This document shows positions 1 to 56,930 of a DNA stretch of 56,930 nucleotides, in pieces. The notes below the pieces were generated by a model. That model made no database searches. It was not told where the DNA came from and worked only from the letters and a program-made list of their open reading frames with translations. Origin of the DNA: a virus. A program made the position numbers and the translations under genes. Each line of letters opens with the position of its first letter. The first letter of the stretch is position 1. The stretch is taken from the IMG/VR virus record IMGVR_UViG_3300034374_008818, positions 1-56,930 of that record; one strand, written 5' to 3'.

Positions 1-14
1 TGAAGAACACAAAT

Positions 15-39
15 GAAAAAAGCCCCCAGTGAAGGGGGC
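15..39 (-). terminator. Intrinsic terminator-like hairpin after the 93-aa gene
   Basis: On the minus strand a 6-bp stem GCCCCC/GGGGGC (22-39) with a six-base loop is followed by a run of seven T. It lies 6 nt past the stop at 46. Beyond it, bases 1-14 look like the leader seen upstream of the other cassettes, so another small gene probably begins off the left edge. Confidence 0.75.
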
Positions 40-45
40 AAGGTA

Positions 46-327
46 TCAGGCAGCAGGTGCCATGGAGGGCTTAACTTCCTCCTTATCCTTAAGGAAAGGC
101 AGGTAAGAGCCAGTGGTCTGCTTGAGATGACCACCAGTGGCAAGTAAGCCAGTGGCAAGAGTGCCACCAATGACATAGCCAGGGGCTACAGCAGTAGCAA
201 TGAATGCAGCGCCACCAAAGGTAGCAACACCAGTGCCAACAGCAGCAATGGTGAGTGCATTCTGGTCAGTCAAAAAGTCAAGTGCTGCACCAGAGGAGGT
301 GTCAACAGACTTGTGAATAGCAGCCAT
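46..327 (-). CDS. Small Ala/Gly-rich membrane protein (93 aa), unknown function
   Basis: I do not recognise this protein. It opens MAAIHKSVDTSSG. The long middle, about residues 25-68, is made of Ala, Gly, Thr and Val with no charge and would form one or two membrane-spanning or glycine-zipper helices. The tail is charged (KDKEEVKPS). I start it at the ATG at 327. A longer frame opens with GTG at 366, but that extension runs through a small hairpin (353-364) and the normal leader position, as happens by chance in the other cassettes. It is the last complete gene of the leftward small-gene array. A membrane or virion-associated role is inferred only from composition. Confidence 0.7.
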   Translation of the reverse strand: MAAIHKSVDTSSGAALDFLTDQNALTIAAVGTGVATFGGAAFIATAVAPGYVIGGTLATGLLATGGHLKQTTGSYLPFLKDKEEVKPSMAPAA

Positions 328-372
328 AGAAATATACAGAGTAAGTGAACAAGCCCATAAGGGCACAAGACG

Positions 373-393
373 ACAAAGCCCCCGTTAGGGGGC
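373..393 (-). terminator. Cassette hairpin, UAAC loop
   Basis: Stem GCCCCC/GGGGGC (378-393) has loop TAAC on the minus strand and is followed by TTTGTC. It lies 7 nt past the stop of the 40-aa gene. A second smaller stem GCCC/GGGC at 353-364 follows before the next gene's start. Confidence 0.65.
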
Positions 394-399
394 GAGAGG

Positions 400-522
400 T
401 CAGATGTCACACGACAGGGGAGTGCCACGCCAAGTCCAGGAGTACCAAGCGTCACCAATGCGTGTGTAGACAAAGTTCTCAGTCAGCCAACGGTCTGCTT
501 CGAACGGTAGAGGATAGTACAT
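400..522 (-). CDS. Small acidic/aromatic protein (40 aa), unknown
   Basis: An intact 41-codon frame opens MYYPLPFEADRWL and ends CDI. It is rich in Trp and Tyr (three Trp in its second half) and has no membrane segment. It shows the standard cassette layout: leader with TATATATTC just before the ATG, stop 7 nt before a hairpin. Coding is supported by that layout, by a composition unlike random frame, and by equally small neighbours built the same way. No family is recognised. Confidence 0.6.
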   Translation of the reverse strand: MYYPLPFEADRWLTENFVYTRIGDAWYSWTWRGTPLSCDI

Positions 523-548
523 ATGAATATATAGAGAACAACAAAGGA

Positions 549-568
549 CAAAGCCCCCAATAGGGGGC
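549..568 (-). terminator. Cassette hairpin
   Basis: Stem GCCCCC/GGGGGC (553-568) with a four-base loop TATT on the minus strand is followed by TTTGTCC. It sits 11 nt past the stop at 580. Confidence 0.65.
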
Positions 569-579
569 GTATACAGCTG

Positions 580-723
580 TTAGGAGACGTCTGCCCATTC
601 AGTGATGACACCTTCAGTGTCAACAGTCTCAGGGACAGTAAATAGATCTACAGTAACAAGATCATCTGACTGATCGATCATACGTTCCAGGTATTCACGG
701 TAGGCTTCGATGAATGCAGACAT
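580..723 (-). CDS. Small acidic protein (47 aa), unknown
   Basis: A 48-codon frame opens MSAFIEAYREYLERM and continues with an acidic, beta-prone second half (VDLFTVPETVDTEGV). The first twenty residues would form an amphipathic helix. No known family is recognised. The leader (GTATATTTATAG before the ATG) matches those of neighbouring cassettes. A small acidic protein of this type could bind host protein, as early phage inhibitors often do, but nothing in the sequence shows a target. Confidence 0.6.
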   Translation of the reverse strand: MSAFIEAYREYLERMIDQSDDLVTVDLFTVPETVDTEGVITEWADVS

Positions 724-752
724 CTATAAATATACGAGGAACACTAAAGAAT

Positions 753-771
753 AAAGCCCGCGCTAGCGGGC
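753..771 (-). terminator. Cassette hairpin overlapping a stop codon
   Basis: Stem GCCCGC/GCGGGC (756-771) has loop TAGC on the minus strand and is followed by TTTATTC. The TAG in the loop is the stop codon of the 40-aa basic gene, so a ribosome terminating there would open the hairpin. Confidence 0.65.
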
Positions 772-885
772 AAGGAGTTTCCTCTTAAGAGCTTTCAAAG
801 CAGCCTTACGGGCTCTCATAGCCTGTGGCTTACGCCTTGGCTTCTGTGCTTTCTTAGAGTGATGTTGATAATTAGGGACATTCAT
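763..885 (-). CDS. Small, highly basic protein (40 aa)
   Basis: A 41-codon frame opens MNVPNYQHHSKKAQKP and continues as an Arg/Lys/Ala helix (RARKAALKALKRK). The charge suggests nucleic-acid binding; no family is recognised. Its TAG stop falls in the loop of the downstream hairpin. The same frame continues upstream to an ATG at 942 (giving MFTHYRGFLL), but that extension reads through the previous hairpin, so I start at 885. Confidence 0.6.
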   Translation of the reverse strand: MNVPNYQHHSKKAQKPRRKPQAMRARKAALKALKRKLLAR

Positions 886-915
886 ATCGATAAACGAGAA
901 GAGACACAAGATCAA

Positions 916-936
916 TAAAAACCCACGATAGTGGGT
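916..936 (-). terminator. Cassette hairpin, UAUC loop
   Basis: Stem ACCCAC/GTGGGT (921-936) has loop TATC on the minus strand and is followed by TTTTATTG. It is the rightmost hairpin before the plus-strand gene at 979. No minus-strand gene directly feeds it, so the array seems to have been interrupted here. Confidence 0.6.
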
Positions 937-978
937 AAACATAGATAGTTACAATTAATAAGTGTATTAGTTATAACT

Positions 979-2010
979 ATGCCTAGATTTGCCAATCAAC
1001 GGATTGCTAAGTTAGTTGATTATCTTAAAACGCCACACTCAGAGAGACGTATGGTAAATCAAGATGATCCATATTACTGGGGTCAATCAGGTAGAGCTTG
1101 GCGTCAAGAGCAAGATAATTTGCATAGAGAAATACAAACTGGATACCTGAGTCCAAACCACGCTAAAGCAATACTTCAGACTAAATTCGGTCTGTCTAGT
1201 AAAGAAGCCGGTATGTATGTAAAGTGGTCTTTAGATCCAGACACAAAATGGAGTAGACACGTTGGATTTGGTGTTCCGCAAGCAGAAACTTCGGAACATA
1301 TTATGAATGAGATATTGAATTCATCAGGTATTAAGACTAAATTAAACAACCAAGATGATCCTACTGCAACTGATTTAGTTCGTATGGTAGACAACGTAAA
1401 GCAGTATATTGATGTTCAAAACAGAAATACACTGCCAAATATTATTACAGGTGAAGAGATGGGGACATTAATGCCAATCCTAAATACACCTGCAGGGTTA
1501 GCATCTGAAATTTACGATAAAGCATCACCTAATGACACATTTGGAGTTATTAAACAGGAAATTCAACGTAGGTCACCATACGCTCGTCCAGGAAAAATGT
1601 TCGAGAGTAGAGAGGTTGTTGGTCAAAAGTTTGGACGTCCAAGGATGAGAAACGGGGTAGATCAGCGTAAGCCATTTAAAGAATCACACGTTAAAGATGT
1701 AATCATTGGAGGATATAATGATCCACGTGAATTCGAGGCATACTCATTAAGAAAAGGTCACGGGCCATACGATCCCATGATTCCTTCACGAGTGATAGCT
1801 CAAGATCAAGAGAAACTTAGAAATAATCTAATGGGAATGACTAAAGCTGAGTATGAGAAATTAGGAGGAGCAGTCTTAAATGATGACTATAGGAAATCGA
1901 TGGATTTGTATCTCCCCGTCAATATGATCGAGGAGATGTCAAAACCAGATACAGAATATATCGCCAAGGAGGTATTAGAAGCTTTGGATTGGGCTAAACG
2001 GAATAGTTAG
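979..2010 (+). CDS. Unknown 343-aa protein inserted in the small-gene array
   Basis: I do not recognise a family. The protein (MPRFANQRIAKLVDYL...) is hydrophilic, with no signal peptide or membrane segment. It has many short charged motifs such as ERRMVNQDDPYYWGQ and ends DWAKRNS. Its AT-leaning codons resemble the 9156-10553 virion gene more than its neighbours. It is the only plus-strand gene among minus-strand cassettes, and its 3' end overlaps the next minus-strand gene by 17 nt. Upstream is a perfect 12-bp palindrome, TAGTTATAACTA. It could be an inserted cargo gene or a virion protein; context cannot decide. Confidence 0.75.
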   Translation: MPRFANQRIAKLVDYLKTPHSERRMVNQDDPYYWGQSGRAWRQEQDNLHREIQTGYLSPNHAKAILQTKFGLSSKEAGMYVKWSLDPDTKWSRHVGFGVPQAETSEHIMNEILNSSGIKTKLNNQDDPTATDLVRMVDNVKQYIDVQNRNTLPNIITGEEMGTLMPILNTPAGLASEIYDKASPNDTFGVIKQEIQRRSPYARPGKMFESREVVGQKFGRPRMRNGVDQRKPFKESHVKDVIIGGYNDPREFEAYSLRKGHGPYDPMIPSRVIAQDQEKLRNNLMGMTKAEYEKLGGAVLNDDYRKSMDLYLPVNMIEEMSKPDTEYIAKEVLEALDWAKRNS

Positions 2011-2191
2011 CCTGAATATAATCCCAAAGAAACTGCTGCTTTTCAGTCAAGGCATCGCCATTGTCTAGCGACACACAGATGTCACCAAGGCAGTAGTTGA
2101 CAAAATCTAATACACCATACTCTTTGTCAGGCCGACGATCGGCTTGGCGAGTAAGAAACTCCTTATAAAGAGTGTCGAAATCGTAAGTCAT
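1994..2191 (-). CDS. Small acidic protein (65 aa), unknown
   Basis: The frame opens MTYDFDTLYKEFLTRQAD and ends IQANYSV, mostly helical and acidic. I start at the ATG at 2191; the longer frame to 2260 reads back through the upstream hairpin. The leader TGTTTATTTCTTACT matches other cassettes. It has no hairpin of its own on the 3' side. Instead its end overlaps the end of the plus-strand gene (convergent), consistent with an insertion that removed the original terminator. Confidence 0.65.
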   Translation of the reverse strand: MTYDFDTLYKEFLTRQADRRPDKEYGVLDFVNYCLGDICVSLDNGDALTEKQQFLWDYIQANYSV

Positions 2192-2219
2192 AGTAAGAAA
2201 TAAACAATAACACCACACG

Positions 2220-2243
2220 AAAAACTCCCCGGTAGGGGGGAGT
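2220..2243 (-). terminator. Cassette hairpin with U-run
   Basis: Stem ACTCCCC/GGGGAGT (2224-2243) is followed on the minus strand by TTTTTCG. It lies 9 nt past the stop at 2253. Confidence 0.7.
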
Positions 2244-2252
2244 CTTAGGTTA

Positions 2253-2483
2253 TCAGGCAACAGCCTGCTTCTTAAGGGTAGCCAGGCTACGGTTACGAGT
2301 GAGGGGAGTGAAACCCTTAGCGAGGAGGAAATCCTCGAAGTGAGTCATCTCATAGCCGCTACGGAAGACGTGTTGCTTACCGAAGCCATTCTTGGCAACG
2401 AAGCAGTCGTCGCTAAAGCGGATAAGACGCCAAGAGGCATTACCGCGAGTCAACACAACAGACTTCAAACCAGACATAATCAT
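2253..2483 (-). CDS. Small basic protein (74-76 aa), unknown
   Basis: The frame reads MIMSGLKSVVLTRGNASW and ends LKKQAVA. Two ATGs, at 2483 and 2477, are 6 nt apart and neither has a clear Shine-Dalgarno, so the start is uncertain by two residues. The centre (WRLIRFSDDCFVAKNGFG) alternates hydrophobic and polar residues as in a small beta sheet, and the C-terminus is a basic helix. No family is recognised. Confidence 0.65.
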   Translation of the reverse strand: MIMSGLKSVVLTRGNASWRLIRFSDDCFVAKNGFGKQHVFRSGYEMTHFEDFLLAKGFTPLTRNRSLATLKKQAVA

Positions 2484-2501
2484 AATTGATAACAACACAA
2501 A

Positions 2502-2526
2502 AGAAAAACACCCGCGTTAGCGGGTG
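2502..2526 (-). terminator. Cassette hairpin, UAAC loop
   Basis: A 7-bp stem CACCCGC/GCGGGTG (2509-2526) has loop TAAC on the minus strand and is followed by TTTTTC. It lies 13 nt past the stop at 2540. Confidence 0.7.
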
Positions 2527-2539
2527 AAGGGGTATACAA

Positions 2540-2761
2540 TTAAGGGATACGGGGGTAGACAGCCTTCCACAAACGAGAGGAAGCCTTACAAGTCTTATCG
2601 GTAATATAGTAAAAACCGCAGCCTATGCCATACACACAGCCGACAAAAGGAAATAGAATCCATCCACCAAGAAGGAGGATAGGAGAGGAAGCAAATAGAA
2701 TTAGCAAGAGGGTTCCAGCCAATTCCTTCTTGCTTGTCTTAGGCTGAATAGAAGTAGTCAT
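2540..2761 (-). CDS. Small two-helix membrane protein (73 aa)
   Basis: Starting at ATG 2761, the protein opens MTTSIQPKTSKKELAG. It has two adjacent hydrophobic stretches, about residues 15-31 and 34-52, the second rich in Gly, Cys and aromatic residues. It ends in a Lys/Arg-containing tail. Basic residues before the first helix suggest a cytoplasmic N-terminus. It could alter the host membrane early in infection; nothing ties it to lysis, whose genes lie elsewhere. No family is recognised. Confidence 0.65.
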   Translation of the reverse strand: MTTSIQPKTSKKELAGTLLLILFASSPILLLGGWILFPFVGCVYGIGCGFYYITDKTCKASSRLWKAVYPRIP

Positions 2762-2786
2762 AAAGTTAATTGATAACACTAAAGAA

Positions 2787-2806
2787 ATAAACCCACGATA
2801 GTGGGT
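2787..2806 (-). terminator. Cassette hairpin, UAUC loop
   Basis: Stem ACCCAC/GTGGGT (2791-2806) has loop TATC on the minus strand and is followed by TTTATTTC. It forms the downstream boundary of the gene-less repeat slot 2810-2920. Confidence 0.65.
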
Positions 2807-2809
2807 GAA

Positions 2810-2912
2810 AGTAGGTCGCTTACCGGGAAGGAGAAGTAGGTCGCTTCTAGGTCGCTTAATGGTAGGGGGGGGGTAGTAGGTCGCTTACCGGGAAGGAGAA
2901 GTAGGTCGCTTA
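2810..2912. repeat. Array A: five copies of TAGGTCGCTT, including a 37-bp direct repeat
   Basis: Perfect TAGGTCGCTT units start at 2812, 2837, 2848, 2877 and 2902. Bases 2810-2846 are repeated exactly at 2875-2911. The spacer inside each 37-bp copy contains GGGAAGGAGAAG, with a C9 tract (minus strand) between them. The slot is bounded by hairpins on both sides and has no usable reading frame; the minus-strand reading GTAAGCGACC places TAA stops. If transcribed leftward it would give an RNA carrying repeated AAGCGACCUA. Confidence 0.85.
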
Positions 2913-2921
2913 CCAAGACAT

Positions 2922-2946
2922 AAAAAAAAACCCCTGGGGAGGGGTT
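2922..2946 (-). terminator. Strong intrinsic terminator
   Basis: Stem AACCCC/GGGGTT (2929-2946) is followed on the minus strand by a run of about nine T. It lies 5 nt past the stop of the 47-aa gene. It has the longest T-run in the array and separates that gene from repeat array A. Confidence 0.8.
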
Positions 2947-2951
2947 ATGAG

Positions 2952-3095
2952 TCACTGATGCCAGCGTCGATGATAGTTATCCATAGTAACGAGATTAACG
3001 GCTAGAGACATACCTGCAGTTGGTAGAATTAAAGACGCTGCTATCATCTGATATAACACTAGCTTGCATAAATCATACTTCTGAGAGTCAGACAT
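2952..3095 (-). CDS. Small membrane-associated protein (47 aa), paralogue of 3274-3462
   Basis: The 48-codon frame opens MSDSQKYDLCKLVLYQM. A hydrophobic helix spans about residues 12-38 and contains LPTAGMSLAVN, and the protein ends MDNYHRRWHQ. The 62-aa protein encoded at 3274-3462 has the same core (FPTAGMSLAIN, YDNYQRRWYPE), so the two are duplicates within the array separated by repeat array B. The helix followed by a basic aromatic tail suggests a peripheral or single-pass membrane protein; function unknown. Confidence 0.75.
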   Translation of the reverse strand: MSDSQKYDLCKLVLYQMIAASLILPTAGMSLAVNLVTMDNYHRRWHQ

Positions 3096-3123
3096 ATTAA
3101 AGTTATAAACTACATCAATGGAT

Positions 3124-3142
3124 AAAACCCGCGATAGCGGGT
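3124..3142 (-). terminator. Cassette hairpin, UAUC loop
   Basis: Stem ACCCGC/GCGGGT (3127-3142) has loop TATC on the minus strand and is followed by TTTATC. It forms the 3' boundary of repeat slot B. Confidence 0.65.
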
Positions 3143-3144
3143 GA

Positions 3145-3215
3145 TACGTCGCTTGCGAGTCAGTTAGTATGTCGCTTGTAGGTCGCTTAAAGGAAAGAAG
3201 AAGAGTAGGTCGCTT
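3145..3215. repeat. Array B: four TAGGTCGCTT-type units
   Basis: Units start at 3145 (TACGTCGCTT), 3168 (TATGTCGCTT), 3179 and 3206 (both perfect). The last unit is followed by AGCAAGACA, matching ACCAAGACA after the last unit of array A. Like array A it lies between two hairpins where a gene would be expected and contains no plausible frame. The purine spacer AAAGGAAAGAAGAAG echoes the GGAAGGAGAAG spacer of array A. Confidence 0.8.
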
Positions 3216-3233
3216 AGCAAGACACAGTAGTTT

Positions 3234-3252
3234 AAAACCCCCGTTAGGGGGT
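3234..3252 (-). terminator. Cassette hairpin, UAAC loop
   Basis: Stem ACCCCC/GGGGGT (3237-3252) has loop TAAC on the minus strand and is followed by TTTAAAC. It lies about 21 nt past the stop of the 62-aa gene. Confidence 0.6.
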
Positions 3253-3273
3253 GGTAGTCAGTAGTTAATTAAA

Positions 3274-3462
3274 TCAGTCGATGTCACACCAAGTAATGGA
3301 TTCGGGATACCAACGACGTTGATAGTTGTCGTAAGACATACAGTTAATAGCGAGTGACATACCAGCAGTAGGGAATGCTAACGCTAAGCCAGCAATTTGC
3401 TTTCCAACTAACATAAGAGTGTCTGCTTGTTGCGGAGTCATAGATTCAATGTAATTTGACAT
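3274..3462 (-). CDS. Small membrane-associated protein (62 aa), paralogue of 2952-3095
   Basis: It opens MSNYIESMTPQQADTLML. A hydrophobic helix spans about residues 17-42 with the shared core FPTAGMSLAIN, followed by YDNYQRRWYPES. It differs from its 47-aa paralogue by a longer acidic tail (WCDID) and a longer N-terminus. The start is 12 nt from the upstream hairpin, the shortest leader in the array, which leaves no room for a separate promoter downstream of that hairpin. Function unknown. Confidence 0.75.
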   Translation of the reverse strand: MSNYIESMTPQQADTLMLVGKQIAGLALAFPTAGMSLAINCMSYDNYQRRWYPESITWCDID

Positions 3463-3470
3463 AAAAGAAA

Positions 3471-3489
3471 TAAACCCGCGTTAGCGGGT
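3471..3489 (-). terminator. Cassette hairpin, UAAC loop
   Basis: Stem ACCCGC/GCGGGT (3474-3489) has loop TAAC on the minus strand and is followed by TTTATTTC. The next start codon follows only 12 nt later. Confidence 0.65.
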
Positions 3490-3496
3490 GAAGTAA

Positions 3497-3664
3497 TTAT
3501 CGGAAGTCGCAGTAACGATAGGGTGAGTCATAGTCAGTCACACGGATTATGTCAGAGTAGTTACGTAACTCATTAACCATTGATGCATACTCATTAGCAT
3601 CATAAGTGTCATAGCCGTGGTTGTAATCACACTCACCTTCACGGATAATGTCGTAATCATTCAT
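3497..3664 (-). CDS. Small acidic, Tyr/Asp-rich protein (55 aa)
   Basis: A 56-codon frame opens MNDYDIIREGECDYNHG and ends PYRYCDFR. It contains eight Tyr and nine Asp and is strongly acidic with no membrane segment. It is the first gene of the leftward array, next to the control region, so it may be expressed first. The acidic, aromatic make-up is reminiscent of DNA-mimic or host-enzyme-binding phage peptides, but that is a guess from composition. Confidence 0.6.
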   Translation of the reverse strand: MNDYDIIREGECDYNHGYDTYDANEYASMVNELRNYSDIIRVTDYDSPYRYCDFR

Positions 3665-3695
3665 AGTAAAATTACAAATTACACAGTAATCGACA

Positions 3696-3711
3696 CCACT
3701 CGATAGAGTGG
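3696..3711 (-). other. Hairpin without U-run upstream of the array
   Basis: CCACTC/GAGTGG has the same TATC loop (minus strand) as several cassette hairpins but no T-run follows, so it is unlikely to terminate by itself. It lies 32 nt upstream of the first cassette start and would be at the 5' end of the leftward transcript. Confidence 0.5.
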
Positions 3712-4132
3712 GGGTAGGGGTGGTAGGAGCTGATACCCTCAGCGAGACACAGGGTTACTTAAGATACGCATAAGTCACGACAGGGGTGTGTAACTTCTGA
3801 CGATAGGGGGAGGTAACCTGTGGTTACTGAAGTGAGCCCGAGTACGAAACACACGATACGAATTCGTATCACCACAAAAGATTAATACGAAAGATAATTA
3901 TGTAGTGAAGAATTCGAGTGTGTTAACTCGGGTGAACAAAGAAACAAATGTGAAACTTGAGTGAAACGAAAGTTGAACAACGATTGTTATACACTTCAGC
4001 CGAACACAAAGGCTCACAAACAAACGCTTCACTTCAATTAACATCTGACTTCACAGTAGTTATTTTTTTTGTTTGAGCCCCAGTTCGGGTACAGAGGGTA
4101 TTAAACGTGTCTAAAATTTTGTACCATTTTTT

Positions 4133-4155
4133 ACCCTCTATAGGGGGTTTTTAGT
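4133..4155 (+). terminator. Plus-strand terminator-like hairpin inside the control region
   Basis: Stem ACCCTC/GGGGGT with TATA loop is followed by TTTTT. As no plus-strand gene precedes it, it would end a rightward non-coding transcript from the 3.8-4.1 kb stretch or block read-through into the late module. Confidence 0.5.
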
Positions 4156-4182
4156 ACCCCAAAAGTCGCCACTTTGGGCAAT

Positions 4183-4277
4183 AAGCAGGGCTCCAGTATG
4201 TAGTGTGATTATCTTATTGAGAATCAATAGCAATAGAGGCTGTGATACCCTAGTAAAAGCACCTACTCTCCCTGCTT
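4183..4277 (+). other. Possible structured RNA closed by a long-range stem
   Basis: AAGCAGGG (4183-4190) can pair perfectly with CCCTGCTT (4270-4277), enclosing about 80 nt with a small internal hairpin ATTG-AGAAT-CAAT. It lies just upstream of the 135-bp promoter module. Strand and transcription are not shown by sequence. Confidence 0.3.
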
Positions 4278-4304
4278 GTATACGTTGGTTTTAGAGTCGA
4301 ACGC

Positions 4305-4440
4305 AAAACTACGCTAACTACGGTAGTTTTCTATATACCCCTTTTTTAATTCACCCCTAGCCCCTACTAGTGAATTTTTTTAGAAAGGGTTAGATAAGAA
4401 GGTAGTTAGTGTAGCATCGTAGTTTTTGTAGAATAAATAG
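4305..4440 (+). promoter_or_regulatory. Promoter-like module, copy A (before the virion operon)
   Basis: This stretch aligns over its length with 49327-49461. Shared pieces, in order: AACTAC-N-GTAGTT dyad, CTATATACC, an AT-rich stem region, AGAAAGGGTTAGA, GTAGTTAG then GTAGCA and CGTAGT, and TAGAATA (4429-4435). It ends 22 nt before the first virion gene. Being found upstream of two different operons, with a -10-like TAGAAT at the same relative place, suggests a shared phage promoter with upstream binding sites. Confidence 0.75.
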
Positions 4441-4461
4441 AACATCAACATTTAAAAAATA

Positions 4462-5907
4462 ATGGGCAAGTTTACTCCGGGTTATATCACTGTCCCAGGT
4501 AAAGGTAGAAGGTATCGTGATGCTGATGGTAATTATTTCGGCATTGAGCCTGGATTTGGCATGCAGACTATGTTGGAATTTTTCGATCCAACTGTTAAAG
4601 GTCAACCAAGCTACGGTGCCTATCAAAACTCAACACCGAGCACATCGCGTCGTTATAATGATTCTGAAAGTAAAATTAAAGCGATTCAATCAAACGGTTC
4701 AGCACTGATCAACCGTTCTGGTGTCACTCCTGTAGATGGAAGTTTTCGTAAAGCTGTAGAGCAAGGTACTGACGGTAATCGCCCTTCAAGTGCTGGTAAC
4801 GCTGGTTCCGGCAACGCTGGTTCCAGTAACGGTGGTTCCGGTAACGGTGGTTCCGGTAACGGTAAGGGGTCTGCACCAGCACCTTCAAGCAACGGTGGCA
4901 ACACTGGACGTAACGACACTCGTGTAAATAACGGTGGAGTAGTTCAATCTGGCACCAACATGGGTCCAAAGCTTCCCACGTTAGATGAACTGAGTGCTTA
5001 TGCAGGTGCACCAGTTGCTAACTTTGCTGGCCCATCGTTCCCCACACAGCCAGCAACCAACCGCATCACTGCTTCTTACCCCAACACCACAGGTGATGGT
5101 ATGGAAACAGTGGACCTTGGCGGGGGCAATATCTACAAAGCTGACCGCAATGGTCGCATCATCGGTGCAGCAAACGGAAATGAGGGCGATAAGTTCGAAG
5201 GTTCCCAGCTGCCTACTACAAAAGGCAACCCATTTAGCGGAAATCCTGCCGATAGTCCGCAGTTTAGGTCCGATTTACCCGGAATTATTGGTCAATCCTA
5301 CGACAGTTACCACACTAATAACGGATTAAACGCCGCATCCAACGTTTCAGGTAAAGGAACCCCCGCATTTAGCGGCAAAGAAGAGCAAATTAAGGGCGCA
5401 TCTAGCCGTCCTAGCGGCTCATTAGCTGATTCTCTTAGCGATGGAAGCGATTTACGGTTCAATTCCGCCAATTACAAGCCATCTGAAGGCTTCAAGGTGT
5501 CTGATGGTGCATCATCCTCGGAAGAAATGCGTCGTCGGCGTGCATTCTTAGATGCACCGGACAGTATGAGCGGAATCAAGCGCGTTGAAGCTGGTCTTGG
5601 CTACCAAGTTCTTAATGGTAAAGCATATATGAACATCAATGGTGAGATCAAAGAGGGTGATGTAAGCGAAGTCCGTAAAATCAAGAATGCTGCACCAGGT
5701 CAAGCGCAAGGATTGAAGGATGCTTACGTTGAATCCATTATAGGCAAGACTAAAGAGAACAATACTTCCGAGAATCCTCCGTTAACTCCAGCAGCTGCCC
5801 AAAATCCCAGTGTTCAAAACAATGAACTCTCGCCATTTATACAATCACTGCCTGGCAACAAGAAATCAAACCTTCCAAACCAGGTAATGGGCATCGGAAG
5901 TATCTGA
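4462..5907 (+). CDS. Low-complexity virion-type protein (481 aa)
   Basis: First gene after promoter module A; no known family is recognised. The N-terminus (MGKFTPGYITVPGKGRRYRD) precedes a Gly/Asn/Ser-rich linker, about residues 115-150, with GGSGN repeats. Ser/Pro/Asn-rich sequence follows to the end (VMGIGSI). Such disordered, uncharged composition is typical of virion-associated or tail-tip proteins. A basic stretch EEMRRRRAF lies near residue 355. The gene is separated by 53 nt from the 750-aa gene that continues the operon. Confidence 0.75.
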   Translation: MGKFTPGYITVPGKGRRYRDADGNYFGIEPGFGMQTMLEFFDPTVKGQPSYGAYQNSTPSTSRRYNDSESKIKAIQSNGSALINRSGVTPVDGSFRKAVEQGTDGNRPSSAGNAGSGNAGSSNGGSGNGGSGNGKGSAPAPSSNGGNTGRNDTRVNNGGVVQSGTNMGPKLPTLDELSAYAGAPVANFAGPSFPTQPATNRITASYPNTTGDGMETVDLGGGNIYKADRNGRIIGAANGNEGDKFEGSQLPTTKGNPFSGNPADSPQFRSDLPGIIGQSYDSYHTNNGLNAASNVSGKGTPAFSGKEEQIKGASSRPSGSLADSLSDGSDLRFNSANYKPSEGFKVSDGASSSEEMRRRRAFLDAPDSMSGIKRVEAGLGYQVLNGKAYMNINGEIKEGDVSEVRKIKNAAPGQAQGLKDAYVESIIGKTKENNTSENPPLTPAAAQNPSVQNNELSPFIQSLPGNKKSNLPNQVMGIGSI

Positions 5908-5960
5908 TATCAGTTAATCACAAATTATCTACAATATATAGAGGTTTGTGATTAACAACA

Positions 5961-8213
5961 GTGGATTTATCGGATATCAATGTAGGCGCCGAGTTAGCTG
6001 CTGCTGGTCGTACTCTGGGAATGACACCAGATGAGACATATGACTTTGTAGTCAAGAAGATTCAGCAGCAGAATGCCCGTAATGCACGTCAAGGTCAACC
6101 TCCTATTGATGAGCGTGCTGGATTCAGGCAGTTCCTCGACACAATGGCACGAGTTCGTGGAATTGACGAAGTATATCCGGCTGATATTGACACATTAAAC
6201 ACAGTTGCCAATTCTGACCTCATTGATAACCGTGGAAATGAGATACAGAACTTCGGTGGCATCGATATTAATAACAAAAACCAAGCAAGAGGTGGAATAG
6301 AAGGTCGACGTGAACAAGAACGAGCTGAAGGTAAGAAAAATCCAAGCATCATTACTCGAACCTACTTCGATAGAGCAGGTAACAAGCAAACTGAGACTAT
6401 GGAAATCCCTGATGGCATGCCAATGCCAGAAAGGTTCCGTGAAGCCGCAATGGCACGCGATTTTGGGCTCTATCGTGACGATGTCATGGCACCAGCCCAG
6501 CAAGTACTGCGTGGTGAGCTAGCAAGACTGCAACAAGGAGTAAATCAATACGGAGCCGATGCTTTTCCGGGTATTGCTAATGTAATTGGTCGCATTGAAG
6601 ACGATTTAGCAGTTAATCGTGGAGCAGAGGCTTCTTTAGCTGCTGAATTAAACCGCAGAGACCAACAAAACGTTAATTTAGACGTTGTTGAAGCAAATGA
6701 TTGGAAAGCAGATGCTGAAGCACAGAGAATTGCACGTGAACGCTTTGGTCTTTATGGTGGAGGCGCACAAGCTGATGAAAATCTTGGACGTATTGGCAAT
6801 GTTGACAAAATTGGCCCTGCAAAGATTGGATATGACTTTGCAGTTAACTTTCCAGTACCTGGAAGGCAAGTTGAGCCTACCTCCCTGCCTATTGGCTTAG
6901 GTTCTGACCTTAATGCACCCGTAACAGACAATCGGTTGGCTGGTCCTCTCCAAAAACAAGAGCAATGGTTAGTTGACCACGCTCCTGGCTACAGAGAGGG
7001 TAAAGTTTTCGGTGATTACCCACAAGTTGCTATTGATGCGCAATTAGAAGGGGTTAGTGAAGCATTAGCCAAGCTTAAGATTGGTGGACAGGGTTTAGAG
7101 CCTTCAGAAGCGCGAGTTCGTAATTTAAACGACCTTCAAAACGCTGTAGACAAAGTTATTGGCCTTGGTGGCGGTAAATTCTTCGATATGGTCGACGGAA
7201 AGAACGTTATTAACGAAAATCCCGGAATTACGCAAGTATTGAACAAAGCTCGTTTCAACGAGAACCAACAAAACGAATTAGCCCGTGCTTTGTTTGCAAT
7301 TGAAGCAGCAAACCGTAATCCAGCCAATCAAACAGCTAAACAAGGTTTTGCCGCCGGTGAAAACGTCAGAAGGCCCAACGCAGTAGGAGGTGCACAGCAT
7401 CAACTGCTTGGTGGAGGTCAAGTCGGCGTTGGACGCATTGGTCGAGAGAAAATCAACGGTCGTGAAGTAAGAGCAGCACTGCAAGAGCTTGATGGACGTC
7501 AAGCAGGCCCACGGTTAAATCCACAAGAGCTTCGTGATGCTCGTATGCCTTATCAAGCCGCAGCAGCTGGAGAAAAGCCAGCTCGTGCCGCATTCATTAA
7601 AGGTGACGTACGAGATATGCCTAGAGCAGAGCGTGCTCGTCGATATGGAGCCAAAAACGCTGCAATCGCTAATCGAGTAGAAGACCGCTACCTTGCAGCA
7701 GAAAGAGCAAGGCGTGAAGGAGCTCCACCGGCAAATGACCGTGGCCGCATTACTCCACGTGAGCAATCTATTGGAAGAATTGTAGAAGGGCTGCAGTATG
7801 AGAGTGAGTTCCCACAATCAGCTACTTCAGCAGTTGTAAATCCACGTGAGTCTGTAAGAGCAATTGATCGAGCAGATGTTTGGAATAATGCTTCTGTACC
7901 ACCTGCTCAAGCTAAACGAGAATTTACAGAGCCACGAATTTCTTATAACATCCCTGGTCAAAGATTTGGACAACAAGGTCCTCGTCCTGACTATGTAAAA
8001 GCTGGCAAAAAATTAAAGGGACCAGATACATCACCCAGTAACCGAACAATTAGTCGTGAAGCTGACTATAGACAGGCTGTACAAAACTATTCCAAGGTTC
8101 GTAGATTTGGTCGAAATTCAGCCATTGCTGGTGGAGCAGTTGCAGGTCTTGCAGGACTTGATGCTCTAATCGGTGGTGAGCGTGACAAGCGTCAACAAGA
8201 GGAGCAATTCTGA
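5961..8213 (+). CDS. Putative internal virion protein (750 aa) with glycine-zipper C-terminus
   Basis: Starts with GTG (VDLSDINVGAELAAAG), preceded by a short AT leader. It is mostly hydrophilic and rich in Arg, Gln and Ala. The last 40 residues form a hydrophobic Gly/Ala helix (IAGGAVAGLAGLDALIGG) followed by a charged tail GERDKRQQEEQF. The 465-aa protein of this operon ends in the same way. Size, position and the membrane-active tail fit an ejected internal protein of a podovirus, comparable in role to the T7 core proteins, but I see no sequence family. The stop overlaps the next ATG by one base. Confidence 0.75.
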   Translation: MDLSDINVGAELAAAGRTLGMTPDETYDFVVKKIQQQNARNARQGQPPIDERAGFRQFLDTMARVRGIDEVYPADIDTLNTVANSDLIDNRGNEIQNFGGIDINNKNQARGGIEGRREQERAEGKKNPSIITRTYFDRAGNKQTETMEIPDGMPMPERFREAAMARDFGLYRDDVMAPAQQVLRGELARLQQGVNQYGADAFPGIANVIGRIEDDLAVNRGAEASLAAELNRRDQQNVNLDVVEANDWKADAEAQRIARERFGLYGGGAQADENLGRIGNVDKIGPAKIGYDFAVNFPVPGRQVEPTSLPIGLGSDLNAPVTDNRLAGPLQKQEQWLVDHAPGYREGKVFGDYPQVAIDAQLEGVSEALAKLKIGGQGLEPSEARVRNLNDLQNAVDKVIGLGGGKFFDMVDGKNVINENPGITQVLNKARFNENQQNELARALFAIEAANRNPANQTAKQGFAAGENVRRPNAVGGAQHQLLGGGQVGVGRIGREKINGREVRAALQELDGRQAGPRLNPQELRDARMPYQAAAAGEKPARAAFIKGDVRDMPRAERARRYGAKNAAIANRVEDRYLAAERARREGAPPANDRGRITPREQSIGRIVEGLQYESEFPQSATSAVVNPRESVRAIDRADVWNNASVPPAQAKREFTEPRISYNIPGQRFGQQGPRPDYVKAGKKLKGPDTSPSNRTISREADYRQAVQNYSKVRRFGRNSAIAGGAVAGLAGLDALIGGERDKRQQEEQF

Positions 8214-8521
8214 TGAAATACTCTACAGAAGATTTACGGCAAGGAATGACACTAAGGCAACAAGCCTTAGAAACACCTAGTACTTTTGGAACTATCCACG
8301 GTGCTTCAGATACAACAGCTGGAGACAAACCACCTAAGAGCAGAATGGCTGGTCAAATGGGTGCTCGTATTATGGACCTAATGACAAATCCAGTCGAAGT
8401 ACAACGTACACAGAATTGGATGAGCCAGTTTGGAATGTCCAATGAAGGTATGCAATTCAATCAAGCTAAAATGATGATGGCAGGTAATCAGCCTGCACAG
8501 CCGCAAGAGGAACAAAAGTAA
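8213..8521 (+). CDS. Small virion-operon protein (102 aa), unknown
   Basis: It opens MKYSTEDLRQGMTLRQQ and is Met/Gln-rich (MSQFGMSNEGMQFNQ, MMMAGNQPAQPQ). It is helical without membrane segments. It overlaps both neighbours by one base (TGATG and TAATG), so translation is coupled to the 750-aa and 211-aa proteins. It may be a small structural or chaperone partner of them; unrecognised. Confidence 0.7.
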   Translation: MKYSTEDLRQGMTLRQQALETPSTFGTIHGASDTTAGDKPPKSRMAGQMGARIMDLMTNPVEVQRTQNWMSQFGMSNEGMQFNQAKMMMAGNQPAQPQEEQK

Positions 8522-9156
8522 TGGCTTTACCAGCAATTATTGCAGGAGCAATCCCACTGCTTACTAAAGCAGGTGTGGCATTAAAAGGTTTAGCCGGAGC
8601 TGGTGCTGTAAAGCAATTAGTTATCCCAGGTTTAATGGCTGGCACTAAAGGTGCTGCTGCTAAAGGAATTTTAGGAAACCTTGGAACTCGAATGGCAGGC
8701 AGTAAGTTTTTAGCTAATGCTGCAACAATGATGCCTAAAACTAAAACTGAGTTGGCAATGCGTGTTGCACCTGACGCAATCTTTGGTGTAATGGCTGGTG
8801 CTATGACACCAGGAGATTTAGGAGATAAACTCATTGCAGGCACTACAGCAACTGCAGGTGGTGCGCTTGGAGGCCTTGCTGGTCGCGGTGCTATTGGAGG
8901 CATTAATCCTAAGTTAATGAATAATCCAATCATGGATATCTCTACTGAAATGATTGGTGGTATGACTGGAGACATTGCAGCTCAGGGTGTTGCCGATGGA
9001 ATTCTGCGTGCTAAAGGCGGTGGCATGACGCCATACGAAAAAATGGCAGCAGAGCAGCAGCAGCAATTGGAGCAAGATATTCTTCGTAGGTATCTCAGCG
9101 GTAAAGGAGGATATCCTTCTCAAGACAATTTTCTAGCTGCTAATGGTTTAGGCTGA
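8521..9156 (+). CDS. Gly/Ala-rich membrane-active virion protein (211 aa)
   Basis: Long Ala/Gly/Leu/Met stretches cover about residues 1-50 and 85-160 (GGALGGLAGRGAIGGINP), with a Gln-rich helix EQQQQLEQDILRRYL near the end. The composition resembles phage proteins that insert in the host envelope during DNA ejection. It lies between two larger proteins that also carry Gly-rich segments and shares one-base overlaps with both neighbours. Function by analogy only. Confidence 0.7.
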   Translation: MALPAIIAGAIPLLTKAGVALKGLAGAGAVKQLVIPGLMAGTKGAAAKGILGNLGTRMAGSKFLANAATMMPKTKTELAMRVAPDAIFGVMAGAMTPGDLGDKLIAGTTATAGGALGGLAGRGAIGGINPKLMNNPIMDISTEMIGGMTGDIAAQGVADGILRAKGGGMTPYEKMAAEQQQQLEQDILRRYLSGKGGYPSQDNFLAANGLG

Positions 9157-10553
9157 TGAGACAACAAGATTTAGACGATGCACAGATAGCATCTATACAA
9201 GAAAAGCTTTACAATAGCGACATTGACGAAAAAGATGAGTATGGATACTACAAAGATGCAGGTCGTCAAATATATGAATGGGATAAAAAACCTGTTGATA
9301 TAGCCTTCAGTCCTGAATTACAACGTCAATTGTTGGGAGATGAATTTGATACATTAAAACCTTCCAGAGGATTTATTGATGCATTTAAAAAAGAGTATGG
9401 ATTAGGACGAGAGCATTTTGCTGAAGCTAGACGAAGAGCACGATGGGCTCAAGGAAAATCTGAGAATGCTCCAAGATGGGACGAGATGACGGAAAGTTAT
9501 CCGTTAAATATTCGATTACAAGAACTAAGAGGAAAAGCCCCGAAAACACTTAATGACACTTTAAACCACATGGGAATGGGTTTAGAACCTGCTGGTAATG
9601 GTAGGAGAGCAGGTCAGTTATTAGCCACACTAGCAAATGATCTTACTCAAGACACATCAAGGGGTTTTTATTGGCTTTTAAATGCTCTACAGGCTACAGG
9701 TGCGGTAATCACAGAAACTACATTAGGAAATTCAAATCCGGATTTATTTAAATTAAAACCAGTAACTTATAAAGATCCAGAAACTGGTATTGATACAGTA
9801 CTCAATATTCAGAATGACGAAGACAGAGTACTCGCAATCAAATTAGGATTTCTAGACACTCACAAAAATACTCGAAGAGGAATCAGAATTAAACCATCTG
9901 TAGAAGAGGGAGGGATACCAACAAATGCAGGTAATTCAAAAAACAAGTATCTTATGAGGCCTAGGTTTAATCCTGGCGATTTGAATTCATTACTTATTCC
10001 TACCGGTGCAGCAATTAATACTGGCTTAGGATTAATGTCTCCGTTTGGAGGAATTGAGGGATACGAAGCTGCAGTACCTGATCCAAATGATAAAACAAAG
10101 ACGTCAAACGCAATTGCAGAAGTAGCTGCTAAGTACTTCTTAGGAAGAACAGGTAATCTACTTCCATACGATGAGTTTGTAAAAGTAAGGCCAGATGTAA
10201 GCCCTGCTGAATACCGTGCCTATAAAGCTTTTAAATATGACAAAGAGCTTGATCTCAATCCGTTTGATGGGGATTTTACATTACCTACAGGTGTAGTAAA
10301 AGGTACAACGGAAGGGATTCACGGTCCTGAAATTCAATTCTTAGGAAGAGGCTTACCTTTAACAACTGGTATTATCCCTTTTGGAAGCGCACTTGTTGGT
10401 ACAAAAATGGGTGTTAAACGTAATCGTCCAATTCGAGGTGGACTTATTGGAGGTATGGCAGGCCTTGCAGTTGGTCAAGGCGCAGGTAATTTGATTGAAG
10501 GTGAACGCCGTCGCCGTAATAAAGCAGAAAACGAAAGCTACGGTGAACTTTGA
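9156..10553 (+). CDS. Putative internal virion protein (465 aa) with glycine-zipper C-terminus
   Basis: It starts MRQQDLDDAQIASIQEK, overlapping the previous stop (TGATG). The body is hydrophilic and unrecognised. The C-terminus is IRGGLIGGMAGLAVGQGAGN followed by a basic tail EGERRRRNKAENE, the same arrangement as the end of the 750-aa protein (Gly-rich helix, then GER and basic residues). AT-richer codon use than the capsid genes. Likely an ejected or membrane-interacting virion component. Confidence 0.75.
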   Translation: MRQQDLDDAQIASIQEKLYNSDIDEKDEYGYYKDAGRQIYEWDKKPVDIAFSPELQRQLLGDEFDTLKPSRGFIDAFKKEYGLGREHFAEARRRARWAQGKSENAPRWDEMTESYPLNIRLQELRGKAPKTLNDTLNHMGMGLEPAGNGRRAGQLLATLANDLTQDTSRGFYWLLNALQATGAVITETTLGNSNPDLFKLKPVTYKDPETGIDTVLNIQNDEDRVLAIKLGFLDTHKNTRRGIRIKPSVEEGGIPTNAGNSKNKYLMRPRFNPGDLNSLLIPTGAAINTGLGLMSPFGGIEGYEAAVPDPNDKTKTSNAIAEVAAKYFLGRTGNLLPYDEFVKVRPDVSPAEYRAYKAFKYDKELDLNPFDGDFTLPTGVVKGTTEGIHGPEIQFLGRGLPLTTGIIPFGSALVGTKMGVKRNRPIRGGLIGGMAGLAVGQGAGNLIEGERRRRNKAENESYGEL

Positions 10554-10583
10554 TAAAATATCAAAAGACTAAGGGTTTTACAA

Positions 10584-11252
10584 ATGCGTTTTGCAGGTAG
10601 TGCGGTAGATTTTACACCTCAATCTTTATCAGCCGCTGGGTCAAGCAGTAACTACTCTAGCGCTGCAGGTAACGTTGATTTAAACGAAGGGTTTGGAGCA
10701 ATGCGCTCTAAAGCTCCAAGGTACGACCAGATTGCTGGTACAGCTATGCAGACTGAATCTGCAGAAAAACAAGCAGCAATGAAAGCTGAAGCAGACGTAA
10801 TGTCCAATAGTATCGCTGCATTTGGCCAAACCAAAGGAGCAGCACTGCAAGCTGAAGCAGCTATGTATGCAGCTGACAAACAAGCTGAAGCTGCAAAGAG
10901 CTCTGGAATGATGGGAGCAATTGGCTCTATCGGCTCTGCTTTGATTGGTTTAAGTGATAAGACCACAAAAGACGAAATCACTCCAATTGAGACTGCACTA
11001 GAGAAGCTGCGTGAACTCAAGCCTGTCACTTTCTACTACAAGCCAGAGTATGGTGACCCAACACGTATGCATCACGGGTTTGTAGCACAGGAGTTTCAGA
11101 AAGTACTTCCTGCTGCCACTTACCAAGATGACAAGACTGGCAAGCTTTGCATCGACCCGATGGACGTCATCGGACTGCTTGTACGTGGTAATCAAGAACT
11201 TCAAGCACGTGTTAGCCGCCTTGAAGCAAAAGCAGCTTTAGCAGCTGTATAA
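10584..11252 (+). CDS. Virion protein with C-terminal S74 intramolecular chaperone domain (222 aa)
   Basis: Residues 124-220 match the peptidase S74 / intramolecular chaperone pattern: SDKTTKDEI, LRELKPVTFYYK, GFVAQEFQKVLP, and a final coiled coil ELQARVSRLEAK. The Ser at 124 is the expected self-cleavage residue. S74 domains normally trimerise and then leave tail spikes or fibres. Here the preceding part is only 120 residues of Ala/Gln-rich helix and no fibre body. Residues 41-80 resemble residues 36-75 of the minus-strand lysozyme gene product, and both start MRFA. TAAAATA lies 24 nt upstream. Confidence 0.85.
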   Translation: MRFAGSAVDFTPQSLSAAGSSSNYSSAAGNVDLNEGFGAMRSKAPRYDQIAGTAMQTESAEKQAAMKAEADVMSNSIAAFGQTKGAALQAEAAMYAADKQAEAAKSSGMMGAIGSIGSALIGLSDKTTKDEITPIETALEKLRELKPVTFYYKPEYGDPTRMHHGFVAQEFQKVLPAATYQDDKTGKLCIDPMDVIGLLVRGNQELQARVSRLEAKAALAAV

Positions 11253-11280
11253 AATAGTAAAAGGATTAGAGAGTTTAACC

Positions 11281-11997
11281 GTGAATCTTGATTTACTTGG
11301 AAATTGGCGTGGTGGTGCAGTAAATGATGCTGCACAAGAAGCAATCCGTAACCACGGTACTCAGGCTCTTAATCATATTAATATTGGTCCACTTGAAACA
11401 TTATGGGGAGCTAATCCTGATTTAGTTAAAAGTAGGATTAAGTCTCTTCAGCAACAAGCTATTAATGATAATCCTCAGTTACAAGCATTAGGTATTCAGG
11501 CAGGTTTACCGATCTTTGAACAAAGCGGAGGTATGGCCAATTATGGCGAAACTGCCGCTGGATTCCAAACTCGTGCAAAACAAGCTATTGATACAAAAAC
11601 TGAAAACGACAGACAGCGGTTGAGGAAAGAAGGTATTGAAGCTGAAGGTCGGCAGCAAGGCTACCGAATGGAAGAAGTCAATGCAGGCATCAGAGCTCAA
11701 GGAGATCGGCTTGCAGCTCAACTTGAGTCTCAAAGTAATCAATTTAATCACACGAGTCGAGAGAACCACGCTAACCGTCAGTTTGAAAGGTCTGAGAACA
11801 GCTTAAATCGTACTCATGAACGTGAACTTAGCTCTAGCAAAGATGACTTGCAAATGCAGCTTGCATTAATGCAGAGTGACTTAGCTGAAAAGCGTATGGC
11901 TTACGACAGAGAAACTCAGCGTATGGATCGACGTGACCGCATAATTGCCCAGCTGATGCAAGGTATTGGTCAACTGGGTGGTGCGTTTAGTCTCTAA
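11281..11997 (+). CDS. Coiled-coil virion protein (238 aa)
   Basis: GTG start (VNLDLLGNWRGGAVND) with TAAAATA about 25 nt upstream. The second half, residues 95-225, is a long charged helix (ERSENSLNRTHERELSSSKD) ending IGQLGGAFSL. Gene position between the S74 protein and the lysozyme suggests a tail-tip or internal virion component. It ends immediately against the 3' end of the convergent lysozyme gene, 0 nt apart. No family recognised. Confidence 0.7.
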   Translation: MNLDLLGNWRGGAVNDAAQEAIRNHGTQALNHINIGPLETLWGANPDLVKSRIKSLQQQAINDNPQLQALGIQAGLPIFEQSGGMANYGETAAGFQTRAKQAIDTKTENDRQRLRKEGIEAEGRQQGYRMEEVNAGIRAQGDRLAAQLESQSNQFNHTSRENHANRQFERSENSLNRTHERELSSSKDDLQMQLALMQSDLAEKRMAYDRETQRMDRRDRIIAQLMQGIGQLGGAFSL

Positions 11998-13014
11998 TCA
12001 ACCGCCTTGGTAAATTCTCCAAGCTTCATCAAGGCTCAAACCACCTTGACCGTAATAAGAAGTACCTGTAGCTAAGGTAGGCATACTTGCCCATTCAGGT
12101 GCAATTTTATCAAGAGCTTGCCCAAGTTCGGCTTTTGTGTTGTACACAGCATCAGGATTAATACCACGTTTCTGTGCTAAGTAACGTCCAGCTTTTTCTT
12201 GACTTTGAGGACTAAAGTCTGTAAGACCTAAAGCATTTTTAGCTCCATCCCACGTAGTAGACAAGAATTGATATGCACCTGCTGCATCTGAAGCCAGTCG
12301 TCCACTTCTATTAATTTGTCGTGGGTGACGAGACGTATCGCTAAACCGAGCACCAGTAAACATTGTGGTGTACCCAGCGTCACCAACTGTACCTTCTCCT
12401 GTCTTAATCACACGAGCAAGACGACCCCAGCCAGTTTGACCATCAACTTGGGAAGCAGTATTTGAACCACTTCCCGAATTTACTTTCCCAGCAGACTGGT
12501 TACCTCCGTTGCTCCCGCTGGAATTATAAGGAGTGTACCTAGTGCCATCCCCAAGCTCAGCACGTTCTTGATCCTGCCTGTCTTTAATGCCCTGGTGCTG
12601 TGTACGCCAAGATTCGTAAATTTCGCGAGAGGTGTCCTTAGGACGTTCACGGCCTTTTGTGTTATCTCTGGAAGCCAGGAAACCTGCGGCGGCAATTCTT
12701 CCAAGACCGGCAATCGCTCCAGCCTTCCTAAGTTTAACTTTTTGATCAACTGCATTCTTAACTAGTTTTCCTTTATAACTTTGTCGCGTTACATCAGCGT
12801 AAGCATTTACAGCAGAATTCGTAACCTTCGCAGATGCTTGCATAGATGCAATATTTTGCTCAGCTTGAGTAACCATCGCAGTCTCGGCTAACTTTTGATA
12901 GTTAGGACCTGACTCACGAGCAATCTTGAAAGACTTGTTTAAAGAATCTGCAGCTTGCTTACCAGCAGCGGCATAGTCACCTGTATTGCTTGATTGTAAT
13001 GAAGCAAAGCGCAT
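11998..13014 (-). CDS. Virion-type lysozyme, GH104-like (338 aa)
   Basis: Residues 195-300 resemble the lambda-type endolysin/GH104 fold: IKTGEGTVGDAGYTTMFTG with catalytic-type Glu207, SRHPRQINRSGRLASDAAGA, YQFLSTTWDGAKNALGL and TDFSPQSQEKA. The N-terminal 80 residues match those of the S74 protein (MRFA..., SGPNYQKLAETAMVTQ), and a Ser/Gly linker joins the parts. This argues for a virion-attached wall hydrolase used at entry rather than the lysis endolysin. It is on the opposite strand to all its neighbours. Its own promoter must lie in 13015-13095. Confidence 0.8.
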   Translation of the reverse strand: MRFASLQSSNTGDYAAAGKQAADSLNKSFKIARESGPNYQKLAETAMVTQAEQNIASMQASAKVTNSAVNAYADVTRQSYKGKLVKNAVDQKVKLRKAGAIAGLGRIAAAGFLASRDNTKGRERPKDTSREIYESWRTQHQGIKDRQDQERAELGDGTRYTPYNSSGSNGGNQSAGKVNSGSGSNTASQVDGQTGWGRLARVIKTGEGTVGDAGYTTMFTGARFSDTSRHPRQINRSGRLASDAAGAYQFLSTTWDGAKNALGLTDFSPQSQEKAGRYLAQKRGINPDAVYNTKAELGQALDKIAPEWASMPTLATGTSYYGQGGLSLDEAWRIYQGG

Positions 13015-13095
13015 ATGCCTAAAACGTAATCACCTTACTATTGTAAGACAAAGAAATAGATAGAATAGAACCATATTAGATACAAACAGCAGCAA
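13015..13095. promoter_or_regulatory. Divergent promoter region with TAGAATA
   Basis: An 81-nt gap lies between divergent genes. TAGAATA at 13061-13067 is 29 nt before the plus-strand ATG. A small dyad CTTAC-TATT-GTAAG lies near 13034-13047. No -35 hexamer stands out. Confidence 0.5.
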
Positions 13096-13845
13096 ATGAG
13101 TATCGATAAAGGTATGTTCAACTTCCAGGGCGTGATGGATACGTTCTATGGATATCAGCCAAAGGATGGCGACTCTGAAGGTAGAGCTATGAAGAATAGC
13201 TTTATGAGCAATATGATTCAGTCAGGTTTTGATGCAAGCCTGGCTAAAGATATGGCTTATACCCAGTCAGGACTGTCCAAAGGTCAGATGACTCATGCTG
13301 CTGACCTTGAGCTGCGTAATAAGACTGCTTTGATGAATGATGAATTCAACAAAGGAATGATGTCAATGGGCGGTCAGTTTGAATTCCAGAACCGCTTTGC
13401 AGAAGACCAGAACGTACGGGACATCACCAAGGACACAACAAACACCGCTACTCAATATGAGTTCGGTAACCAGATGGCAGAGAACCAAAACGTTCGTGAC
13501 ATCACCAAAAACTCTTATGACAAGGCTGCACAGTTTGACTTTGCCGATAAGTTAGCGGATAACCAGAATATCCGTGATATGGCCAAGATGGGATTCCAAG
13601 GAGATGACTATCGTAAAACCGTTGCTGCTCAAGGTTCTCAAAATCGCCTAGATATGGTCACTAAAGGTGAGCAAGAGCGATATGGAATGATGCAACAAGG
13701 CGAAGAGACTCGCTTAAACACAATGCAAGCAGGTGATGAAACCCGTAGGACAGATACTAACAGAGCTGAAGAGGGTCGTATAACAGAGCGTGAACGTGAA
13801 AACCGTCAATCCGCACGTAGCCGGACAATGGCAAGGAGCTTCTAA
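13096..13845 (+). CDS. Repeat-containing virion/packaging protein (249 aa)
   Basis: Residues 95-166 contain three tandem copies of a unit of about 26 residues (FEFQNRFAEDQNVRDITK, YEFGNQMAENQNVRDITK, FDFADKLADNQNIRDMAK). The last third is highly charged with QQGEETR/QAGDETR repeats and a basic end RSARSRTMARSF. It is directly joined by one overlapping base to the putative small terminase gene. The repeat-plus-basic-tail design could wrap DNA or form a fibre; no family recognised. Confidence 0.75.
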   Translation: MSIDKGMFNFQGVMDTFYGYQPKDGDSEGRAMKNSFMSNMIQSGFDASLAKDMAYTQSGLSKGQMTHAADLELRNKTALMNDEFNKGMMSMGGQFEFQNRFAEDQNVRDITKDTTNTATQYEFGNQMAENQNVRDITKNSYDKAAQFDFADKLADNQNIRDMAKMGFQGDDYRKTVAAQGSQNRLDMVTKGEQERYGMMQQGEETRLNTMQAGDETRRTDTNRAEEGRITERERENRQSARSRTMARSF

Positions 13846-14384
13846 TGCCTACCAAAGAAGCTACTCAAGGTAAGGTCTACCTCAACTACGTAGACCAATG
13901 GTTGGACACTCTACCAGCTGCTGAGAGTGAAGACTTCAGAGAATTTGCTGAGGTCACTCCTTCTATTATTGAGATTTGGGTATATGCCGGTATCCTTCAA
14001 TACCCAGGCTCATTCAACGATTTAGCTCGTTGGGTCAAAATGAAGTATAAGAAGCTGAACCGACGTGAAATACTTAATAGTGAAATTGCTGCTCTGCACG
14101 CCGATATTCAGGAGCTTAGAATGGCAATTACCTCAGGTGAGGTCAAAGCGGACAATGGTTGTCAACGTCTTGCGGCATTGGAAAAAGAACTGCGTAGTCA
14201 TATTGAAACGTCTGACAAAATGAACCGCACGACTGATAAACGTGGATTAGTCCTTGCTGGTGCTGATCGTGTGATGCGTGAACTCACTGCCATCTTCAAA
14301 GATGACCCACAGTTTGCAGAACCAATCGACAATGCAATCAATGCAGTGTGGGCAAAGATTTACAGCGAGTTGAGTAACGCATAA
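13845..14384 (+). CDS. terS: Putative small terminase subunit (179 aa)
   Basis: The call rests mainly on position, two genes before the large terminase with one-base overlaps on both sides, plus a plausible architecture. There is a helical N-terminal part (PSIIEIWVYAGILQYPG), a Lys/Arg segment MKYKKLNRREIL, a long heptad helix from residues 75 to 125 suited to ring oligomerisation, and an acidic C-terminus. A DNA-recognition motif is not certain. Alternative: a structural adaptor. Confidence 0.5.
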   Translation: MPTKEATQGKVYLNYVDQWLDTLPAAESEDFREFAEVTPSIIEIWVYAGILQYPGSFNDLARWVKMKYKKLNRREILNSEIAALHADIQELRMAITSGEVKADNGCQRLAALEKELRSHIETSDKMNRTTDKRGLVLAGADRVMRELTAIFKDDPQFAEPIDNAINAVWAKIYSELSNA

Positions 14385-14710
14385 TGTACGGAGCACCTGT
14401 CACAGCATCTTTAGAAATTCCTCAGGAACTCCCTAGTTATTTCTCTCAGGTACCAGCCCCTATGCCTGTGATGCAAGATGCAACAGTAGGAACACTAAGG
14501 CTGGAAGGAACGCTGCTTAGAAACCTGCCACCTATGCCATCAGGTGTACTCAACGATTTGTCATTTACAAACAGTCGGCAAATTGAAGCAGCACAACTGA
14601 TGAATGATCTAAGAGCAGTACATCAAATCACTAGGATGCAAGAAAGAAGAAGTAAAGCAATAGCAAAAGCACGTAATCGTCAAGCACAGAGAGCATCAGA
14701 ACGTCGTTAG
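14384..14710 (+). CDS. Small protein between terminase genes (108 aa)
   Basis: It opens MYGAPVTASLEIPQELPS. The first half is Pro-rich; the second is a basic helix (RMQERRSKAIAKARNRQAQR). The basic tail suggests DNA contact during packaging. It overlaps the putative TerS stop by one base. Its stop codon lies in a dyad just before the large terminase start. Unrecognised. Confidence 0.65.
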   Translation: MYGAPVTASLEIPQELPSYFSQVPAPMPVMQDATVGTLRLEGTLLRNLPPMPSGVLNDLSFTNSRQIEAAQLMNDLRAVHQITRMQERRSKAIAKARNRQAQRASERR

Positions 14711-14730
14711 ACTGAGACAAAAGGTCTAAC
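14706..14730 (+). promoter_or_regulatory. Stem-loop before the large terminase start
   Basis: GTTAGAC (14706-14712) pairs with GTCTAAC (14724-14730). The stem includes the preceding stop codon, and the loop holds the only Shine-Dalgarno-like AAAGG before ATG 14733. It could couple or limit TerL translation. Confidence 0.45.
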
Positions 14731-14732
14731 TT

Positions 14733-16271
14733 ATGGCAATACCTAGTGCATCATTAGCTTATAGAAGGTCAGCATTAATGACCGCAACGAAGGTAACGAC
14801 CAAACCACCTTCAGAAGAAGTACTACGTGCACGAGATGACTTCAAAGACTTCTGTGTCTTTATGGGTAAAGCACCTGCAAAGCATATGTTGGAGTGGCAC
14901 GCTCAGCTGTGTACAGGAGAAGACAGCGAATGTTTAATGGGAATTGGTGGACCTAACACAGCTATCCTTGCACCACGTGGTTCTGCAAAAAGCACAGTCC
15001 TAGGCTTATTTGCTGCTTGGATGATTGGCAGACATGCAGCTGCAAAGAAGATGCTGCGTATCTTGTACATCGCATATATGGTTGACATTAGCCGTGCAAA
15101 GTCAGCAACAATCAAAGGCATCTTAACCAGCAGTAAATACCGTGAAGTCTTTCCAATGGTAAGACTATCAAAAATTAAACGGAGTGATGAATATTGGAGT
15201 ATTGATTATGACTTTGCGGGAATCGATACAGCGGGTGAGGAAGCATTTACTATTGCCTGTGGTGGTCTTAAAGGAGCCATCACCTCTAAACGATCACAGC
15301 TGGTTCTTATCGATGACCCTATCAAATCAGCTGCGTCAATCAATAATCCGGATATTCGCCGTGAGATGGAACAGACGTGGAGTAACGTTATTGCGCCCAC
15401 TATGTTCCAAGGTGCACGAGCCATTTGTCTGGGTACCCGTTTTCACTTTGACGATATCCACGCCACACTATTTGTTCCCAAAAACAACTGGAAACAAATT
15501 ATCCAGAAAGCAGTCATAACAGACCCTGACGGTAAACAACGTTCATATTGGCCAGAGTTCTGGTCAATGAAATATCTCAATGAACGTAAGAATGAAGACC
15601 GTGTTGCTTTTGCTTATCAGTATCTCAATACAGCTGTTCGCAGTGAAGATGCAGGAATCTCTCCAGAGCTTATCTGTAAAGGTATTGTGCCAGAAGACTA
15701 CGACTGCTTAGGTGTAGGAATTGACCTTAGTGCCGGTATAGGTGAGAAGAATGACTGGACAGTTATGACACTCGGTGGCATCAAAGATGGCAAAATCTAT
15801 TTGATTGACCAACGACGTGCACGGACAATGGGCAATCTTGAGAAGATGGACACCCTCTGTGAAATGTTGGCAGATTGGAACATCCTTGTAGAAAACGATG
15901 ATGGTCAATACTTCCCAACAATGTCACCATGTGTGATATGGCCAGAAGCTGTTGCCTATCAAACATCATTTGAAGGTGATTTTAAACGTGTAATGTTTGA
16001 ACAACGAGCGCTCTACAACTTACACTGCTCACCAGTTAAAGGCTTCAAGGGTGACAAACTTGCAAGGCTTAGAGGTGTGATGGGTCTATATGAACACAAG
16101 AGAGTTATCTGGAATAAATGGAGAGTATGGAATGTCTTAGAAGAAGAGCTATTGAACTTCGGACATACGCAACATGATGATGCAGTTGATTCTATGGTGC
16201 TTACTATGGGAGGCTTATTGAGAAGAGGAAATCTACAATTAGACTACAATGAGAATAGTTTCGCATTATAG
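14733..16271 (+). CDS. terL: Terminase large subunit (512 aa)
   Basis: ATPase and nuclease parts are both visible. Walker A is APRGSAKST at residues 80-88, Walker B is QLVLIDDP at 189-196, and the coupling-type motif GTRFH is at 234-238. The RNase H-like nuclease begins GIDLSAG (Asp331), with a late acidic pair HDDAVDS near residue 486. The full length is normal for a TerL. It packages the genome into the prohead through the portal encoded 0.75 kb downstream. Its family within terminases, and hence the packaging mode, cannot be told by eye. Confidence 0.93.
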   Translation: MAIPSASLAYRRSALMTATKVTTKPPSEEVLRARDDFKDFCVFMGKAPAKHMLEWHAQLCTGEDSECLMGIGGPNTAILAPRGSAKSTVLGLFAAWMIGRHAAAKKMLRILYIAYMVDISRAKSATIKGILTSSKYREVFPMVRLSKIKRSDEYWSIDYDFAGIDTAGEEAFTIACGGLKGAITSKRSQLVLIDDPIKSAASINNPDIRREMEQTWSNVIAPTMFQGARAICLGTRFHFDDIHATLFVPKNNWKQIIQKAVITDPDGKQRSYWPEFWSMKYLNERKNEDRVAFAYQYLNTAVRSEDAGISPELICKGIVPEDYDCLGVGIDLSAGIGEKNDWTVMTLGGIKDGKIYLIDQRRARTMGNLEKMDTLCEMLADWNILVENDDGQYFPTMSPCVIWPEAVAYQTSFEGDFKRVMFEQRALYNLHCSPVKGFKGDKLARLRGVMGLYEHKRVIWNKWRVWNVLEEELLNFGHTQHDDAVDSMVLTMGGLLRRGNLQLDYNENSFAL

Positions 16272-16279
16272 AAATAGCG

Positions 16280-16975
16280 ATGAGTCAGCAGCGGATGGCA
16301 GGAAGCCAAGAATTTCAGCAAGGTGTGAAAAAAGCTTCTCAGCCTATGGGTGGACGTGAGCATATTAATTCAAGTCCCAAGCTGTTTGGCAGTACAGGCT
16401 TAAAAGGCGGCGATGCATGGAATACTCAAATGCAACGAGAGAGTCAGGCACAAGATAGCTCTGCAGCAACTGGTTCCTACGGTGCAGCGAACCTTGCTAA
16501 TTACATTAATGTAAGTAAGACCGCTACTCAAGGTAATCAAGATTTTTCAATTAATACTGGCAATAAATATGTGAACAACGCACGTTCGCAAAGTAAGACT
16601 AACAAGAAAGATAACGAAGGCTTTGCAATGAACACGACAAAACAGTTCGTGAATTATGCAGACCAGATGCGTGATTCTAATAGTGCAAAAGCTAAGCAGT
16701 TTGCACAATCAACAACGCAAAGCTATATGGATATGAATAAGGCCAACCAGAGTACAAACGTTGCTGCCCTTGATAAACATATCCGTAGTCAACCTATTGT
16801 CGATAATGCATACGGCAAGATGCAAGGTCTAAACACTTACGGTGATATGTACCGGTATGGACGTGAAGAGCTGCCTGCATTTAAGAAGCCTGAACCACAG
16901 AAGGGAGTTGAGAAGCCCAATTTCCAAGATATGTATGACAAGTCTCGTGATGACATCAACAATATTAATATCTAA
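16280..16975 (+). CDS. Unknown head-region protein (231 aa)
   Basis: Hydrophilic, Asn/Gln/Ser-rich protein between terminase and portal, starting MSQQRMAGSQEFQQGVK. Residues around 60-75 read SAATGSYGAANL; the portal's C-terminal tail has SAAMGSYGAADL, so the two share a short motif. Repeated Q-N-x-D and F-A-x-N-T patterns suggest loose internal repeats. It may be a portal-binding or scaffolding accessory; unrecognised. Confidence 0.7.
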   Translation: MSQQRMAGSQEFQQGVKKASQPMGGREHINSSPKLFGSTGLKGGDAWNTQMQRESQAQDSSAATGSYGAANLANYINVSKTATQGNQDFSINTGNKYVNNARSQSKTNKKDNEGFAMNTTKQFVNYADQMRDSNSAKAKQFAQSTTQSYMDMNKANQSTNVAALDKHIRSQPIVDNAYGKMQGLNTYGDMYRYGREELPAFKKPEPQKGVEKPNFQDMYDKSRDDINNINI

Positions 16976-17012
16976 AAGTCGATTACACTAATTAAAGGTA
17001 AGAAGGCTAGGA

Positions 17013-19265
17013 ATGACAAACTCTATACAATCAGAATTTAAACAAATCCTCACTGCAGCAAAAGAACGAAGAGGGGATTTATCTGTTGACAGCATGATTG
17101 TGTCTTCGCATTTAGCGCAGATGCGTATGTTTATGCTGCGTCGTGGTATTGAGTTTTATGCAGAACAAGATAGCTTTGGTAAACGTCGTCAGTTTATTGC
17201 TGATGTCTGTGAGCATAATATGCTCGACATGAAGCTTGATAGCATTATTGATTACTTCTTATGTGATGGTCAAGGTCTTTTCTACTTCAGACCGTCAGGT
17301 GAAGACTACCAGCTGTTATTCTTCCCAAAAGATAGCTACCGTGCTTATCGCAATCAAAAGAATGAAATTGACAGCATCGTACTTGTCTACAGTTTTGCTG
17401 TAAAACAAAATAAAGGTTTAGATGCCTACGCTGAGACTAACGAGCGTGGCGGTAAAAAGAAATACATCCGATTGAAGGTCTATAAAGACCGTATTGAACA
17501 AACAATCTCCAACGAGAAGATTGAGTTTGACGACACTCCAGGAGTAATGCCAGGACATATGCCTGGTATGACAGAAACACTTACTAACAGCTTAGGTTTT
17601 ATTCCAGCTGTCGAAGTGTTTAATCATATGGATTGCACAGGTGAAGCTACTGGTAATGGTGAGTTTGACTGGTTAGCACACCAGATTTTGTATCACGATG
17701 AGCTGACCCGCAACATCCGTAAAAACCTCAAGTTCTTTGGTAACCCCACTCTGGTATCAAGCCGTCCTCGTCACGACCTGATTGAAAGCGGTGATGAGAA
17801 CACCTTCCGCCCAACCATCAGTTCACAAGCTGGATTTGCACCAATGACTGGTGGGTCTATGCATAGTACCCGCGTCAGTCAACCATTTGGTAAGAGTTCA
17901 ATTGACGGACAGATTAAAGTTCCGCGTGTGATTGCAAACCTTGAGCCTACAGACCGTGTGTCTTATATGACACCTGACAGTGTCTCTGGTGACCAGAACT
18001 TATACGTCAAAAACTATAGATCCGAAATTCGTTTAGCACTCGGCGGTGTTGATGACCTTGACATTAACCTTGCCAGCACTGCTTATGAAATCAAAACACT
18101 TTACGGTCGTGTAGCTGCAACAGCAGAGAAAAAAGCCAAAGCACTGTTTAACTACGGTCTATGTCGTCTTTTCTCAATGATGATTATGCATGAAGAAGAG
18201 CTGTTCCGTAAATCGTTTGCAGTAGCTATTGGATTGCAAGAACCAGTTATGCCTCTACCTGAGGAATATGCAAATGACCCTGAAGCATTTCAGAAAGAAT
18301 ATGAGAAATATCAGAAGAAACATCAGAAGTTTATTAAAGAAAGAGAAGATAGTATCCGTGCTACACTTGAGTCAGGCAATATGCCTATTGGAGTTGTTGG
18401 ATTGATTCCTGACGGTAGCTCAAAAGTTAGCTGGCGTTGGATGGGTCAAGTCTTCGAAGACAGTCCCGACGACGTGCTACAACACAGCATCGTTGTTCGT
18501 AACCTTCAAGAATTAGGTGTTGATTCAATTGAAGCACTTAAGTACTTGTTCCCAGACAAAACGGAAGAAGAGAGGGCAGCAATGCTTTCTGGCTATCCGT
18601 TCAGAATGGTTCAACAAACACAACAGTCTTTAAACCAGTTCATTGGATTACTCGGCAACCTCTATCAGTTGCCACATCCACAGACGCCAGATATGCCATT
18701 AGCGTCTGATCCGAATCTTGATATCACAGGATTCTTATATAGATCACTCGAATTTTTACGTAAGGAGTTAAGTTACAGTGGAAGTTACAAGCCAGACAGC
18801 GACGGCCCCAGTGTCAGCGCCCTCAGCGATGCCGACGAGCGTCGCGCAGCCCTCGGCCTCCCCGTCCGCGATGAGCCAACCGTCGACCTCCCAGGCTTAT
18901 CAGGCGGCCCCGGTAGCACAACCCCAGGTACCAACTTACCAACCGGCAGCGGCCCAGCAGGCTTCGGCACCTCAGGGGAATCCGTGGCAGGAAGCGTTCC
19001 AGGCGCTCTCCGCAAGTTTGAATACAAGCAGCCCCTCCCCAGCCCAGGTTCAACAATCGGCGTACCAGACACCAACGCCACAGGCGCTTCAACAAGCAAG
19101 CTGGGCTTCAGCCCCTCAGCAGCAATGGGCTCCTACGGCGCAGCCGACTTACAGTCCCCAAGCTTCAACCCAAGCCTACTCAACCGCCCAGGCTCCAATG
19201 CAAGGGCAGGCTCAAGAAGCAGTCAGCGACGCGTATCTAAGTCAAATCAGCGATCAAAGTCTTGA
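17013..19265 (+). CDS. Portal protein (750 aa) with overprinted C-terminal tail
   Basis: Identified by position after TerL, size, and a portal-like body: helical N-terminus, GDQNLYVKNYRSEIRLALGG, GQVFEDSPDDVLQHS, then a helical region NQFIGLLGNLYQ. It forms the dodecameric DNA gate of the head. The last 162 residues (from about 589) are Gly/Pro/Ser-rich and are encoded by DNA that also encodes the first 162 residues of the scaffold in another frame. Within this tail SAAMGSYGAADL recurs from the 231-aa protein upstream, which argues that the tail is translated. Confidence 0.85.
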   Translation: MTNSIQSEFKQILTAAKERRGDLSVDSMIVSSHLAQMRMFMLRRGIEFYAEQDSFGKRRQFIADVCEHNMLDMKLDSIIDYFLCDGQGLFYFRPSGEDYQLLFFPKDSYRAYRNQKNEIDSIVLVYSFAVKQNKGLDAYAETNERGGKKKYIRLKVYKDRIEQTISNEKIEFDDTPGVMPGHMPGMTETLTNSLGFIPAVEVFNHMDCTGEATGNGEFDWLAHQILYHDELTRNIRKNLKFFGNPTLVSSRPRHDLIESGDENTFRPTISSQAGFAPMTGGSMHSTRVSQPFGKSSIDGQIKVPRVIANLEPTDRVSYMTPDSVSGDQNLYVKNYRSEIRLALGGVDDLDINLASTAYEIKTLYGRVAATAEKKAKALFNYGLCRLFSMMIMHEEELFRKSFAVAIGLQEPVMPLPEEYANDPEAFQKEYEKYQKKHQKFIKEREDSIRATLESGNMPIGVVGLIPDGSSKVSWRWMGQVFEDSPDDVLQHSIVVRNLQELGVDSIEALKYLFPDKTEEERAAMLSGYPFRMVQQTQQSLNQFIGLLGNLYQLPHPQTPDMPLASDPNLDITGFLYRSLEFLRKELSYSGSYKPDSDGPSVSALSDADERRAALGLPVRDEPTVDLPGLSGGPGSTTPGTNLPTGSGPAGFGTSGESVAGSVPGALRKFEYKQPLPSPGSTIGVPDTNATGASTSKLGFSPSAAMGSYGAADLQSPSFNPSLLNRPGSNARAGSRSSQRRVSKSNQRSKS

Positions 19266-19761
19266 GGTTCTTGAGCACTTCGGTGCTGAAGCTCCCGCTC
19301 TCCTTAACCAGTACGCCTGTGCTGTAGAGGACGCCCTGATTGAGCAAGTCCAGCGTGTGCAGTCTCAGTCCCTGATGCTTGAAGCAGCTGGTGAAGAGCG
19401 TGCAGCAATGAACCTGATGCTCACTGACCCCGACGTGCTTGCTGATTACGTCAACGACTTCTACGGTCCTGAAGGTCCCTACCCGACTGAAACTCTTCAA
19501 GAGCAGTACGAGCGTGAGCAATATGAAGCCCGTGCTCAGTTCGAGCAAGAGATTGCAATGCAAGAGCAAGGCGGAGTTCCTCAGAACTTCCAGCGTCCTG
19601 AAATGGAAATGCCTACTCCCGGTCGTCAAGTGAACCAAGCCAACGATTTCTGGGGTGGCTTCTCCCAGCTGATGGATAGCAATCCTGAGAATGCTTGGAA
19701 GTTCCTGGCTCAGGCACCTCAAGGTGCTCTGCAGACCAAGATGCTTGTCCAAGAAGGCTGA
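18778..19761 (+). CDS. Putative scaffolding/capsid assembly protein (327 aa), overlapping the portal gene
   Basis: GTG start with the best Shine-Dalgarno in the region (TAAGGAG, 18761-18767, 10 nt before). Residues 1-150 are Ala/Pro/Gln/Ser-rich. Residues 150-327 are acidic and helical (SLEVLEHFGAEAPALLNQYA), ending FLAQAPQGALQTKMLVQEG. Location after the portal, acidic helical body and disordered N-terminus fit a T7-like assembly protein. The first 488 nt lie inside the portal frame. GC is visibly higher there than in neighbouring genes, as expected when two frames constrain the sequence. Confidence 0.7.
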   Translation: MEVTSQTATAPVSAPSAMPTSVAQPSASPSAMSQPSTSQAYQAAPVAQPQVPTYQPAAAQQASAPQGNPWQEAFQALSASLNTSSPSPAQVQQSAYQTPTPQALQQASWASAPQQQWAPTAQPTYSPQASTQAYSTAQAPMQGQAQEAVSDAYLSQISDQSLEVLEHFGAEAPALLNQYACAVEDALIEQVQRVQSQSLMLEAAGEERAAMNLMLTDPDVLADYVNDFYGPEGPYPTETLQEQYEREQYEARAQFEQEIAMQEQGGVPQNFQRPEMEMPTPGRQVNQANDFWGGFSQLMDSNPENAWKFLAQAPQGALQTKMLVQEG

Positions 19762-19768
19762 TAACTGC

Positions 19769-19839
19769 AAGGGGATACTTATTAAAGGAAACAGGGCTTA
19801 CGTTTAATAAGCCTAATTCTTATTAAAAGATATCCCCTT
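19769..19839 (+). promoter_or_regulatory. Nested RNA structure with two alternative inner pairings
   Basis: The outer stem AAGGGGATA (19769-19777) / TATCCCCTT (19831-19839) is perfect. Inside, TTTAATAAG (19803-19811) can pair with CTTATTAAA at 19778-19786 or with its identical copy at 19819-19827. It sits between the scaffold stop and the next ATG (19869). It may be an attenuator, mRNA-processing site or protein-binding element. Confidence 0.55.
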
Positions 19840-19868
19840 ACAATAGTTATATAGAAAGGTATTAAACA

Positions 19869-20345
19869 ATGCATAGTTTTTATTCGATTGCTGAGGAAAC
19901 ACTTCCTAAGAGTTCTTTGATGCGTAGTGCTGGTGGCATGAATAGCCCAGTGCGTCCTGGTCCAAACCTGTATGACTCTGGTGCTGCTTCTAAGCCTCAG
20001 CTGAACACTCAGCCTTTCAATAACGAACGGTTGGCACAGCAAACGATGATGCAAAACGGACTATCTGCAGCACCTCAAGCTGGTGTAGCTGCAGCTGGTG
20101 CTGTCCGCTCTCAAGTTTCTGCTGCATCTGACCAAGAAGTTAAAGCACAACAGTTTGCAGCCACTCGTGCATCTGAAGCACTGTATGCAAACCAGTCTGG
20201 TTCTGCTTTAATGCGTCTCAATGCAGTGATGCAAAGTCCTGACCGCGATAAGTTCCTCAATGACATCGCTATTGGCAAAGCAATGGCTCAAGGACTTAAC
20301 CCAGACCTCGGACAAGAAGTAGCAACTGCAAGACGTTATGGTTGA
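19869..20345 (+). CDS. Unknown head-region protein (158 aa)
   Basis: It opens MHSFYSIAEETLPKSSLM and includes an Ala/Gln-rich helix (QAGVAAAGAVRSQVSAASDQ), ending GQEVATARRYG. It is preceded by the nested RNA structure at 19769-19839. Weak similarity of style to the MRFA-type proteins (SLMRSAGG near residue 16). No family; structural role from context only. Confidence 0.65.
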   Translation: MHSFYSIAEETLPKSSLMRSAGGMNSPVRPGPNLYDSGAASKPQLNTQPFNNERLAQQTMMQNGLSAAPQAGVAAAGAVRSQVSAASDQEVKAQQFAATRASEALYANQSGSALMRLNAVMQSPDRDKFLNDIAIGKAMAQGLNPDLGQEVATARRYG

Positions 20346-20385
20346 TAGATTTACTACAATCGTAGTAGTCTAAGTAACTAATACC

Positions 20386-20676
20386 GTGCGTTTAGCTGGC
20401 GAATCTCCAAAACAAGACCCTGAAGTATTTCAGACTATTTGGAAGCATCTGAAGACTGATGGCGTGCCTGACCAGGCAGCTAATCAGATGACAGCTGAGA
20501 TGCTGACGCACGGTGAAGACTTTGAAAGTAGCGTAGAGAAATATCAGCAGTACGAAGATAACTATAAGAGCAAAGGATTCAATGAGCATGCTGCACAAGC
20601 TATGGCAGTAGAAGCATTAGAAGGCAGGCAAGAAGCTCCAAAAGAATCACTTAGGTTTGCAAGAATGCGCGGTTAA
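20386..20676 (+). CDS. Small helical protein (96 aa), unknown
   Basis: GTG start gives VRLAGESPKQDPEVFQ. The body is a helical, acidic domain with a repeated NQAA/EHAAQAM pattern (VPDQAANQMTAEML, FNEHAAQAMAVEAL), suggesting a two-fold internal repeat. It ends LRFARMRG. It immediately precedes the sigma-factor promoter. Function unknown. Confidence 0.65.
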   Translation: MRLAGESPKQDPEVFQTIWKHLKTDGVPDQAANQMTAEMLTHGEDFESSVEKYQQYEDNYKSKGFNEHAAQAMAVEALEGRQEAPKESLRFARMRG

Positions 20677-20680
20677 GTGT

Positions 20681-20715
20681 TGACAACTGCTAGAATATTG
20701 GGCTACAGTTAATGT
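20681..20715 (+). promoter_or_regulatory. Candidate sigma-70 promoter of the sigma factor gene
   Basis: TTGACA (20681-20686), then an 18-nt spacer and TACAGT (20705-20710). An alternative -10-like TAGAATA sits at 20691. The gene's ATG is at 20734. This is the clearest -35 consensus near a TAGAATA site in the window. Confidence 0.55.
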
Positions 20716-20733
20716 ATACCCAAAAGAGATTAT

Positions 20734-21672
20734 ATGTCGCAACCAAAGATTTCAGGTGACTCAGTTCGTGCTTATCTACGTGATATCGGACGCATTCCAC
20801 TTCTAGAGCACGATGAAGAGATTCTCTTGGGTCGTCAAGTTCAGCGGTTAATGGAAATCAAAGAACAGAAAGAATCCCTTAACCTTGATAATGAAGGGTT
20901 AGCTGCCGCTAGTGATATCACATTAAAACAACTTAAGCGGGAGATTCGTGAAGGTGAGAAAGCCAAAGACAAGATGGTCACGGCAAACTTACGGCTCGTC
21001 GTTTCTGTGGCGAAGAAATACACTAAACGAAATATGGAACTCCTCGACATTATTCAAGAGGGGACCATTGGCCTCGTTCGCGGTGTGGAAAAATTTGATC
21101 CGGGTCGTGGTTATAAGTTTAGTACTTACGCTTATTGGTGGATTCGTCAAGGGATCACTCGCGCAATCGCTGAAAAATCGAGGGCGATTAGGTTACCAAT
21201 TCACGTTACAGAAAACCTCAACCGCCTTAAGAAAGCCCAGCGTGAACTGAGTCAGATGAATGGTTATATGCCAAGCATCCATCAACTCTCAGATTACCTT
21301 GAACTGTCAGTAGATGACATCAAAGATTTAATGTGTAAAGCACGTCAGCCTACATCTCTAGAAATCAAGATTGGAGAAAATCGTGACACAGCGCTGATTG
21401 ATCTTTTAGAAGATGAGACACAGCTTCCAGAGATGCTGCTTGAAAAAGCTTTGATCAAGGAAGATATGCACAGTATGATTCGAGATTTACCTGACCTGCA
21501 AGCAGCAGTAATCAGTATGCGGTATGGCATTGGTGATGAGCTGTTTGAAGCTATGTCAATGACAGCCATTGGCCAAGTATTAAATATGAGCCGTGACAGA
21601 GTGCGTACTCTGGAGCATAAAGCAATTAAAACTTTAAAAGAGCGTGGTGATTTAGTGAGTGAATATCTTTAA
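20734..21672 (+). CDS. RNA polymerase sigma factor, cyanobacterial primary/group 2 type (312 aa)
   Basis: Region 1.2 is DSVRAYLRDIGRIPLLEHDE. Region 2 includes KMVTANLRLVVSVAKKY, LLDIIQEGTIGLVRGVEKFD and FSTYAYWWIRQGITRAI. Region 3 starts RLPIHVTENLNRLKKAQREL. Region 4 carries a helix-turn-helix AIGQVLNMSRDRVRTLEHKA. It is as complete as host sigma-70 group 2 factors and looks acquired from a cyanobacterium. It lies inside the structural operon, between scaffold and capsid genes. It probably redirects host RNA polymerase to phage promoters (inference). Confidence 0.93.
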   Translation: MSQPKISGDSVRAYLRDIGRIPLLEHDEEILLGRQVQRLMEIKEQKESLNLDNEGLAAASDITLKQLKREIREGEKAKDKMVTANLRLVVSVAKKYTKRNMELLDIIQEGTIGLVRGVEKFDPGRGYKFSTYAYWWIRQGITRAIAEKSRAIRLPIHVTENLNRLKKAQRELSQMNGYMPSIHQLSDYLELSVDDIKDLMCKARQPTSLEIKIGENRDTALIDLLEDETQLPEMLLEKALIKEDMHSMIRDLPDLQAAVISMRYGIGDELFEAMSMTAIGQVLNMSRDRVRTLEHKAIKTLKERGDLVSEYL

Positions 21673-21702
21673 TACAATAGAGTTAAAGAATGCTCTGTTC
21701 AA

Positions 21703-22380
21703 ATGGACGTTACAGATCAGATACTCCAACACACTCGTATCTATGGAGCAAGTGACAATACAGCACCTCAGAACCTATCAGCTTCAAAGTCGCTGAATTT
21801 TGCAAACGGTGCGTCAATTCAACGTGCTGAAGATCAACGTGTGACAGTTATTCCTTATACGTTGAAGTACAAAGGTACGACTGGTTTGTTTGGTGCAGAG
21901 AACTATTTTGTCAAAGTGCATGCAGATGTACCTCTTGATTTCACACTCAAGTGTTTTGAAGAACCTAATTGGGAATGCGCAAGGATAAGTACAGAAGAGC
22001 TTGATCCATCGAGCTTATATCAGCAAGCAGTTATCGATTTAACAAAAGATTTAGAAATCGTCAACACGTACGAACCTGCACAAATCACATTTAAGAAGAG
22101 AGCTGCTACTGATTCATTCATTAGTGTCGATCTTAATAACCTTAAAACAGGTAACACGTATATTGATAGCTGGTTAGATGTCAGGCTCTATACATCAGAG
22201 CGTGAAGAACACCCGTACGACAAAATGTACGTACGATTATATGACTTCTTTTATATTGGCTTCCACGCTCGAAACACTCGCCGTTTGGATTACAACGTAG
22301 AAGCACTGATTGGCAATGAACTAGTTTCAGCGAGTGCTGTAGAAGACACCCGCTTTATTGCTAGAAAGATTAATCAATAA
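21703..22380 (+). CDS. Unknown virion-region protein (225 aa)
   Basis: It opens MDVTDQILQHTRIYGASD; the rest alternates beta-type segments (VTVIPYTLKYKGTTGLFG, YDKMYVRLYDFFYIGFH). No membrane or enzyme motif. It could be a decoration or neck protein as it lies just before the capsid block, and its 3' end converges on the Ig-like gene. Unrecognised. Confidence 0.65.
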   Translation: MDVTDQILQHTRIYGASDNTAPQNLSASKSLNFANGASIQRAEDQRVTVIPYTLKYKGTTGLFGAENYFVKVHADVPLDFTLKCFEEPNWECARISTEELDPSSLYQQAVIDLTKDLEIVNTYEPAQITFKKRAATDSFISVDLNNLKTGNTYIDSWLDVRLYTSEREEHPYDKMYVRLYDFFYIGFHARNTRRLDYNVEALIGNELVSASAVEDTRFIARKINQ

Positions 22381-22402
22381 CCACCGCTACCACCTTACAG
22401 TG

Positions 22403-23089
22403 TTATGTTGCGATAGTTACGGATAAAGTATCGGATTGACCTGTGCCATCAAAGTCTGCATTAGTTGAGCTAACTGAACAAGTCACACTACCTGCACCAG
22501 CTGCACCCCAGGTAATTGTTGCAGAAGCCGTAGTACCGCCGGAAGTGACAGTACCACCAGTTGCACTCCAGCTGTAGGTGTAAGGAGTAGCGTCACCAGT
22601 TACTGCCACTGTATAGACAGATGCCGTGTTCTCTACGGGTGTGTTATCACCGCTGACAGTTGCTGAATCAACTGTTGTAGCAGGCGTGCCACCGCCACCC
22701 GGGTTAGCTGCACCATCGGCAGGCGTAACGGTCATGACTTTGCCACCAGAGATGCGAGGCATCACGTAGTGCTCAACAAGCTCCCAGCTGTCGTTATATA
22801 GAGCTGCTCGTGCCAACTCATTAATCTGGTAAAAATTAAAGCCAAAGTTACCATCGTGGTCAATACGAACATTGACACTAGGGCTAGCAAGCAACGCAAG
22901 ATATCCAGAACCACCAGCACCAGTCACTTTAAAGACTGTGCAGTCCTCATAGACAGCACCGTTACCTTGGACCCACCAACGTTTGATCTGCCAAGTATTG
23001 CCACCACGCGGGTAGTCAAGACGCACCATCTCGTCGCCAGTGTGCTTAGTAACCTGACGAATGCCAGTTAAAACAAGACTATCTGCCAT
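22403..23089 (-). CDS. Putative capsid decoration protein with Ig-like domain (228 aa)
   Basis: The N-terminal 120 residues are unrecognised. After a linker GAANPGGGGTP, residues 135-228 form an Ig/PKD-like beta domain: SATVSGDNTPVENTASVYTV, YTYSWSATGGTV, ITWGAAGAGSVTCSVSS, ending DTLSVTIAT. Ig-like domains of this type decorate phage heads or tails and bind surface sugars weakly. The gene is on the minus strand next to the capsid gene, so it is expressed separately. The Gly/Thr-rich linker suggests domain acquisition. Confidence 0.7.
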   Translation of the reverse strand: MADSLVLTGIRQVTKHTGDEMVRLDYPRGGNTWQIKRWWVQGNGAVYEDCTVFKVTGAGGSGYLALLASPSVNVRIDHDGNFGFNFYQINELARAALYNDSWELVEHYVMPRISGGKVMTVTPADGAANPGGGGTPATTVDSATVSGDNTPVENTASVYTVAVTGDATPYTYSWSATGGTVTSGGTTASATITWGAAGAGSVTCSVSSTNADFDGTGQSDTLSVTIAT

Positions 23090-23093
23090 TTTT

Positions 23094-23459
23094 TTAGTTA
23101 GGACTTTCTTCTATTTTAGTCCATTTAAGATTGGCAACTGAGTTATTAGTTTTACATCCATCAATGTGAGTTACACGAGTGCATCCTTTCGCTCTGCCTG
23201 GCATCGATTTTGGTTGAGGAAGAAAAGCTAAAGCCACTAGTTTATGAATAGTCACAGTAATTGTGCTTTTTCGTCCGATACGTTGGGTCAGATTAACCTG
23301 TGCATATCCGTTCTTATTAATGCGTTGCTTAAGAATACGTTCGATCTGCCCTTTAGTACTTTTAATCTGTCCTTTTTCATTAACGTAGTACTCAATGCAG
23401 GATTCAAAGCCAGGTAATGTATGAACTGGCGTCCATTCTCGATCATCAATAAATTCCAT
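23094..23459 (-). CDS. NUMOD4/HNH-type homing endonuclease (121 aa)
   Basis: N-terminal NUMOD4-like motif EWTPVHTLPGFESCIEYYVN followed by NEKGQIKS. LKQRINKNGYAQVNL, HKLVALAFLPQPKS and the HNH-like end VTHIDGCKTNNSVANLKW follow. It is a full short free-standing endonuclease. It sits just upstream of the major capsid gene on the opposite strand, 4 nt from the Ig-like gene start, suggesting mobile-element insertion between the sigma/structural block and the capsid gene. Confidence 0.85.
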   Translation of the reverse strand: MEFIDDREWTPVHTLPGFESCIEYYVNEKGQIKSTKGQIERILKQRINKNGYAQVNLTQRIGRKSTITVTIHKLVALAFLPQPKSMPGRAKGCTRVTHIDGCKTNNSVANLKWTKIEESPN

Positions 23460-23574
23460 TTACCTCAATATATTTGGGTACTACTGATATAGTATAGCCA
23501 ATGTCAGTAATATCTATATATGTGGCTAAGTCGAAGCCGCTTATAAACCTTTTAGCTTACGGAGTTACGATCCT
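23460..23574 (+). promoter_or_regulatory. Leader of the major capsid gene
   Basis: This gap carries a dyad TACTGA (23482-23487) / TCAGTA (23504-23509), AT-rich TATATATG, and a strong ribosome site GGAG (23561-23564) 10 nt before the ATG. The long leader and clear ribosome site fit very high expression. No exact -35/-10 pair is convincing. Confidence 0.45.
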
Positions 23575-24729
23575 ATGTGGATTGATAATGATTTTCCGAA
23601 GCTTCTTGGTGCAGAGCTTTATCGTCCCCACCCCGCCTACATCATTGAGATGGCTGTAGAGCCGGTGGTTGTGCACGATTTCTCCAAGCAGCCTGGTCAG
23701 ACGGTCCAACTGGATCGCTACCGCTTCTGGGGTAAGCCTGGTACCAAGGAGTCCCGTGAGCGGACCGCTGATCAAACTCTTGGATCTGCTTCCGCACGCA
23801 ACATCGTCAAGGACAAGGTGCTCGTGACTCTGCGTGAGTACACTGGCCCCGCTGATTCCCGCGACGCAACTCAACCTTCTACCTTCAAGGTGGCTCGTGA
23901 GACCCTGATTACCGCCCAGCGTCTGCTGCTGGACACCGGTAACCTGAACGTCTTCCACCAGTCCATCGGTTCACTCACCCTGCTTGACGACTATCGTCGC
24001 TGGCGTGATCGCGTGTTTGCTAACGAGCTTCTGAAAGCTGAAGCCTGTGGCCGCGCAAGTAACGAGCAAGGTGGTTACTACCTGCCCGGCGGCAAAGAAA
24101 AAGGTTCCGAACCCACTGCTGGTGACTTGGGTGTCAAATACGAAGCTGGCGAATCCGGCAAGTTCGACGTCAAGACCGACCTGCTGGAAGTGGTCAAGGA
24201 CATGCGTAAGCGCAACGTTCCGACCTTCGCTGACGGTTACTACCGCTGTATTTGTGATCCCACTGCAATGATGCACCTGCGTCAGAACAGTGACTTCCGC
24301 GAGATCGCACGTTATCCCGGACAGGGTCTCATCGATCCGATGAACCCCATCACTGGTCCTTCTGCCAACTTCTTCCAAGGCATGGGTCCTGCTTACGGTC
24401 AAGCTGGCTTTGTTGCTGGTCAACCCGTTATGCCGACTGGCTTCCTGTTTGAGGGTGTCCGTTGGTTCGAGTCCACCAACCTGCCTGAAACCTCTTACAA
24501 CCTGACTATTACCGATGCGACTGCCGCCGCTGCTGATTACGGCGCTGCTCAGTTGATCTTCTTCGGTCCTCAGGCTGTGGGCGTGGGTATTGGTGGTAAC
24601 AATGCTCAGATTCTGTTGAACAACAACGACGACTTCAGCCGTTTCATCATCATGATCTGGTCTCTGTTCGCCGGTTTTGAAACCCTGAATAAGGATTTCA
24701 TTACGGTTGGTTACTCTTTCGTATATTGA
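23575..24729 (+). CDS. Major capsid protein (384 aa)
   Basis: Start MWIDNDFPKLLGAELYRP. Motifs fit an HK97-fold coat protein similar to N4-gp56/T7-like capsids: VQLDRYRFWGKPG, a helical spine segment DDYRRWRDRVFANEL, and DGYYRCICDPTAMMHLRQ. It uses GC-richer, more uniform codons than the virion-internal genes, as expected for the most abundant phage protein. It is followed 16 nt later by another abundant-type gene and then a strong terminator. Confidence 0.85.
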   Translation: MWIDNDFPKLLGAELYRPHPAYIIEMAVEPVVVHDFSKQPGQTVQLDRYRFWGKPGTKESRERTADQTLGSASARNIVKDKVLVTLREYTGPADSRDATQPSTFKVARETLITAQRLLLDTGNLNVFHQSIGSLTLLDDYRRWRDRVFANELLKAEACGRASNEQGGYYLPGGKEKGSEPTAGDLGVKYEAGESGKFDVKTDLLEVVKDMRKRNVPTFADGYYRCICDPTAMMHLRQNSDFREIARYPGQGLIDPMNPITGPSANFFQGMGPAYGQAGFVAGQPVMPTGFLFEGVRWFESTNLPETSYNLTITDATAAAADYGAAQLIFFGPQAVGVGIGGNNAQILLNNNDDFSRFIIMIWSLFAGFETLNKDFITVGYSFVY

Positions 24730-24745
24730 TAGGAGGTAACTAACA

Positions 24746-25414
24746 ATGGCAACTTTCGAATTTGATTCTGAAAACCGTACACCTTGGAACAATAAAATCT
24801 TCCCTGGTAACTACGTCGCCCACCTGAACGCATACCGTGACCAAGGCGTGGTCGCACTCCCTGGTGCTGTGTTCTTCCGTGGTGTGGGTGCTCTGGTACT
24901 CAACCCTGACAACGATGGTGTCCTCGATACCAACGGTGTGCTGGTTGCTGGTACCTACGATCTGCAAATCCTGTCTCCCGACCTGCGTCAGGACGACAAG
25001 CCTCGCAAGGATCGCCCCTTCGTGATTCCCGAAGGTGCTGTGGTGTATCGCACCGCCGTGTCTGCTCCGGGTGTCCGTGAAGAAACCGTGGCTGGTTCCG
25101 CAACTCTGACTGTTGCTGGCATCAGCACCCCTGCTGCTGTTCCTGCAACCGCAGAAGCTGACGGCTACTTCGCTCCCGTTGGTGAGTTCAGCCTGTTTGA
25201 GTCCATTCTCGATGGAACCGCACTGACCGCTGAAACTCCCGTGCAAATCACCACCTCTGAAGACCTGATTGCAAGTCAGAAGCCTTCTGCTGGTGCTTGC
25301 CGTAAGAGCCCTTCTGCCATCCTGGTTGAAGTGTGCTACTACGTACCTGACGCTGCACCTGATGCAGACGACGTGCACATCCCCTACGGTGTTGAAGCCG
25401 GTCAAGGTTATTGA
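24746..25414 (+). CDS. Putative head decoration/stabilisation protein (222 aa)
   Basis: It starts MATFEFDSENRTPWNNKI, preceded by AGGAGGT. Beta-rich, Ala/Val/Pro-rich sequence with no charge clusters, and the same high-GC codon style as the capsid gene. It is co-transcribed with the capsid gene up to the terminator at 25434. A trimeric head decoration or minor coat role is inferred from this pairing. Confidence 0.65.
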   Translation: MATFEFDSENRTPWNNKIFPGNYVAHLNAYRDQGVVALPGAVFFRGVGALVLNPDNDGVLDTNGVLVAGTYDLQILSPDLRQDDKPRKDRPFVIPEGAVVYRTAVSAPGVREETVAGSATLTVAGISTPAAVPATAEADGYFAPVGEFSLFESILDGTALTAETPVQITTSEDLIASQKPSAGACRKSPSAILVEVCYYVPDAAPDADDVHIPYGVEAGQGY

Positions 25415-25429
25415 TAACCTTTGACAGAA

Positions 25430-25460
25430 CAAGAGCCTCTAAATGGGGCTCTTTTTTTGT
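25430..25460 (+). terminator. Rho-independent terminator of the capsid operon
   Basis: Stem AGAGCC/GGGCTCT is followed by TTTTTTT. It is followed closely by TATAAT (25464-25469), a possible -10 for the next gene. Confidence 0.85.
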
Positions 25461-25493
25461 GTCTATAATATGGGGTATAGGTGATAACTAAAC

Positions 25494-25925
25494 ATGAGTA
25501 ATCTATTTCAAGACACAAAGACAGGAAAACTGGTTGAATTTATCAGCAAGCACGATAAAGAATTTGCAATGGTGCGTGATTCTGGCGGCAACATTACTTA
25601 TTTAACACTTGAGCAGTTAGTGCCATATGACAAAGACAAGGGACGTTTATCTAAAGTGACTGCACCTCAGATTGCACCACCTCCAGAAGAAAAAGCTCCT
25701 AATCGCGTTGTGCCTCTTGAGGATGTGCGTTTGAATCTGAATACTGCTACTGCAGAAGTCATTCAAAAACGTCTGCCTGGAGTTGGGTATGCTACTGCTA
25801 AAAAAATTGTAGAGATGCGAATGTCACTGTCAGGTGAACGTTTTAATAATCTAAAACAACTGGAGAATATCCCACGAGTCAACTGGGAACAGCTAATTGA
25901 AGAAGACCTTATCTTTATTAGTTAA
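25494..25925 (+). CDS. Helix-hairpin-helix protein, ComEA-like (143 aa)
   Basis: Residues 78-143 match the ComEA-type HhH fold: LNLNTATAEVIQKRLPGVGY, ATAKKIVEMR, LKQLENIPRVNWEQL. This binds DNA without sequence specificity. The N-terminal part (FQDTKTGKLVEFISKHD) resembles small phage head-completion domains. Location just after the capsid operon suggests a DNA-contacting head-completion or neck protein rather than competence. Confidence 0.7.
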   Translation: MSNLFQDTKTGKLVEFISKHDKEFAMVRDSGGNITYLTLEQLVPYDKDKGRLSKVTAPQIAPPPEEKAPNRVVPLEDVRLNLNTATAEVIQKRLPGVGYATAKKIVEMRMSLSGERFNNLKQLENIPRVNWEQLIEEDLIFIS

Positions 25926-25952
25926 ACTAGTAATACAGTAATTACGTCGATT

Positions 25953-26288
25953 ATGGCTAGCAGTATTGAAGATATTCTGTATGCAAAAGCATTATCAGAT
26001 GCACAATCAAAGCCTGACCCTGCTGCAGCCATGGGCACCGGTGCTGCATTAGGTGCAGTTCCTGGCTTCATGCTTGGTGGCGGAATTCGTGGTCGTATGG
26101 CAGGCGGTTTAGTTGGAGCAATCCTTGGCGGTGGCTTAGGGCTAGGCGTACGTCAAATGATGGTCAAAGAATCACCTGCTGCAAATATGCTTGCCAAGTT
26201 GCAATCAACAGGTGAGCTAGGTGCTATGGATCGTTTCCAGCTGCAAAGTGTACTGAAAGACATCTACAATAACCCCGGTACTCTGTGA
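25953..26288 (+). CDS. Glycine-zipper protein (111 aa)
   Basis: After a short helical start (SSIEDILYAKALSDAQ), residues 25-70 are Gly/Ala/Leu-rich with a GxxxG rhythm (GAALGAVPGFMLGGGIRG, GGLVGAILGGGLGLGVRQ). This would span a membrane or pack helices tightly. It resembles the C-terminal helices of the 750- and 465-aa proteins. Overlaps the next gene start (TGATG). Likely virion-internal. Confidence 0.7.
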   Translation: MASSIEDILYAKALSDAQSKPDPAAAMGTGAALGAVPGFMLGGGIRGRMAGGLVGAILGGGLGLGVRQMMVKESPAANMLAKLQSTGELGAMDRFQLQSVLKDIYNNPGTL

Positions 26289-26785
26289 TGCAGTTAGACG
26301 ATTATCTAAAGTCTAAAGTACGCTATCACCTTGGATTTAATTCAGGTGCACAAATCCCTGCCGGTGACCGTGCACGATTAGAAGAAGCCATGGCATTAAT
26401 ACCAGATGAGCTCTGGTATAACGAAATTGTCTACCACATCAAACGTTGTGACATTGCATGGAAAGCAAGTGCCGCAATTCCTGACGATTACTTTGATCAA
26501 GATGGCAGCCGTATTCTAAACCCATCAAGACAAGAAGTAATCGCTGGTGATGTTCAGCGGACAATCAATACATCTGACCCACTTAAAGGCGATGAATACT
26601 TCCGTGAAATCTACCTTAGAGAGGTGGACAGGCTGGCTGAAACTCTCTATGTTCCTAACTATCGTCGTCCTGAAGTACGTCGGTATGCGTTTGAGAGAGC
26701 GGGAAGCGAATTTATTATGGCCGTCCCTGGACCTGCAGATACAGCAGTTGGCTCAAGAATGATGCTTAGCTATAACTGGCGTTAA
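26288..26785 (+). CDS. Putative head-tail adaptor protein (165 aa)
   Basis: I use the ATG at 26288 (MQLDDYLKSKVRYHLGF), which overlaps the previous stop, over the GTG at 26285. It is an all-helical, charged protein (YLREVDRLAETLYVPNYRRP) of a size and position fitting a connector that docks under the portal. Family not recognised with confidence. Confidence 0.55.
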   Translation: MQLDDYLKSKVRYHLGFNSGAQIPAGDRARLEEAMALIPDELWYNEIVYHIKRCDIAWKASAAIPDDYFDQDGSRILNPSRQEVIAGDVQRTINTSDPLKGDEYFREIYLREVDRLAETLYVPNYRRPEVRRYAFERAGSEFIMAVPGPADTAVGSRMMLSYNWR

Positions 26786-26788
26786 GTG

Positions 26789-26795
26789 TAGAATA
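26789..26795 (+). promoter_or_regulatory. TAGAATA promoter-like motif
   Basis: TAGAATAGACAAAG lies 26 nt before the next start. Six of seven flanking bases match the copy at 49449. Confidence 0.45.
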
Positions 26796-26820
26796 GACAA
26801 AGGAATAGCACCGTAAAATT

Positions 26821-27255
26821 ATGAATCCTGTTTCAGGGGGTTGGACTTCCCATAAAATCCGTAGTGATGACTACGAAGGTAAAAAGCGAGCTGCTCTTGC
26901 ACAGTCAGGTCAAAACTCATACATTCAAGGCGTTCAGTCTGTAATGGAGGATGGTGCCGGTTCCGCAGTTGCGGCAACTCGTGATGAACGAGGTGTTACC
27001 AACCTGCCTGTCAATCAACTTATTCAAGGAAAGAATAGCAATTTCCAACAAGGTGATAGCCCAGGCAATCAACCGTTTCGTGCTCAAGAGCTTGCGAACC
27101 AAACTGGAAGTGTAATGACAGAAACCTCAAGCACTAACGTTCCTCAGCAAGACCCTGAAGATATGGAAGTTGACGCACTCGACCGTCGTCTATCAATGAT
27201 GGCAAAAGGTGGTCAAGGGTTCCCTGGCTTGAACAACCGCAATCGTGAGGTTTGA
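26821..27255 (+). CDS. Small hydrophilic virion-region protein (144 aa)
   Basis: It opens MNPVSGGWTSHKIRSDD; Asn/Gln/Ser/Gly-rich with an acidic segment PEDMEVDALDRRLSMM near the end. Disordered composition, no motif. It is followed after 1 nt by the next gene's ATG. Structural role by context only. Confidence 0.65.
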   Translation: MNPVSGGWTSHKIRSDDYEGKKRAALAQSGQNSYIQGVQSVMEDGAGSAVAATRDERGVTNLPVNQLIQGKNSNFQQGDSPGNQPFRAQELANQTGSVMTETSSTNVPQQDPEDMEVDALDRRLSMMAKGGQGFPGLNNRNREV

Positions 27256-27256
27256 C

Positions 27257-27805
27257 ATGGACAAGAAAGATAATGCAATGATGCTTGACCCTAATCGGTT
27301 TAAGATTGCACAACAAAATGCACTGTTGCCTGGTGGTCCGCAAAACAATAACCCAATGAACGTGACTGGTCTTGGTAACCAGCCTGCAAGCTTCAATGGT
27401 GTTAGTCAGCATCCTTACGGTGATACTGGAAATGTGTACCCACAGATGGGTGCTGATGCAGTCAACCCAATGCAAGTTAGACCTTCAGGGTTGCAGCAAA
27501 ACTTTCCGTTAGGTCGGCAAATGAATAACATGCCTTTTGGTATGCAACAGCAGCCTGACACTTCTGGTGTATCGATGGCACCTGATGGTATGGAAAGTGG
27601 ACGTCTGGCTCAACAAGCACAGGCGCGTGGTCTTCCTGGTGTAGGTGCATTAGGTATGCAAGGTCTGCCTGCTACTCCAGCTCCCGGTGCATTCCCTGGA
27701 GCATTCCCTGGCAGCAACGGTCCTTCACTGATGCCTGGTATGCCTAGTGCAGAACAAGCAGCTGGTAAAGGCATTAATATGAAAACAGGCAAACGAGGTA
27801 AATAA
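27257..27805 (+). CDS. Pro/Gly/Met/Gln-rich protein (182 aa)
   Basis: I take the ATG at 27257, which has GAGG 6 nt upstream, over a GTG at 27245 (that would give VRFDM). The sequence is low-complexity (NPMNVTGLGNQPAS, LPGVGALGMQGLPATP, GAFPGAFPGSNGPS) and ends in a basic tail MKTGKRGK. A disordered virion component is likely; no family. Confidence 0.65.
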   Translation: MDKKDNAMMLDPNRFKIAQQNALLPGGPQNNNPMNVTGLGNQPASFNGVSQHPYGDTGNVYPQMGADAVNPMQVRPSGLQQNFPLGRQMNNMPFGMQQQPDTSGVSMAPDGMESGRLAQQAQARGLPGVGALGMQGLPATPAPGAFPGAFPGSNGPSLMPGMPSAEQAAGKGINMKTGKRGK

Positions 27806-27807
27806 TC

Positions 27808-28275
27808 ATGGCCGCTACTTCTACTAATAAGCAACCGCTTTTGGTCGATCGCGTAATGCATAATGTGATCGATCTGAACACAGCAGCTGTTGGTGCAATC
27901 GACGTGGTAGGAACAAACACAGCACTGCTGCTTGTCGATGGCTCTCAGTCTGATGGGTGCATTATTGAAGACATTTATGCAATCTCACGTGGTACAGTTG
28001 AGCACACAATTAACCTGTACATCAGTAATGCATCTGACTACTTGCGTCCTGGCGAAGGTATGTTCATTGGAAGCTTTAAATCAGCCACCACATCCGGTAA
28101 TGTGACACGTTGGGAAGAGATGCCTAAAATCCTTGCTCCCGTCCCTCAGACAAGCACAGAAGCTCAATTCCGTGCGCTCTACATTCCGAAAGGAAGGACA
28201 CTGTGGGCAGGTCGTGAAAGTGATACTGTCGTTAACGATGGCCCGTTGTTGGGTGCACAAGGCGGCTGGTACTAA
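27808..28275 (+). CDS. Tail/neck structural protein (155 aa)
   Basis: Compact beta-type protein (MAATSTNKQPLLVDRVMHNV) with DGCIIEDIYAISRGTVEH and INLYISNASDYLRPGEG, ending LLGAQGGWY. Hydrophobic/polar alternation fits a neck or tail-completion beta-sandwich. Overlaps the following gene by one base (TAATG), so the two are probably translated together. Confidence 0.6.
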   Translation: MAATSTNKQPLLVDRVMHNVIDLNTAAVGAIDVVGTNTALLLVDGSQSDGCIIEDIYAISRGTVEHTINLYISNASDYLRPGEGMFIGSFKSATTSGNVTRWEEMPKILAPVPQTSTEAQFRALYIPKGRTLWAGRESDTVVNDGPLLGAQGGWY

Positions 28276-30062
28276 TGCCTAGAAAGCAGAATGGTTTTGG
28301 TAATTTAAAATCTCTTGCCTTTAAACCAAGTAAAAGTGTAAATGTAGGTAAAGCAAAAGGTGCTCCGGGTTTATATCCGAGTAACCGTCGCTACGGTACT
28401 TCTGTCAACAGAACAATTATTGAGAAATATAATTTAGACAGCGACTGGGTCAGGTGGCGTAGAGGATTTGAGTACTACAACAAAGGTGCGTGGTATCGTC
28501 TCAAGACCTATGACCCAATCAGTCAGACATATAGTGACAGTCAAATTGAATCAAAACTGTATCAAGGAACTGAGTATGAAGTTGATGTAGTTTTTGATGG
28601 CTACAAGTTTGCGACTAAGAACGCAGACAGTAATAACCATTATGTAGTGAAACGCACGACAGTATCAATGCCTGATATTGGTACAATAACTCAAGTCAAT
28701 AATGATGCACTGAAATATCCAGAGAATAAAGCGTATAGAGAAATCTGGTGCAAAATCAATCCAGGCAATGATGCACGATTACTAGCCAAGATGATTGGTG
28801 AACGTCTTAGTGATGGAGAGACAGAAGCATCACTATCTTGGGTACTAACAGCAAGTGACACCCCTGCCCTGTTTATTGGTAAGAGTTGGCCAGAGCAACC
28901 AGCGACTGTTACAGCAGAGATTAGTGAAGCTCAATTTCAGAAATGGGCTACTGAAAATAACAAGACAGTCAATGATTTAGTTGGCAAGACTGTTTATACA
29001 CCATCATTTTTTCAAGAGAAACCTATTGATGAAGTCAGCACATTTAATGTACTTGACGCTAGGGATTACTGGGGTATTGAAGTAGTTGACAAAGGTGTTG
29101 GTGAAATCATCATCTTAGATAACGAACAAGAGACCTTACCACCATCACTGTATGACATCAGCCAACTAGAGCCAATCATTGTAGATAATGCAGGTTCATT
29201 CACACTTGAAGGTACGTACATCTACCAGAAAGATAGGTATCAAAGGTTCTATGGCAATCAGTATTTAACAGGAGAGTTAGCTGTAGACGGTGCTGACTTT
29301 GTTTCATACTCCGTGATGCCTTACATCATCCTTGGCGCAGAATCTAGAAACGGAAAAATCTTACTGAGGTCAGCACCATTCATCAGTGAGTTTAAGTTTA
29401 CAAAGCCACCTGAAGGTAGTGCATCTCTTGTGTTTACAGACTATAGTTTTACAAAATTTGGGATTGATGAATATAACGGTGTTTATTATCACAAACAAGG
29501 CAGTCCTAAAGATGAGCTGTGGACACGCATTGATACAGATGTAGACCCTTGGATGGATGAAGTCTTTACTTCAGGTAATCCACTATCACCTGCAACGATA
29601 TACACGTGCAGTTGTCCTAACTACTCTCAATCAATGCTGCGTGCACCACAAGAGACTGAAGATGAAGGTACACGTAAAATCAACCGTCAACGTAGATACC
29701 CTTTACCTACAGCACAAGGTAGAGCTTACTACGACCAGATTGGTTTGACAGAAGCTGCTGGTCGCATTGAAAGTTGGGAGACACGTGAACACAGAATGAG
29801 CTTCAAGATGTGTAAACACACTATTGCAGCTATGTTCATCAATAACTTAAAAGTCAAAGAACCTGATTCTTATCCAACGATTGAAGCACGAGAGCAGTTC
29901 GAAGAGAAGCTTGATAAAGATGTTGCAGAAGTTGGAGAAGAATTCACTTCATCGTACAGGCGTGGTGGACTGACAACTCTTGAGATTGTATTCGCTCTTG
30001 CACAAGGATTGAACCTTGATGAAGTTGAATTAGCGTACGTCATTCTAAACAGTAAATTCTAA
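28275..30062 (+). CDS. Large tail protein with SWIM-like Cys/His motif (595 aa)
   Basis: It opens MPRKQNGFGNLKSLAFKPSK. It contains YTCSCPNYSQ (Cys445, Cys447) and FKMCKHTIAAMF (Cys513, His515), the CxC...CxH pattern of SWIM zinc fingers but with about 65 residues between halves. SWIM domains bind DNA or proteins. Size and location before the fibre genes suggest a tail tube, nozzle or baseplate-like component. The rest is beta-rich and unrecognised. Confidence 0.65.
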   Translation: MPRKQNGFGNLKSLAFKPSKSVNVGKAKGAPGLYPSNRRYGTSVNRTIIEKYNLDSDWVRWRRGFEYYNKGAWYRLKTYDPISQTYSDSQIESKLYQGTEYEVDVVFDGYKFATKNADSNNHYVVKRTTVSMPDIGTITQVNNDALKYPENKAYREIWCKINPGNDARLLAKMIGERLSDGETEASLSWVLTASDTPALFIGKSWPEQPATVTAEISEAQFQKWATENNKTVNDLVGKTVYTPSFFQEKPIDEVSTFNVLDARDYWGIEVVDKGVGEIIILDNEQETLPPSLYDISQLEPIIVDNAGSFTLEGTYIYQKDRYQRFYGNQYLTGELAVDGADFVSYSVMPYIILGAESRNGKILLRSAPFISEFKFTKPPEGSASLVFTDYSFTKFGIDEYNGVYYHKQGSPKDELWTRIDTDVDPWMDEVFTSGNPLSPATIYTCSCPNYSQSMLRAPQETEDEGTRKINRQRRYPLPTAQGRAYYDQIGLTEAAGRIESWETREHRMSFKMCKHTIAAMFINNLKVKEPDSYPTIEAREQFEEKLDKDVAEVGEEFTSSYRRGGLTTLEIVFALAQGLNLDEVELAYVILNSKF

Positions 30063-30082
30063 GACGTAGGTTAAGTAATCGG

Positions 30083-30089
30083 TAGAATA
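30083..30089 (+). promoter_or_regulatory. TAGAATA promoter-like motif before the fibre operon
   Basis: TAGAATAGTAAAAG lies 26 nt before the GTG start of the first fibre gene. Confidence 0.45.
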
Positions 30090-30114
30090 GTAAAAGTAGT
30101 ACAGAGAATACGGC

Positions 30115-32010
30115 GTGACTACATCTTACGACGTTGAAACAACAAGTTCAGGCTCAGGGATGCCTGGTCGTGATGCTGATGGATTACAAGCTTGGAATCC
30201 TTCTGTAGGTTTGTATCACAAGCCTGCAAAGAAAAAACGTGAAAGCTACGGCGGTGTTATTGCAGCGTTGCAAGATGAAATGGTACGTTCTGGTGCCATA
30301 GTAAAAGCATATCCCGAAAACTTTGCTGGAATCATTGCAGCAATTCAAGATTTAACGGCATCTGAATATAGACCAGGTTCAGATACTGGAGAGAAGCCTC
30401 CTGGTGGAGAAGTTATTATTGACCCAAATACAGGGTTACCAATTTGGATTGAAGGTGATACACAGAATGGACAATTATGGTTTGATACACGTCAAGGACG
30501 TCTGTTTGTTTGGGTAGACGACGATTGGTATCAAACAAACGGTGCTGATGGTATTCCTATTGTTACTGATAGTTCTGTACCACCTGATTTAGAGAATGTA
30601 ATTCCAGGTCAATTCTGGTGGGATAAAGCAGGTCAAATCTTATACATCTTTGATGGCACATATATGCTTCCCAATGGGAGCACAACAACTGACCCAAATG
30701 CAGGCGGTAGTCCCATCTGGAGACTAGTTAACGACGCAAGTTCAGAAGGCTCAATGCAGACAACATTAACGCTGCCCCTTACTGTAATGGGTCCTCGTGT
30801 CACAGCGTTAGAAGATTACGAGTATCTACCTAATATTGATTTAAGTCCTACTGATGACGGTACACTTCCGATGTCAGTACAGAAAGACTACAACGAATGG
30901 ATATTTAATGCTCTTATTAGCCTTAACAACGGTCTTGAAGAATTTCAGTCAGTCATTGTTGGTGAAACACCTCCAGCTACAGATGACCCCGACAATCCGA
31001 TTGCAGCAGGACAACTGTGGTATGACACAGAAGCTCTTGAACTCAGCATCTGGTATGTAAACCCCGATGGCGATGGACAGTGGGTACCAACCGGTATTGC
31101 CCATACATACGATGCAGATTTAGATGTCATTCGTGCTTCAGTTGCAGCAGAATCACGACAACGTAATTTTGAAATTCATAGTATAAATGAGCGTTTAAAT
31201 AATATTGACATTACCGATGCCGAAGAGATTACAGAAATCAATAACCGATTGAATGAGCTTCAAGCTGAAGTTAATGCAATCCCAACCGTTGATTTAGACC
31301 CTTATGTCAGGCAAGTAACGTTTGACAATACTCAGTTAGACATCTATGCAAAGCTTGCAGCATTAGTTAACAAGCCTGCTGAATACACCCAAGCAATGGC
31401 TGATGTAACTGAACGTCAACTGCAAGCAGCAATTGACACTAAAGCAACGATTGATGCATTGGCTGCCGTAGAAGCATCTATTCCAAACGTAAGCAGCTAC
31501 ACTACTCAAGCTGATATTGATGCATCAATCAGTCAATTAAGTACTGACTTCTTACCTAGAACTGGTGGTACCCTTTCTGGAAGTTTTATTGTAGAAAAGA
31601 CAGATGTCGCTTTACCAGGTTTTGATTTCTCTAATGCTTTTTGGTATGGCAAAGATGCATTCAAGTTTGCAGCAAATGGAGGTAATAGTGACTACAGCAC
31701 CTTTGGTGTTACAGAAAAGCCTTGGGAATATGCTTGGAACTTTAGCAGTAAAGAAGACTTCTGCTGGATTTACAATGACACAAACAAAGTGTTTAGTATT
31801 ACCAAAGAAGGTCCTGCTTGCTCTACATTAGTACTTGGTGATTTTACCGATAATACAAATAACGGTCGGGTCATTCATAATAAAATAGATGTGAAGGAAC
31901 GACTAAATACTTATAAAACTGCATTTGAGCAAATGCGTCAAGGCGTAGCAAATGCAACAGACTTTGATTCACTCAGGGCAAACATCCTTTCAGCATTAGC
32001 AATCGTTTGA
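30115..32010 (+). CDS. Tail fibre / virion adhesin (631 aa)
   Basis: GTG start (VTTSYDVETTSSGSG). Three copies of a short beta module occur: GQLWFDTRQGRLFVWVDDDW (about 119), GQFWWDKAGQILYIFDG (about 165), GQLWYDTEALELSIWYV (about 301). A coiled coil follows (residues 340-400) and then a fibre repeat RTGGTLSGSF near 485. The C-terminal domain carries WYGKDAFKFAANGG and ends in a helix FEQMRQGVANATDFDSL. Likely a trimeric fibre; the same module recurs in the next two genes. Confidence 0.75.
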   Translation: MTTSYDVETTSSGSGMPGRDADGLQAWNPSVGLYHKPAKKKRESYGGVIAALQDEMVRSGAIVKAYPENFAGIIAAIQDLTASEYRPGSDTGEKPPGGEVIIDPNTGLPIWIEGDTQNGQLWFDTRQGRLFVWVDDDWYQTNGADGIPIVTDSSVPPDLENVIPGQFWWDKAGQILYIFDGTYMLPNGSTTTDPNAGGSPIWRLVNDASSEGSMQTTLTLPLTVMGPRVTALEDYEYLPNIDLSPTDDGTLPMSVQKDYNEWIFNALISLNNGLEEFQSVIVGETPPATDDPDNPIAAGQLWYDTEALELSIWYVNPDGDGQWVPTGIAHTYDADLDVIRASVAAESRQRNFEIHSINERLNNIDITDAEEITEINNRLNELQAEVNAIPTVDLDPYVRQVTFDNTQLDIYAKLAALVNKPAEYTQAMADVTERQLQAAIDTKATIDALAAVEASIPNVSSYTTQADIDASISQLSTDFLPRTGGTLSGSFIVEKTDVALPGFDFSNAFWYGKDAFKFAANGGNSDYSTFGVTEKPWEYAWNFSSKEDFCWIYNDTNKVFSITKEGPACSTLVLGDFTDNTNNGRVIHNKIDVKERLNTYKTAFEQMRQGVANATDFDSLRANILSALAIV

Positions 32011-32014
32011 TATT

Positions 32015-32797
32015 ATGGCCGCTTTTAATTTTCCAGACCCTACAGTACAACAGACAGTTGTTAATCCTATTACGGGGAGTACCTATCAGTGGAAAGAACC
32101 ACCTGGCAAATGGGTATTAACAGTAAGCGTTCGTGATGTAAGTGACATTATCTGGGAGGGAGACAATCCACCTATCCCTATTGGTGATTACAAGCTGTGG
32201 TACAGCACCGACACTCTTGAGCTTTACTTCTATTACTGTGATGCTAACGGCGTCTGTGCTTGGGTACCTACATCAGTGCCTATTCAGGTGCTTGAAGACC
32301 TTAATGCGTTTGCTGCTCAAGCTAAAATAGATATTGACCAGCTTCAGTACAAACAACAGATTCTTCAGAATGCGGTAGACCAGATTTACCTTGATTCACA
32401 GACAGGTGCTGGCAACCGTCCGCCTGTTTTTAGTGATACAGAACCTACCGTACATCCAGACTTTACGGCTCCTGATAATAATCTCCTGGCTGGTGATGTA
32501 TGGTTTGATACAACTGATCTTGAGCAGTTAATTCAATATATTTATGACGGAACACAATGGCTATTAGCAGGTAATTACGTCAATTCGCTTGCAGAGCAAG
32601 ACAATCCTAAAGGCAAGAGAGTTGCAACTGTATCTACCAGTCGTTCAATGATGAGCGGTATGCGTCAGGCAATCCTCGGAGCAACAGACTTTGAAGACTT
32701 GAAGTCAAGGTTGCTTGCCAAATTAGAAGAGATGGAAAACAGCAGTGAGTTTTCTGAAGACCCTACAACATTTGATATACCTGATTCAAATTACTAA
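32015..32797 (+). CDS. Tail fibre-associated protein (260 aa)
   Basis: Starts MAAFNFPDPTVQQTVVNP. Two copies of the GDxLWFDT-type module (GDYKLWYSTDTLELYFYY and GDVWFDTTDLEQLIQYIYDG) flank a coiled-coil stretch. The C-terminus SMMSGMRQAILGATDFEDLK resembles the end of the preceding fibre (RQGVANATDFDSLRANI). The shared ends suggest a common attachment or trimer cap. Confidence 0.7.
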   Translation: MAAFNFPDPTVQQTVVNPITGSTYQWKEPPGKWVLTVSVRDVSDIIWEGDNPPIPIGDYKLWYSTDTLELYFYYCDANGVCAWVPTSVPIQVLEDLNAFAAQAKIDIDQLQYKQQILQNAVDQIYLDSQTGAGNRPPVFSDTEPTVHPDFTAPDNNLLAGDVWFDTTDLEQLIQYIYDGTQWLLAGNYVNSLAEQDNPKGKRVATVSTSRSMMSGMRQAILGATDFEDLKSRLLAKLEEMENSSEFSEDPTTFDIPDSNY

Positions 32798-32827
32798 AAT
32801 AGTAATAGGCATTTTATAGCACAGGAT

Positions 32828-33886
32828 ATGGCAGCCGTATTCCCACTAGACACTACTAAACCGTGGACTTTTAATGGCGTCACCTACGAGTATGATGCCG
32901 CTGAAGACCGCTGGTTTGTTGTTAGTACAACAGCAACTGATAGTATTCTTGAAGATATCTCTGATACTAGAAGTCAGATTGATGTACTTGATACAATCAT
33001 TGACCAAGAGATTGAGAACCGAACAGCTTTATTAGATGTTGCTGCTTCTAAAAACAATCAGCAAGACGCTTCGATTAATGAGCTTGATGCCAGGCTTGAT
33101 GCTTTAGCAGCATCAACAGGCAAACTAGAATTTAAAGGTCGCTACAACTACGTTCTAAAGAAGACGACAGAAGCTTGTACAGCAGCATACGCTCAATGCT
33201 TGTTAGAAGCAGGTGGTGATGTCCCTGCAATGTCTGAGTGCAATCGGCTGAAAGACCTATGCGATGCCGCTATCAGTGATCCTTACCCTGCTGGTTCATT
33301 TACTAGCAAAGGCACTACAAACGTTATTGCTGACATTGAAGAGTTTTTAATTACAACAGTCGATGCTGATGGTCAAACAATTGACTGGCTTAATACAGCA
33401 GAAGAAGGCGACTATCTAGAATTCTTCGATAGTACTGATGGTGATACTGCTTTATTTGAAATAGTTGACGAACCCACTACCGCTAATACAGAGCAGACTA
33501 TTCGGGTCAAGTTCATTAGTCAGACAGGGCAAGGAGACGGAAACTTTAATTTACAGCAGTCATATGATATTCGAGTTTTCAAAATAGCTCAAGGCATTGA
33601 CTTATTAGAAGCAGATGCGAGGTATGTAGCCAAGCCATACGTTGTCTATTTTGAAGACAGTACTGCTGATATTACGCCAGTACATTCTTCCGGTGAATTA
33701 CGCAATGGAGAACTCTGGTTTGATACCAGTAGCCTTGAGATGTTTGTTTGGAATAACAACGCTTGGGTTGCCGTATCGCCTCCTCCTTCACAAAATATAG
33801 TTTTCAATTCATTAGAAGCTAAGGTTAATTCTTACGAAAGTAAAATAGCAGCTCTAGAGGCTCGCATTGCTGCTCTCGAAAGTTAA
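32828..33886 (+). CDS. Tail fibre-associated protein (352 aa)
   Basis: Starts MAAVFPLDTTKPWTFNGVTY. Coiled coil at residues 40-95, a beta domain with a Cys-containing helix (EACTAAYAQCLLEAGGD), one copy of GELWFDTSSLEMFVWNNNAW near residue 295, and a terminal coiled coil KIAALEARIAALES. TAAAATA precedes it (32795). Part of the fibre series. Confidence 0.7.
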   Translation: MAAVFPLDTTKPWTFNGVTYEYDAAEDRWFVVSTTATDSILEDISDTRSQIDVLDTIIDQEIENRTALLDVAASKNNQQDASINELDARLDALAASTGKLEFKGRYNYVLKKTTEACTAAYAQCLLEAGGDVPAMSECNRLKDLCDAAISDPYPAGSFTSKGTTNVIADIEEFLITTVDADGQTIDWLNTAEEGDYLEFFDSTDGDTALFEIVDEPTTANTEQTIRVKFISQTGQGDGNFNLQQSYDIRVFKIAQGIDLLEADARYVAKPYVVYFEDSTADITPVHSSGELRNGELWFDTSSLEMFVWNNNAWVAVSPPPSQNIVFNSLEAKVNSYESKIAALEARIAALES

Positions 33887-33923
33887 TAAAGTACAATGGA
33901 AAGGAAGGCATCGTATTAATTAA

Positions 33924-34445
33924 ATGCCAATCTTAAAAGTACGAGGATTACATTCAGCAGATACTGCATCCCAATACTCATCCGATGAGACCGGGACAGT
34001 TGATGATACCTTCCTGTTCCCCAAGTGGTGGGACAAGAAGGCTAATAATGTTGAGTACATCCGTGTGTTCAAACTACATATGACCCGTGCTTGTGATGAT
34101 ATTGATGTCATCATTCCAGCAAGTTCTGATGTAGAAATCCGTGGTGAGTACGACGGTAACGTTGGTTTTCGTATTGATTACCACCGTGGTGTCAAACGGA
34201 TGGCACTCACGGCACACGATTCAACAACCGTTGATGCCGAATACATCTTCCCAACTCGCCCTAACCAAGCACCTACATATAAAGAGTATGGCGCAGGACC
34301 TGTTGTTTGCTTTAGTGCAAGTCCAACTGGATCTTGGGCAACGTTTGTATTCGAACATCGCCCTAATTTAGACCTCGGTGGTTATGAACTAGCCGATGGG
34401 TTTTATGACCTCAATCTTGAAAACGACCTCTACGACCTGAACTAA
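33924..34445 (+). CDS. Beta-rich fibre/virion protein (173 aa)
   Basis: MPILKVRGLHSADTASQY; all-beta composition with Asp- and aromatic-rich segments (VEIRGEYDGNVGFRIDYHRG), ending in repeats of YDLN (FYDLNLENDLYDLN). No known family. Two nt from the next fibre gene, so it is probably an accessory piece or cap. Confidence 0.65.
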   Translation: MPILKVRGLHSADTASQYSSDETGTVDDTFLFPKWWDKKANNVEYIRVFKLHMTRACDDIDVIIPASSDVEIRGEYDGNVGFRIDYHRGVKRMALTAHDSTTVDAEYIFPTRPNQAPTYKEYGAGPVVCFSASPTGSWATFVFEHRPNLDLGGYELADGFYDLNLENDLYDLN

Positions 34446-34447
34446 TT

Positions 34448-36031
34448 ATGGCTGACCAACTGAAATTACGTGGTGGCCCAACCGCTGAAGCCGAGGTATT
34501 TGTCGGAGCTGAGCGGGAGGTCACTGTAGATACTGGACTTAACGCTCTACGTATCCACGATGGTGTAACCCCCGGTGGGCACCTCGTTGAACTTGCTACG
34601 TCTGCTGCTAATAGCCGTAGTGTCATTGCTGTTGATGCAACCACTGCTCGTGAAGCACTGCGTATAGCACTTGAAGCTGCTATCGCTACAGCTGAAGCCA
34701 ACCGTGCTGCTGCTGTTACCGCAGTTGAGACTGGCTACCAAGATGGTGATACCGCTACTCTTGCATCGGCCAACAGCTACACAGATACCGCAATCAGCGA
34801 TTTACTTGGCGGTTCACCTGACCTGCTGAATACTCTTAATGAGTTAGCTGCAGCTATTGGTGATGACGCTGATTTTATTACGACGATTAATGCTTCTATC
34901 GCTGCTGTACAGGCAGATGTAGACGCAAATGAAACAGCAGCTGCTACCGAGAGAGCAAACCTCCTGGCAACCCTTCAAGCAGTTATTGATGCTATTCAAG
35001 CCGATGTAGATGCTAACGAAGCTGCAGCGCTTGCTGCGCGTAATGCCATTCAAGCTGATGTTGATGCTAACGAAGCAGCAGCTACTACTGCTATTGCTAC
35101 TGGTGATGCCGCCACTCTTGCCAGTGCTAATGCCTATACCGATACCAGCATCAGCAACTTGACGAACGGTACTGACGCTGCTCTTGATACGCTCAAGGAG
35201 ATTGGTGATGCGCTTGCTGCTGGTGACCAAAGTGTCACTGATGCACTGACCACAAGCATTACGACTGAAAGCACCACCCGTGCTGCGGCTGATACTGCAC
35301 TGTCAGGTCGCTTGGATGTACTTGAAGCTGACCCGACGACACAAACACTGCTTGATGCAGAAGTCACAGCACGTGCTGATGCAATTACAGCTGAAGCAGC
35401 TGCTCGTGTTGCAGCTATTTCCGCTGAGGAAACTGCAAGAATCGCAGGTGATGCTACTGAAGCCGCTGCTCGCAGTGCTGCAATTACAACAGAAGAGACC
35501 GCAAGGATTGCCGCTGATGCAGCTAGTCTTGCTTCCGCCAATAGCTACACTGACACACAAGTAGCGACAGGTGATGCCACTGTTACCAACGCAATGACAG
35601 CATTGGTGACAACTGAAGCCGCAACACGCGGTGCAGCTGATAGCGCCTTAAGTGCCCGCATTGATGTACTTGAAGCTGACCCTACTACTGCAACCGCATT
35701 GGCTGCAGCTGTTGCTGGTGTGCAAGCTGACGTTAATCAGAATGAAGCCGATAGTGATGCCGCTATTGCTGCAGAAGAAGCTCGTGCTTTAACTGCAGAA
35801 GCTTCTATCACAACGTCATTAACTGCATTAGTGACCTCCGAAGAGACTCGTGCGTTAGCAGCAGAAGCTGTACTTACTTCAGCAATTACTGCTGAAGAAA
35901 CGCGGGCAACTGCAGCAGAAGCTTTTATTACTACAGCACAAGCTGCTGAAGAAGCTGCACGTAACCAACTGAACCTTCACGCCGGTCTAGCGTTTGGTCA
36001 ACTCTATGTTGGTGATTTAGTTGTGGCTTGA
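34448..36031 (+). CDS. Coiled-coil tail fibre (527 aa)
   Basis: The N-terminal domain (KLRGGPTAEAEVFVGAERE, TVDTGLNALRIHDGVTPGG) is the attachment domain seen at the start of many phage fibres and tropism proteins. Residues 60-500 are long Ala/Thr-rich coiled coil with AIQADVDANEAAA units and fibre repeats DTLKEIGDALAAGD. It ends in a short helix GLAFGQLYVGDLVVA. High Ala and repeated codons make this region prone to recombination with the next gene. Confidence 0.8.
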   Translation: MADQLKLRGGPTAEAEVFVGAEREVTVDTGLNALRIHDGVTPGGHLVELATSAANSRSVIAVDATTAREALRIALEAAIATAEANRAAAVTAVETGYQDGDTATLASANSYTDTAISDLLGGSPDLLNTLNELAAAIGDDADFITTINASIAAVQADVDANETAAATERANLLATLQAVIDAIQADVDANEAAALAARNAIQADVDANEAAATTAIATGDAATLASANAYTDTSISNLTNGTDAALDTLKEIGDALAAGDQSVTDALTTSITTESTTRAAADTALSGRLDVLEADPTTQTLLDAEVTARADAITAEAAARVAAISAEETARIAGDATEAAARSAAITTEETARIAADAASLASANSYTDTQVATGDATVTNAMTALVTTEAATRGAADSALSARIDVLEADPTTATALAAAVAGVQADVNQNEADSDAAIAAEEARALTAEASITTSLTALVTSEETRALAAEAVLTSAITAEETRATAAEAFITTAQAAEEAARNQLNLHAGLAFGQLYVGDLVVA

Positions 36032-36086
36032 TAGCTACAACTATTGTTAAAATTGAACTAGACAATTATTCTGCATTGTTATTAAG

Positions 36087-37763
36087 ATGACTACTGTAAG
36101 CTCACTGGGAGTTGATCAGCTAAGCCTGCGTGGGTCGGGTACTGATTACAACATTCTTTCCCGTTTCTTCGCAACCAAAGCCCAAGCCGATGCTGCCCTT
36201 GCAGACAGTAGCTGGGTTCCTACCGCTGGTAAAACCAACGGTTGTATTACTGGCGACCAAGGCATTCTTGTTTATGATTTTGGCACGTCTGCTCTGGTCG
36301 TTGCTGACGCTGCTACTCGTTCTTACGTCGATACTGAAGTAGCCGCTGCAGTCGCCGCTCTTGTTGATAGCGCACCTGGCACCCTTGATACTCTCAATGA
36401 GCTTGCAGCTGCCATCAATGATGACGCTAATGCTTTTACCACTCTGCAGACTGCTATTGCAGCAGTGCAAACTGACGTTGACCAAAACGAAAGCGATGCT
36501 GATGCTGCTATTGCTGCAGTCCAAGCAGATGTTGACCAGAATGAAAGTGACGCTGATGCAGCCATCGCTGCTGTTCAAGCCGATGTAGACCAGAACGAAG
36601 CAGACGCCGACGCTGCCATTGCAGCAGAGAACGCAGCAATGCTCGCTGCCGTCGCTGTTGTTCAAGCAGATGTCGATCAAAACGAAGCTGACGCTGATGC
36701 TGCAATCGCAGCAGAAAACGCAGCTATGTTGGCTGCTGTTGCCGTTGTCCAGGCTGATATAGACGCTAACGAAACTGCTGCTAACGCTGCCATCGCTGCT
36801 GTTCAAGCAGACGTAGACCAAAATGAAGCTGATGCTGATGCAGCTATTGCAGCTGTTCAAGCTGATGTAGACCAGAATGAAGCCGACGCTGATGCAGCAA
36901 TCGCTCTGAAGGCAGATATCGATAGCCCCACCTTCACCGGTACTCCTGCTGCTCCTACCGCTGGCGCTGGTACTAACACCACTCAACTGGCTACTACTGC
37001 ATTCGTTACCGCCGCTGTTGCTGCTTTAGTTGACGGTGCACCTGGTGCAATCGATACCCTCAACGAACTGGCTGCTGCTCTCGGTGACAACGCCAACTTC
37101 TCTACCACCATCACCAACAGCATCGCTGCTGTTCAATCTGATGTTGACCAAAACGAAGTTGACGGTGACGCTGCTGACAGTGCACTCTCTGGTCGCCTCG
37201 ATGTGCTTGAAGCAGATGCAACTACTGCCGCAGCTGTTGCAGCAGTCCAAGCTGATGTTGACCAAAACGAGGCTGACGCTGACGCTGCTATTGCACTGAA
37301 AGCTGACATTGCTTCTCCTGCTCTGACCGGTACTCCAACTGCTCCTACTGCAGCAGCTGATACCAACACTACGCAGATTGCTACGACTGCCTACGTTCAG
37401 ACTGAAGTGTCTGACCTTATTGGTGATGCTCCTGTAAGCCTCAACACTCTGGGCAAGATTGCTGATTCGCTGAACGACGACATTAACGGTCTCACTAACG
37501 TCACCACCCTGGTGAACGCTAACGAAACTCACGTTGATAACCTTGCAACTCTGACTGGTGTTGCTAAAGACAGTGTCAACCTCGGCACTTTCACCGGCTC
37601 CACGATTACCGACAGCGTTGCTATTAAGGTTGCATTGCAAGAGCTGGAGACGGAAGTTGAAACGAAGATTGCTGCAGAAACCCTGACGCTTACCGCATTC
37701 CAAACGGTGGTTGCTGCTTCTTCTGACTTTGCTGATTTCCAGTCCCGCGTTGCTGCTCTCTGA
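36087..37763 (+). CDS. Repetitive coiled-coil tail fibre (558 aa)
   Basis: It opens MTTVSSLGVDQLSLRGSG. About nine near-identical units VQADVDQNEADADAAIA lie between residues 130 and 400. They are interspersed with fibre-2-type repeats (GTPAAPTAGAGTNTTQLATT, AFV, DTLNELAAALGDNANF). The C-terminal part carries LTGVAKDSVNLGTFTGSTIT. It should form a long trimeric shaft. DNA-level repetition offers a route for length variation by slippage. Ends 20 nt before a terminator. Confidence 0.8.
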   Translation: MTTVSSLGVDQLSLRGSGTDYNILSRFFATKAQADAALADSSWVPTAGKTNGCITGDQGILVYDFGTSALVVADAATRSYVDTEVAAAVAALVDSAPGTLDTLNELAAAINDDANAFTTLQTAIAAVQTDVDQNESDADAAIAAVQADVDQNESDADAAIAAVQADVDQNEADADAAIAAENAAMLAAVAVVQADVDQNEADADAAIAAENAAMLAAVAVVQADIDANETAANAAIAAVQADVDQNEADADAAIAAVQADVDQNEADADAAIALKADIDSPTFTGTPAAPTAGAGTNTTQLATTAFVTAAVAALVDGAPGAIDTLNELAAALGDNANFSTTITNSIAAVQSDVDQNEVDGDAADSALSGRLDVLEADATTAAAVAAVQADVDQNEADADAAIALKADIASPALTGTPTAPTAAADTNTTQIATTAYVQTEVSDLIGDAPVSLNTLGKIADSLNDDINGLTNVTTLVNANETHVDNLATLTGVAKDSVNLGTFTGSTITDSVAIKVALQELETEVETKIAAETLTLTAFQTVVAASSDFADFQSRVAAL

Positions 37764-37779
37764 TAACCAACTAACAATC

Positions 37780-37807
37780 AAGCCTCTCTAACGAGGGGCT
37801 TTTTTAA
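37780..37807 (+). terminator. Terminator of the fibre operon, UAAC loop
   Basis: Stem AGCCTCTC/GAGGGGCT with loop TAAC is followed by TTTTTT. The loop is the same UAAC found in the left-end hairpins, here on the other strand. Confidence 0.85.
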
Positions 37808-37842
37808 TGGAATAAAATAGTAGTAATACAAGTTATAGTCAA

Positions 37843-38016
37843 ATGGCTTTTCAGTTCATACCTCCTTTTGAAGAAGGCGATAAGCAAACTAACCCAGAGA
37901 CACAAGTCGAGTATATCTTTACTGGGGGTGCTTGGCGTCCGTTAGGTCCTAAGATTAATGAAAGTGGAGATAAAAATATAAATCTCCAAAAAACAATTAC
38001 CGTTGATACTCGATGA
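37843..38016 (+). CDS. Small virion-region protein (57 aa)
   Basis: A 58-codon frame opens MAFQFIPPFEEGDKQTN; residues 20-35 (TQVEYIFTGGAWRPLG) look like one strand pair of the fibre WxP modules. TAAAATA lies 24 nt upstream. Its stop overlaps the next ATG (ATGA). Likely a small structural piece; unrecognised. Confidence 0.6.
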   Translation: MAFQFIPPFEEGDKQTNPETQVEYIFTGGAWRPLGPKINESGDKNINLQKTITVDTR

Positions 38017-38219
38017 GAAAAGAACGCTTTCTGCTATGGATGCTTGCGGGCATATTTACGTTTCAAGCAGGGATGTTTGGAGTAGGTGTATACTTTTGTT
38101 CAATCAATGGTGGACTCAAAGCGTGTCCAAGCATTGGTCAAAGATATGAGCAAACATTCAACGTGATGATCGCCACTACATTAGCATTGTTAACAGGACA
38201 AGTTATAAAGGAGAAATGA
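38013..38219 (+). CDS. Small membrane protein (68 aa), holin-like
   Basis: Two predicted membrane segments: LWMLAGIFTFQAGMFGVGVY and VMIATTLALLTGQVI, with Lys-rich ends (MRKER, KEK). The topology fits a class II holin, but the gene lies in the fibre region and not beside the endolysin. A second holin-like pair is at 49.5-50.1 kb. Overlaps both neighbours by 4 nt. Confidence 0.6.
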   Translation: MRKERFLLWMLAGIFTFQAGMFGVGVYFCSINGGLKACPSIGQRYEQTFNVMIATTLALLTGQVIKEK

Positions 38220-38476
38220 TGTTTGATGCAACTGACTTTGAAATCCCTTTAGAAAAACAGCTACGACTGCGCATCATTAATGAAGAAATTGATGCGTGCA
38301 CTGACATTGAAGCCTTGCGAGAAAACTTAAAGCAATGCGTTAAAAGTCTTCAAACCTATCAGCATTTATTGAATGAAACGCTCAAGAAACAGTTGCAACA
38401 TAACCGTAATCAATTACAAGATAAAATATTAAAAGAGATCAATATTATCATTGATGGCAACAAAAGCAGCTCCTAA
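38216..38476 (+). CDS. Small coiled-coil protein (86 aa)
   Basis: It starts MMFDATDFEIPLEKQ and is almost entirely helical and charged (LRENLKQCVKSLQTYQHLLN). The end overlaps the next ORF by 23 nt. Situated right after a membrane protein, it may be a partner such as an antiholin or spanin-like rod, but no signal peptide is present. Unrecognised. Confidence 0.6.
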   Translation: MMFDATDFEIPLEKQLRLRIINEEIDACTDIEALRENLKQCVKSLQTYQHLLNETLKKQLQHNRNQLQDKILKEINIIIDGNKSSS

Positions 38477-38585
38477 AGAAAAATTTGATCGGATTTACTA
38501 CGTATGGAATCCTGTTCAATACGCAGGACCCAAAACAAGTGTTCTAGACACCATCTTGAAACCTAAGCCAAAGGAGAATAACTGA
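38454..38585 (+). CDS. Small basic protein (43 aa)
   Basis: A 44-codon frame opens MATKAAPKEKFDRIYYVW and ends KPKPKENN. It overlaps the previous gene (23 nt) and the next start (TGATG, one base), a packing typical of real genes here. Its RIYYVWNPVQYAGPKTSVLD resembles RVYVYLNPDPFLGPYTQRLS at the start of the next protein, so it may be a partial paralogue. Confidence 0.55.
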   Translation: MATKAAPKEKFDRIYYVWNPVQYAGPKTSVLDTILKPKPKENN

Positions 38586-39151
38586 TGCCTGTTAATGGTG
38601 AGCTTACAAACAAATTCAATAGGGTTTACGTTTATCTAAACCCTGACCCTTTCTTAGGACCTTACACGCAAAGGCTTAGTAACCTTATTCCAGTAACTGA
38701 CCTTGGTGGTGATATTGATAACCTTTATGCAATCCCACCAATTGTCAGTACCGAATCTTCAACAACAGCTCACCTTACATTTAGCATTGATGCAATTCCT
38801 AAAACAATTTGGGATAGCGAAGGCGCCTTCACACAAAAGCAGCTTGCAGACAATTACATTCAATACGCTCCCTTTAAGTCAGAGCGTGCCATTAGGAATG
38901 TAAGCAGCATTACAAGTGTTGCTCCAGTCTCATCAAACCAAAGTGGTAGAGACGCAATCGTATGGTTTGATATTACAAATCTACCCAATATTGATGATGC
39001 TCGTAGCAAGCAAAAAATGCGAGTAGTTTTAAACCTTTCGTATAATAGTAGAAGCATCACAGCTATTACTGCCTCTGCTCCTCTGGAAGCAATAACAACA
39101 GGTAATGTAGCTAATGTTTCTTTCGATATGACATCGTTACCTCCAGCATAA
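38585..39151 (+). CDS. Fibre-region beta protein (188 aa)
   Basis: It opens MPVNGELTNKFNRVYVYLNP. Beta/Ser-rich, with ITSVAPVSSNQSGRDAIVWF and a C-terminal NVANVSFDMTSLPP. The N-terminus resembles the tiny upstream ORF. Probably a virion protein of the adhesion apparatus; family unknown. Confidence 0.65.
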   Translation: MPVNGELTNKFNRVYVYLNPDPFLGPYTQRLSNLIPVTDLGGDIDNLYAIPPIVSTESSTTAHLTFSIDAIPKTIWDSEGAFTQKQLADNYIQYAPFKSERAIRNVSSITSVAPVSSNQSGRDAIVWFDITNLPNIDDARSKQKMRVVLNLSYNSRSITAITASAPLEAITTGNVANVSFDMTSLPPA

Positions 39152-39157
39152 AAGACT

Positions 39158-39967
39158 ATGGCTTTAGAACCAAATGACCTTATGGTCGTACAAAAAGCAT
39201 CGGGTACTAATGAAATCCGTAAGGCAACGATGCAACAGTTGTCTGACTTTCTTCAAACTAGTGATACCGTTGCTTATAAAGGAACTGCAGACTTCACCAA
39301 TGGTGCTGAAGAGCCAGCCCAAAAGAATGTTGGTGACCTGTACATCAACAATGCATTAGCCGATGGCACCTGGGCCTGGAGTACGAATAGCGAAGGTGTT
39401 ACTGATGTAACGCCCGGCGACCGTTGTATCTGGAACGGTACAACCTGGGATGTCATTCAAAGTGGTGCAGGTGATGTTGGCGTAACTGAAGTTCAAGGCA
39501 CTGTGCCCATCATCATTCAAGATGGTGATACTGCAACACCTGTTGTAACTGTACGTACAGCAACGATTGCTCAAGACGGTGTTTGCACCCTGGCAAGTGC
39601 TCAAGATGTTGTGGATGGTTCAACCGGTAAAGTTGTTACCGCTGACCAGCTGAAAGATACTAACGACCAGCTCGGTGTGCTTGCTGGCAGCGGTATGACC
39701 GGACTGATTGAAATTGACCCAATTGAAGTCTTTACTGACGGTACAAACGCTTCAACAACCAATACTCCTGCAATCGGTATTAAAGATGCAGCTGTTGGTC
39801 AAAAGGGTGCATCTGAGAAATATGACAAGAGCACAAACATCGGCGCACCAGTTGCTGATGCATACGCAACTTGGGTAGCAAGCTTTGATAACACCGGCTT
39901 CGTTACATTCCAAACTGTCGGTGAAAACTTTGTACCTTCCGACTTCTCTAACCTCGCGGATGCTTGA
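39158..39967 (+). CDS. Adhesin/tail-fibre protein with DLMVVQK module (269 aa)
   Basis: Residues 5-32 (NDLMVVQKASGTNEIRKATM) form a short module repeated at the start of the next gene and twice in the 1141-aa protein. The centre has VGDLYINNALADGTWAW and WNGTTWDVIQSG (beta repeats). The end is GFVTFQTVGENFVPSDFSN. Part of a set of co-encoded fibres that probably share an attachment site. Confidence 0.7.
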   Translation: MALEPNDLMVVQKASGTNEIRKATMQQLSDFLQTSDTVAYKGTADFTNGAEEPAQKNVGDLYINNALADGTWAWSTNSEGVTDVTPGDRCIWNGTTWDVIQSGAGDVGVTEVQGTVPIIIQDGDTATPVVTVRTATIAQDGVCTLASAQDVVDGSTGKVVTADQLKDTNDQLGVLAGSGMTGLIEIDPIEVFTDGTNASTTNTPAIGIKDAAVGQKGASEKYDKSTNIGAPVADAYATWVASFDNTGFVTFQTVGENFVPSDFSNLADA

Positions 39968-39969
39968 TA

Positions 39970-40305
39970 ATGGCTATCGAGAATAACGACCTCTTTGTCC
40001 TACAGAAAAGCGGCGGTGGTGAACTGCGTAAAGCATCTGTAGCAGCACTGCTTGCTGATGTCGTCACTCCGGTAGTACCTGAAGAGATTAGCGACCTAAA
40101 CGATGTTGATACATCTGGTGTAACCGATGGTCAAATCCTTGTCTATGACACAGACACCTGGGTATCGCAAGATTTTCCTCCAGCGCAAGACCTCAGTAAC
40201 TACTTACAAAAGCCTGGAACTGAAGGTAGCTTCGTTATTAATGAAACAGCTGATGGAACAATCACATACGCTGAAGCGATTGATGGTGGCGAATACGCAA
40301 CCTAA
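39970..40305 (+). CDS. Short adhesin-module protein (111 aa)
   Basis: I start at ATG 39970 (MAIENNDLFVLQKSGGGELR) rather than the TTG at 39964. The N-terminal module matches the preceding gene; the rest is DGQILVYDTDTWVSQDFPP and ends DGGEYAT. It is like an N-terminal fragment of a fibre, so it may be an adaptor or a remnant. TAGAATA follows its end at 40322. Confidence 0.65.
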   Translation: MAIENNDLFVLQKSGGGELRKASVAALLADVVTPVVPEEISDLNDVDTSGVTDGQILVYDTDTWVSQDFPPAQDLSNYLQKPGTEGSFVINETADGTITYAEAIDGGEYAT

Positions 40306-40321
40306 AGATTTAGTGAATCGT

Positions 40322-40328
40322 TAGAATA
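40322..40328 (+). promoter_or_regulatory. TAGAATA promoter-like motif
   Basis: TAGAATAAACACAGC lies 40 nt before the next gene start. No clear -35. Confidence 0.4.
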
Positions 40329-40368
40329 AACACAGCAGTTATTACTGTTGATTGTCGCTTATTAGCAA

Positions 40369-40740
40369 ATGAAGATTCAATTAAAACGTTCTAACGTCCT
40401 AGAAGCTGGAGCAGCAAAGAAACCCACTGCTGGACAGATGGAATACGGCGAACTTGCCGTTAATTACAACACAGCTGATACCGCAATCTTTCTAAAAGAC
40501 AGCGCCAATCAAATTGTTCGTATCAGTGGCTTTAAAGCAGGCGATAATATTAACATTGATGGCGACGGTAATATCAGCGCCGATGCTTCTTATTGGGAAC
40601 AGACAGGTAATAATTTGTACCCGAAAACACTAACAAGCAACGTCGGCATTGGGACGAACAATCCGCAGCAAAAACTAGACGTCAACGGCAGTATCCGTTC
40701 GCCGCATTTTGACCTCGAAGACCTCCCTGCACTTCCCTGA
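40369..40740 (+). CDS. Fibre-head protein, S74 fibre remnant (123 aa)
   Basis: Begins MKIQLKRSNVLEAGAAKKPT and GQMEYGELAVNYN, an attachment-type domain. It ends NVGIGTNNPQQKLDVNGSI, the linker that normally leads into an S74 chaperone domain. No S74 follows; the frame stops ten residues later. It may be a fibre truncated just before its chaperone, or one processed form encoded separately. Confidence 0.7.
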   Translation: MKIQLKRSNVLEAGAAKKPTAGQMEYGELAVNYNTADTAIFLKDSANQIVRISGFKAGDNINIDGDGNISADASYWEQTGNNLYPKTLTSNVGIGTNNPQQKLDVNGSIRSPHFDLEDLPALP

Positions 40741-40742
40741 CA

Positions 40743-43700
40743 ATGGCTGATATTCAAGATACCGACCTTTTCCTGGTTAACCGTAATAGCACCTCATACC
40801 AAGTACCCTCTTCTGATCTCATGGCTGAACTTCAAGATGACGACCTAATGCTCGTCAATCGTGGCGGCACATCGTATAAAGCAACTGGAGCGGAGATTAA
40901 AGATAGCCTCGGTCCCAAGGGCACAGTCGATACACCAAGCATCATTGCACCTGCTGATAACGCTGGTGAGGTGGTGAGCGCTGAGTCGGATGAGATTCTC
41001 GACAGAGCTATTAGTCCAATTGATACTTGGACTGGGATGCTCAACACTTGGACTGGCACTGGCACAACTTCGTCTCCAACTGGGGGGACAACAGGGGTGA
41101 TTCCTGTGCAGCTACCAAAGACGGGTCTTGTCGTTTGGGAAGTTGAATTAACGACTTATGAAGTAACTCGCCAGCTTGGTATTTACTTCAGCAACACCCC
41201 CTCTGGCTCCTATGACGACAGCACTTCGACGCTGTATTTCAACGGGGGGTCAGGCACTTGCGTTTTACTTACCAAAAATTCTGATGGTTCATTAGCCGCT
41301 GGACCAGGCGGAAAACACGGTGGCGAAGTGGTACAAATAAGCGATCCGTCTACTCACACTCTCGGCGTTGCATTTAAGGTTGGAGACATCATTGGGTTTG
41401 TGTTTAACGCGGATTTGGGTGCAATGTGGGTGAGCAGGAACGGTGAGTACGTGATTGAAAAAACTAAGTTACAGGCCAATCCAAGCGCAGTGCCAGACCC
41501 ATTTACAGGGGCATGGGCTCTTTGGTCTGGAATTGATACTACTCAAGATTTGTATTTTGGCTCAGGCCTTTCGAGCAATTTTCAAGTAGAGAACCGAACA
41601 AGTAGCACATACGCCCCCACGTCCACAGTTCTCACCCTTGCAGGCGACAAAGACCTGACGGTATTCAAGGCGCTGGATGACGTTCAGCAAGACAGCGGTT
41701 ATACACCAACGACCAGTGCGATTACGAATATCAGCACTGTAGCTGACAACAGCACAGGCATGGCATTGGTTGCATACCAATTTGCCAACGATACAACTAC
41801 TTATGACGCGACAGGAGCTACATTCAACCTAGGAAGTAATTACACTTCTAGCGGCACAACGGGCTTTGTTTGGAAGCCGGGTACGGTAACTTCGCTCAAT
41901 GTTACGCCCAACAGTGGTGGTGCAGATATGCAGATTTATACATCACCGGATGGCAATAGTTGGACGAGGGTTTTGCAGAATGTGACTGGAGCACAAGATC
42001 TTAGCTCGTACAAAGCTTCATGGATTGCCTGTTCTTTGGGGGATGGAAGCGCCGCAACTGCCGTTTGGGATGCTTTCGAGTTAACAATCCTCACCCTGAC
42101 GGATGACACGGACCTCGCAAACTTTAGGGTTGATGATACTGTTTCACAAATACCAACATCGGGCTTTTTGTTTAGTGCAAGCAGCTCACTGCCGATTTAC
42201 ACGAATGCAGGCAATACCATAATGATTTTTAATTACCCCTCTGCTGGAGGAACTCTTGAAGCTTTTGACATGAATTTCTATGTAAATACAGCTGGTATCT
42301 TTAGCCTTAGTCTTAAAGCCGAAGGTGGCAACATCCCCTTTGTAGCAAGTGGAGATTTTATTTCTGGATCAGTGACCGGGACCATAGCCCAGGCACCTGG
42401 AGTCACTAACCTTGCATATACTTTCCAAAGCCCTGGTTTATTGAAATTTAGAATAGCTGCCGCTCCCGAAGGGGCAACGAGAAACGACATCAATACTTAC
42501 TTCTCGACTTTTAGTGGATCAATTCCGGGCTTCCTTATTGATGGAACCCCCATTCTATTTTCAGAATATAAAGAAGAAGCCTTTGGTAATATAACTGCAA
42601 TTGATTCCAGCAATAACAAAATATTTGTCAACAGGAATAGTCTCTCGACATTTGTCACTGGGCAACCTGTCATCGGTCCAGCCACAACACCAGCTACTGG
42701 AACGATTGGCTCCATTGACGTGGCAGCTAAAACAATGACGCTGTCAGCCAGCGATGAAGCCTATCCCAAGCGCTGGATTGTCAATCAAGGCAAGTTCGTC
42801 ATAGGTGAAGAAACACCTTCAATGGATGCAGCACCAGATGCTGACGGTCTCACCATTCAAAGTTCTGCTTTTGCTTCTACACCTGATGGTTCGTTAGGTC
42901 ACACAACCAGTGACTGGCAGGTCACGCTAAAAGACGACATTGCTTATACCAACGTCATTGATTCCGCAACTGATAGTACTGACCTCACCACTTGGGAACC
43001 AACAGGTCTTGCAGAAGATACAGCCTATCGTTGTCGCGTCAGGCATAGCAGCAATGCCATCAAGAGTGAATGGTCTGAAGACAGCACGTTTAAGACCGCT
43101 GTAGACTTAGGTCCAGAAGTTTCAGCACATCCTGGCGCTTTAAACATTTACAATGTTCAATCTGCTTCAACAAAATTCACCTCACCTGTCAAATTCGTAA
43201 ACTGGGCTTGCGGTACCTTCTTGGTTGGTGTAGGCGAAGATGGGCAGATTTATAAAGGTCCAGCCCCCGCTGATACTTCAGGCTCCTTCGCCCTCAGTAG
43301 CATCAATTTGCCTGCAGGCGAATTAGCTTTAGATGTTTACGTTAGCTATCAAGCTGATCCAGAAAGCACAGCCGGAACCACTGTAGTCTTGTGCAAATCT
43401 GGGAAGGCTTATATTCATGGGAATGCCACTCCTGTAGCAACAGATGTTAAAAGGATTATCAAGCTTGGCGGTGTGACCAGAATTTGCATTCTTGAGAAGA
43501 ATGATGGGACTTATTTGGGAGTGAATACTCACGCCAGTAGTACTTACAACGTAGGCACTGACGCAATTGCGCCAAACACCGTCGCTGTGGTGACGATCAC
43601 AATGCCAGCGGATGATAATGTCATTATTTCACTCTCAGGCTTGTACGGCTCTTATGACGCCGCTTCATCAATTATTTGCACAGAAAAGGGTAACCTTTAC

Positions 43701-44168
43701 CTTATAGCTAAAGACGGTACAAACTTGAGTGAAGTAGGTTTACCGGTTGGAGTAAAATCTAATGCAGCGCCTTACCTAATTACGGAAGCGGGCTGGTCTG
43801 CTCTGCAGGGCAATGCAAGTGCTGCTGGTTCGTTTAGTAACTGTTTTGCTACGTCTGGCGGCATGTGGATCAGGACAAACACAGATGAGTTGTACGCTGT
43901 ATCTTTTGCTCTCTTGAATGGCTGGGACGGCATCGCAACTTCGGCAGGACCAGTTAAGGTGCTGGACAACGCATTATCTGGCGCAATAAGCATTTACGGA
44001 GCAGATCACTGGTTTGCAATTGGTAAAGACGGGTTTGCATACGATGCCACTAAGTCAAGAACATTGACAAAGAACACAGTGGCTGGCGCAATTTTTGGTC
44101 CTCAAGGCACTGGGCATGCGTCATTCAATGGCTCTAACAGTAATGTTTACTGCATCATCGACAACTGA
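40743..44168 (+). CDS. Giant tail fibre / receptor-binding protein (1141 aa)
   Basis: Residues 1-60 contain two tandem DLFLVNR/DLMLVNR attachment modules. Residues of about 130-290 resemble a SPRY/lectin beta sandwich (VAFKVGDIIGFVFNADLGAM, WVSRNGEYV). The middle has FN3/Ig-like parts (TYRCRVRHSSNAIKSEW precedes a linker). The last 300 residues show loose RCC1-like repeats (WACGTFLVGVGEDGQIYKG, ICTEKGNLYLIAKDG). The multi-domain adhesive layout makes it the best receptor-binding candidate. It is followed by a small partner gene. Confidence 0.75.
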   Translation: MADIQDTDLFLVNRNSTSYQVPSSDLMAELQDDDLMLVNRGGTSYKATGAEIKDSLGPKGTVDTPSIIAPADNAGEVVSAESDEILDRAISPIDTWTGMLNTWTGTGTTSSPTGGTTGVIPVQLPKTGLVVWEVELTTYEVTRQLGIYFSNTPSGSYDDSTSTLYFNGGSGTCVLLTKNSDGSLAAGPGGKHGGEVVQISDPSTHTLGVAFKVGDIIGFVFNADLGAMWVSRNGEYVIEKTKLQANPSAVPDPFTGAWALWSGIDTTQDLYFGSGLSSNFQVENRTSSTYAPTSTVLTLAGDKDLTVFKALDDVQQDSGYTPTTSAITNISTVADNSTGMALVAYQFANDTTTYDATGATFNLGSNYTSSGTTGFVWKPGTVTSLNVTPNSGGADMQIYTSPDGNSWTRVLQNVTGAQDLSSYKASWIACSLGDGSAATAVWDAFELTILTLTDDTDLANFRVDDTVSQIPTSGFLFSASSSLPIYTNAGNTIMIFNYPSAGGTLEAFDMNFYVNTAGIFSLSLKAEGGNIPFVASGDFISGSVTGTIAQAPGVTNLAYTFQSPGLLKFRIAAAPEGATRNDINTYFSTFSGSIPGFLIDGTPILFSEYKEEAFGNITAIDSSNNKIFVNRNSLSTFVTGQPVIGPATTPATGTIGSIDVAAKTMTLSASDEAYPKRWIVNQGKFVIGEETPSMDAAPDADGLTIQSSAFASTPDGSLGHTTSDWQVTLKDDIAYTNVIDSATDSTDLTTWEPTGLAEDTAYRCRVRHSSNAIKSEWSEDSTFKTAVDLGPEVSAHPGALNIYNVQSASTKFTSPVKFVNWACGTFLVGVGEDGQIYKGPAPADTSGSFALSSINLPAGELALDVYVSYQADPESTAGTTVVLCKSGKAYIHGNATPVATDVKRIIKLGGVTRICILEKNDGTYLGVNTHASSTYNVGTDAIAPNTVAVVTITMPADDNVIISLSGLYGSYDAASSIICTEKGNLYLIAKDGTNLSEVGLPVGVKSNAAPYLITEAGWSALQGNASAAGSFSNCFATSGGMWIRTNTDELYAVSFALLNGWDGIATSAGPVKVLDNALSGAISIYGADHWFAIGKDGFAYDATKSRTLTKNTVAGAIFGPQGTGHASFNGSNSNVYCIIDN

Positions 44169-44177
44169 GGCAATCCA

Positions 44178-44648
44178 ATGTTTTATTCCGAATCCCTTTC
44201 TTCACCCATCAACTCCTACAACGTCAAGCGTCTGTATGGAGTTAACCCTGACAACGACCCAGCACGTGCTGCCCTCATTGGTATCTACCCTCTAACGGAA
44301 GTGCCTGAAGGTTATGCCGTCAGTCATTACAGAAAAGAAGACAACAACACATACACTGCTGTTCCGCATTGCGTGACCATTGAAGAGCAGCAAATGGTTG
44401 CCATTATTCGCAAGATGCAATCAACTCTCTCTAGCCTCCGTGTTCGCTTCGGTCTGCCTGCGACACAAGAAATTCCTCAAGCAATTGACGGGTATTATCC
44501 GCTTTACACCTCAGAAGCGGAGTCTAATTACGTTTCAGACAACGGTGAATCTCACGAGCATGTGATTGATGGCGTCACTTATTATATGCCAGACACCGGC
44601 GTCGAGTTGTTTCACGGCACATACAATAACGGCAGCGGCGGTTACTAA
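44178..44648 (+). CDS. Fibre partner protein (156 aa)
   Basis: It opens MFYSESLSSPINSYNVKRL. C-terminal YYPLYTSEAESNYVSDNGES, then HEH and TYYMPDTGVELFHGTY, a motif I recall as common in tail proteins of marine phages. Co-encoded right after the giant adhesin, so it may be a chaperone or terminal knob for it. Its end overlaps the end of the convergent lysozyme gene by 4 nt. Confidence 0.65.
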   Translation: MFYSESLSSPINSYNVKRLYGVNPDNDPARAALIGIYPLTEVPEGYAVSHYRKEDNNTYTAVPHCVTIEEQQMVAIIRKMQSTLSSLRVRFGLPATQEIPQAIDGYYPLYTSEAESNYVSDNGESHEHVIDGVTYYMPDTGVELFHGTYNNGSGGY

Positions 44649-45124
44649 GTCGTCGCCAAGTGAATTTCGGCTTCTCGCCTGCGGACTAACCCAGGCAAGG
44701 GTCCGTTTGCTCCATTGACCCACTTAGGAAACTCTTCTCTAAAACACCGTTGCTTGTCATCACCACGGTTAATACGAGCACGGAATGTACTATCCTGCAG
44801 TGCTCCTATACCGCAATTAAATGCAAAGCTAACAATAGCATCGAACTCTTGCTGCTTTAATTCTCTAGTAATCAGCTCACTAACAGCTGCTTCAAAACGC
44901 TTAAGATCCTTACGCAGCAAAGCTTCAGCCTCTGCTTCAGTTATCGTCATACCGTCATAGACATCTGAACCAGTATGACCATAGCCAACTGTCATCACAC
45001 CACTAGCGCAGTAATAGTTTTCAAGCCGTAGTCCTTCAAATGATTTGATAAGGTTGATACCTTCCTGTGATGTAACAGTAGGTTCAACCTTTACGACTTT
45101 GGGAGGCGAATGTCCATCATCCAT
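44645..45124 (-). CDS. Endolysin, GH24 muramidase (159 aa)
   Basis: Catalytic motif E-8aa-C-5aa-T is present: Glu30 in SFEGLRLENYYCASGVMTVG, Cys39 in place of the usual Asp, and Thr45, followed by YGHTGSD. FNCGIGALQDSTFRARIN and the C-terminal LPGLVRRREAEIHL complete the T4-lysozyme-like fold. The Cys variant is known in this family. No signal peptide, so release needs a holin. Its start overlaps the C39-type gene by 34 nt; both are minus-strand. Confidence 0.88.
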   Translation of the reverse strand: MDDGHSPPKVVKVEPTVTSQEGINLIKSFEGLRLENYYCASGVMTVGYGHTGSDVYDGMTITEAEAEALLRKDLKRFEAAVSELITRELKQQEFDAIVSFAFNCGIGALQDSTFRARINRGDDKQRCFREEFPKWVNGANGPLPGLVRRREAEIHLATT

Positions 45125-45792
45125 CCGCTACCTTCACCTTCGACAATCCACCTTGGATTGAAGTTCTTAAAGCTATACAGCTGACGTTCACCTTTGGTGT
45201 GATTAACGTAGCCGCCACCAACTAACGCAGCTTCACCATTAGGGTCATTTACGACCCAAGCACTTTCGGTGTAACCAATAACCACGCTGTAGTGCCCACC
45301 ACCAGAAGGAACAGAGATATTGCCTTGATGCAACCACCCACAAGGGACAGGGCGACCCGCATCGATTGCACTTTTGAGGTCTTGTGTCGTTGCATTGGTA
45401 ATAAAGTTAGCTTCTAAGCCTAAAGAACGTAATGCTCTAACTTGTGCTTGTGCATCAGTTGAATCACCGTATCGCTGACGTACAGCATTATATTCATCAT
45501 CATTTTTAATTTTACCGTAGTACATTGCAACCATTGCGCAACTAGAACTAAAGCATTCACGATAGCCAGTACCACTTGCATTATCGTTTTGACTTTGATA
45601 TGGCACATTCAAAGGGTTATCAGCTTCAGGTAAAGCAAGTTGATTGCGATAGGTTCTTACCCACAGTGAATCCTGCTGTTTCAGTTCAAATGGCAACAAA
45701 TCATATAAGTCTTCAACAGCAGTTACTTGATGTTTTTCATTAGAGTAATATTTGAAAAAATTAGTAAAGTCATTCTTGCTAATCAACGGCAT
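45091..45792 (-). CDS. C39-like cysteine peptidase with N-terminal HQ module (233 aa)
   Basis: Residues 62-190 match C39-type papain-like peptidases: catalytic Cys85 (FSSSCAMV), His167 (GGHYSVVIGY), Asp183 (VVNDPNGE). Residues 8-50 (FTNFFKYYSNEKHQVTAVED...LW) form a module also found alone at 51111-51314. Likely cuts peptide cross-links while the overlapping GH24 cuts glycan. No double-Gly-peptide partner or transporter is nearby, so bacteriocin processing is unlikely. Confidence 0.75.
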   Translation of the reverse strand: MPLISKNDFTNFFKYYSNEKHQVTAVEDLYDLLPFELKQQDSLWVRTYRNQLALPEADNPLNVPYQSQNDNASGTGYRECFSSSCAMVAMYYGKIKNDDEYNAVRQRYGDSTDAQAQVRALRSLGLEANFITNATTQDLKSAIDAGRPVPCGWLHQGNISVPSGGGHYSVVIGYTESAWVVNDPNGEAALVGGGYVNHTKGERQLYSFKNFNPRWIVEGEGSGWMMDIRLPKS

Positions 45793-45824
45793 ACTTACAC
45801 TGCAACTAAAGACATTCTAGCCAG

Positions 45825-45831
45825 TAGAATA
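45825..45831 (+). promoter_or_regulatory. TAGAATA motif in divergent gap
   Basis: TAGAATAGAACTATATG lies 22 nt before the ATG at 45853. The lysis pair diverges leftward from 45792, so this 60-nt gap must serve both directions. Confidence 0.45.
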
Positions 45832-45852
45832 GAACTATATGTCTCAAATACT

Positions 45853-46125
45853 ATGACGACAAAAGAGCGAGAAGAATTCTGGTCTAGCGTTGAATCAGGT
45901 GATAATCCCCTGCTCTCAGCTATGTCGTCGCTCGTCGAAAAGTGGGGCTTACCTGCAATTATTATGGCACTTGGTGATATCGCAGTTGTACTTTCAGAAG
46001 ATGCAATTGATGCAGATCATATTACGCCAAATCAACGTGGGCTCATTATGAGTGCTTGTGCACAAGTCTCAAACCTCAGTGACCTGATGCACAGTGAAAT
46101 GGAATATCTTAGGGCTAATAAATAG
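45853..46125 (+). CDS. Small helical protein (90 aa), unknown
   Basis: I start at ATG 45853 (MTTKEREEFWSSVESGD); the longer frame would run through the divergent promoter. Residues 20-60 hold a hydrophobic helix LPAIIMALGDIAVVLSEDAI and the rest is amphipathic. It looks like a regulator or membrane-peripheral protein; no family recognised. Confidence 0.65.
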   Translation: MTTKEREEFWSSVESGDNPLLSAMSSLVEKWGLPAIIMALGDIAVVLSEDAIDADHITPNQRGLIMSACAQVSNLSDLMHSEMEYLRANK

Positions 46126-46159
46126 ACAACAAGCACGCACAGTAGGATATACTTTGAGC

Positions 46160-46166
46160 TAGAATA
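46160..46166 (+). promoter_or_regulatory. TAGAATA motif within a dyad
   Basis: CTAGA-ATATA-TCTAG overlaps TAGAATA, 20 nt before the GTG start at 46187. The dyad could be an operator. Confidence 0.4.
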
Positions 46167-46186
46167 TATCTAGTTGAAAAAATATA

Positions 46187-46678
46187 GTGAAGAAAAATCC
46201 TATTCCCAAAGAAGTCAAAGAACTGTTTGAATACAACCCAGAGACAGGTGAACTTACTTGGAAAAAACATCCAAGGCTTAAAGGTAAGCCTGCGGGAACT
46301 ACTCGTAAAGACCGTGGTGGTCTAATACTACAGTTCAAAATAAATGGTAACCACTACAGGTCTCAAGGAGCTCGCATTATCTGGTACTTACAAACAGGTG
46401 AAGACCCTGGCGACAAATGTATAGACCATATCAACGGCAATAGAAATGATAATCGTTTTAAAAACCTGCGATTAGCCACACATCGTGAAAACTGTTGGAA
46501 CCGTCGCGGCACCAGAGGTTATTGGCGCAATAGAAATGCTTGGCGGGTAGACATTCGTTATGACGGACGCACTTTAGTCTGCGGTAATTTTCAAACTGAA
46601 GAAGAGGCAGCAGCTTTCTATAAAGAAAAAGTATTAGAATTTAGAAAGGAATTTGTGCCTCTTAAAACAAACAAGTGA
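46187..46678 (+). CDS. HNH endonuclease with AP2-like DNA-binding end (163 aa)
   Basis: GTG start. N-terminal LFEYNPETGELTWKKHPR, HNH core CIDHINGNRNDNRFKNLRLA then THRENCWN, and an AP2-like C-terminus GYWRNRNAWRVDIRYDGRTL plus FQTEEEAAAFY. A standard free-standing phage homing endonuclease. It has no intron sign; placed between two structural/lysis genes it is probably a recent insertion, adjacent to the M15-like gene by 1 nt. Confidence 0.9.
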   Translation: MKKNPIPKEVKELFEYNPETGELTWKKHPRLKGKPAGTTRKDRGGLILQFKINGNHYRSQGARIIWYLQTGEDPGDKCIDHINGNRNDNRFKNLRLATHRENCWNRRGTRGYWRNRNAWRVDIRYDGRTLVCGNFQTEEEAAAFYKEKVLEFRKEFVPLKTNK

Positions 46679-46679
46679 A

Positions 46680-47255
46680 ATGTCTTATCAGTTAGTCGAT
46701 GGTCTTTATCAAGTTCCTCTAATCGACTTTGGAAAGCACCTACAATCACGTGGGTGGAATGTTGGTGAGCACTCTGCTTTTGGTGGTAACAGCGGTGGTC
46801 ATGCAGACAACAGCTATCACAATTACGATGAAGCTATTGATATTACTTGGAAGAATAATCAATACGGAGACTTTGACCCTAGCGGTAAAATTGGTTGGGC
46901 AGACTGGACAGACCAGTTAGGCAGTCGTCTTAAAGGTGCTGGACCAGAAGTCTTTCACCGTAGTAATGATCCTAATCACGGTACTCACGTTCACTTTGCA
47001 GCAAAAGGTGGAGTACTTACGCTAACTCCAGGTCAAATGAAAGACTTTGGATTGATTACAGATGGTGAGCCAATCGCTCCAGCTGGTGGCAGCACTAAAA
47101 CTAATGATAATCGTTCTCAAGCTAAAGATAAAGCCAAAGCTTATTCGTCAATGAGTAAGTCAGAAATGAACGCTGCTTATGATGCTATGCGCAGTCAACC
47201 CAATGCAGCAAAAGAAGGGATGAAGATGCATAAAGCGTTTTTCAATAAACCTTAG
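46680..47255 (+). CDS. M15-like zinc peptidase (191 aa)
   Basis: ATG at 46680, 1 nt after the HNH stop. Residues 41-56 (HADNSYHNYDEAIDIT) give His47 and Asp54, and HGTHVHF (100-106) gives the distal His, the pattern of M15-type D,D/L,D-carboxypeptidases. A linker and helical tail (KDKAKAYSSMSKSEMNA) follow. It may trim peptidoglycan at entry or exit. This is the fourth wall-acting enzyme in the window. Confidence 0.7.
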   Translation: MSYQLVDGLYQVPLIDFGKHLQSRGWNVGEHSAFGGNSGGHADNSYHNYDEAIDITWKNNQYGDFDPSGKIGWADWTDQLGSRLKGAGPEVFHRSNDPNHGTHVHFAAKGGVLTLTPGQMKDFGLITDGEPIAPAGGSTKTNDNRSQAKDKAKAYSSMSKSEMNAAYDAMRSQPNAAKEGMKMHKAFFNKP

Positions 47256-47289
47256 TTGTTAAAATAGTTGGAGGTATTTAATATTTGTT

Positions 47290-47589
47290 ATGGCTGATAG
47301 GGCACAAGCTAAGTCAAAGGCACAGTCCTACGGCAAAAGTAAAAAGAAAGGAGCTATGGATGGAATGACCGTGAAAGGCGGTCATAAGTTATCTGTAAAA
47401 GAAGGTGCCGGTTTAACTCAAAAAGGACGCGATTCTATTAATCGCCGTACAGGTTCAAACCTCAAAGCACCTGCACCTAACGCAAAGCCTGGTACCAAAG
47501 ACGGTAACCGTCGTAAGTCCTTCTGTGCACGCTCACGTGGATGGACTGGTGAACGTGGTAAAGCCGCTCGTCGTCGTTGGAATTGCTGA
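47290..47589 (+). CDS. Small basic protein, DUF6321-like (99 aa)
   Basis: Lys/Arg-rich start KAKSKAQSYGKSKKKGAM-like sequence, then KEGAGLTQKGRDSINRRTGS, NLKAPAPNAKPGTKDGNRR, KSFCARSRGWTG and end ARRRWNC. I recall this pattern as a DUF6321-type protein of marine phages. Very basic, likely DNA-binding or packaged. TAAAATA lies 30 nt upstream. Overlaps the next 31-aa ORF by one base. Confidence 0.7.
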   Translation: MADRAQAKSKAQSYGKSKKKGAMDGMTVKGGHKLSVKEGAGLTQKGRDSINRRTGSNLKAPAPNAKPGTKDGNRRKSFCARSRGWTGERGKAARRRWNC

Positions 47590-47684
47590 TGTCTAACAAG
47601 AAAAAAGCTCAAGAATTTTTTGAGATGAAAAAAGAAAAAGCCAAAGAAAAATGTGGCTGTAAACACTCTAAAGGTACTAAGTGA
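47589..47684 (+). CDS. Tiny Lys-rich peptide with CxCxH (31 aa)
   Basis: A 32-codon frame, MSNKKKAQEFFEMKKEKA then KEKCGCKHSKGTK. Both ends overlap neighbours by one base (TGATG), which supports real translation. The end CGCKH could bind metal. Charge suggests nucleic-acid binding; unrecognised. Confidence 0.55.
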   Translation: MSNKKKAQEFFEMKKEKAKEKCGCKHSKGTK

Positions 47685-48022
47685 TGCGTTTCGCTGGAGA
47701 TAAGCTAACGAGGTTAAGCAGTCCTTTACCTCCGTCCCCTCTTCATAGTCGATTTGGTGAAAACCTGATGTCGCCATATGAAGGAGTAGGAAATAACGGC
47801 GTGATGCAGCTAGCAGATGCACAGTTTACTGCTGATGTGATTGATGCAGCAGCTAAAGGTGGCGTTAGTGGTTCTGGTGCAAGAGCAATGCCACGTTCTG
47901 GTGTAGGTGGCGGCGGTGCAGCTATTGGCAGTGAACAGTTAGAGGACATATATTTAAACAACGATGATTCAGACTTTGGTACATACGACCCAGCTGAACG
48001 TTCATTCTTCCCTGGTGTTTGA
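47684..48022 (+). CDS. MRFA-type small protein (112 aa)
   Basis: Starts MRFAGDKLTRLSSPLPPS and is Gly/Ser/Ala-rich with an acidic end (LNNDDSDFGTYDPAERSFF). Its MRFAG opening matches the S74 protein (MRFAGSAV) and the GH104 lysozyme (MRFASLQ). Those may be virion proteins, so this is likely one too. Confidence 0.65.
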   Translation: MRFAGDKLTRLSSPLPPSPLHSRFGENLMSPYEGVGNNGVMQLADAQFTADVIDAAAKGGVSGSGARAMPRSGVGGGGAAIGSEQLEDIYLNNDDSDFGTYDPAERSFFPGV

Positions 48023-48024
48023 TT

Positions 48025-48396
48025 ATGTCTGACGGTATCGCTAAAAAGAAATCGCCTGAGAAATGGGCGCAAGCTAAAGCTAGAGCTAAAGCCAAGATGG
48101 GTGGTAAGCACAGCGCTCGTGCTATGCAACTAGCCACCAAGTACTACAAAGATAGTGGTGGCACTTACGAAGGTAAGAAGCCTGACGCTAAGTCCAACAA
48201 AATGAAGAAGTGGACTAAAGAACGCTGGACAACAAAATCTGGTAAGAACTCTACAGAAGGACCTAATGCGACTGGCGAGCGCTATTTACCTAAAAAGAAA
48301 ATAGACGCTATGAGTGATGCTGACTACAAGCGCACTAGCGACAAGAAGCGCCGCGACACTGCAAAAGGTAAGCAGTGGAGTAAGCAGCCAGATTAG
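48025..48396 (+). CDS. Small basic protein, DUF5872-like (123 aa)
   Basis: I use ATG 48025 over a TTG at 48019. Motifs: SPEKWAQAKARAKAKMGGKH, SARAMQLATKYYKDSGGTY, KWTKERWTTKSGKNS, GERYLPKKKIDAM. This matches my memory of DUF5872, a family in marine phages and large DNA viruses. Very Lys-rich; likely binds nucleic acid. Last gene before the likely attP. Confidence 0.75.
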   Translation: MSDGIAKKKSPEKWAQAKARAKAKMGGKHSARAMQLATKYYKDSGGTYEGKKPDAKSNKMKKWTKERWTTKSGKNSTEGPNATGERYLPKKKIDAMSDADYKRTSDKKRRDTAKGKQWSKQPD

Positions 48397-48420
48397 AAAT
48401 ACTTATTAGTCAGCACGATA

Positions 48421-48480
48421 TGAGGTGCTAAGGTACAGCTGGCAACGTCTTAACCGAGGGTTCGAATCCCACCCTCTCCG
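48421..48480 (+). other. tRNA 3'-end-like sequence, probable attP core
   Basis: Bases 48456-48480 read as a T-arm and acceptor end: stem GAGGG, loop TTCGAAT, stem CCCAC (one A-A mismatch), acceptor CCTCTCC and discriminator G. This fits a tRNA-Ser-like 3' end. Upstream GTGCTAA could recall a GCU anticodon loop, but no anticodon stem or 5' half is present, so it is not a working tRNA. It lies 72 nt upstream of the integrase, a classic attachment-site arrangement. Confidence 0.75.
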
Positions 48481-48491
48481 TTAAACACACT

Positions 48492-48517
48492 AAAGCCCAC
48501 ACATCGTGGGCTTTTTC
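48492..48517 (+). terminator. Rho-independent terminator after the attP core
   Basis: Stem AGCCCAC/GTGGGCT with a five-base loop is followed by TTTTT. It lies 12 nt past the tRNA-like end. It may isolate the integrase from the upstream structural operon. Confidence 0.85.
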
Positions 48518-48552
48518 AATAGGTTATCGATAGGCGTTGCTTATACCTACCG

Positions 48553-49341
48553 ATGGCTCAAATGAAAGTGCACGAACTAGCGACCAAGCTAGAGAAGCTT
48601 TACAAACCCACAGCCAGTACCTACAGCTATTGGCAAAAGTCAATCAAACCAATTGCACACCTCAGCCTCCAAGACATATCTGATGAGGTGGTGCTTGATT
48701 ACAGGGTCAATGGTCTTGAGACACTGTCGGAGGGCACACTTAAAACACGCATCGGTTATCTCAAAGGTCTGTGGAACAAGGCACGTAAGTGGAAGCTAAT
48801 CAAAGGTGAGAACCCTTGGCAGTACGCGGATGATGGCCTTTCTCATAGGCGTAGAGACCCCGAGCTCTACCCTTGGGAGCACTACGCTTACTACCACGAT
48901 GACCCTTACTTCGTATGCCTGTGGTACACAGGATGCCGCATCGGTGAAATTGCAGGAATCTACAAAGAGAACGTCGTATTAGATGCGCCCATCCCTTATT
49001 TCAATTTTGTACATCAAGATAATAGGCGCCTTAAAAATGATGAGTCTGTAAGAAAGGTACCCATACACCCTGCTTGTAGGCCGTATGTGAGTGACCTTTA
49101 TCTATCTAAAGCAAGGTCACCTGGTCGTAGCTGGAGTGAGACCTTTCGTCAGAACATGGGACTACCACCTGGGGATGCAGCCCATAGTCTCAGACATAGT
49201 TTTACAAGCAGGATGAACGAAGCAGGCATTATTGAGAGAGTTCAAGATGCCATACTTGGGCACGCGTCACCTTCTATAACAAGCCGCTACGGTAGGGTAA
49301 CTTTATCGATGATGGACAAAGAGATACAAAAGCTACAGTAA
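48553..49341 (+). CDS. int: Tyrosine recombinase / integrase (262 aa)
   Basis: All catalytic residues are visible: Arg129 in TGCRIGEIAG, Lys in RRLKNDESVRK, His211 and Arg214 in HSLRHSF, His237 in LGHA, and Tyr246 in SRYGR. The N-terminal core-binding region (TYSYWQKSIKPIAHLSLQ) is present, but there is little room for a separate arm-binding domain. It acts on the adjacent tRNA-like attP. Similar integrases occur in T7-like cyanophages. Its final codons lie within copy B of the promoter module. Confidence 0.92.
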   Translation: MAQMKVHELATKLEKLYKPTASTYSYWQKSIKPIAHLSLQDISDEVVLDYRVNGLETLSEGTLKTRIGYLKGLWNKARKWKLIKGENPWQYADDGLSHRRRDPELYPWEHYAYYHDDPYFVCLWYTGCRIGEIAGIYKENVVLDAPIPYFNFVHQDNRRLKNDESVRKVPIHPACRPYVSDLYLSKARSPGRSWSETFRQNMGLPPGDAAHSLRHSFTSRMNEAGIIERVQDAILGHASPSITSRYGRVTLSMMDKEIQKLQ

Positions 49342-49461
49342 CTACCGTAGTTTCTATATACCTATTATTTAAATCCTGTAGCTATCTATAGATGAATTAT
49401 TTTAGAAAGGGTTAGAAAAGAACGTAGTTAGCGTAGCAACGTAGTGTGTAGAATAGATAAA
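49327..49461 (+). promoter_or_regulatory. Promoter-like module, copy B (before the holin-like genes)
   Basis: Aligns with 4305-4440: AACTAC-C-GTAGTT, CTATATACC, AGAAAGGGTTAGA, AACGTAGTTAGCGTAGCAACG, ending TAGAATAGATAAAG. It begins inside the last codons of int and ends 18 nt before the 46-aa membrane gene. Confidence 0.75.
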
Positions 49462-49478
49462 GAATTACCATTTATACT

Positions 49479-49619
49479 ATGGCCATCCTAGAATCCGCTG
49501 CTTTTTGGATTATTGTTGCCGCTGCATCTGAGTTGATTGCACTGAGCCCCATGAAAGATAACAGCATTATTCAACTGGTGCTGCACACTCTGCAATCACT
49601 AAAAGGAAAAAAGAGCTGA
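49479..49619 (+). CDS. Holin-like small membrane protein (46 aa)
   Basis: A 47-codon frame, MAILESAAFWIIVAAASELI, then ALSPMKDNSIIQLVLHTLQS. One membrane helix is followed by an amphipathic helix and a basic tail KGKKS. I recall similar short proteins in many marine cyanophages. First gene after promoter module B, in a small membrane-protein cluster; a holin or holin-partner role is likely but unproven. Confidence 0.65.
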   Translation: MAILESAAFWIIVAAASELIALSPMKDNSIIQLVLHTLQSLKGKKS

Positions 49620-49873
49620 ACATACCCAGCGATGGTCACTGGCTGTTTAGGTTTAATACCAGCAGTCAGTACAGCAAAGTTCAAAGATACATCAAACGCA
49701 AAAAGTTTTATGCAACCTTACCGCATAAGCTAGACAATGCTATTGATGATTACAAAAAAGAAACTGGGTACACTCAACCATCTACAACATCAACATTTAA
49801 AGAAACTGGTACGTTTGGTCAAGACGGCTGGAGCATTCAACGCAAATTAAAACAAGACAAACACGATGCTTGA
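49616..49873 (+). CDS. Small basic protein with non-ATG start (85 aa)
   Basis: A clear coding frame (NIPSDGHWLFRFNTSSQYSK, VQRYIKRKKFYATLP, WSIQRKLKQDKHDA) fills the gap between two membrane genes but has no ATG, GTG or TTG. The only candidate is CTG at 49616, which overlaps the previous stop as CTGA, with AAGGA 8 nt upstream. I take that as a coupled CTG start. Function unknown. Confidence 0.55.
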   Translation: MNIPSDGHWLFRFNTSSQYSKVQRYIKRKKFYATLPHKLDNAIDDYKKETGYTQPSTTSTFKETGTFGQDGWSIQRKLKQDKHDA

Positions 49874-50108
49874 AGCAATTATTCCATCAGTCATCGCCAT
49901 TCTGAGTGGTGCTGCTGTATTAACAAATAGAATTTACGCAAGGATTACTGAACTCGATAAGCGTATTGATACGGTTGAACTATCAATGGCACAAGCTTAT
50001 GTGTCTAAAGGTGACTTCAAGATTGTGCTTGACCGGGTAGAAAGTCATATGATTCGTATTGAAGACAAGCTTGATGCACTTGTTGCCAAAGGCAGTAGTC
50101 AATACTAA
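49866..50108 (+). CDS. Membrane-anchored coiled-coil protein (80 aa)
   Basis: One N-terminal membrane helix (LEAIIPSVIAILSGAAVL), then a heptad coiled coil (ARITELDKRIDTVELS, VLDRVESHMIRIEDKLDAL). This is the layout of phage holin-accessory or spanin-like proteins. Overlaps the previous gene by 8 nt. With the 46-aa protein it forms the best holin cluster in the window. Confidence 0.65.
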   Translation: MLEAIIPSVIAILSGAAVLTNRIYARITELDKRIDTVELSMAQAYVSKGDFKIVLDRVESHMIRIEDKLDALVAKGSSQY

Positions 50109-50131
50109 AGAGAATACATACAACATAAAGA

Positions 50132-50175
50132 GACGCAAGTTAGTTAACCTTAAGCTAAGTTGCTAACTAACAACT
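50132..50175. promoter_or_regulatory. Inverted repeat upstream of the HNH gene
   Basis: AAGTTAGTTA and TAACTAACAACTT can pair around an AT loop. TTAGTTAAC recurs near 50870 before the 75-aa gene, so it may be a shared operator. Confidence 0.4.
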
Positions 50176-50178
50176 TTT

Positions 50179-50628
50179 ATGGGTATTGCTGAAGACTGGT
50201 CAGACCTTATGTTTGACCTCACCTGTCTCTCTAAGCAGGTCGCTAAACGCAAGTTCCGAAAGTCAATTAAATACGGCTGGGGTGGACTTTGTGCTTATTG
50301 CCGTTGTAATCGAGCGACAACACTCGATCATTTAAAACCAAAAAGTCGAGGGGGGAATAGCCTGAGAAGTAACCTTATCCCTGCCTGTCATGACTGCAAT
50401 CACGCTAAAGGTTCACAACATTGGTTAGTATGGTTCCAAGAGCAGACGTTTTATAACGAAACTGCAAAAGAACTAATTGAAGAATGGATTTCCAACAAAC
50501 GTTTTATAGAGGAAGAATTAGATGAATCAGTTAACTCTAGAGCAGCGCTTCGCTCTGAGTCGAGCACGCTACGAGGTCTCGCGGATGAGCCGCCCAGCTT
50601 TGGAGAAGACTGCTTTGCGCCTGCTTAA
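50179..50628 (+). CDS. HNH endonuclease (149 aa), 3' end overlapping the next gene
   Basis: McrA-type HNH: LCAYCRCNRATTLDHLKPKS, RGGNSLRSNLIPACHDCN, HAKG. Helical arm LVWFQEQTFYNETAKEL. The final about 35 residues (NSRAALRSESSTLRGLADEP) read through the start of the next gene in another frame and look like read-through rather than selected sequence. A homing endonuclease that landed just upstream and lost its original stop is likely. Confidence 0.85.
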   Translation: MGIAEDWSDLMFDLTCLSKQVAKRKFRKSIKYGWGGLCAYCRCNRATTLDHLKPKSRGGNSLRSNLIPACHDCNHAKGSQHWLVWFQEQTFYNETAKELIEEWISNKRFIEEELDESVNSRAALRSESSTLRGLADEPPSFGEDCFAPA

Positions 50629-50851
50629 AACAAGGATGGAGCAAAAGAATGGTGTACAGCAGACGCTTTTAGACAACGGCATTATGTTTAAGATTGACGA
50701 CCGCCAAGGTGGTCTGCCAGAGATTATCTCGGAAGAAACATTCATCGATTTACTTGAGATGAATATGGAAGAAGATGAAATCTCAACAGACATTATGGAT
50801 GAAGGATGGGAAGACGATGACCTTTCAGATGATGGTCTTATGATTGGCTGA
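50522..50851 (+). CDS. NblA-like or unknown small protein (109 aa)
   Basis: Residues 4-45 (LTLEQRFALSRARYEVSRMS, then ALRLLKTRMEQKNGVQQTLL) recall NblA, the small helical protein that triggers phycobilisome breakdown: LxLEQxF start and helix lengths fit, though not all conserved residues do. The C-terminal half is an acidic tail (NMEEDEISTDIMDEG) not found in NblA. Overlaps the HNH gene by 107 nt. If real it would release nitrogen and carbon from host antennae; treat as tentative. Confidence 0.4.
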   Translation: MNQLTLEQRFALSRARYEVSRMSRPALEKTALRLLKTRMEQKNGVQQTLLDNGIMFKIDDRQGGLPEIISEETFIDLLEMNMEEDEISTDIMDEGWEDDDLSDDGLMIG

Positions 50852-50886
50852 AGTTAGCTAGACTAATTTTAGTTAACTCAAACCAT

Positions 50887-51114
50887 ATGTACTACGTCCT
50901 CAGTGGTGTATTGGCATTGCTACTCAGCGCCAAGTACACAAAATATATGAACGATAAGCACCAAGAAGAATACAAAGAGCTGCTTGCCAAAGTAGAGCTA
51001 GTAGAAAAACGCAATAACGATATCGACAAAGAGATGCTGCAGAAGGTAATGACAACCGTCCTTCCTATTGCTAAAGCAGTCAACAAGCTCAACAATGAAG
51101 TAGGTATTCGATGA
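50887..51114 (+). CDS. Membrane-anchored coiled-coil protein (75 aa)
   Basis: N-terminal helix MYYVLSGVLALLLSAKYT, then a charged coiled coil (EYKELLAKVELVEKRNNDID). Similar topology to the 80-aa protein at 49866. Preceded by a TTAGTTAACT dyad. Ends in ATGA overlap with the next gene. May be a spanin- or holin-partner, or virion membrane peptide. Confidence 0.6.
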   Translation: MYYVLSGVLALLLSAKYTKYMNDKHQEEYKELLAKVELVEKRNNDIDKEMLQKVMTTVLPIAKAVNKLNNEVGIR

Positions 51115-51314
51115 GGATAGACCTTCGTAAATTCTTTGAAGCATACGAAGGTAGTCCACATCAACTAGCAGCAATCAATCAGTTAGCAGATGAGATGCCT
51201 GATGAGCTGCTAGATAAACAATGTGATTGGGTTATATGCTTTGAAGTTGATGGTGAAGTAGACCCAACCCCTGCTTATAGAGCCAAAGGTTACAATATAA
51301 ACGTACCGTGGTGA
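51111..51314 (+). CDS. Stand-alone HQ module protein (67 aa)
   Basis: MRIDLRKFFEAYEGSPHQLA, AINQLADEMPDELLDKQCDW. This aligns with residues 8-50 of the C39-type peptidase (FTNFFKYYSNEKHQVTAVED, LYDLLPFELKQQDSLW): FF-x(2)-Y, HQ, a helix, P-x-EL and a final Trp. It is thus that enzyme's accessory domain encoded alone, possibly a wall-binding or inhibitor/partner unit. Overlaps the gene before it by 4 nt. Confidence 0.65.
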   Translation: MRIDLRKFFEAYEGSPHQLAAINQLADEMPDELLDKQCDWVICFEVDGEVDPTPAYRAKGYNINVPW

Positions 51315-51320
51315 GCCGTA

Positions 51321-51599
51321 GTGAAGTCTACAAATCTACGAAATAAGCCAATTGATAGACGTCGTTTATCAAAGCAGGACAGAGAGCAGTATCAACCGAA
51401 GAATCGGATGACAGCTGTAGCAAAAGCTCGTGCTCGTAAAGGTCAGCTTGCTTGGAAAGAGAATACTAAGCAAGGTAGGCAGGAGCATAACCCTGGTACT
51501 GGCGGCTTTGTACAGGGCATTTCACTGCAACAAGCACGCTTACGTGAAGAAGGTGCAAAGGTTAAGAGAGCAGAAGCGTTACGACCACAGTCCCTTTAA
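51321..51599 (+). CDS. Small basic protein (92 aa)
   Basis: GTG start (VKSTNLRNKPIDRRRLSKQ). Arg/Lys/Gln-rich throughout (NRMTAVAKARARKGQLAW), Gly-rich middle GTGGFVQGISLQ. Basic composition like the 47.3-48.4 kb cluster, hence possible nucleic-acid contact. Ends just before the convergent terminator of the minus-strand block. Confidence 0.6.
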   Translation: MKSTNLRNKPIDRRRLSKQDREQYQPKNRMTAVAKARARKGQLAWKENTKQGRQEHNPGTGGFVQGISLQQARLREEGAKVKRAEALRPQSL

Positions 51600-51608
51600 T
51601 TACAAAAA

Positions 51609-51642
51609 AGATAAAAAAAAACCTCCTGTTAAGGAGGCTATG
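51609..51642 (-). terminator. Terminator of the minus-strand replication block
   Basis: Stem CCTCC/GGAGG with inner loop TTAACA (TAAC core) is followed on the minus strand by T9. It lies just past the DUF4278-like gene, and the UAAC core again matches the left-end hairpins. Confidence 0.85.
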
Positions 51643-51646
51643 AAAG

Positions 51647-51829
51647 TTATTTTATGTAAGTGTGACCTCGATAAACGAAGGTGCCGTGTGCAGTTTCACA
51701 CGGACGATTAGGTACATAGTGAACACCACGATAAGCAGTGTCGTGAAGCTTTGCGCGTTCGAACTCTTTACGAGCACGAATCATTTCTTGGCGAGCCTTT
51801 TCAAGACCCATTACTTGAACAGTAGTCAT
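51647..51829 (-). CDS. DUF4278-like cyanobacterial protein (60 aa)
   Basis: Two YRG motifs (AYRGVHYVPNRPCETAHGTF, VYRGHTYIK at residues 33 and 53) are typical of DUF4278, a family seen chiefly in cyanobacteria. An N-terminal helix carries KARQEMIRARKEFERAK. A perfect AGGAGG lies 8 nt before the ATG. Its presence ties the phage to a cyanobacterial host; function unknown. Confidence 0.7.
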   Translation of the reverse strand: MTTVQVMGLEKARQEMIRARKEFERAKLHDTAYRGVHYVPNRPCETAHGTFVYRGHTYIK

Positions 51830-52014
51830 TTGGAAACCTCCTAGTGTTAGAAAACTTCCCGTTCCTTCAGCCCTGTCTGGCTTACTTGCGTCCCGAAGGA
51901 TGAACGTACTTACTATTAATGTAGCTATTTATACAAGTTCACGGCGAACTTTTTGTAGGTCTTTACTTTCTATTCTTATAAACAGTGGTCTCACTTCGTA
52001 AACGATTGAGCTCT
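51830..52014. other. Intergenic with 3'-end duplication of the next gene
   Basis: Bases about 51960-52014 repeat, at about 55 bp spacing, the last bases of the 343-aa gene; the copy reads TEELNRLRSETTVYKNRK in a shifted frame against TEELNRLRNETFEYKNGRY. The rest (51830-51960) is an AT-rich leader of the DUF4278-like gene with no gene visible. Confidence 0.6.
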
Positions 52015-53046
52015 TCAGTACCTTCCATTCTTATATTCAAAGGTCTCATTTCGTAAACGATTGAGCTCTTCAGTCCTTTTAGTCGCTTCTTGCATAAAAG
52101 ATTTTTGATCGGGAGTGAATTTATTAAAGTCTTCAGGCAGCTGTTGGAATCGTGTTTGATCTTGTTTGTGCAACCCTTCAAGCTCAGTGATACGCTGATC
52201 TCGTTGCCCTTGCTGGAAAGCACCAATACTATTATGGATTGCCGCAGCGCTAGATCTGAATAAGCCACTTGGATCTAAACCATCCCACATTGTGTACTGA
52301 CCTTCTTGTCGTTCCTTGTTACCATATCTAGACCCCTGCGTATTAATACTAGAAACTGTTTCACTAGCATTATTTTTGTGGTCACTAAAAACAGTTGGAG
52401 AATATTGAACCCGGTAGCGTTCTGCTACATCTTCTTCTTTAGCATCAGCAAATTGTCTAGCTACACCAGCAGCAATATTAGTAGGTTGAATAAGTCCAGA
52501 GTTAAGGCCTTGAATTTTACCAATTTCAGTTAAAGCACGGCCAAGGACACCGACACTTTGTGTAAACCGTTCACCACCTTGACGTTGGCTTTTATCTAAA
52601 TGACCCAGCTCATGCATTAAAGTACCAAGATTTTGGTTATTTACGAAAGTTTTATTGTTGTAAGGATTTGCATAAGCACGGTTACCATAAGTAATTGGAT
52701 CAACTTGTTCTGCAACTTTAGCGAGTATATTTCGATCGTTACGCTGAACAATAGAAGCTCCAGTATTTGACTGCTGAAGCAGAGTTTTTGCAGCAGGAGT
52801 TACGTTGCCATTAGTATCAAATACAGGATCAGTAGATTTACCAACGATACCTCTGTAGTTTGGAGCCTGTGGCCTACCAAAGACTTGGTCAATTTTTTCT
52901 CCAGCCCAACGCTGCACCCTTGCAACAGGGTTCATATTGGCTGAGGCGGCTGCGTTGTAATCGTTATACAGCTTGCCGTCATCAGCCTTGTAATAGTTCC
53001 TTTGCTTACCAGTCTTAGGATCAATTCTAGTTACGTTAGCGCCCAC
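52015..53046 (-). CDS. Putative zinc metallopeptidase, HExxH (343 aa)
   Basis: HELGH at residues 145-149 in NLGTLMHELGHLDKSQR is the zinc-binding signature, and EEDVAERY near 205 is a plausible third-ligand helix. The rest (GANVTRIDPKTGKQRNYYK, PEDFNKFTPDQKSF) is hydrophilic. Placed between DNA polymerase and terminator, not in a capsid operon, so a prohead protease is possible but not favoured; host-targeted proteolysis is also possible. The 3' end has been tandemly duplicated. Confidence 0.65.
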   Translation of the reverse strand: MGANVTRIDPKTGKQRNYYKADDGKLYNDYNAAASANMNPVARVQRWAGEKIDQVFGRPQAPNYRGIVGKSTDPVFDTNGNVTPAAKTLLQQSNTGASIVQRNDRNILAKVAEQVDPITYGNRAYANPYNNKTFVNNQNLGTLMHELGHLDKSQRQGGERFTQSVGVLGRALTEIGKIQGLNSGLIQPTNIAAGVARQFADAKEEDVAERYRVQYSPTVFSDHKNNASETVSSINTQGSRYGNKERQEGQYTMWDGLDPSGLFRSSAAAIHNSIGAFQQGQRDQRITELEGLHKQDQTRFQQLPEDFNKFTPDQKSFMQEATKRTEELNRLRNETFEYKNGRY

Positions 53047-53078
53047 AGTATTATTTCAATACAGTATTTCTATTCTAA

Positions 53079-54386
53079 CTAGTGTGTCTCTTGCCAACTT
53101 GAACCGATGTCTGATGCAGCAGTGATAGGTACTTTGAACTTGTAGTACTCACCAGCCATAGGCGCTGCTCTGACAATAAGCTCAGCAACACGTTCAGCTT
53201 CACTAGGTACAACAGAGAACTGCTGTTCATCGTGCACGTAAGCGCAACGTGTGTAGTCAACGTTGTAAGTCAGACCAGCATCATCTAGTAGCTGCTGTCC
53301 GATGACACACCACCGCTTACTAAGGATGGCACCAGCTGACTGAAGTAAGTAGTTAAGTGCTGCATGTTCAGCAGTACAGAATATAGGGCGACCATCAAGT
53401 CCCCTAAGGCGACCGTTAGCTCTGACTTTAGTTTTGACTGCATCAATGAGTGGCTCCAAACCTGGGATAGCATCAAGGAATTTGCGGCGTAACTCTTGAC
53501 CCAGCTGTTTCTTTGCTGCATCAGATAGCTCAGGCTTGAGGCTATGGCCAAGCTTCTGGTCACCAGCGCCGTAGATAAACGCATAGGTCAGTGTCTTAAC
53601 TTCCTTACGTGTGCAGCCAACACGGTCAGCATTTTGCTGGTGGATGTCACCGTTCAGTACAACGTGAGCAAAGGCACCTTCATCAAAGCGTGCAAGGTAA
53701 TGCCCGAGTGCTCTGAGCTCTAAGCCCTCAAGGTCAGCACCTACCATCAGATGGCCAGCGTGCGGAACAAACAGCTCACGTGCCCACGGTGCGCTTACAA
53801 CTTGACCGAGGTTTGGACCACGGTGTGCATTACGCCCAGTCTGTGTAGCAAGAGTGCAGCTGTGATGGATGCAGCCGTCTTGCTCAATCGTATTGAACCA
53901 AGAGTTTGTACCCTCAGACAGTTGACCCATCCACTTCTGTAGTGTCAGCAAACGGATGAACCACTCGCACTGGTCGTGCAGCTCTTGGTTGCCCTGTGAC
54001 AAAGCAGAGTCACGGACTTCAGAGATAGTAGCTTCATCAACTTTAGGCTTACCAGTGTCAGTCACCTTGGTAAACCGAGCACCTTGAAAGGTTTGCAGCG
54101 CCCAAGCAATGTGCTGCCTGCTTGTTGGATTGAAATCCAGCAGCTTAGTCATTGGAGCACCAGCAACGTAGCCGTTCTTACTGTTAGTGCGTTTTGGCGT
54201 GAAGACCTTGCCAGGGTAGTAGCGATAGACTGCAAGAATTTTTTTAGTGATATTTTCAGCCTCACGTGAGAGTTCTTCTCGTACACGCTCAGCTGCATCA
54301 AGGTCAAACTTAAAGCCGCTTGCTTCTTGCTGTGCCATAAGCTCAGCCATTCGCATCTCAAGTTTGACGTAATCAGGAATCTGCAT
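53079..54386 (-). CDS. DNA polymerase, polymerase domain only (T7-like family A, 435 aa)
   Basis: Motif A GADLEGLELRALGHYLARFD (catalytic Asp218), motif B RKEVKTLTYAFIYGAGDQ (Arg260, Lys264, Tyr268), motif C YVHDEQQF (Asp386, Glu387). It resembles T7 gp5 from about residue 200 onward. The exonuclease domain is absent and is encoded alone at 55336-55860. I start at ATG 54386; a TTG at 54398 is also possible. It overlaps the 50-aa ORF by 14 nt. Joins the exonuclease protein in trans, presumably. Confidence 0.93.
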   Translation of the reverse strand: MQIPDYVKLEMRMAELMAQQEASGFKFDLDAAERVREELSREAENITKKILAVYRYYPGKVFTPKRTNSKNGYVAGAPMTKLLDFNPTSRQHIAWALQTFQGARFTKVTDTGKPKVDEATISEVRDSALSQGNQELHDQCEWFIRLLTLQKWMGQLSEGTNSWFNTIEQDGCIHHSCTLATQTGRNAHRGPNLGQVVSAPWARELFVPHAGHLMVGADLEGLELRALGHYLARFDEGAFAHVVLNGDIHQQNADRVGCTRKEVKTLTYAFIYGAGDQKLGHSLKPELSDAAKKQLGQELRRKFLDAIPGLEPLIDAVKTKVRANGRLRGLDGRPIFCTAEHAALNYLLQSAGAILSKRWCVIGQQLLDDAGLTYNVDYTRCAYVHDEQQFSVVPSEAERVAELIVRAAPMAGEYYKFKVPITAASDIGSSWQETH

Positions 54387-54525
54387 TGGACTTCTCAATA
54401 ATTTCGTAATCAGGGTATTCAGTTTTTACTTTATTCCTGACCCAAGCGTTAAATTTAGGTGGATTAAATTGTTTACTAATAGTGACAGTTTTCTTTTTAT
54501 GGTTAACTTTAATCGATCTCTTCAT
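54373..54525 (-). CDS. Small basic protein between polymerase halves (50 aa)
   Basis: A 51-codon frame, MKRSIKVNHKKKTVTISKQF, NPPKFNAWVRNKVKTEYPDY, EIIEKSNADS. Its start is coupled to the previous stop (ATGA) and its end overlaps the polymerase start. Basic beta-type sequence, possibly DNA-binding or a bridge between the polymerase subunits. Unrecognised. Confidence 0.6.
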   Translation of the reverse strand: MKRSIKVNHKKKTVTISKQFNPPKFNAWVRNKVKTEYPDYEIIEKSNADS

Positions 54526-54755
54526 TCCTCATCCTCACTTGTAACTTTGACAAAACCGAAGCGTTCATCCGCTTCTTTCTTTAGTGCATCAGCACGTTCT
54601 TTATGAGCAAGCTTAGCGACACTCTCCATAATCTTGAGGCAATCTTCAGTCGATGCTTCAGGAACACGTTCTTTGACAACATTAAACAGCTCAACAAATT
54701 TATCAGCTGCAGTACTCATCTCTTCTTTAGTAAGAGGGTCGTGTTTGTTAGGCAT
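54522..54755 (-). CDS. Small acidic helical protein (77 aa)
   Basis: MPNKHDPLTKEEMSTAADKF then VELFNVVKERVPEASTEDCL, ending VTSEDEE. All-helical, acidic. It sits in the split between exonuclease and polymerase genes and is translationally coupled to the 50-aa ORF. No family; perhaps a replication accessory. Confidence 0.65.
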   Translation of the reverse strand: MPNKHDPLTKEEMSTAADKFVELFNVVKERVPEASTEDCLKIMESVAKLAHKERADALKKEADERFGFVKVTSEDEE

Positions 54756-54791
54756 AATAAATAAAAAACATTTGAATAATAAGCACGCTGA

Positions 54792-55277
54792 CTAGGCAGC
54801 TTTTCTTTTAGCCCAAGATTTTTTCAGAGCTTCAGACATACGACGGCATTGATCTGCCGAACGTTTCTTGCCCTTTCGTGAAGCACTCATCTTGGCGCAA
54901 GTTTCAGGCGGCAGTTTGCGTCCCTTAAGTTTGCGACTGATTTGCTTCTTTTGTTTAGCGGAGCAAGGCCGGCCACGATTAGCGTCGCCAATCTTACGCT
55001 TAACTTCTTCAGGCATCACGTACCCAGGAGTACCTGGGCCACCTAGACATACATTATCTAGTTGCCCCCCGTCTTGATTGCGACCGAAGAAAGCGATTAG
55101 TTCTATTTCACACTCAAAGCTTTCCCACTCGGTAGCAAAATAAAACATTTGTATTAGTTCGGGCTTCGGGAGCGGCTTGCTGCGGTTGAACTTATGTTTA
55201 ACTCTGCGACCCACGCCTTTGCCTACATAATAGGCGTTACCATTTTCGTCCAAATACAAGTAGCAGTAGTAGTTCAT
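54792..55277 (-). CDS. GIY-YIG homing endonuclease with NUMOD3 repeats (161 aa)
   Basis: GIY-YIG variant YCYLYLDENGNAYYVGKGVG, RR, then ELIAFFGRNQDGGQLDNVCL. The C-terminal half has NUMOD3-type repeats (EVKRKIGDANRGRPCSAKQK, KKQISRKLKGRKLPPETCAK). Strong AGGAG before the ATG. It lies precisely where the T7-like polymerase has been divided, so it may have caused the split by its insertion. Confidence 0.9.
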   Translation of the reverse strand: MNYYCYLYLDENGNAYYVGKGVGRRVKHKFNRSKPLPKPELIQMFYFATEWESFECEIELIAFFGRNQDGGQLDNVCLGGPGTPGYVMPEEVKRKIGDANRGRPCSAKQKKQISRKLKGRKLPPETCAKMSASRKGKKRSADQCRRMSEALKKSWAKRKAA

Positions 55278-55335
55278 ATCAACTCTCCTATCAAGTAAAG
55301 TCTAGCTAAAAGATAGTAAAACTGCGCCCTGCTTG

Positions 55336-55860
55336 TTACCAAGTGTCGTTCATCCTGCGCTGTAGCAGTTGAAATAACTTGTAAGTAACAAGAGTATCTT
55401 GTATGCAATATGAGAGCATTTCCATCGAGTATTTATCCCAGCCACCATCGTGACCGCTGAAGGAACCTTTAAAGCACTTAAGGCGGTAACCCCACGCTTC
55501 TAAGCTATGACGTCCATACAGACGCTGTGGCATACCTTGAGGGCGACGTTCATAGTCACGGTCAGTGATATGTGGATAGTACAGACGGCTGAGTACAAGA
55601 GTGTCAAGTATCTCACCGTCAAACTGAAAGTCAGGGAACTGCTCTTTAAGCAGCGGGATGTCATAGTTGATGATGTTATGACCAACAAGTAGCTTAGATT
55701 TCTCTAGCTGCTTGACACCTTGAATGACAGCACGCTCAGGCTTGTGGTCAAACACAAGCGGCTCATCAGGTGCGTTGAGGTCACGCATCACAATACAGTG
55801 AATTGTTGAGCCACACCGAAGCAAGCCGGTGCTCTCAATGTCAAACAATAAACTAGTCAT
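55336..55860 (-). CDS. DNA polymerase 3'-5' exonuclease domain as a separate protein (174 aa)
   Basis: DnaQ-like proofreading motifs: Exo I FDIES (Asp7, Glu9), Exo II HNIINYD (Asp67), Exo III YCIQD (Asp155), plus DTLVLSRLYYP and HSLEAWGYRLKCFKGSF, which match the N-terminal domain of T7 gp5. It stops at the domain boundary (QLLQRRMNDTW). ATG at 55860 overlaps the upstream gene's stop. Presumably forms a two-subunit polymerase with the product of 53079-54386. Confidence 0.93.
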   Translation of the reverse strand: MTSLLFDIESTGLLRCGSTIHCIVMRDLNAPDEPLVFDHKPERAVIQGVKQLEKSKLLVGHNIINYDIPLLKEQFPDFQFDGEILDTLVLSRLYYPHITDRDYERRPQGMPQRLYGRHSLEAWGYRLKCFKGSFSGHDGGWDKYSMEMLSYCIQDTLVTYKLFQLLQRRMNDTW

Positions 55861-56365
55861 CAGCATCAATATCAGATTTATCTTTAGGGTCAAACTCATC
55901 GACCTCGTGTGGGTTCTCAACAAACCGTGGGTCAACATCCGTAAACATCGGTGTAATCTCAATCGATAGTTCTCTTGCTAGTCGTGCAGCACGGCGGAAC
56001 TCATCTTTGTAATAAGGCTCCCACTCGTGTGCAGCAATCAAGAACTTACGGATACCCATCAAGTGAGCTTGAAAGACTGAAGCAGCGAAGGGGTATCGAG
56101 TGGAGTAGATGACAGCTCCGGTGGTGGGAGTGCCACGTTTTGCACAAGTAGCAATCGCATAGGTAATACAATCAATTTCAACTTTTGAAGAGCAAAGTAC
56201 AGAGCGACCGTCGCCAATAATCTCACGGTCACGGACAAGTACACAGCCACCAGGAACAGTGGGGTGCGTTGAGCCACGGGCGATTGCCTCAGCAATAGAC
56301 ATAAAATATTTCTCTTTATTCTTGATAAAACAAGGGTCACCTTTTGGTGCTGGCATATCTCTCAT
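55853..56365 (-). CDS. Deaminase-fold protein lacking zinc ligands (170 aa)
   Basis: Shape follows dCMP/cytidine deaminases: GGCVLVRDREIIGDGRSV, the helix where HAE should be reads KVEIDCITYA (Lys61, Glu63 kept), and where PCxxC should be it reads YPFAASVFQAHLMGIRKFL. All three zinc ligands are replaced. C-terminus acidic (KDKSDIDADD). Either an inactive pseudoenzyme with a regulatory role or a nucleotide-binding relative. Divergent from the DUF3310 gene; first gene of the replication block. Confidence 0.7.
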   Translation of the reverse strand: MRDMPAPKGDPCFIKNKEKYFMSIAEAIARGSTHPTVPGGCVLVRDREIIGDGRSVLCSSKVEIDCITYAIATCAKRGTPTTGAVIYSTRYPFAASVFQAHLMGIRKFLIAAHEWEPYYKDEFRRAARLARELSIEITPMFTDVDPRFVENPHEVDEFDPKDKSDIDADD

Positions 56366-56415
56366 AACAATCTATTCTTTCCTATATTAGGTAGTGAAAC
56401 ACGAGAGTGCGATAC
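56366..56415. promoter_or_regulatory. Divergent promoter gap
   Basis: About 50 nt between divergent starts. On the minus strand CTAATATAGG offers a -10-like TAATAT before the deaminase-fold gene. No -35 or operator stands out. Confidence 0.35.
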
Positions 56416-56805
56416 ATGGATTACGACAAGTTTATGGAAGAATGGGAAAAGATGGATCCTGCAGATCGACCTTTGTACGCGATTGATTTTAGTAATCAAC
56501 CGGCTAATAAAAAATTTCAGCTTGAGAACAAGCACGCAAAGAATGACAGGTGGCTAAACCTTGCATCACCAGTAAGAGAAGACCGTGTCAATTCACCATC
56601 GCATTACACAGCTGGCTCACAAGAAGCCATCGTGACGATAGAAGAGGCAATTGAACATGCACCGTCAGTGTCGTATGGAATGCTGCAGGCACAGGTGCTG
56701 AAATATCTGCTGCGTGTGTGGCACAAAGACAACCCACTTGAAGACTTGAAAAAAGCACAATGGTATCTCACTAGGCTTATTGCAAAAATGGATGGAAACA
56801 AATGA
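56416..56805 (+). CDS. DUF3310 protein (129 aa)
   Basis: C-terminal DUF3310: DRVNSPSHYTAGSQEAIVTI, YGMLQAQVLKYLLRVWHKDN, LEDLKKAQWYLTRLI. A very common phage gene of unproven function, often annotated as a nucleotide kinase. Start taken at ATG 56416 (MDYDKFMEEWEKMDP); GTG 56407 is possible. Ends in ATGA overlap with the next gene. Confidence 0.85.
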   Translation: MDYDKFMEEWEKMDPADRPLYAIDFSNQPANKKFQLENKHAKNDRWLNLASPVREDRVNSPSHYTAGSQEAIVTIEEAIEHAPSVSYGMLQAQVLKYLLRVWHKDNPLEDLKKAQWYLTRLIAKMDGNK

Positions 56806-56930
56806 GTATTTTCTGTGCAATCCTTTCTACTTGGACAATTGTTGGGGCAGTCGAAGTCAAACCTAACTGGATACACGTTGACTATTTAGACCAGAACAAT
56901 CAAGCTAGTTACATCGTCATTCCCAAGGAA
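56802..56930 (+). CDS. Truncated gene at the right edge (43 codons seen)
   Basis: Opens MSIFCAILSTWTIVGAVEVK and continues NWIHVDYLDQNNQASYIVI past the window. Hydrophobic start then a short beta segment. I recall similar small proteins in cyanophages but cannot name it. Confidence 0.6.
   Translation, partial: MSIFCAILSTWTIVGAVEVKPNWIHVDYLDQNNQASYIVIPKE

Follow-up and report, generated by a model that had tools for sequence, protein, structure and literature searches.

Two gene-less cassettes with a conserved 10-nt motif in a virus related to Synechococcus phage S-EIV1

Several described systems are built from short repeated motifs. The CsrB/RsmZ and CrcZ-type RNAs are short non-coding RNAs that end in a terminator and carry several short binding motifs joined by irregular linkers. 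In the CsrB/RsmZ type the motif is a repeated GGA located in loops. In the type III toxin-antitoxin loci ToxIN, CptIN and TenpIN a repeat RNA is followed by a terminator and a small gene for an endoribonuclease toxin, and the antitoxin RNA is made of near-identical tandem repeats of about 24-48 nt that form pseudoknots. In CRISPR arrays, repeats of about 23-47 bp alternate with spacers that hardly vary in length. At the level of DNA, the iterons of plasmid and phage origins repeat a short non-palindromic motif in direct orientation close to a non-coding region. They are bound by an initiator protein and have helical-turn spacing, an adjoining AT-rich stretch and DnaA boxes. The stoperators of mycobacteriophages are short asymmetric sites that lie in one orientation between phage genes and are bound by the phage repressor. 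Stoperators have also been mentioned for Nostoc phages (PMC4916379).

Here, we analyze two arrays of a 10-nt motif in the 56,930-bp record of an uncultivated virus, the whole of which is referred to as the window. The nearest cultured relative is Synechococcus phage S-EIV1 (KJ410740) with 56% amino acid identity in TerL, and the next cultured phages share about 25% or less as judged by terminase. S-EIV1 resembles the window in that small leftward genes lie ahead of the structural genes, but it has neither the array nor detected hairpin-plus-T-run boundaries between its cassettes. In the window, about 800 bp without cassette genes (3665-4461) separate the leftward cassettes from the rightward structural genes, and this stretch is likely a control or origin region. 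The arrays fill two slots among the cassettes, and the genes, hairpins and arrays around them are listed here in leftward order:

3274..3462, minus strand: g1, upstream of slot B; 62 aa, or 55 aa from a second ATG that matches the cassette spacing; paralogue of g2
3237..3252, minus strand: hairpin ACCCCCTAACGGGGGT, which closes the upstream gene and opens slot B; TAAC tetraloop, T-run, TGT at positions 13-15 after the stem
3145..3215, minus strand: array B, with AAGCGACCTA twice, AAGCGACATA and AAGCGACGTA; repeat-to-repeat distances 27, 11, 23
3127..3142, minus strand: terminator-like hairpin ACCCGCTATCGCGGGT followed by TTTTAT, which closes slot B and doubles as the opening element of the next gene
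2952..3095, minus strand: g2, upstream of slot A; 47 aa; 50% amino acid identity to g1 over 42 residues
2929..2946, minus strand: hairpin AACCCCTCCCCAGGGGTT with T-run, which opens slot A; TGTCTTG nearer to the stem by about 4 nt than the consensus spacing
2812..2911, minus strand: array A, with five exact AAGCGACCTA; repeat-to-repeat distances 25, 29, 11, 25
2791..2806, minus strand: terminator-like hairpin ACCCACTATCGTGGGT followed by TTTATT, which closes slot A; compensatory G-C/A-T change in the stem relative to slot B
2540..2761, minus strand: g3, downstream of slot A; small hydrophobic membrane-like protein of no confident family

The motif reads AAGCGACCTA on the minus strand and TAGGTCGCTT on the plus strand, where exact copies lie at 2812, 2837, 2848, 2877, 2902, 3179 and 3206 and copies with one mismatch at 3145 (TACG...) and 3168 (TATG...). 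The sequence-only reading had described nine units, seven of them exact, in two slots, and all were found again, far above the shuffle expectation. The whole window holds 11 matches to TAGGTCGCTT with at most one mismatch against a shuffle mean of 2.78, a number reached in 0 of 100 shuffles; two of the 11 are isolated and lie outside both arrays. Across 1000 shuffled stretches of 2 kb no 10-mer had more than three copies, compared with seven exact copies here. The exact 37-bp duplication reported within array A is likewise present (2810-2846 equals 2875-2911). All nine copies are oriented as the cassette transcript, and the motif sites are confined to two slots of transcribed appearance, with none preceding other genes. 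Both variants in array B differ at repeat position 8, the only position that varies, which suggests AAGCGAC(N)TA as the working motif.

The slots resemble sponge RNAs in general in that each is a non-coding unit with a terminator at its end and repeats one short motif several times. In contrast to CsrB/RsmZ and CrcZ, AAGCGACNTA contains neither GGA nor the A-rich Hfq/Crc signature, the arrays are phage-borne, and Rfam gave no match above the gathering score at the slots; the lack of GGA speaks against a sponge of the CsrB/RsmZ type. A CRISPR array was rejected, with 10-bp repeats and spacers of 1, 13, 15, 17 and 19 nt. Elsewhere in the virus genome a glutamine riboswitch aptamer was found (window 51856-51908, minus strand; Rfam RF01739, 46 bits).

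The minus strand of 1-3700 has a GC-rich hairpin and a T-run ahead of each small gene. The hairpins that were said to bound the slots are borne out by 18 terminator-like minus-strand sites in 1-4500, compared with 2.8 in shuffles. The element between cassettes consists of a 6-bp GC-rich stem, a UAAC or UAUC loop, a T-run and TGT(T)CTTT at a fixed distance of 12 nt. It was found on the minus strand of the window at 377-3705, in L094, L095, L097, L098 and L100, which are S-EIV1-like relatives with the same cassette layout, and in L101. The loop is TAAC or TATC in 52 of 61 elements, and positions 13-15 after the stem are T in 59, G in 55 and T in 49 of the 61, followed mostly by TCTTT. In the cassette elements the start codon usually lies 30-35 nt past the stem. 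Covariation was assessed in 40 elements that were picked without any pairing requirement. At each of the six stem positions 38-39 of these form Watson-Crick pairs, with several pair types, and this strong covariation argues that the cassette hairpin acts as RNA. The element may serve as terminator and promoter in one, or as a site of RNA processing. The virus encodes a sigma-70 factor with regions 1.2, 2, 3 and 4 (window 20734-21672, plus strand), which is a candidate reader of the element. Most of the leftward cassette genes (window 46-3664, minus strand) are pyrimidine-rich on the coding strand, while the other minus-strand genes checked show the opposite.

Both slots are cassettes in which repeats replace the gene, as had been proposed. 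Their start element and terminators are the same as in gene cassettes, and both arrays begin at the place of the leader and ORF in other cassettes. The start element of slot B is in register, and the hairpin of slot A has another loop in addition to its displaced TGT. The claim that no frame is open had to be corrected, since array A lies within a GTG ORF of 58 aa (2955-2779). This frame begins just before the upstream gene ends, crosses the hairpins on both sides, has no cassette-type start and is not kept in array B (18 aa). The slots are therefore effectively non-coding, and to this extent the claim stands. In eight further cassette-bearing loci that were found via the element no gene-less repeat slots were seen, and the short slots of these loci mostly hold ORFs of 29-37 aa.

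The two slots are likely the paralogous halves of a duplicated unit of gene, terminator, array and terminator. In addition to the paralogous g1 and g2 and the closing hairpins with their compensatory change, both arrays open with TGTCTTG(C/G)TAAGCGACCTACT and close with TCACCC(G/A)CTATCG(C/T)GGGTTT. Since these flanks are shared, duplication of the unit as a whole is likely, and from this comparison we infer that gene and array were duplicated together. Array B aligns to the last four repeats of array A (distances 27/11/23 and 29/11/25), and the pair of repeats with the 1-nt spacer is kept together with the order of spacings. The aligned repeats are identical at 38 of 40 bases, while the third codon positions of g1 and g2 are saturated (13 of 42 identical; four-fold-type residues agree in 4 of 12) and the spacers have diverged to about half identity. 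This difference suggests selection on the motif. Selection is also simpler than gene conversion, because conversion would homogenise the spacers too. If the unit was duplicated whole, the repeat has been held constant while all else diverged. This comparison, drawn from one duplication, is the strongest sign of function.

How far the array extends beyond this genome was addressed by several searches. Besides two unrelated tandem arrays, the scan of IMG/VR for motif pairs returned a single contig, which is near-identical to the window. This contig, 3300007346_000050, is 99.9% identical over 14.6 kb and has the same arrays. Searches for relatives via the flanking proteins and a g1/g2 alignment found nothing beyond this contig, and S-EIV1 and the long S-EIV1-like relatives have no clustered repeat of the array type. 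A TGTAGGTG cluster in L281 was rejected as a homologue of the array, as it codes for a proline-threonine stretch. The scan for heptamer triples gave, among the matches listed, mainly coding repeats and CAAGC-type tandem repeats. The genome scan yielded 34 pairs, among them a palindrome in Streptomyces, tandem repeats that are unrelated, and pairs that stand alone, the sole clear cyanobacterial match being one isolated pair in Limnothrix. The spaced ACCTAGGTCGCTT pair common to the Streptomyces sequences L112, L116, L118, L124, L125, L134 and L135 (a GACCTAGGTC palindrome) seems to be a conserved site that has no relation to the motif of the phage. The 12-mer TAAGCGACCTAC had 40 matches in 242 cyanobacterial genomes, fewer than its reversed control and thus without enrichment; the 20 matches that were read lie mostly within long open frames and share no common locus except for one homologous pair. 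A motif search in hosts and cyanophages, which had been put forward as a check of the decoy idea, gave it no support: no host, and no examined relative beyond the 99.9% identical contig, carries the array, and the motif is not enriched in cyanobacteria.

The sequence-only reading had also named missing repeat conservation in relatives as a finding that would speak against it. Judged by terminase, there are many S-EIV1-like contigs at greater distance, but these relatives lack the flanking genes, apart from one (g7), as well as the array, and the repeats are conserved between the two paralogous units of the genome. On this count the proposal is neither refuted nor clearly upheld, and overall it is supported in part. 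No protein family identifies the flanking genes. What we observe directly is the anatomy of the cassettes, their non-coding content and the conservation of the repeat between the unit copies, and the two non-coding cassettes with their conserved 10-nt motif are a real, lineage-specific feature.

Judged from sequence, the motif probably serves the virus for binding, with a short RNA as its most likely carrier. A short non-coding RNA with multiple putative binding sites is the best reading, although we hold it tentatively, and regulator sites in DNA and neutral repeats follow close behind. The RNA reading is favoured because each array is preceded by a cassette start element and followed by a terminator, every copy is in sense orientation and array B is less structured than its shuffles. 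Each slot would be a non-coding cassette that consists of a hairpin, a T-run, a TGTTCTTT-like box, the AAGCGAC(N)TA array and a terminator. Transcription would yield a short RNA of about 75-140 nt with 4-5 copies of the 10-nt site and CU-rich linkers. The sites might bind a protein or RNA made by the host or the phage, and by analogy to multi-site sponge RNAs the bound partner might be titrated or recruited. The more specific proposal of duplicated, terminator-bounded decoy RNAs, whose 4-5 single-strand AAGCGACNTA sites would, in the infected cell, titrate an RNA-binding protein or a small RNA of the host, seems unlikely to us.

Two supporting arguments of the original proposal were confirmed in part. 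The spacers are CU-rich as described, with a minus-strand purine fraction of 0.38 in slot A and 0.44 in slot B. This is partly local composition, since most neighbouring cassette genes are pyrimidine-rich on the minus strand too (purine fraction 0.40-0.50). The repeats had also been called unpaired. This agrees with the RNA of array B, which is less structured than 200 of 200 shuffles (z +2.2), but array A folds like its shuffles (z +0.5) and in the array RNA the repeats are no more accessible than the spacers. Overall the RNA is no more than moderately unstructured.

Instead of an RNA, the motif might act as double-stranded DNA, either bound by a phage regulator (an operator cluster, or stoperator-like roadblocks between cassettes) or as iterons for a replication initiator. 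We regard this as a doubtful but serious alternative. The non-palindromic direct repeats in one orientation within short intergenic intervals would suit it, as would the position of the arrays near the non-coding 3665-4461 region and the beginning of the leftward cassettes, and the conservation between the two units fits DNA as well as RNA. However, mycobacteriophage stoperators are dispersed over the genome, whereas this motif is clustered inside two transcribed-looking slots and is not placed ahead of other genes. The arrays fit an iteron origin poorly: the distances of 11, 23, 25, 27 and 29 bp are irregular and mostly not multiples of a helical turn, the 100-bp stretch that covers the bulk of array A has the lowest AT content in its neighbourhood (44% AT), and DnaA-box-like sites occur only far from the arrays.

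To a similar degree we doubt that the slots are neutral or decayed filler, in which a gene was lost and the 10-mer spread by short tandem duplications without function. The exact 37-bp duplication looks like recent growth by slippage, and the array is limited to one virus lineage. Tandem arrays of TAGGTCGCTT are found in scattered bacteria, and plain AAGCGAC-type tandem arrays in the unrelated viral contigs L001 (8059-8128, period 9, with GGCTCCAAGAGGCGAGCTGAGC copies on both flanks) and L003 (880-985, periods 7/18). Drift alone would not readily leave the repeats near-identical beside diverged spacers and third codon positions, with the 1-nt-spacer pair and the spacing order preserved. To our knowledge, compact phage genomes seldom retain two terminator-bounded empty cassettes, which also counts against filler.

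A type III toxin-antitoxin-like pair, with array A serving g3 and array B serving g2, is very improbable. The order of repeats, terminator and small gene is that of the type III systems, but terminator and gene follow each other in every other cassette too, without repeats. The 10-nt repeat with its irregular spacers of 1-19 nt gives no pseudoknot-sized unit, the array RNA is not more structured than shuffles, and neither g2 nor g3 matches a toxin family, ToxN, CptN and TenpN included, in Pfam, PHROGs or PADLOC. Least credible of all are small peptides, be they SDL-rich frames from TTG or MSW*/MSC* mini-ORFs. In their favour, array A is covered by an open frame and a TTG-x-S-D-L-L can be read in one frame of both slots. 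However, with spacings of 25/29/11/25 the frame differs from repeat to repeat, it ends after 18 aa in B and continues into the terminator in A, and the mini-ORFs take their ATG/GTG from the TGT of the cassette element, a TGT that is found in gene cassettes too, where the ORF begins at a later point.

Non-coding RNAs of cyanophages are scarcely catalogued. If the reading as a multi-site RNA is true, the two slots would be a clean example of such an RNA made by a phage and would offer a simple handle on a host regulator. It would also mean that a repeat RNA can occupy the ORF slot of a cassette and that its repeat stays conserved through a duplication that has reached saturation. Even without the RNA reading, the hairpin-TGTTCTTT element is a defined gene-expression signal in the widespread S-EIV1-like group.
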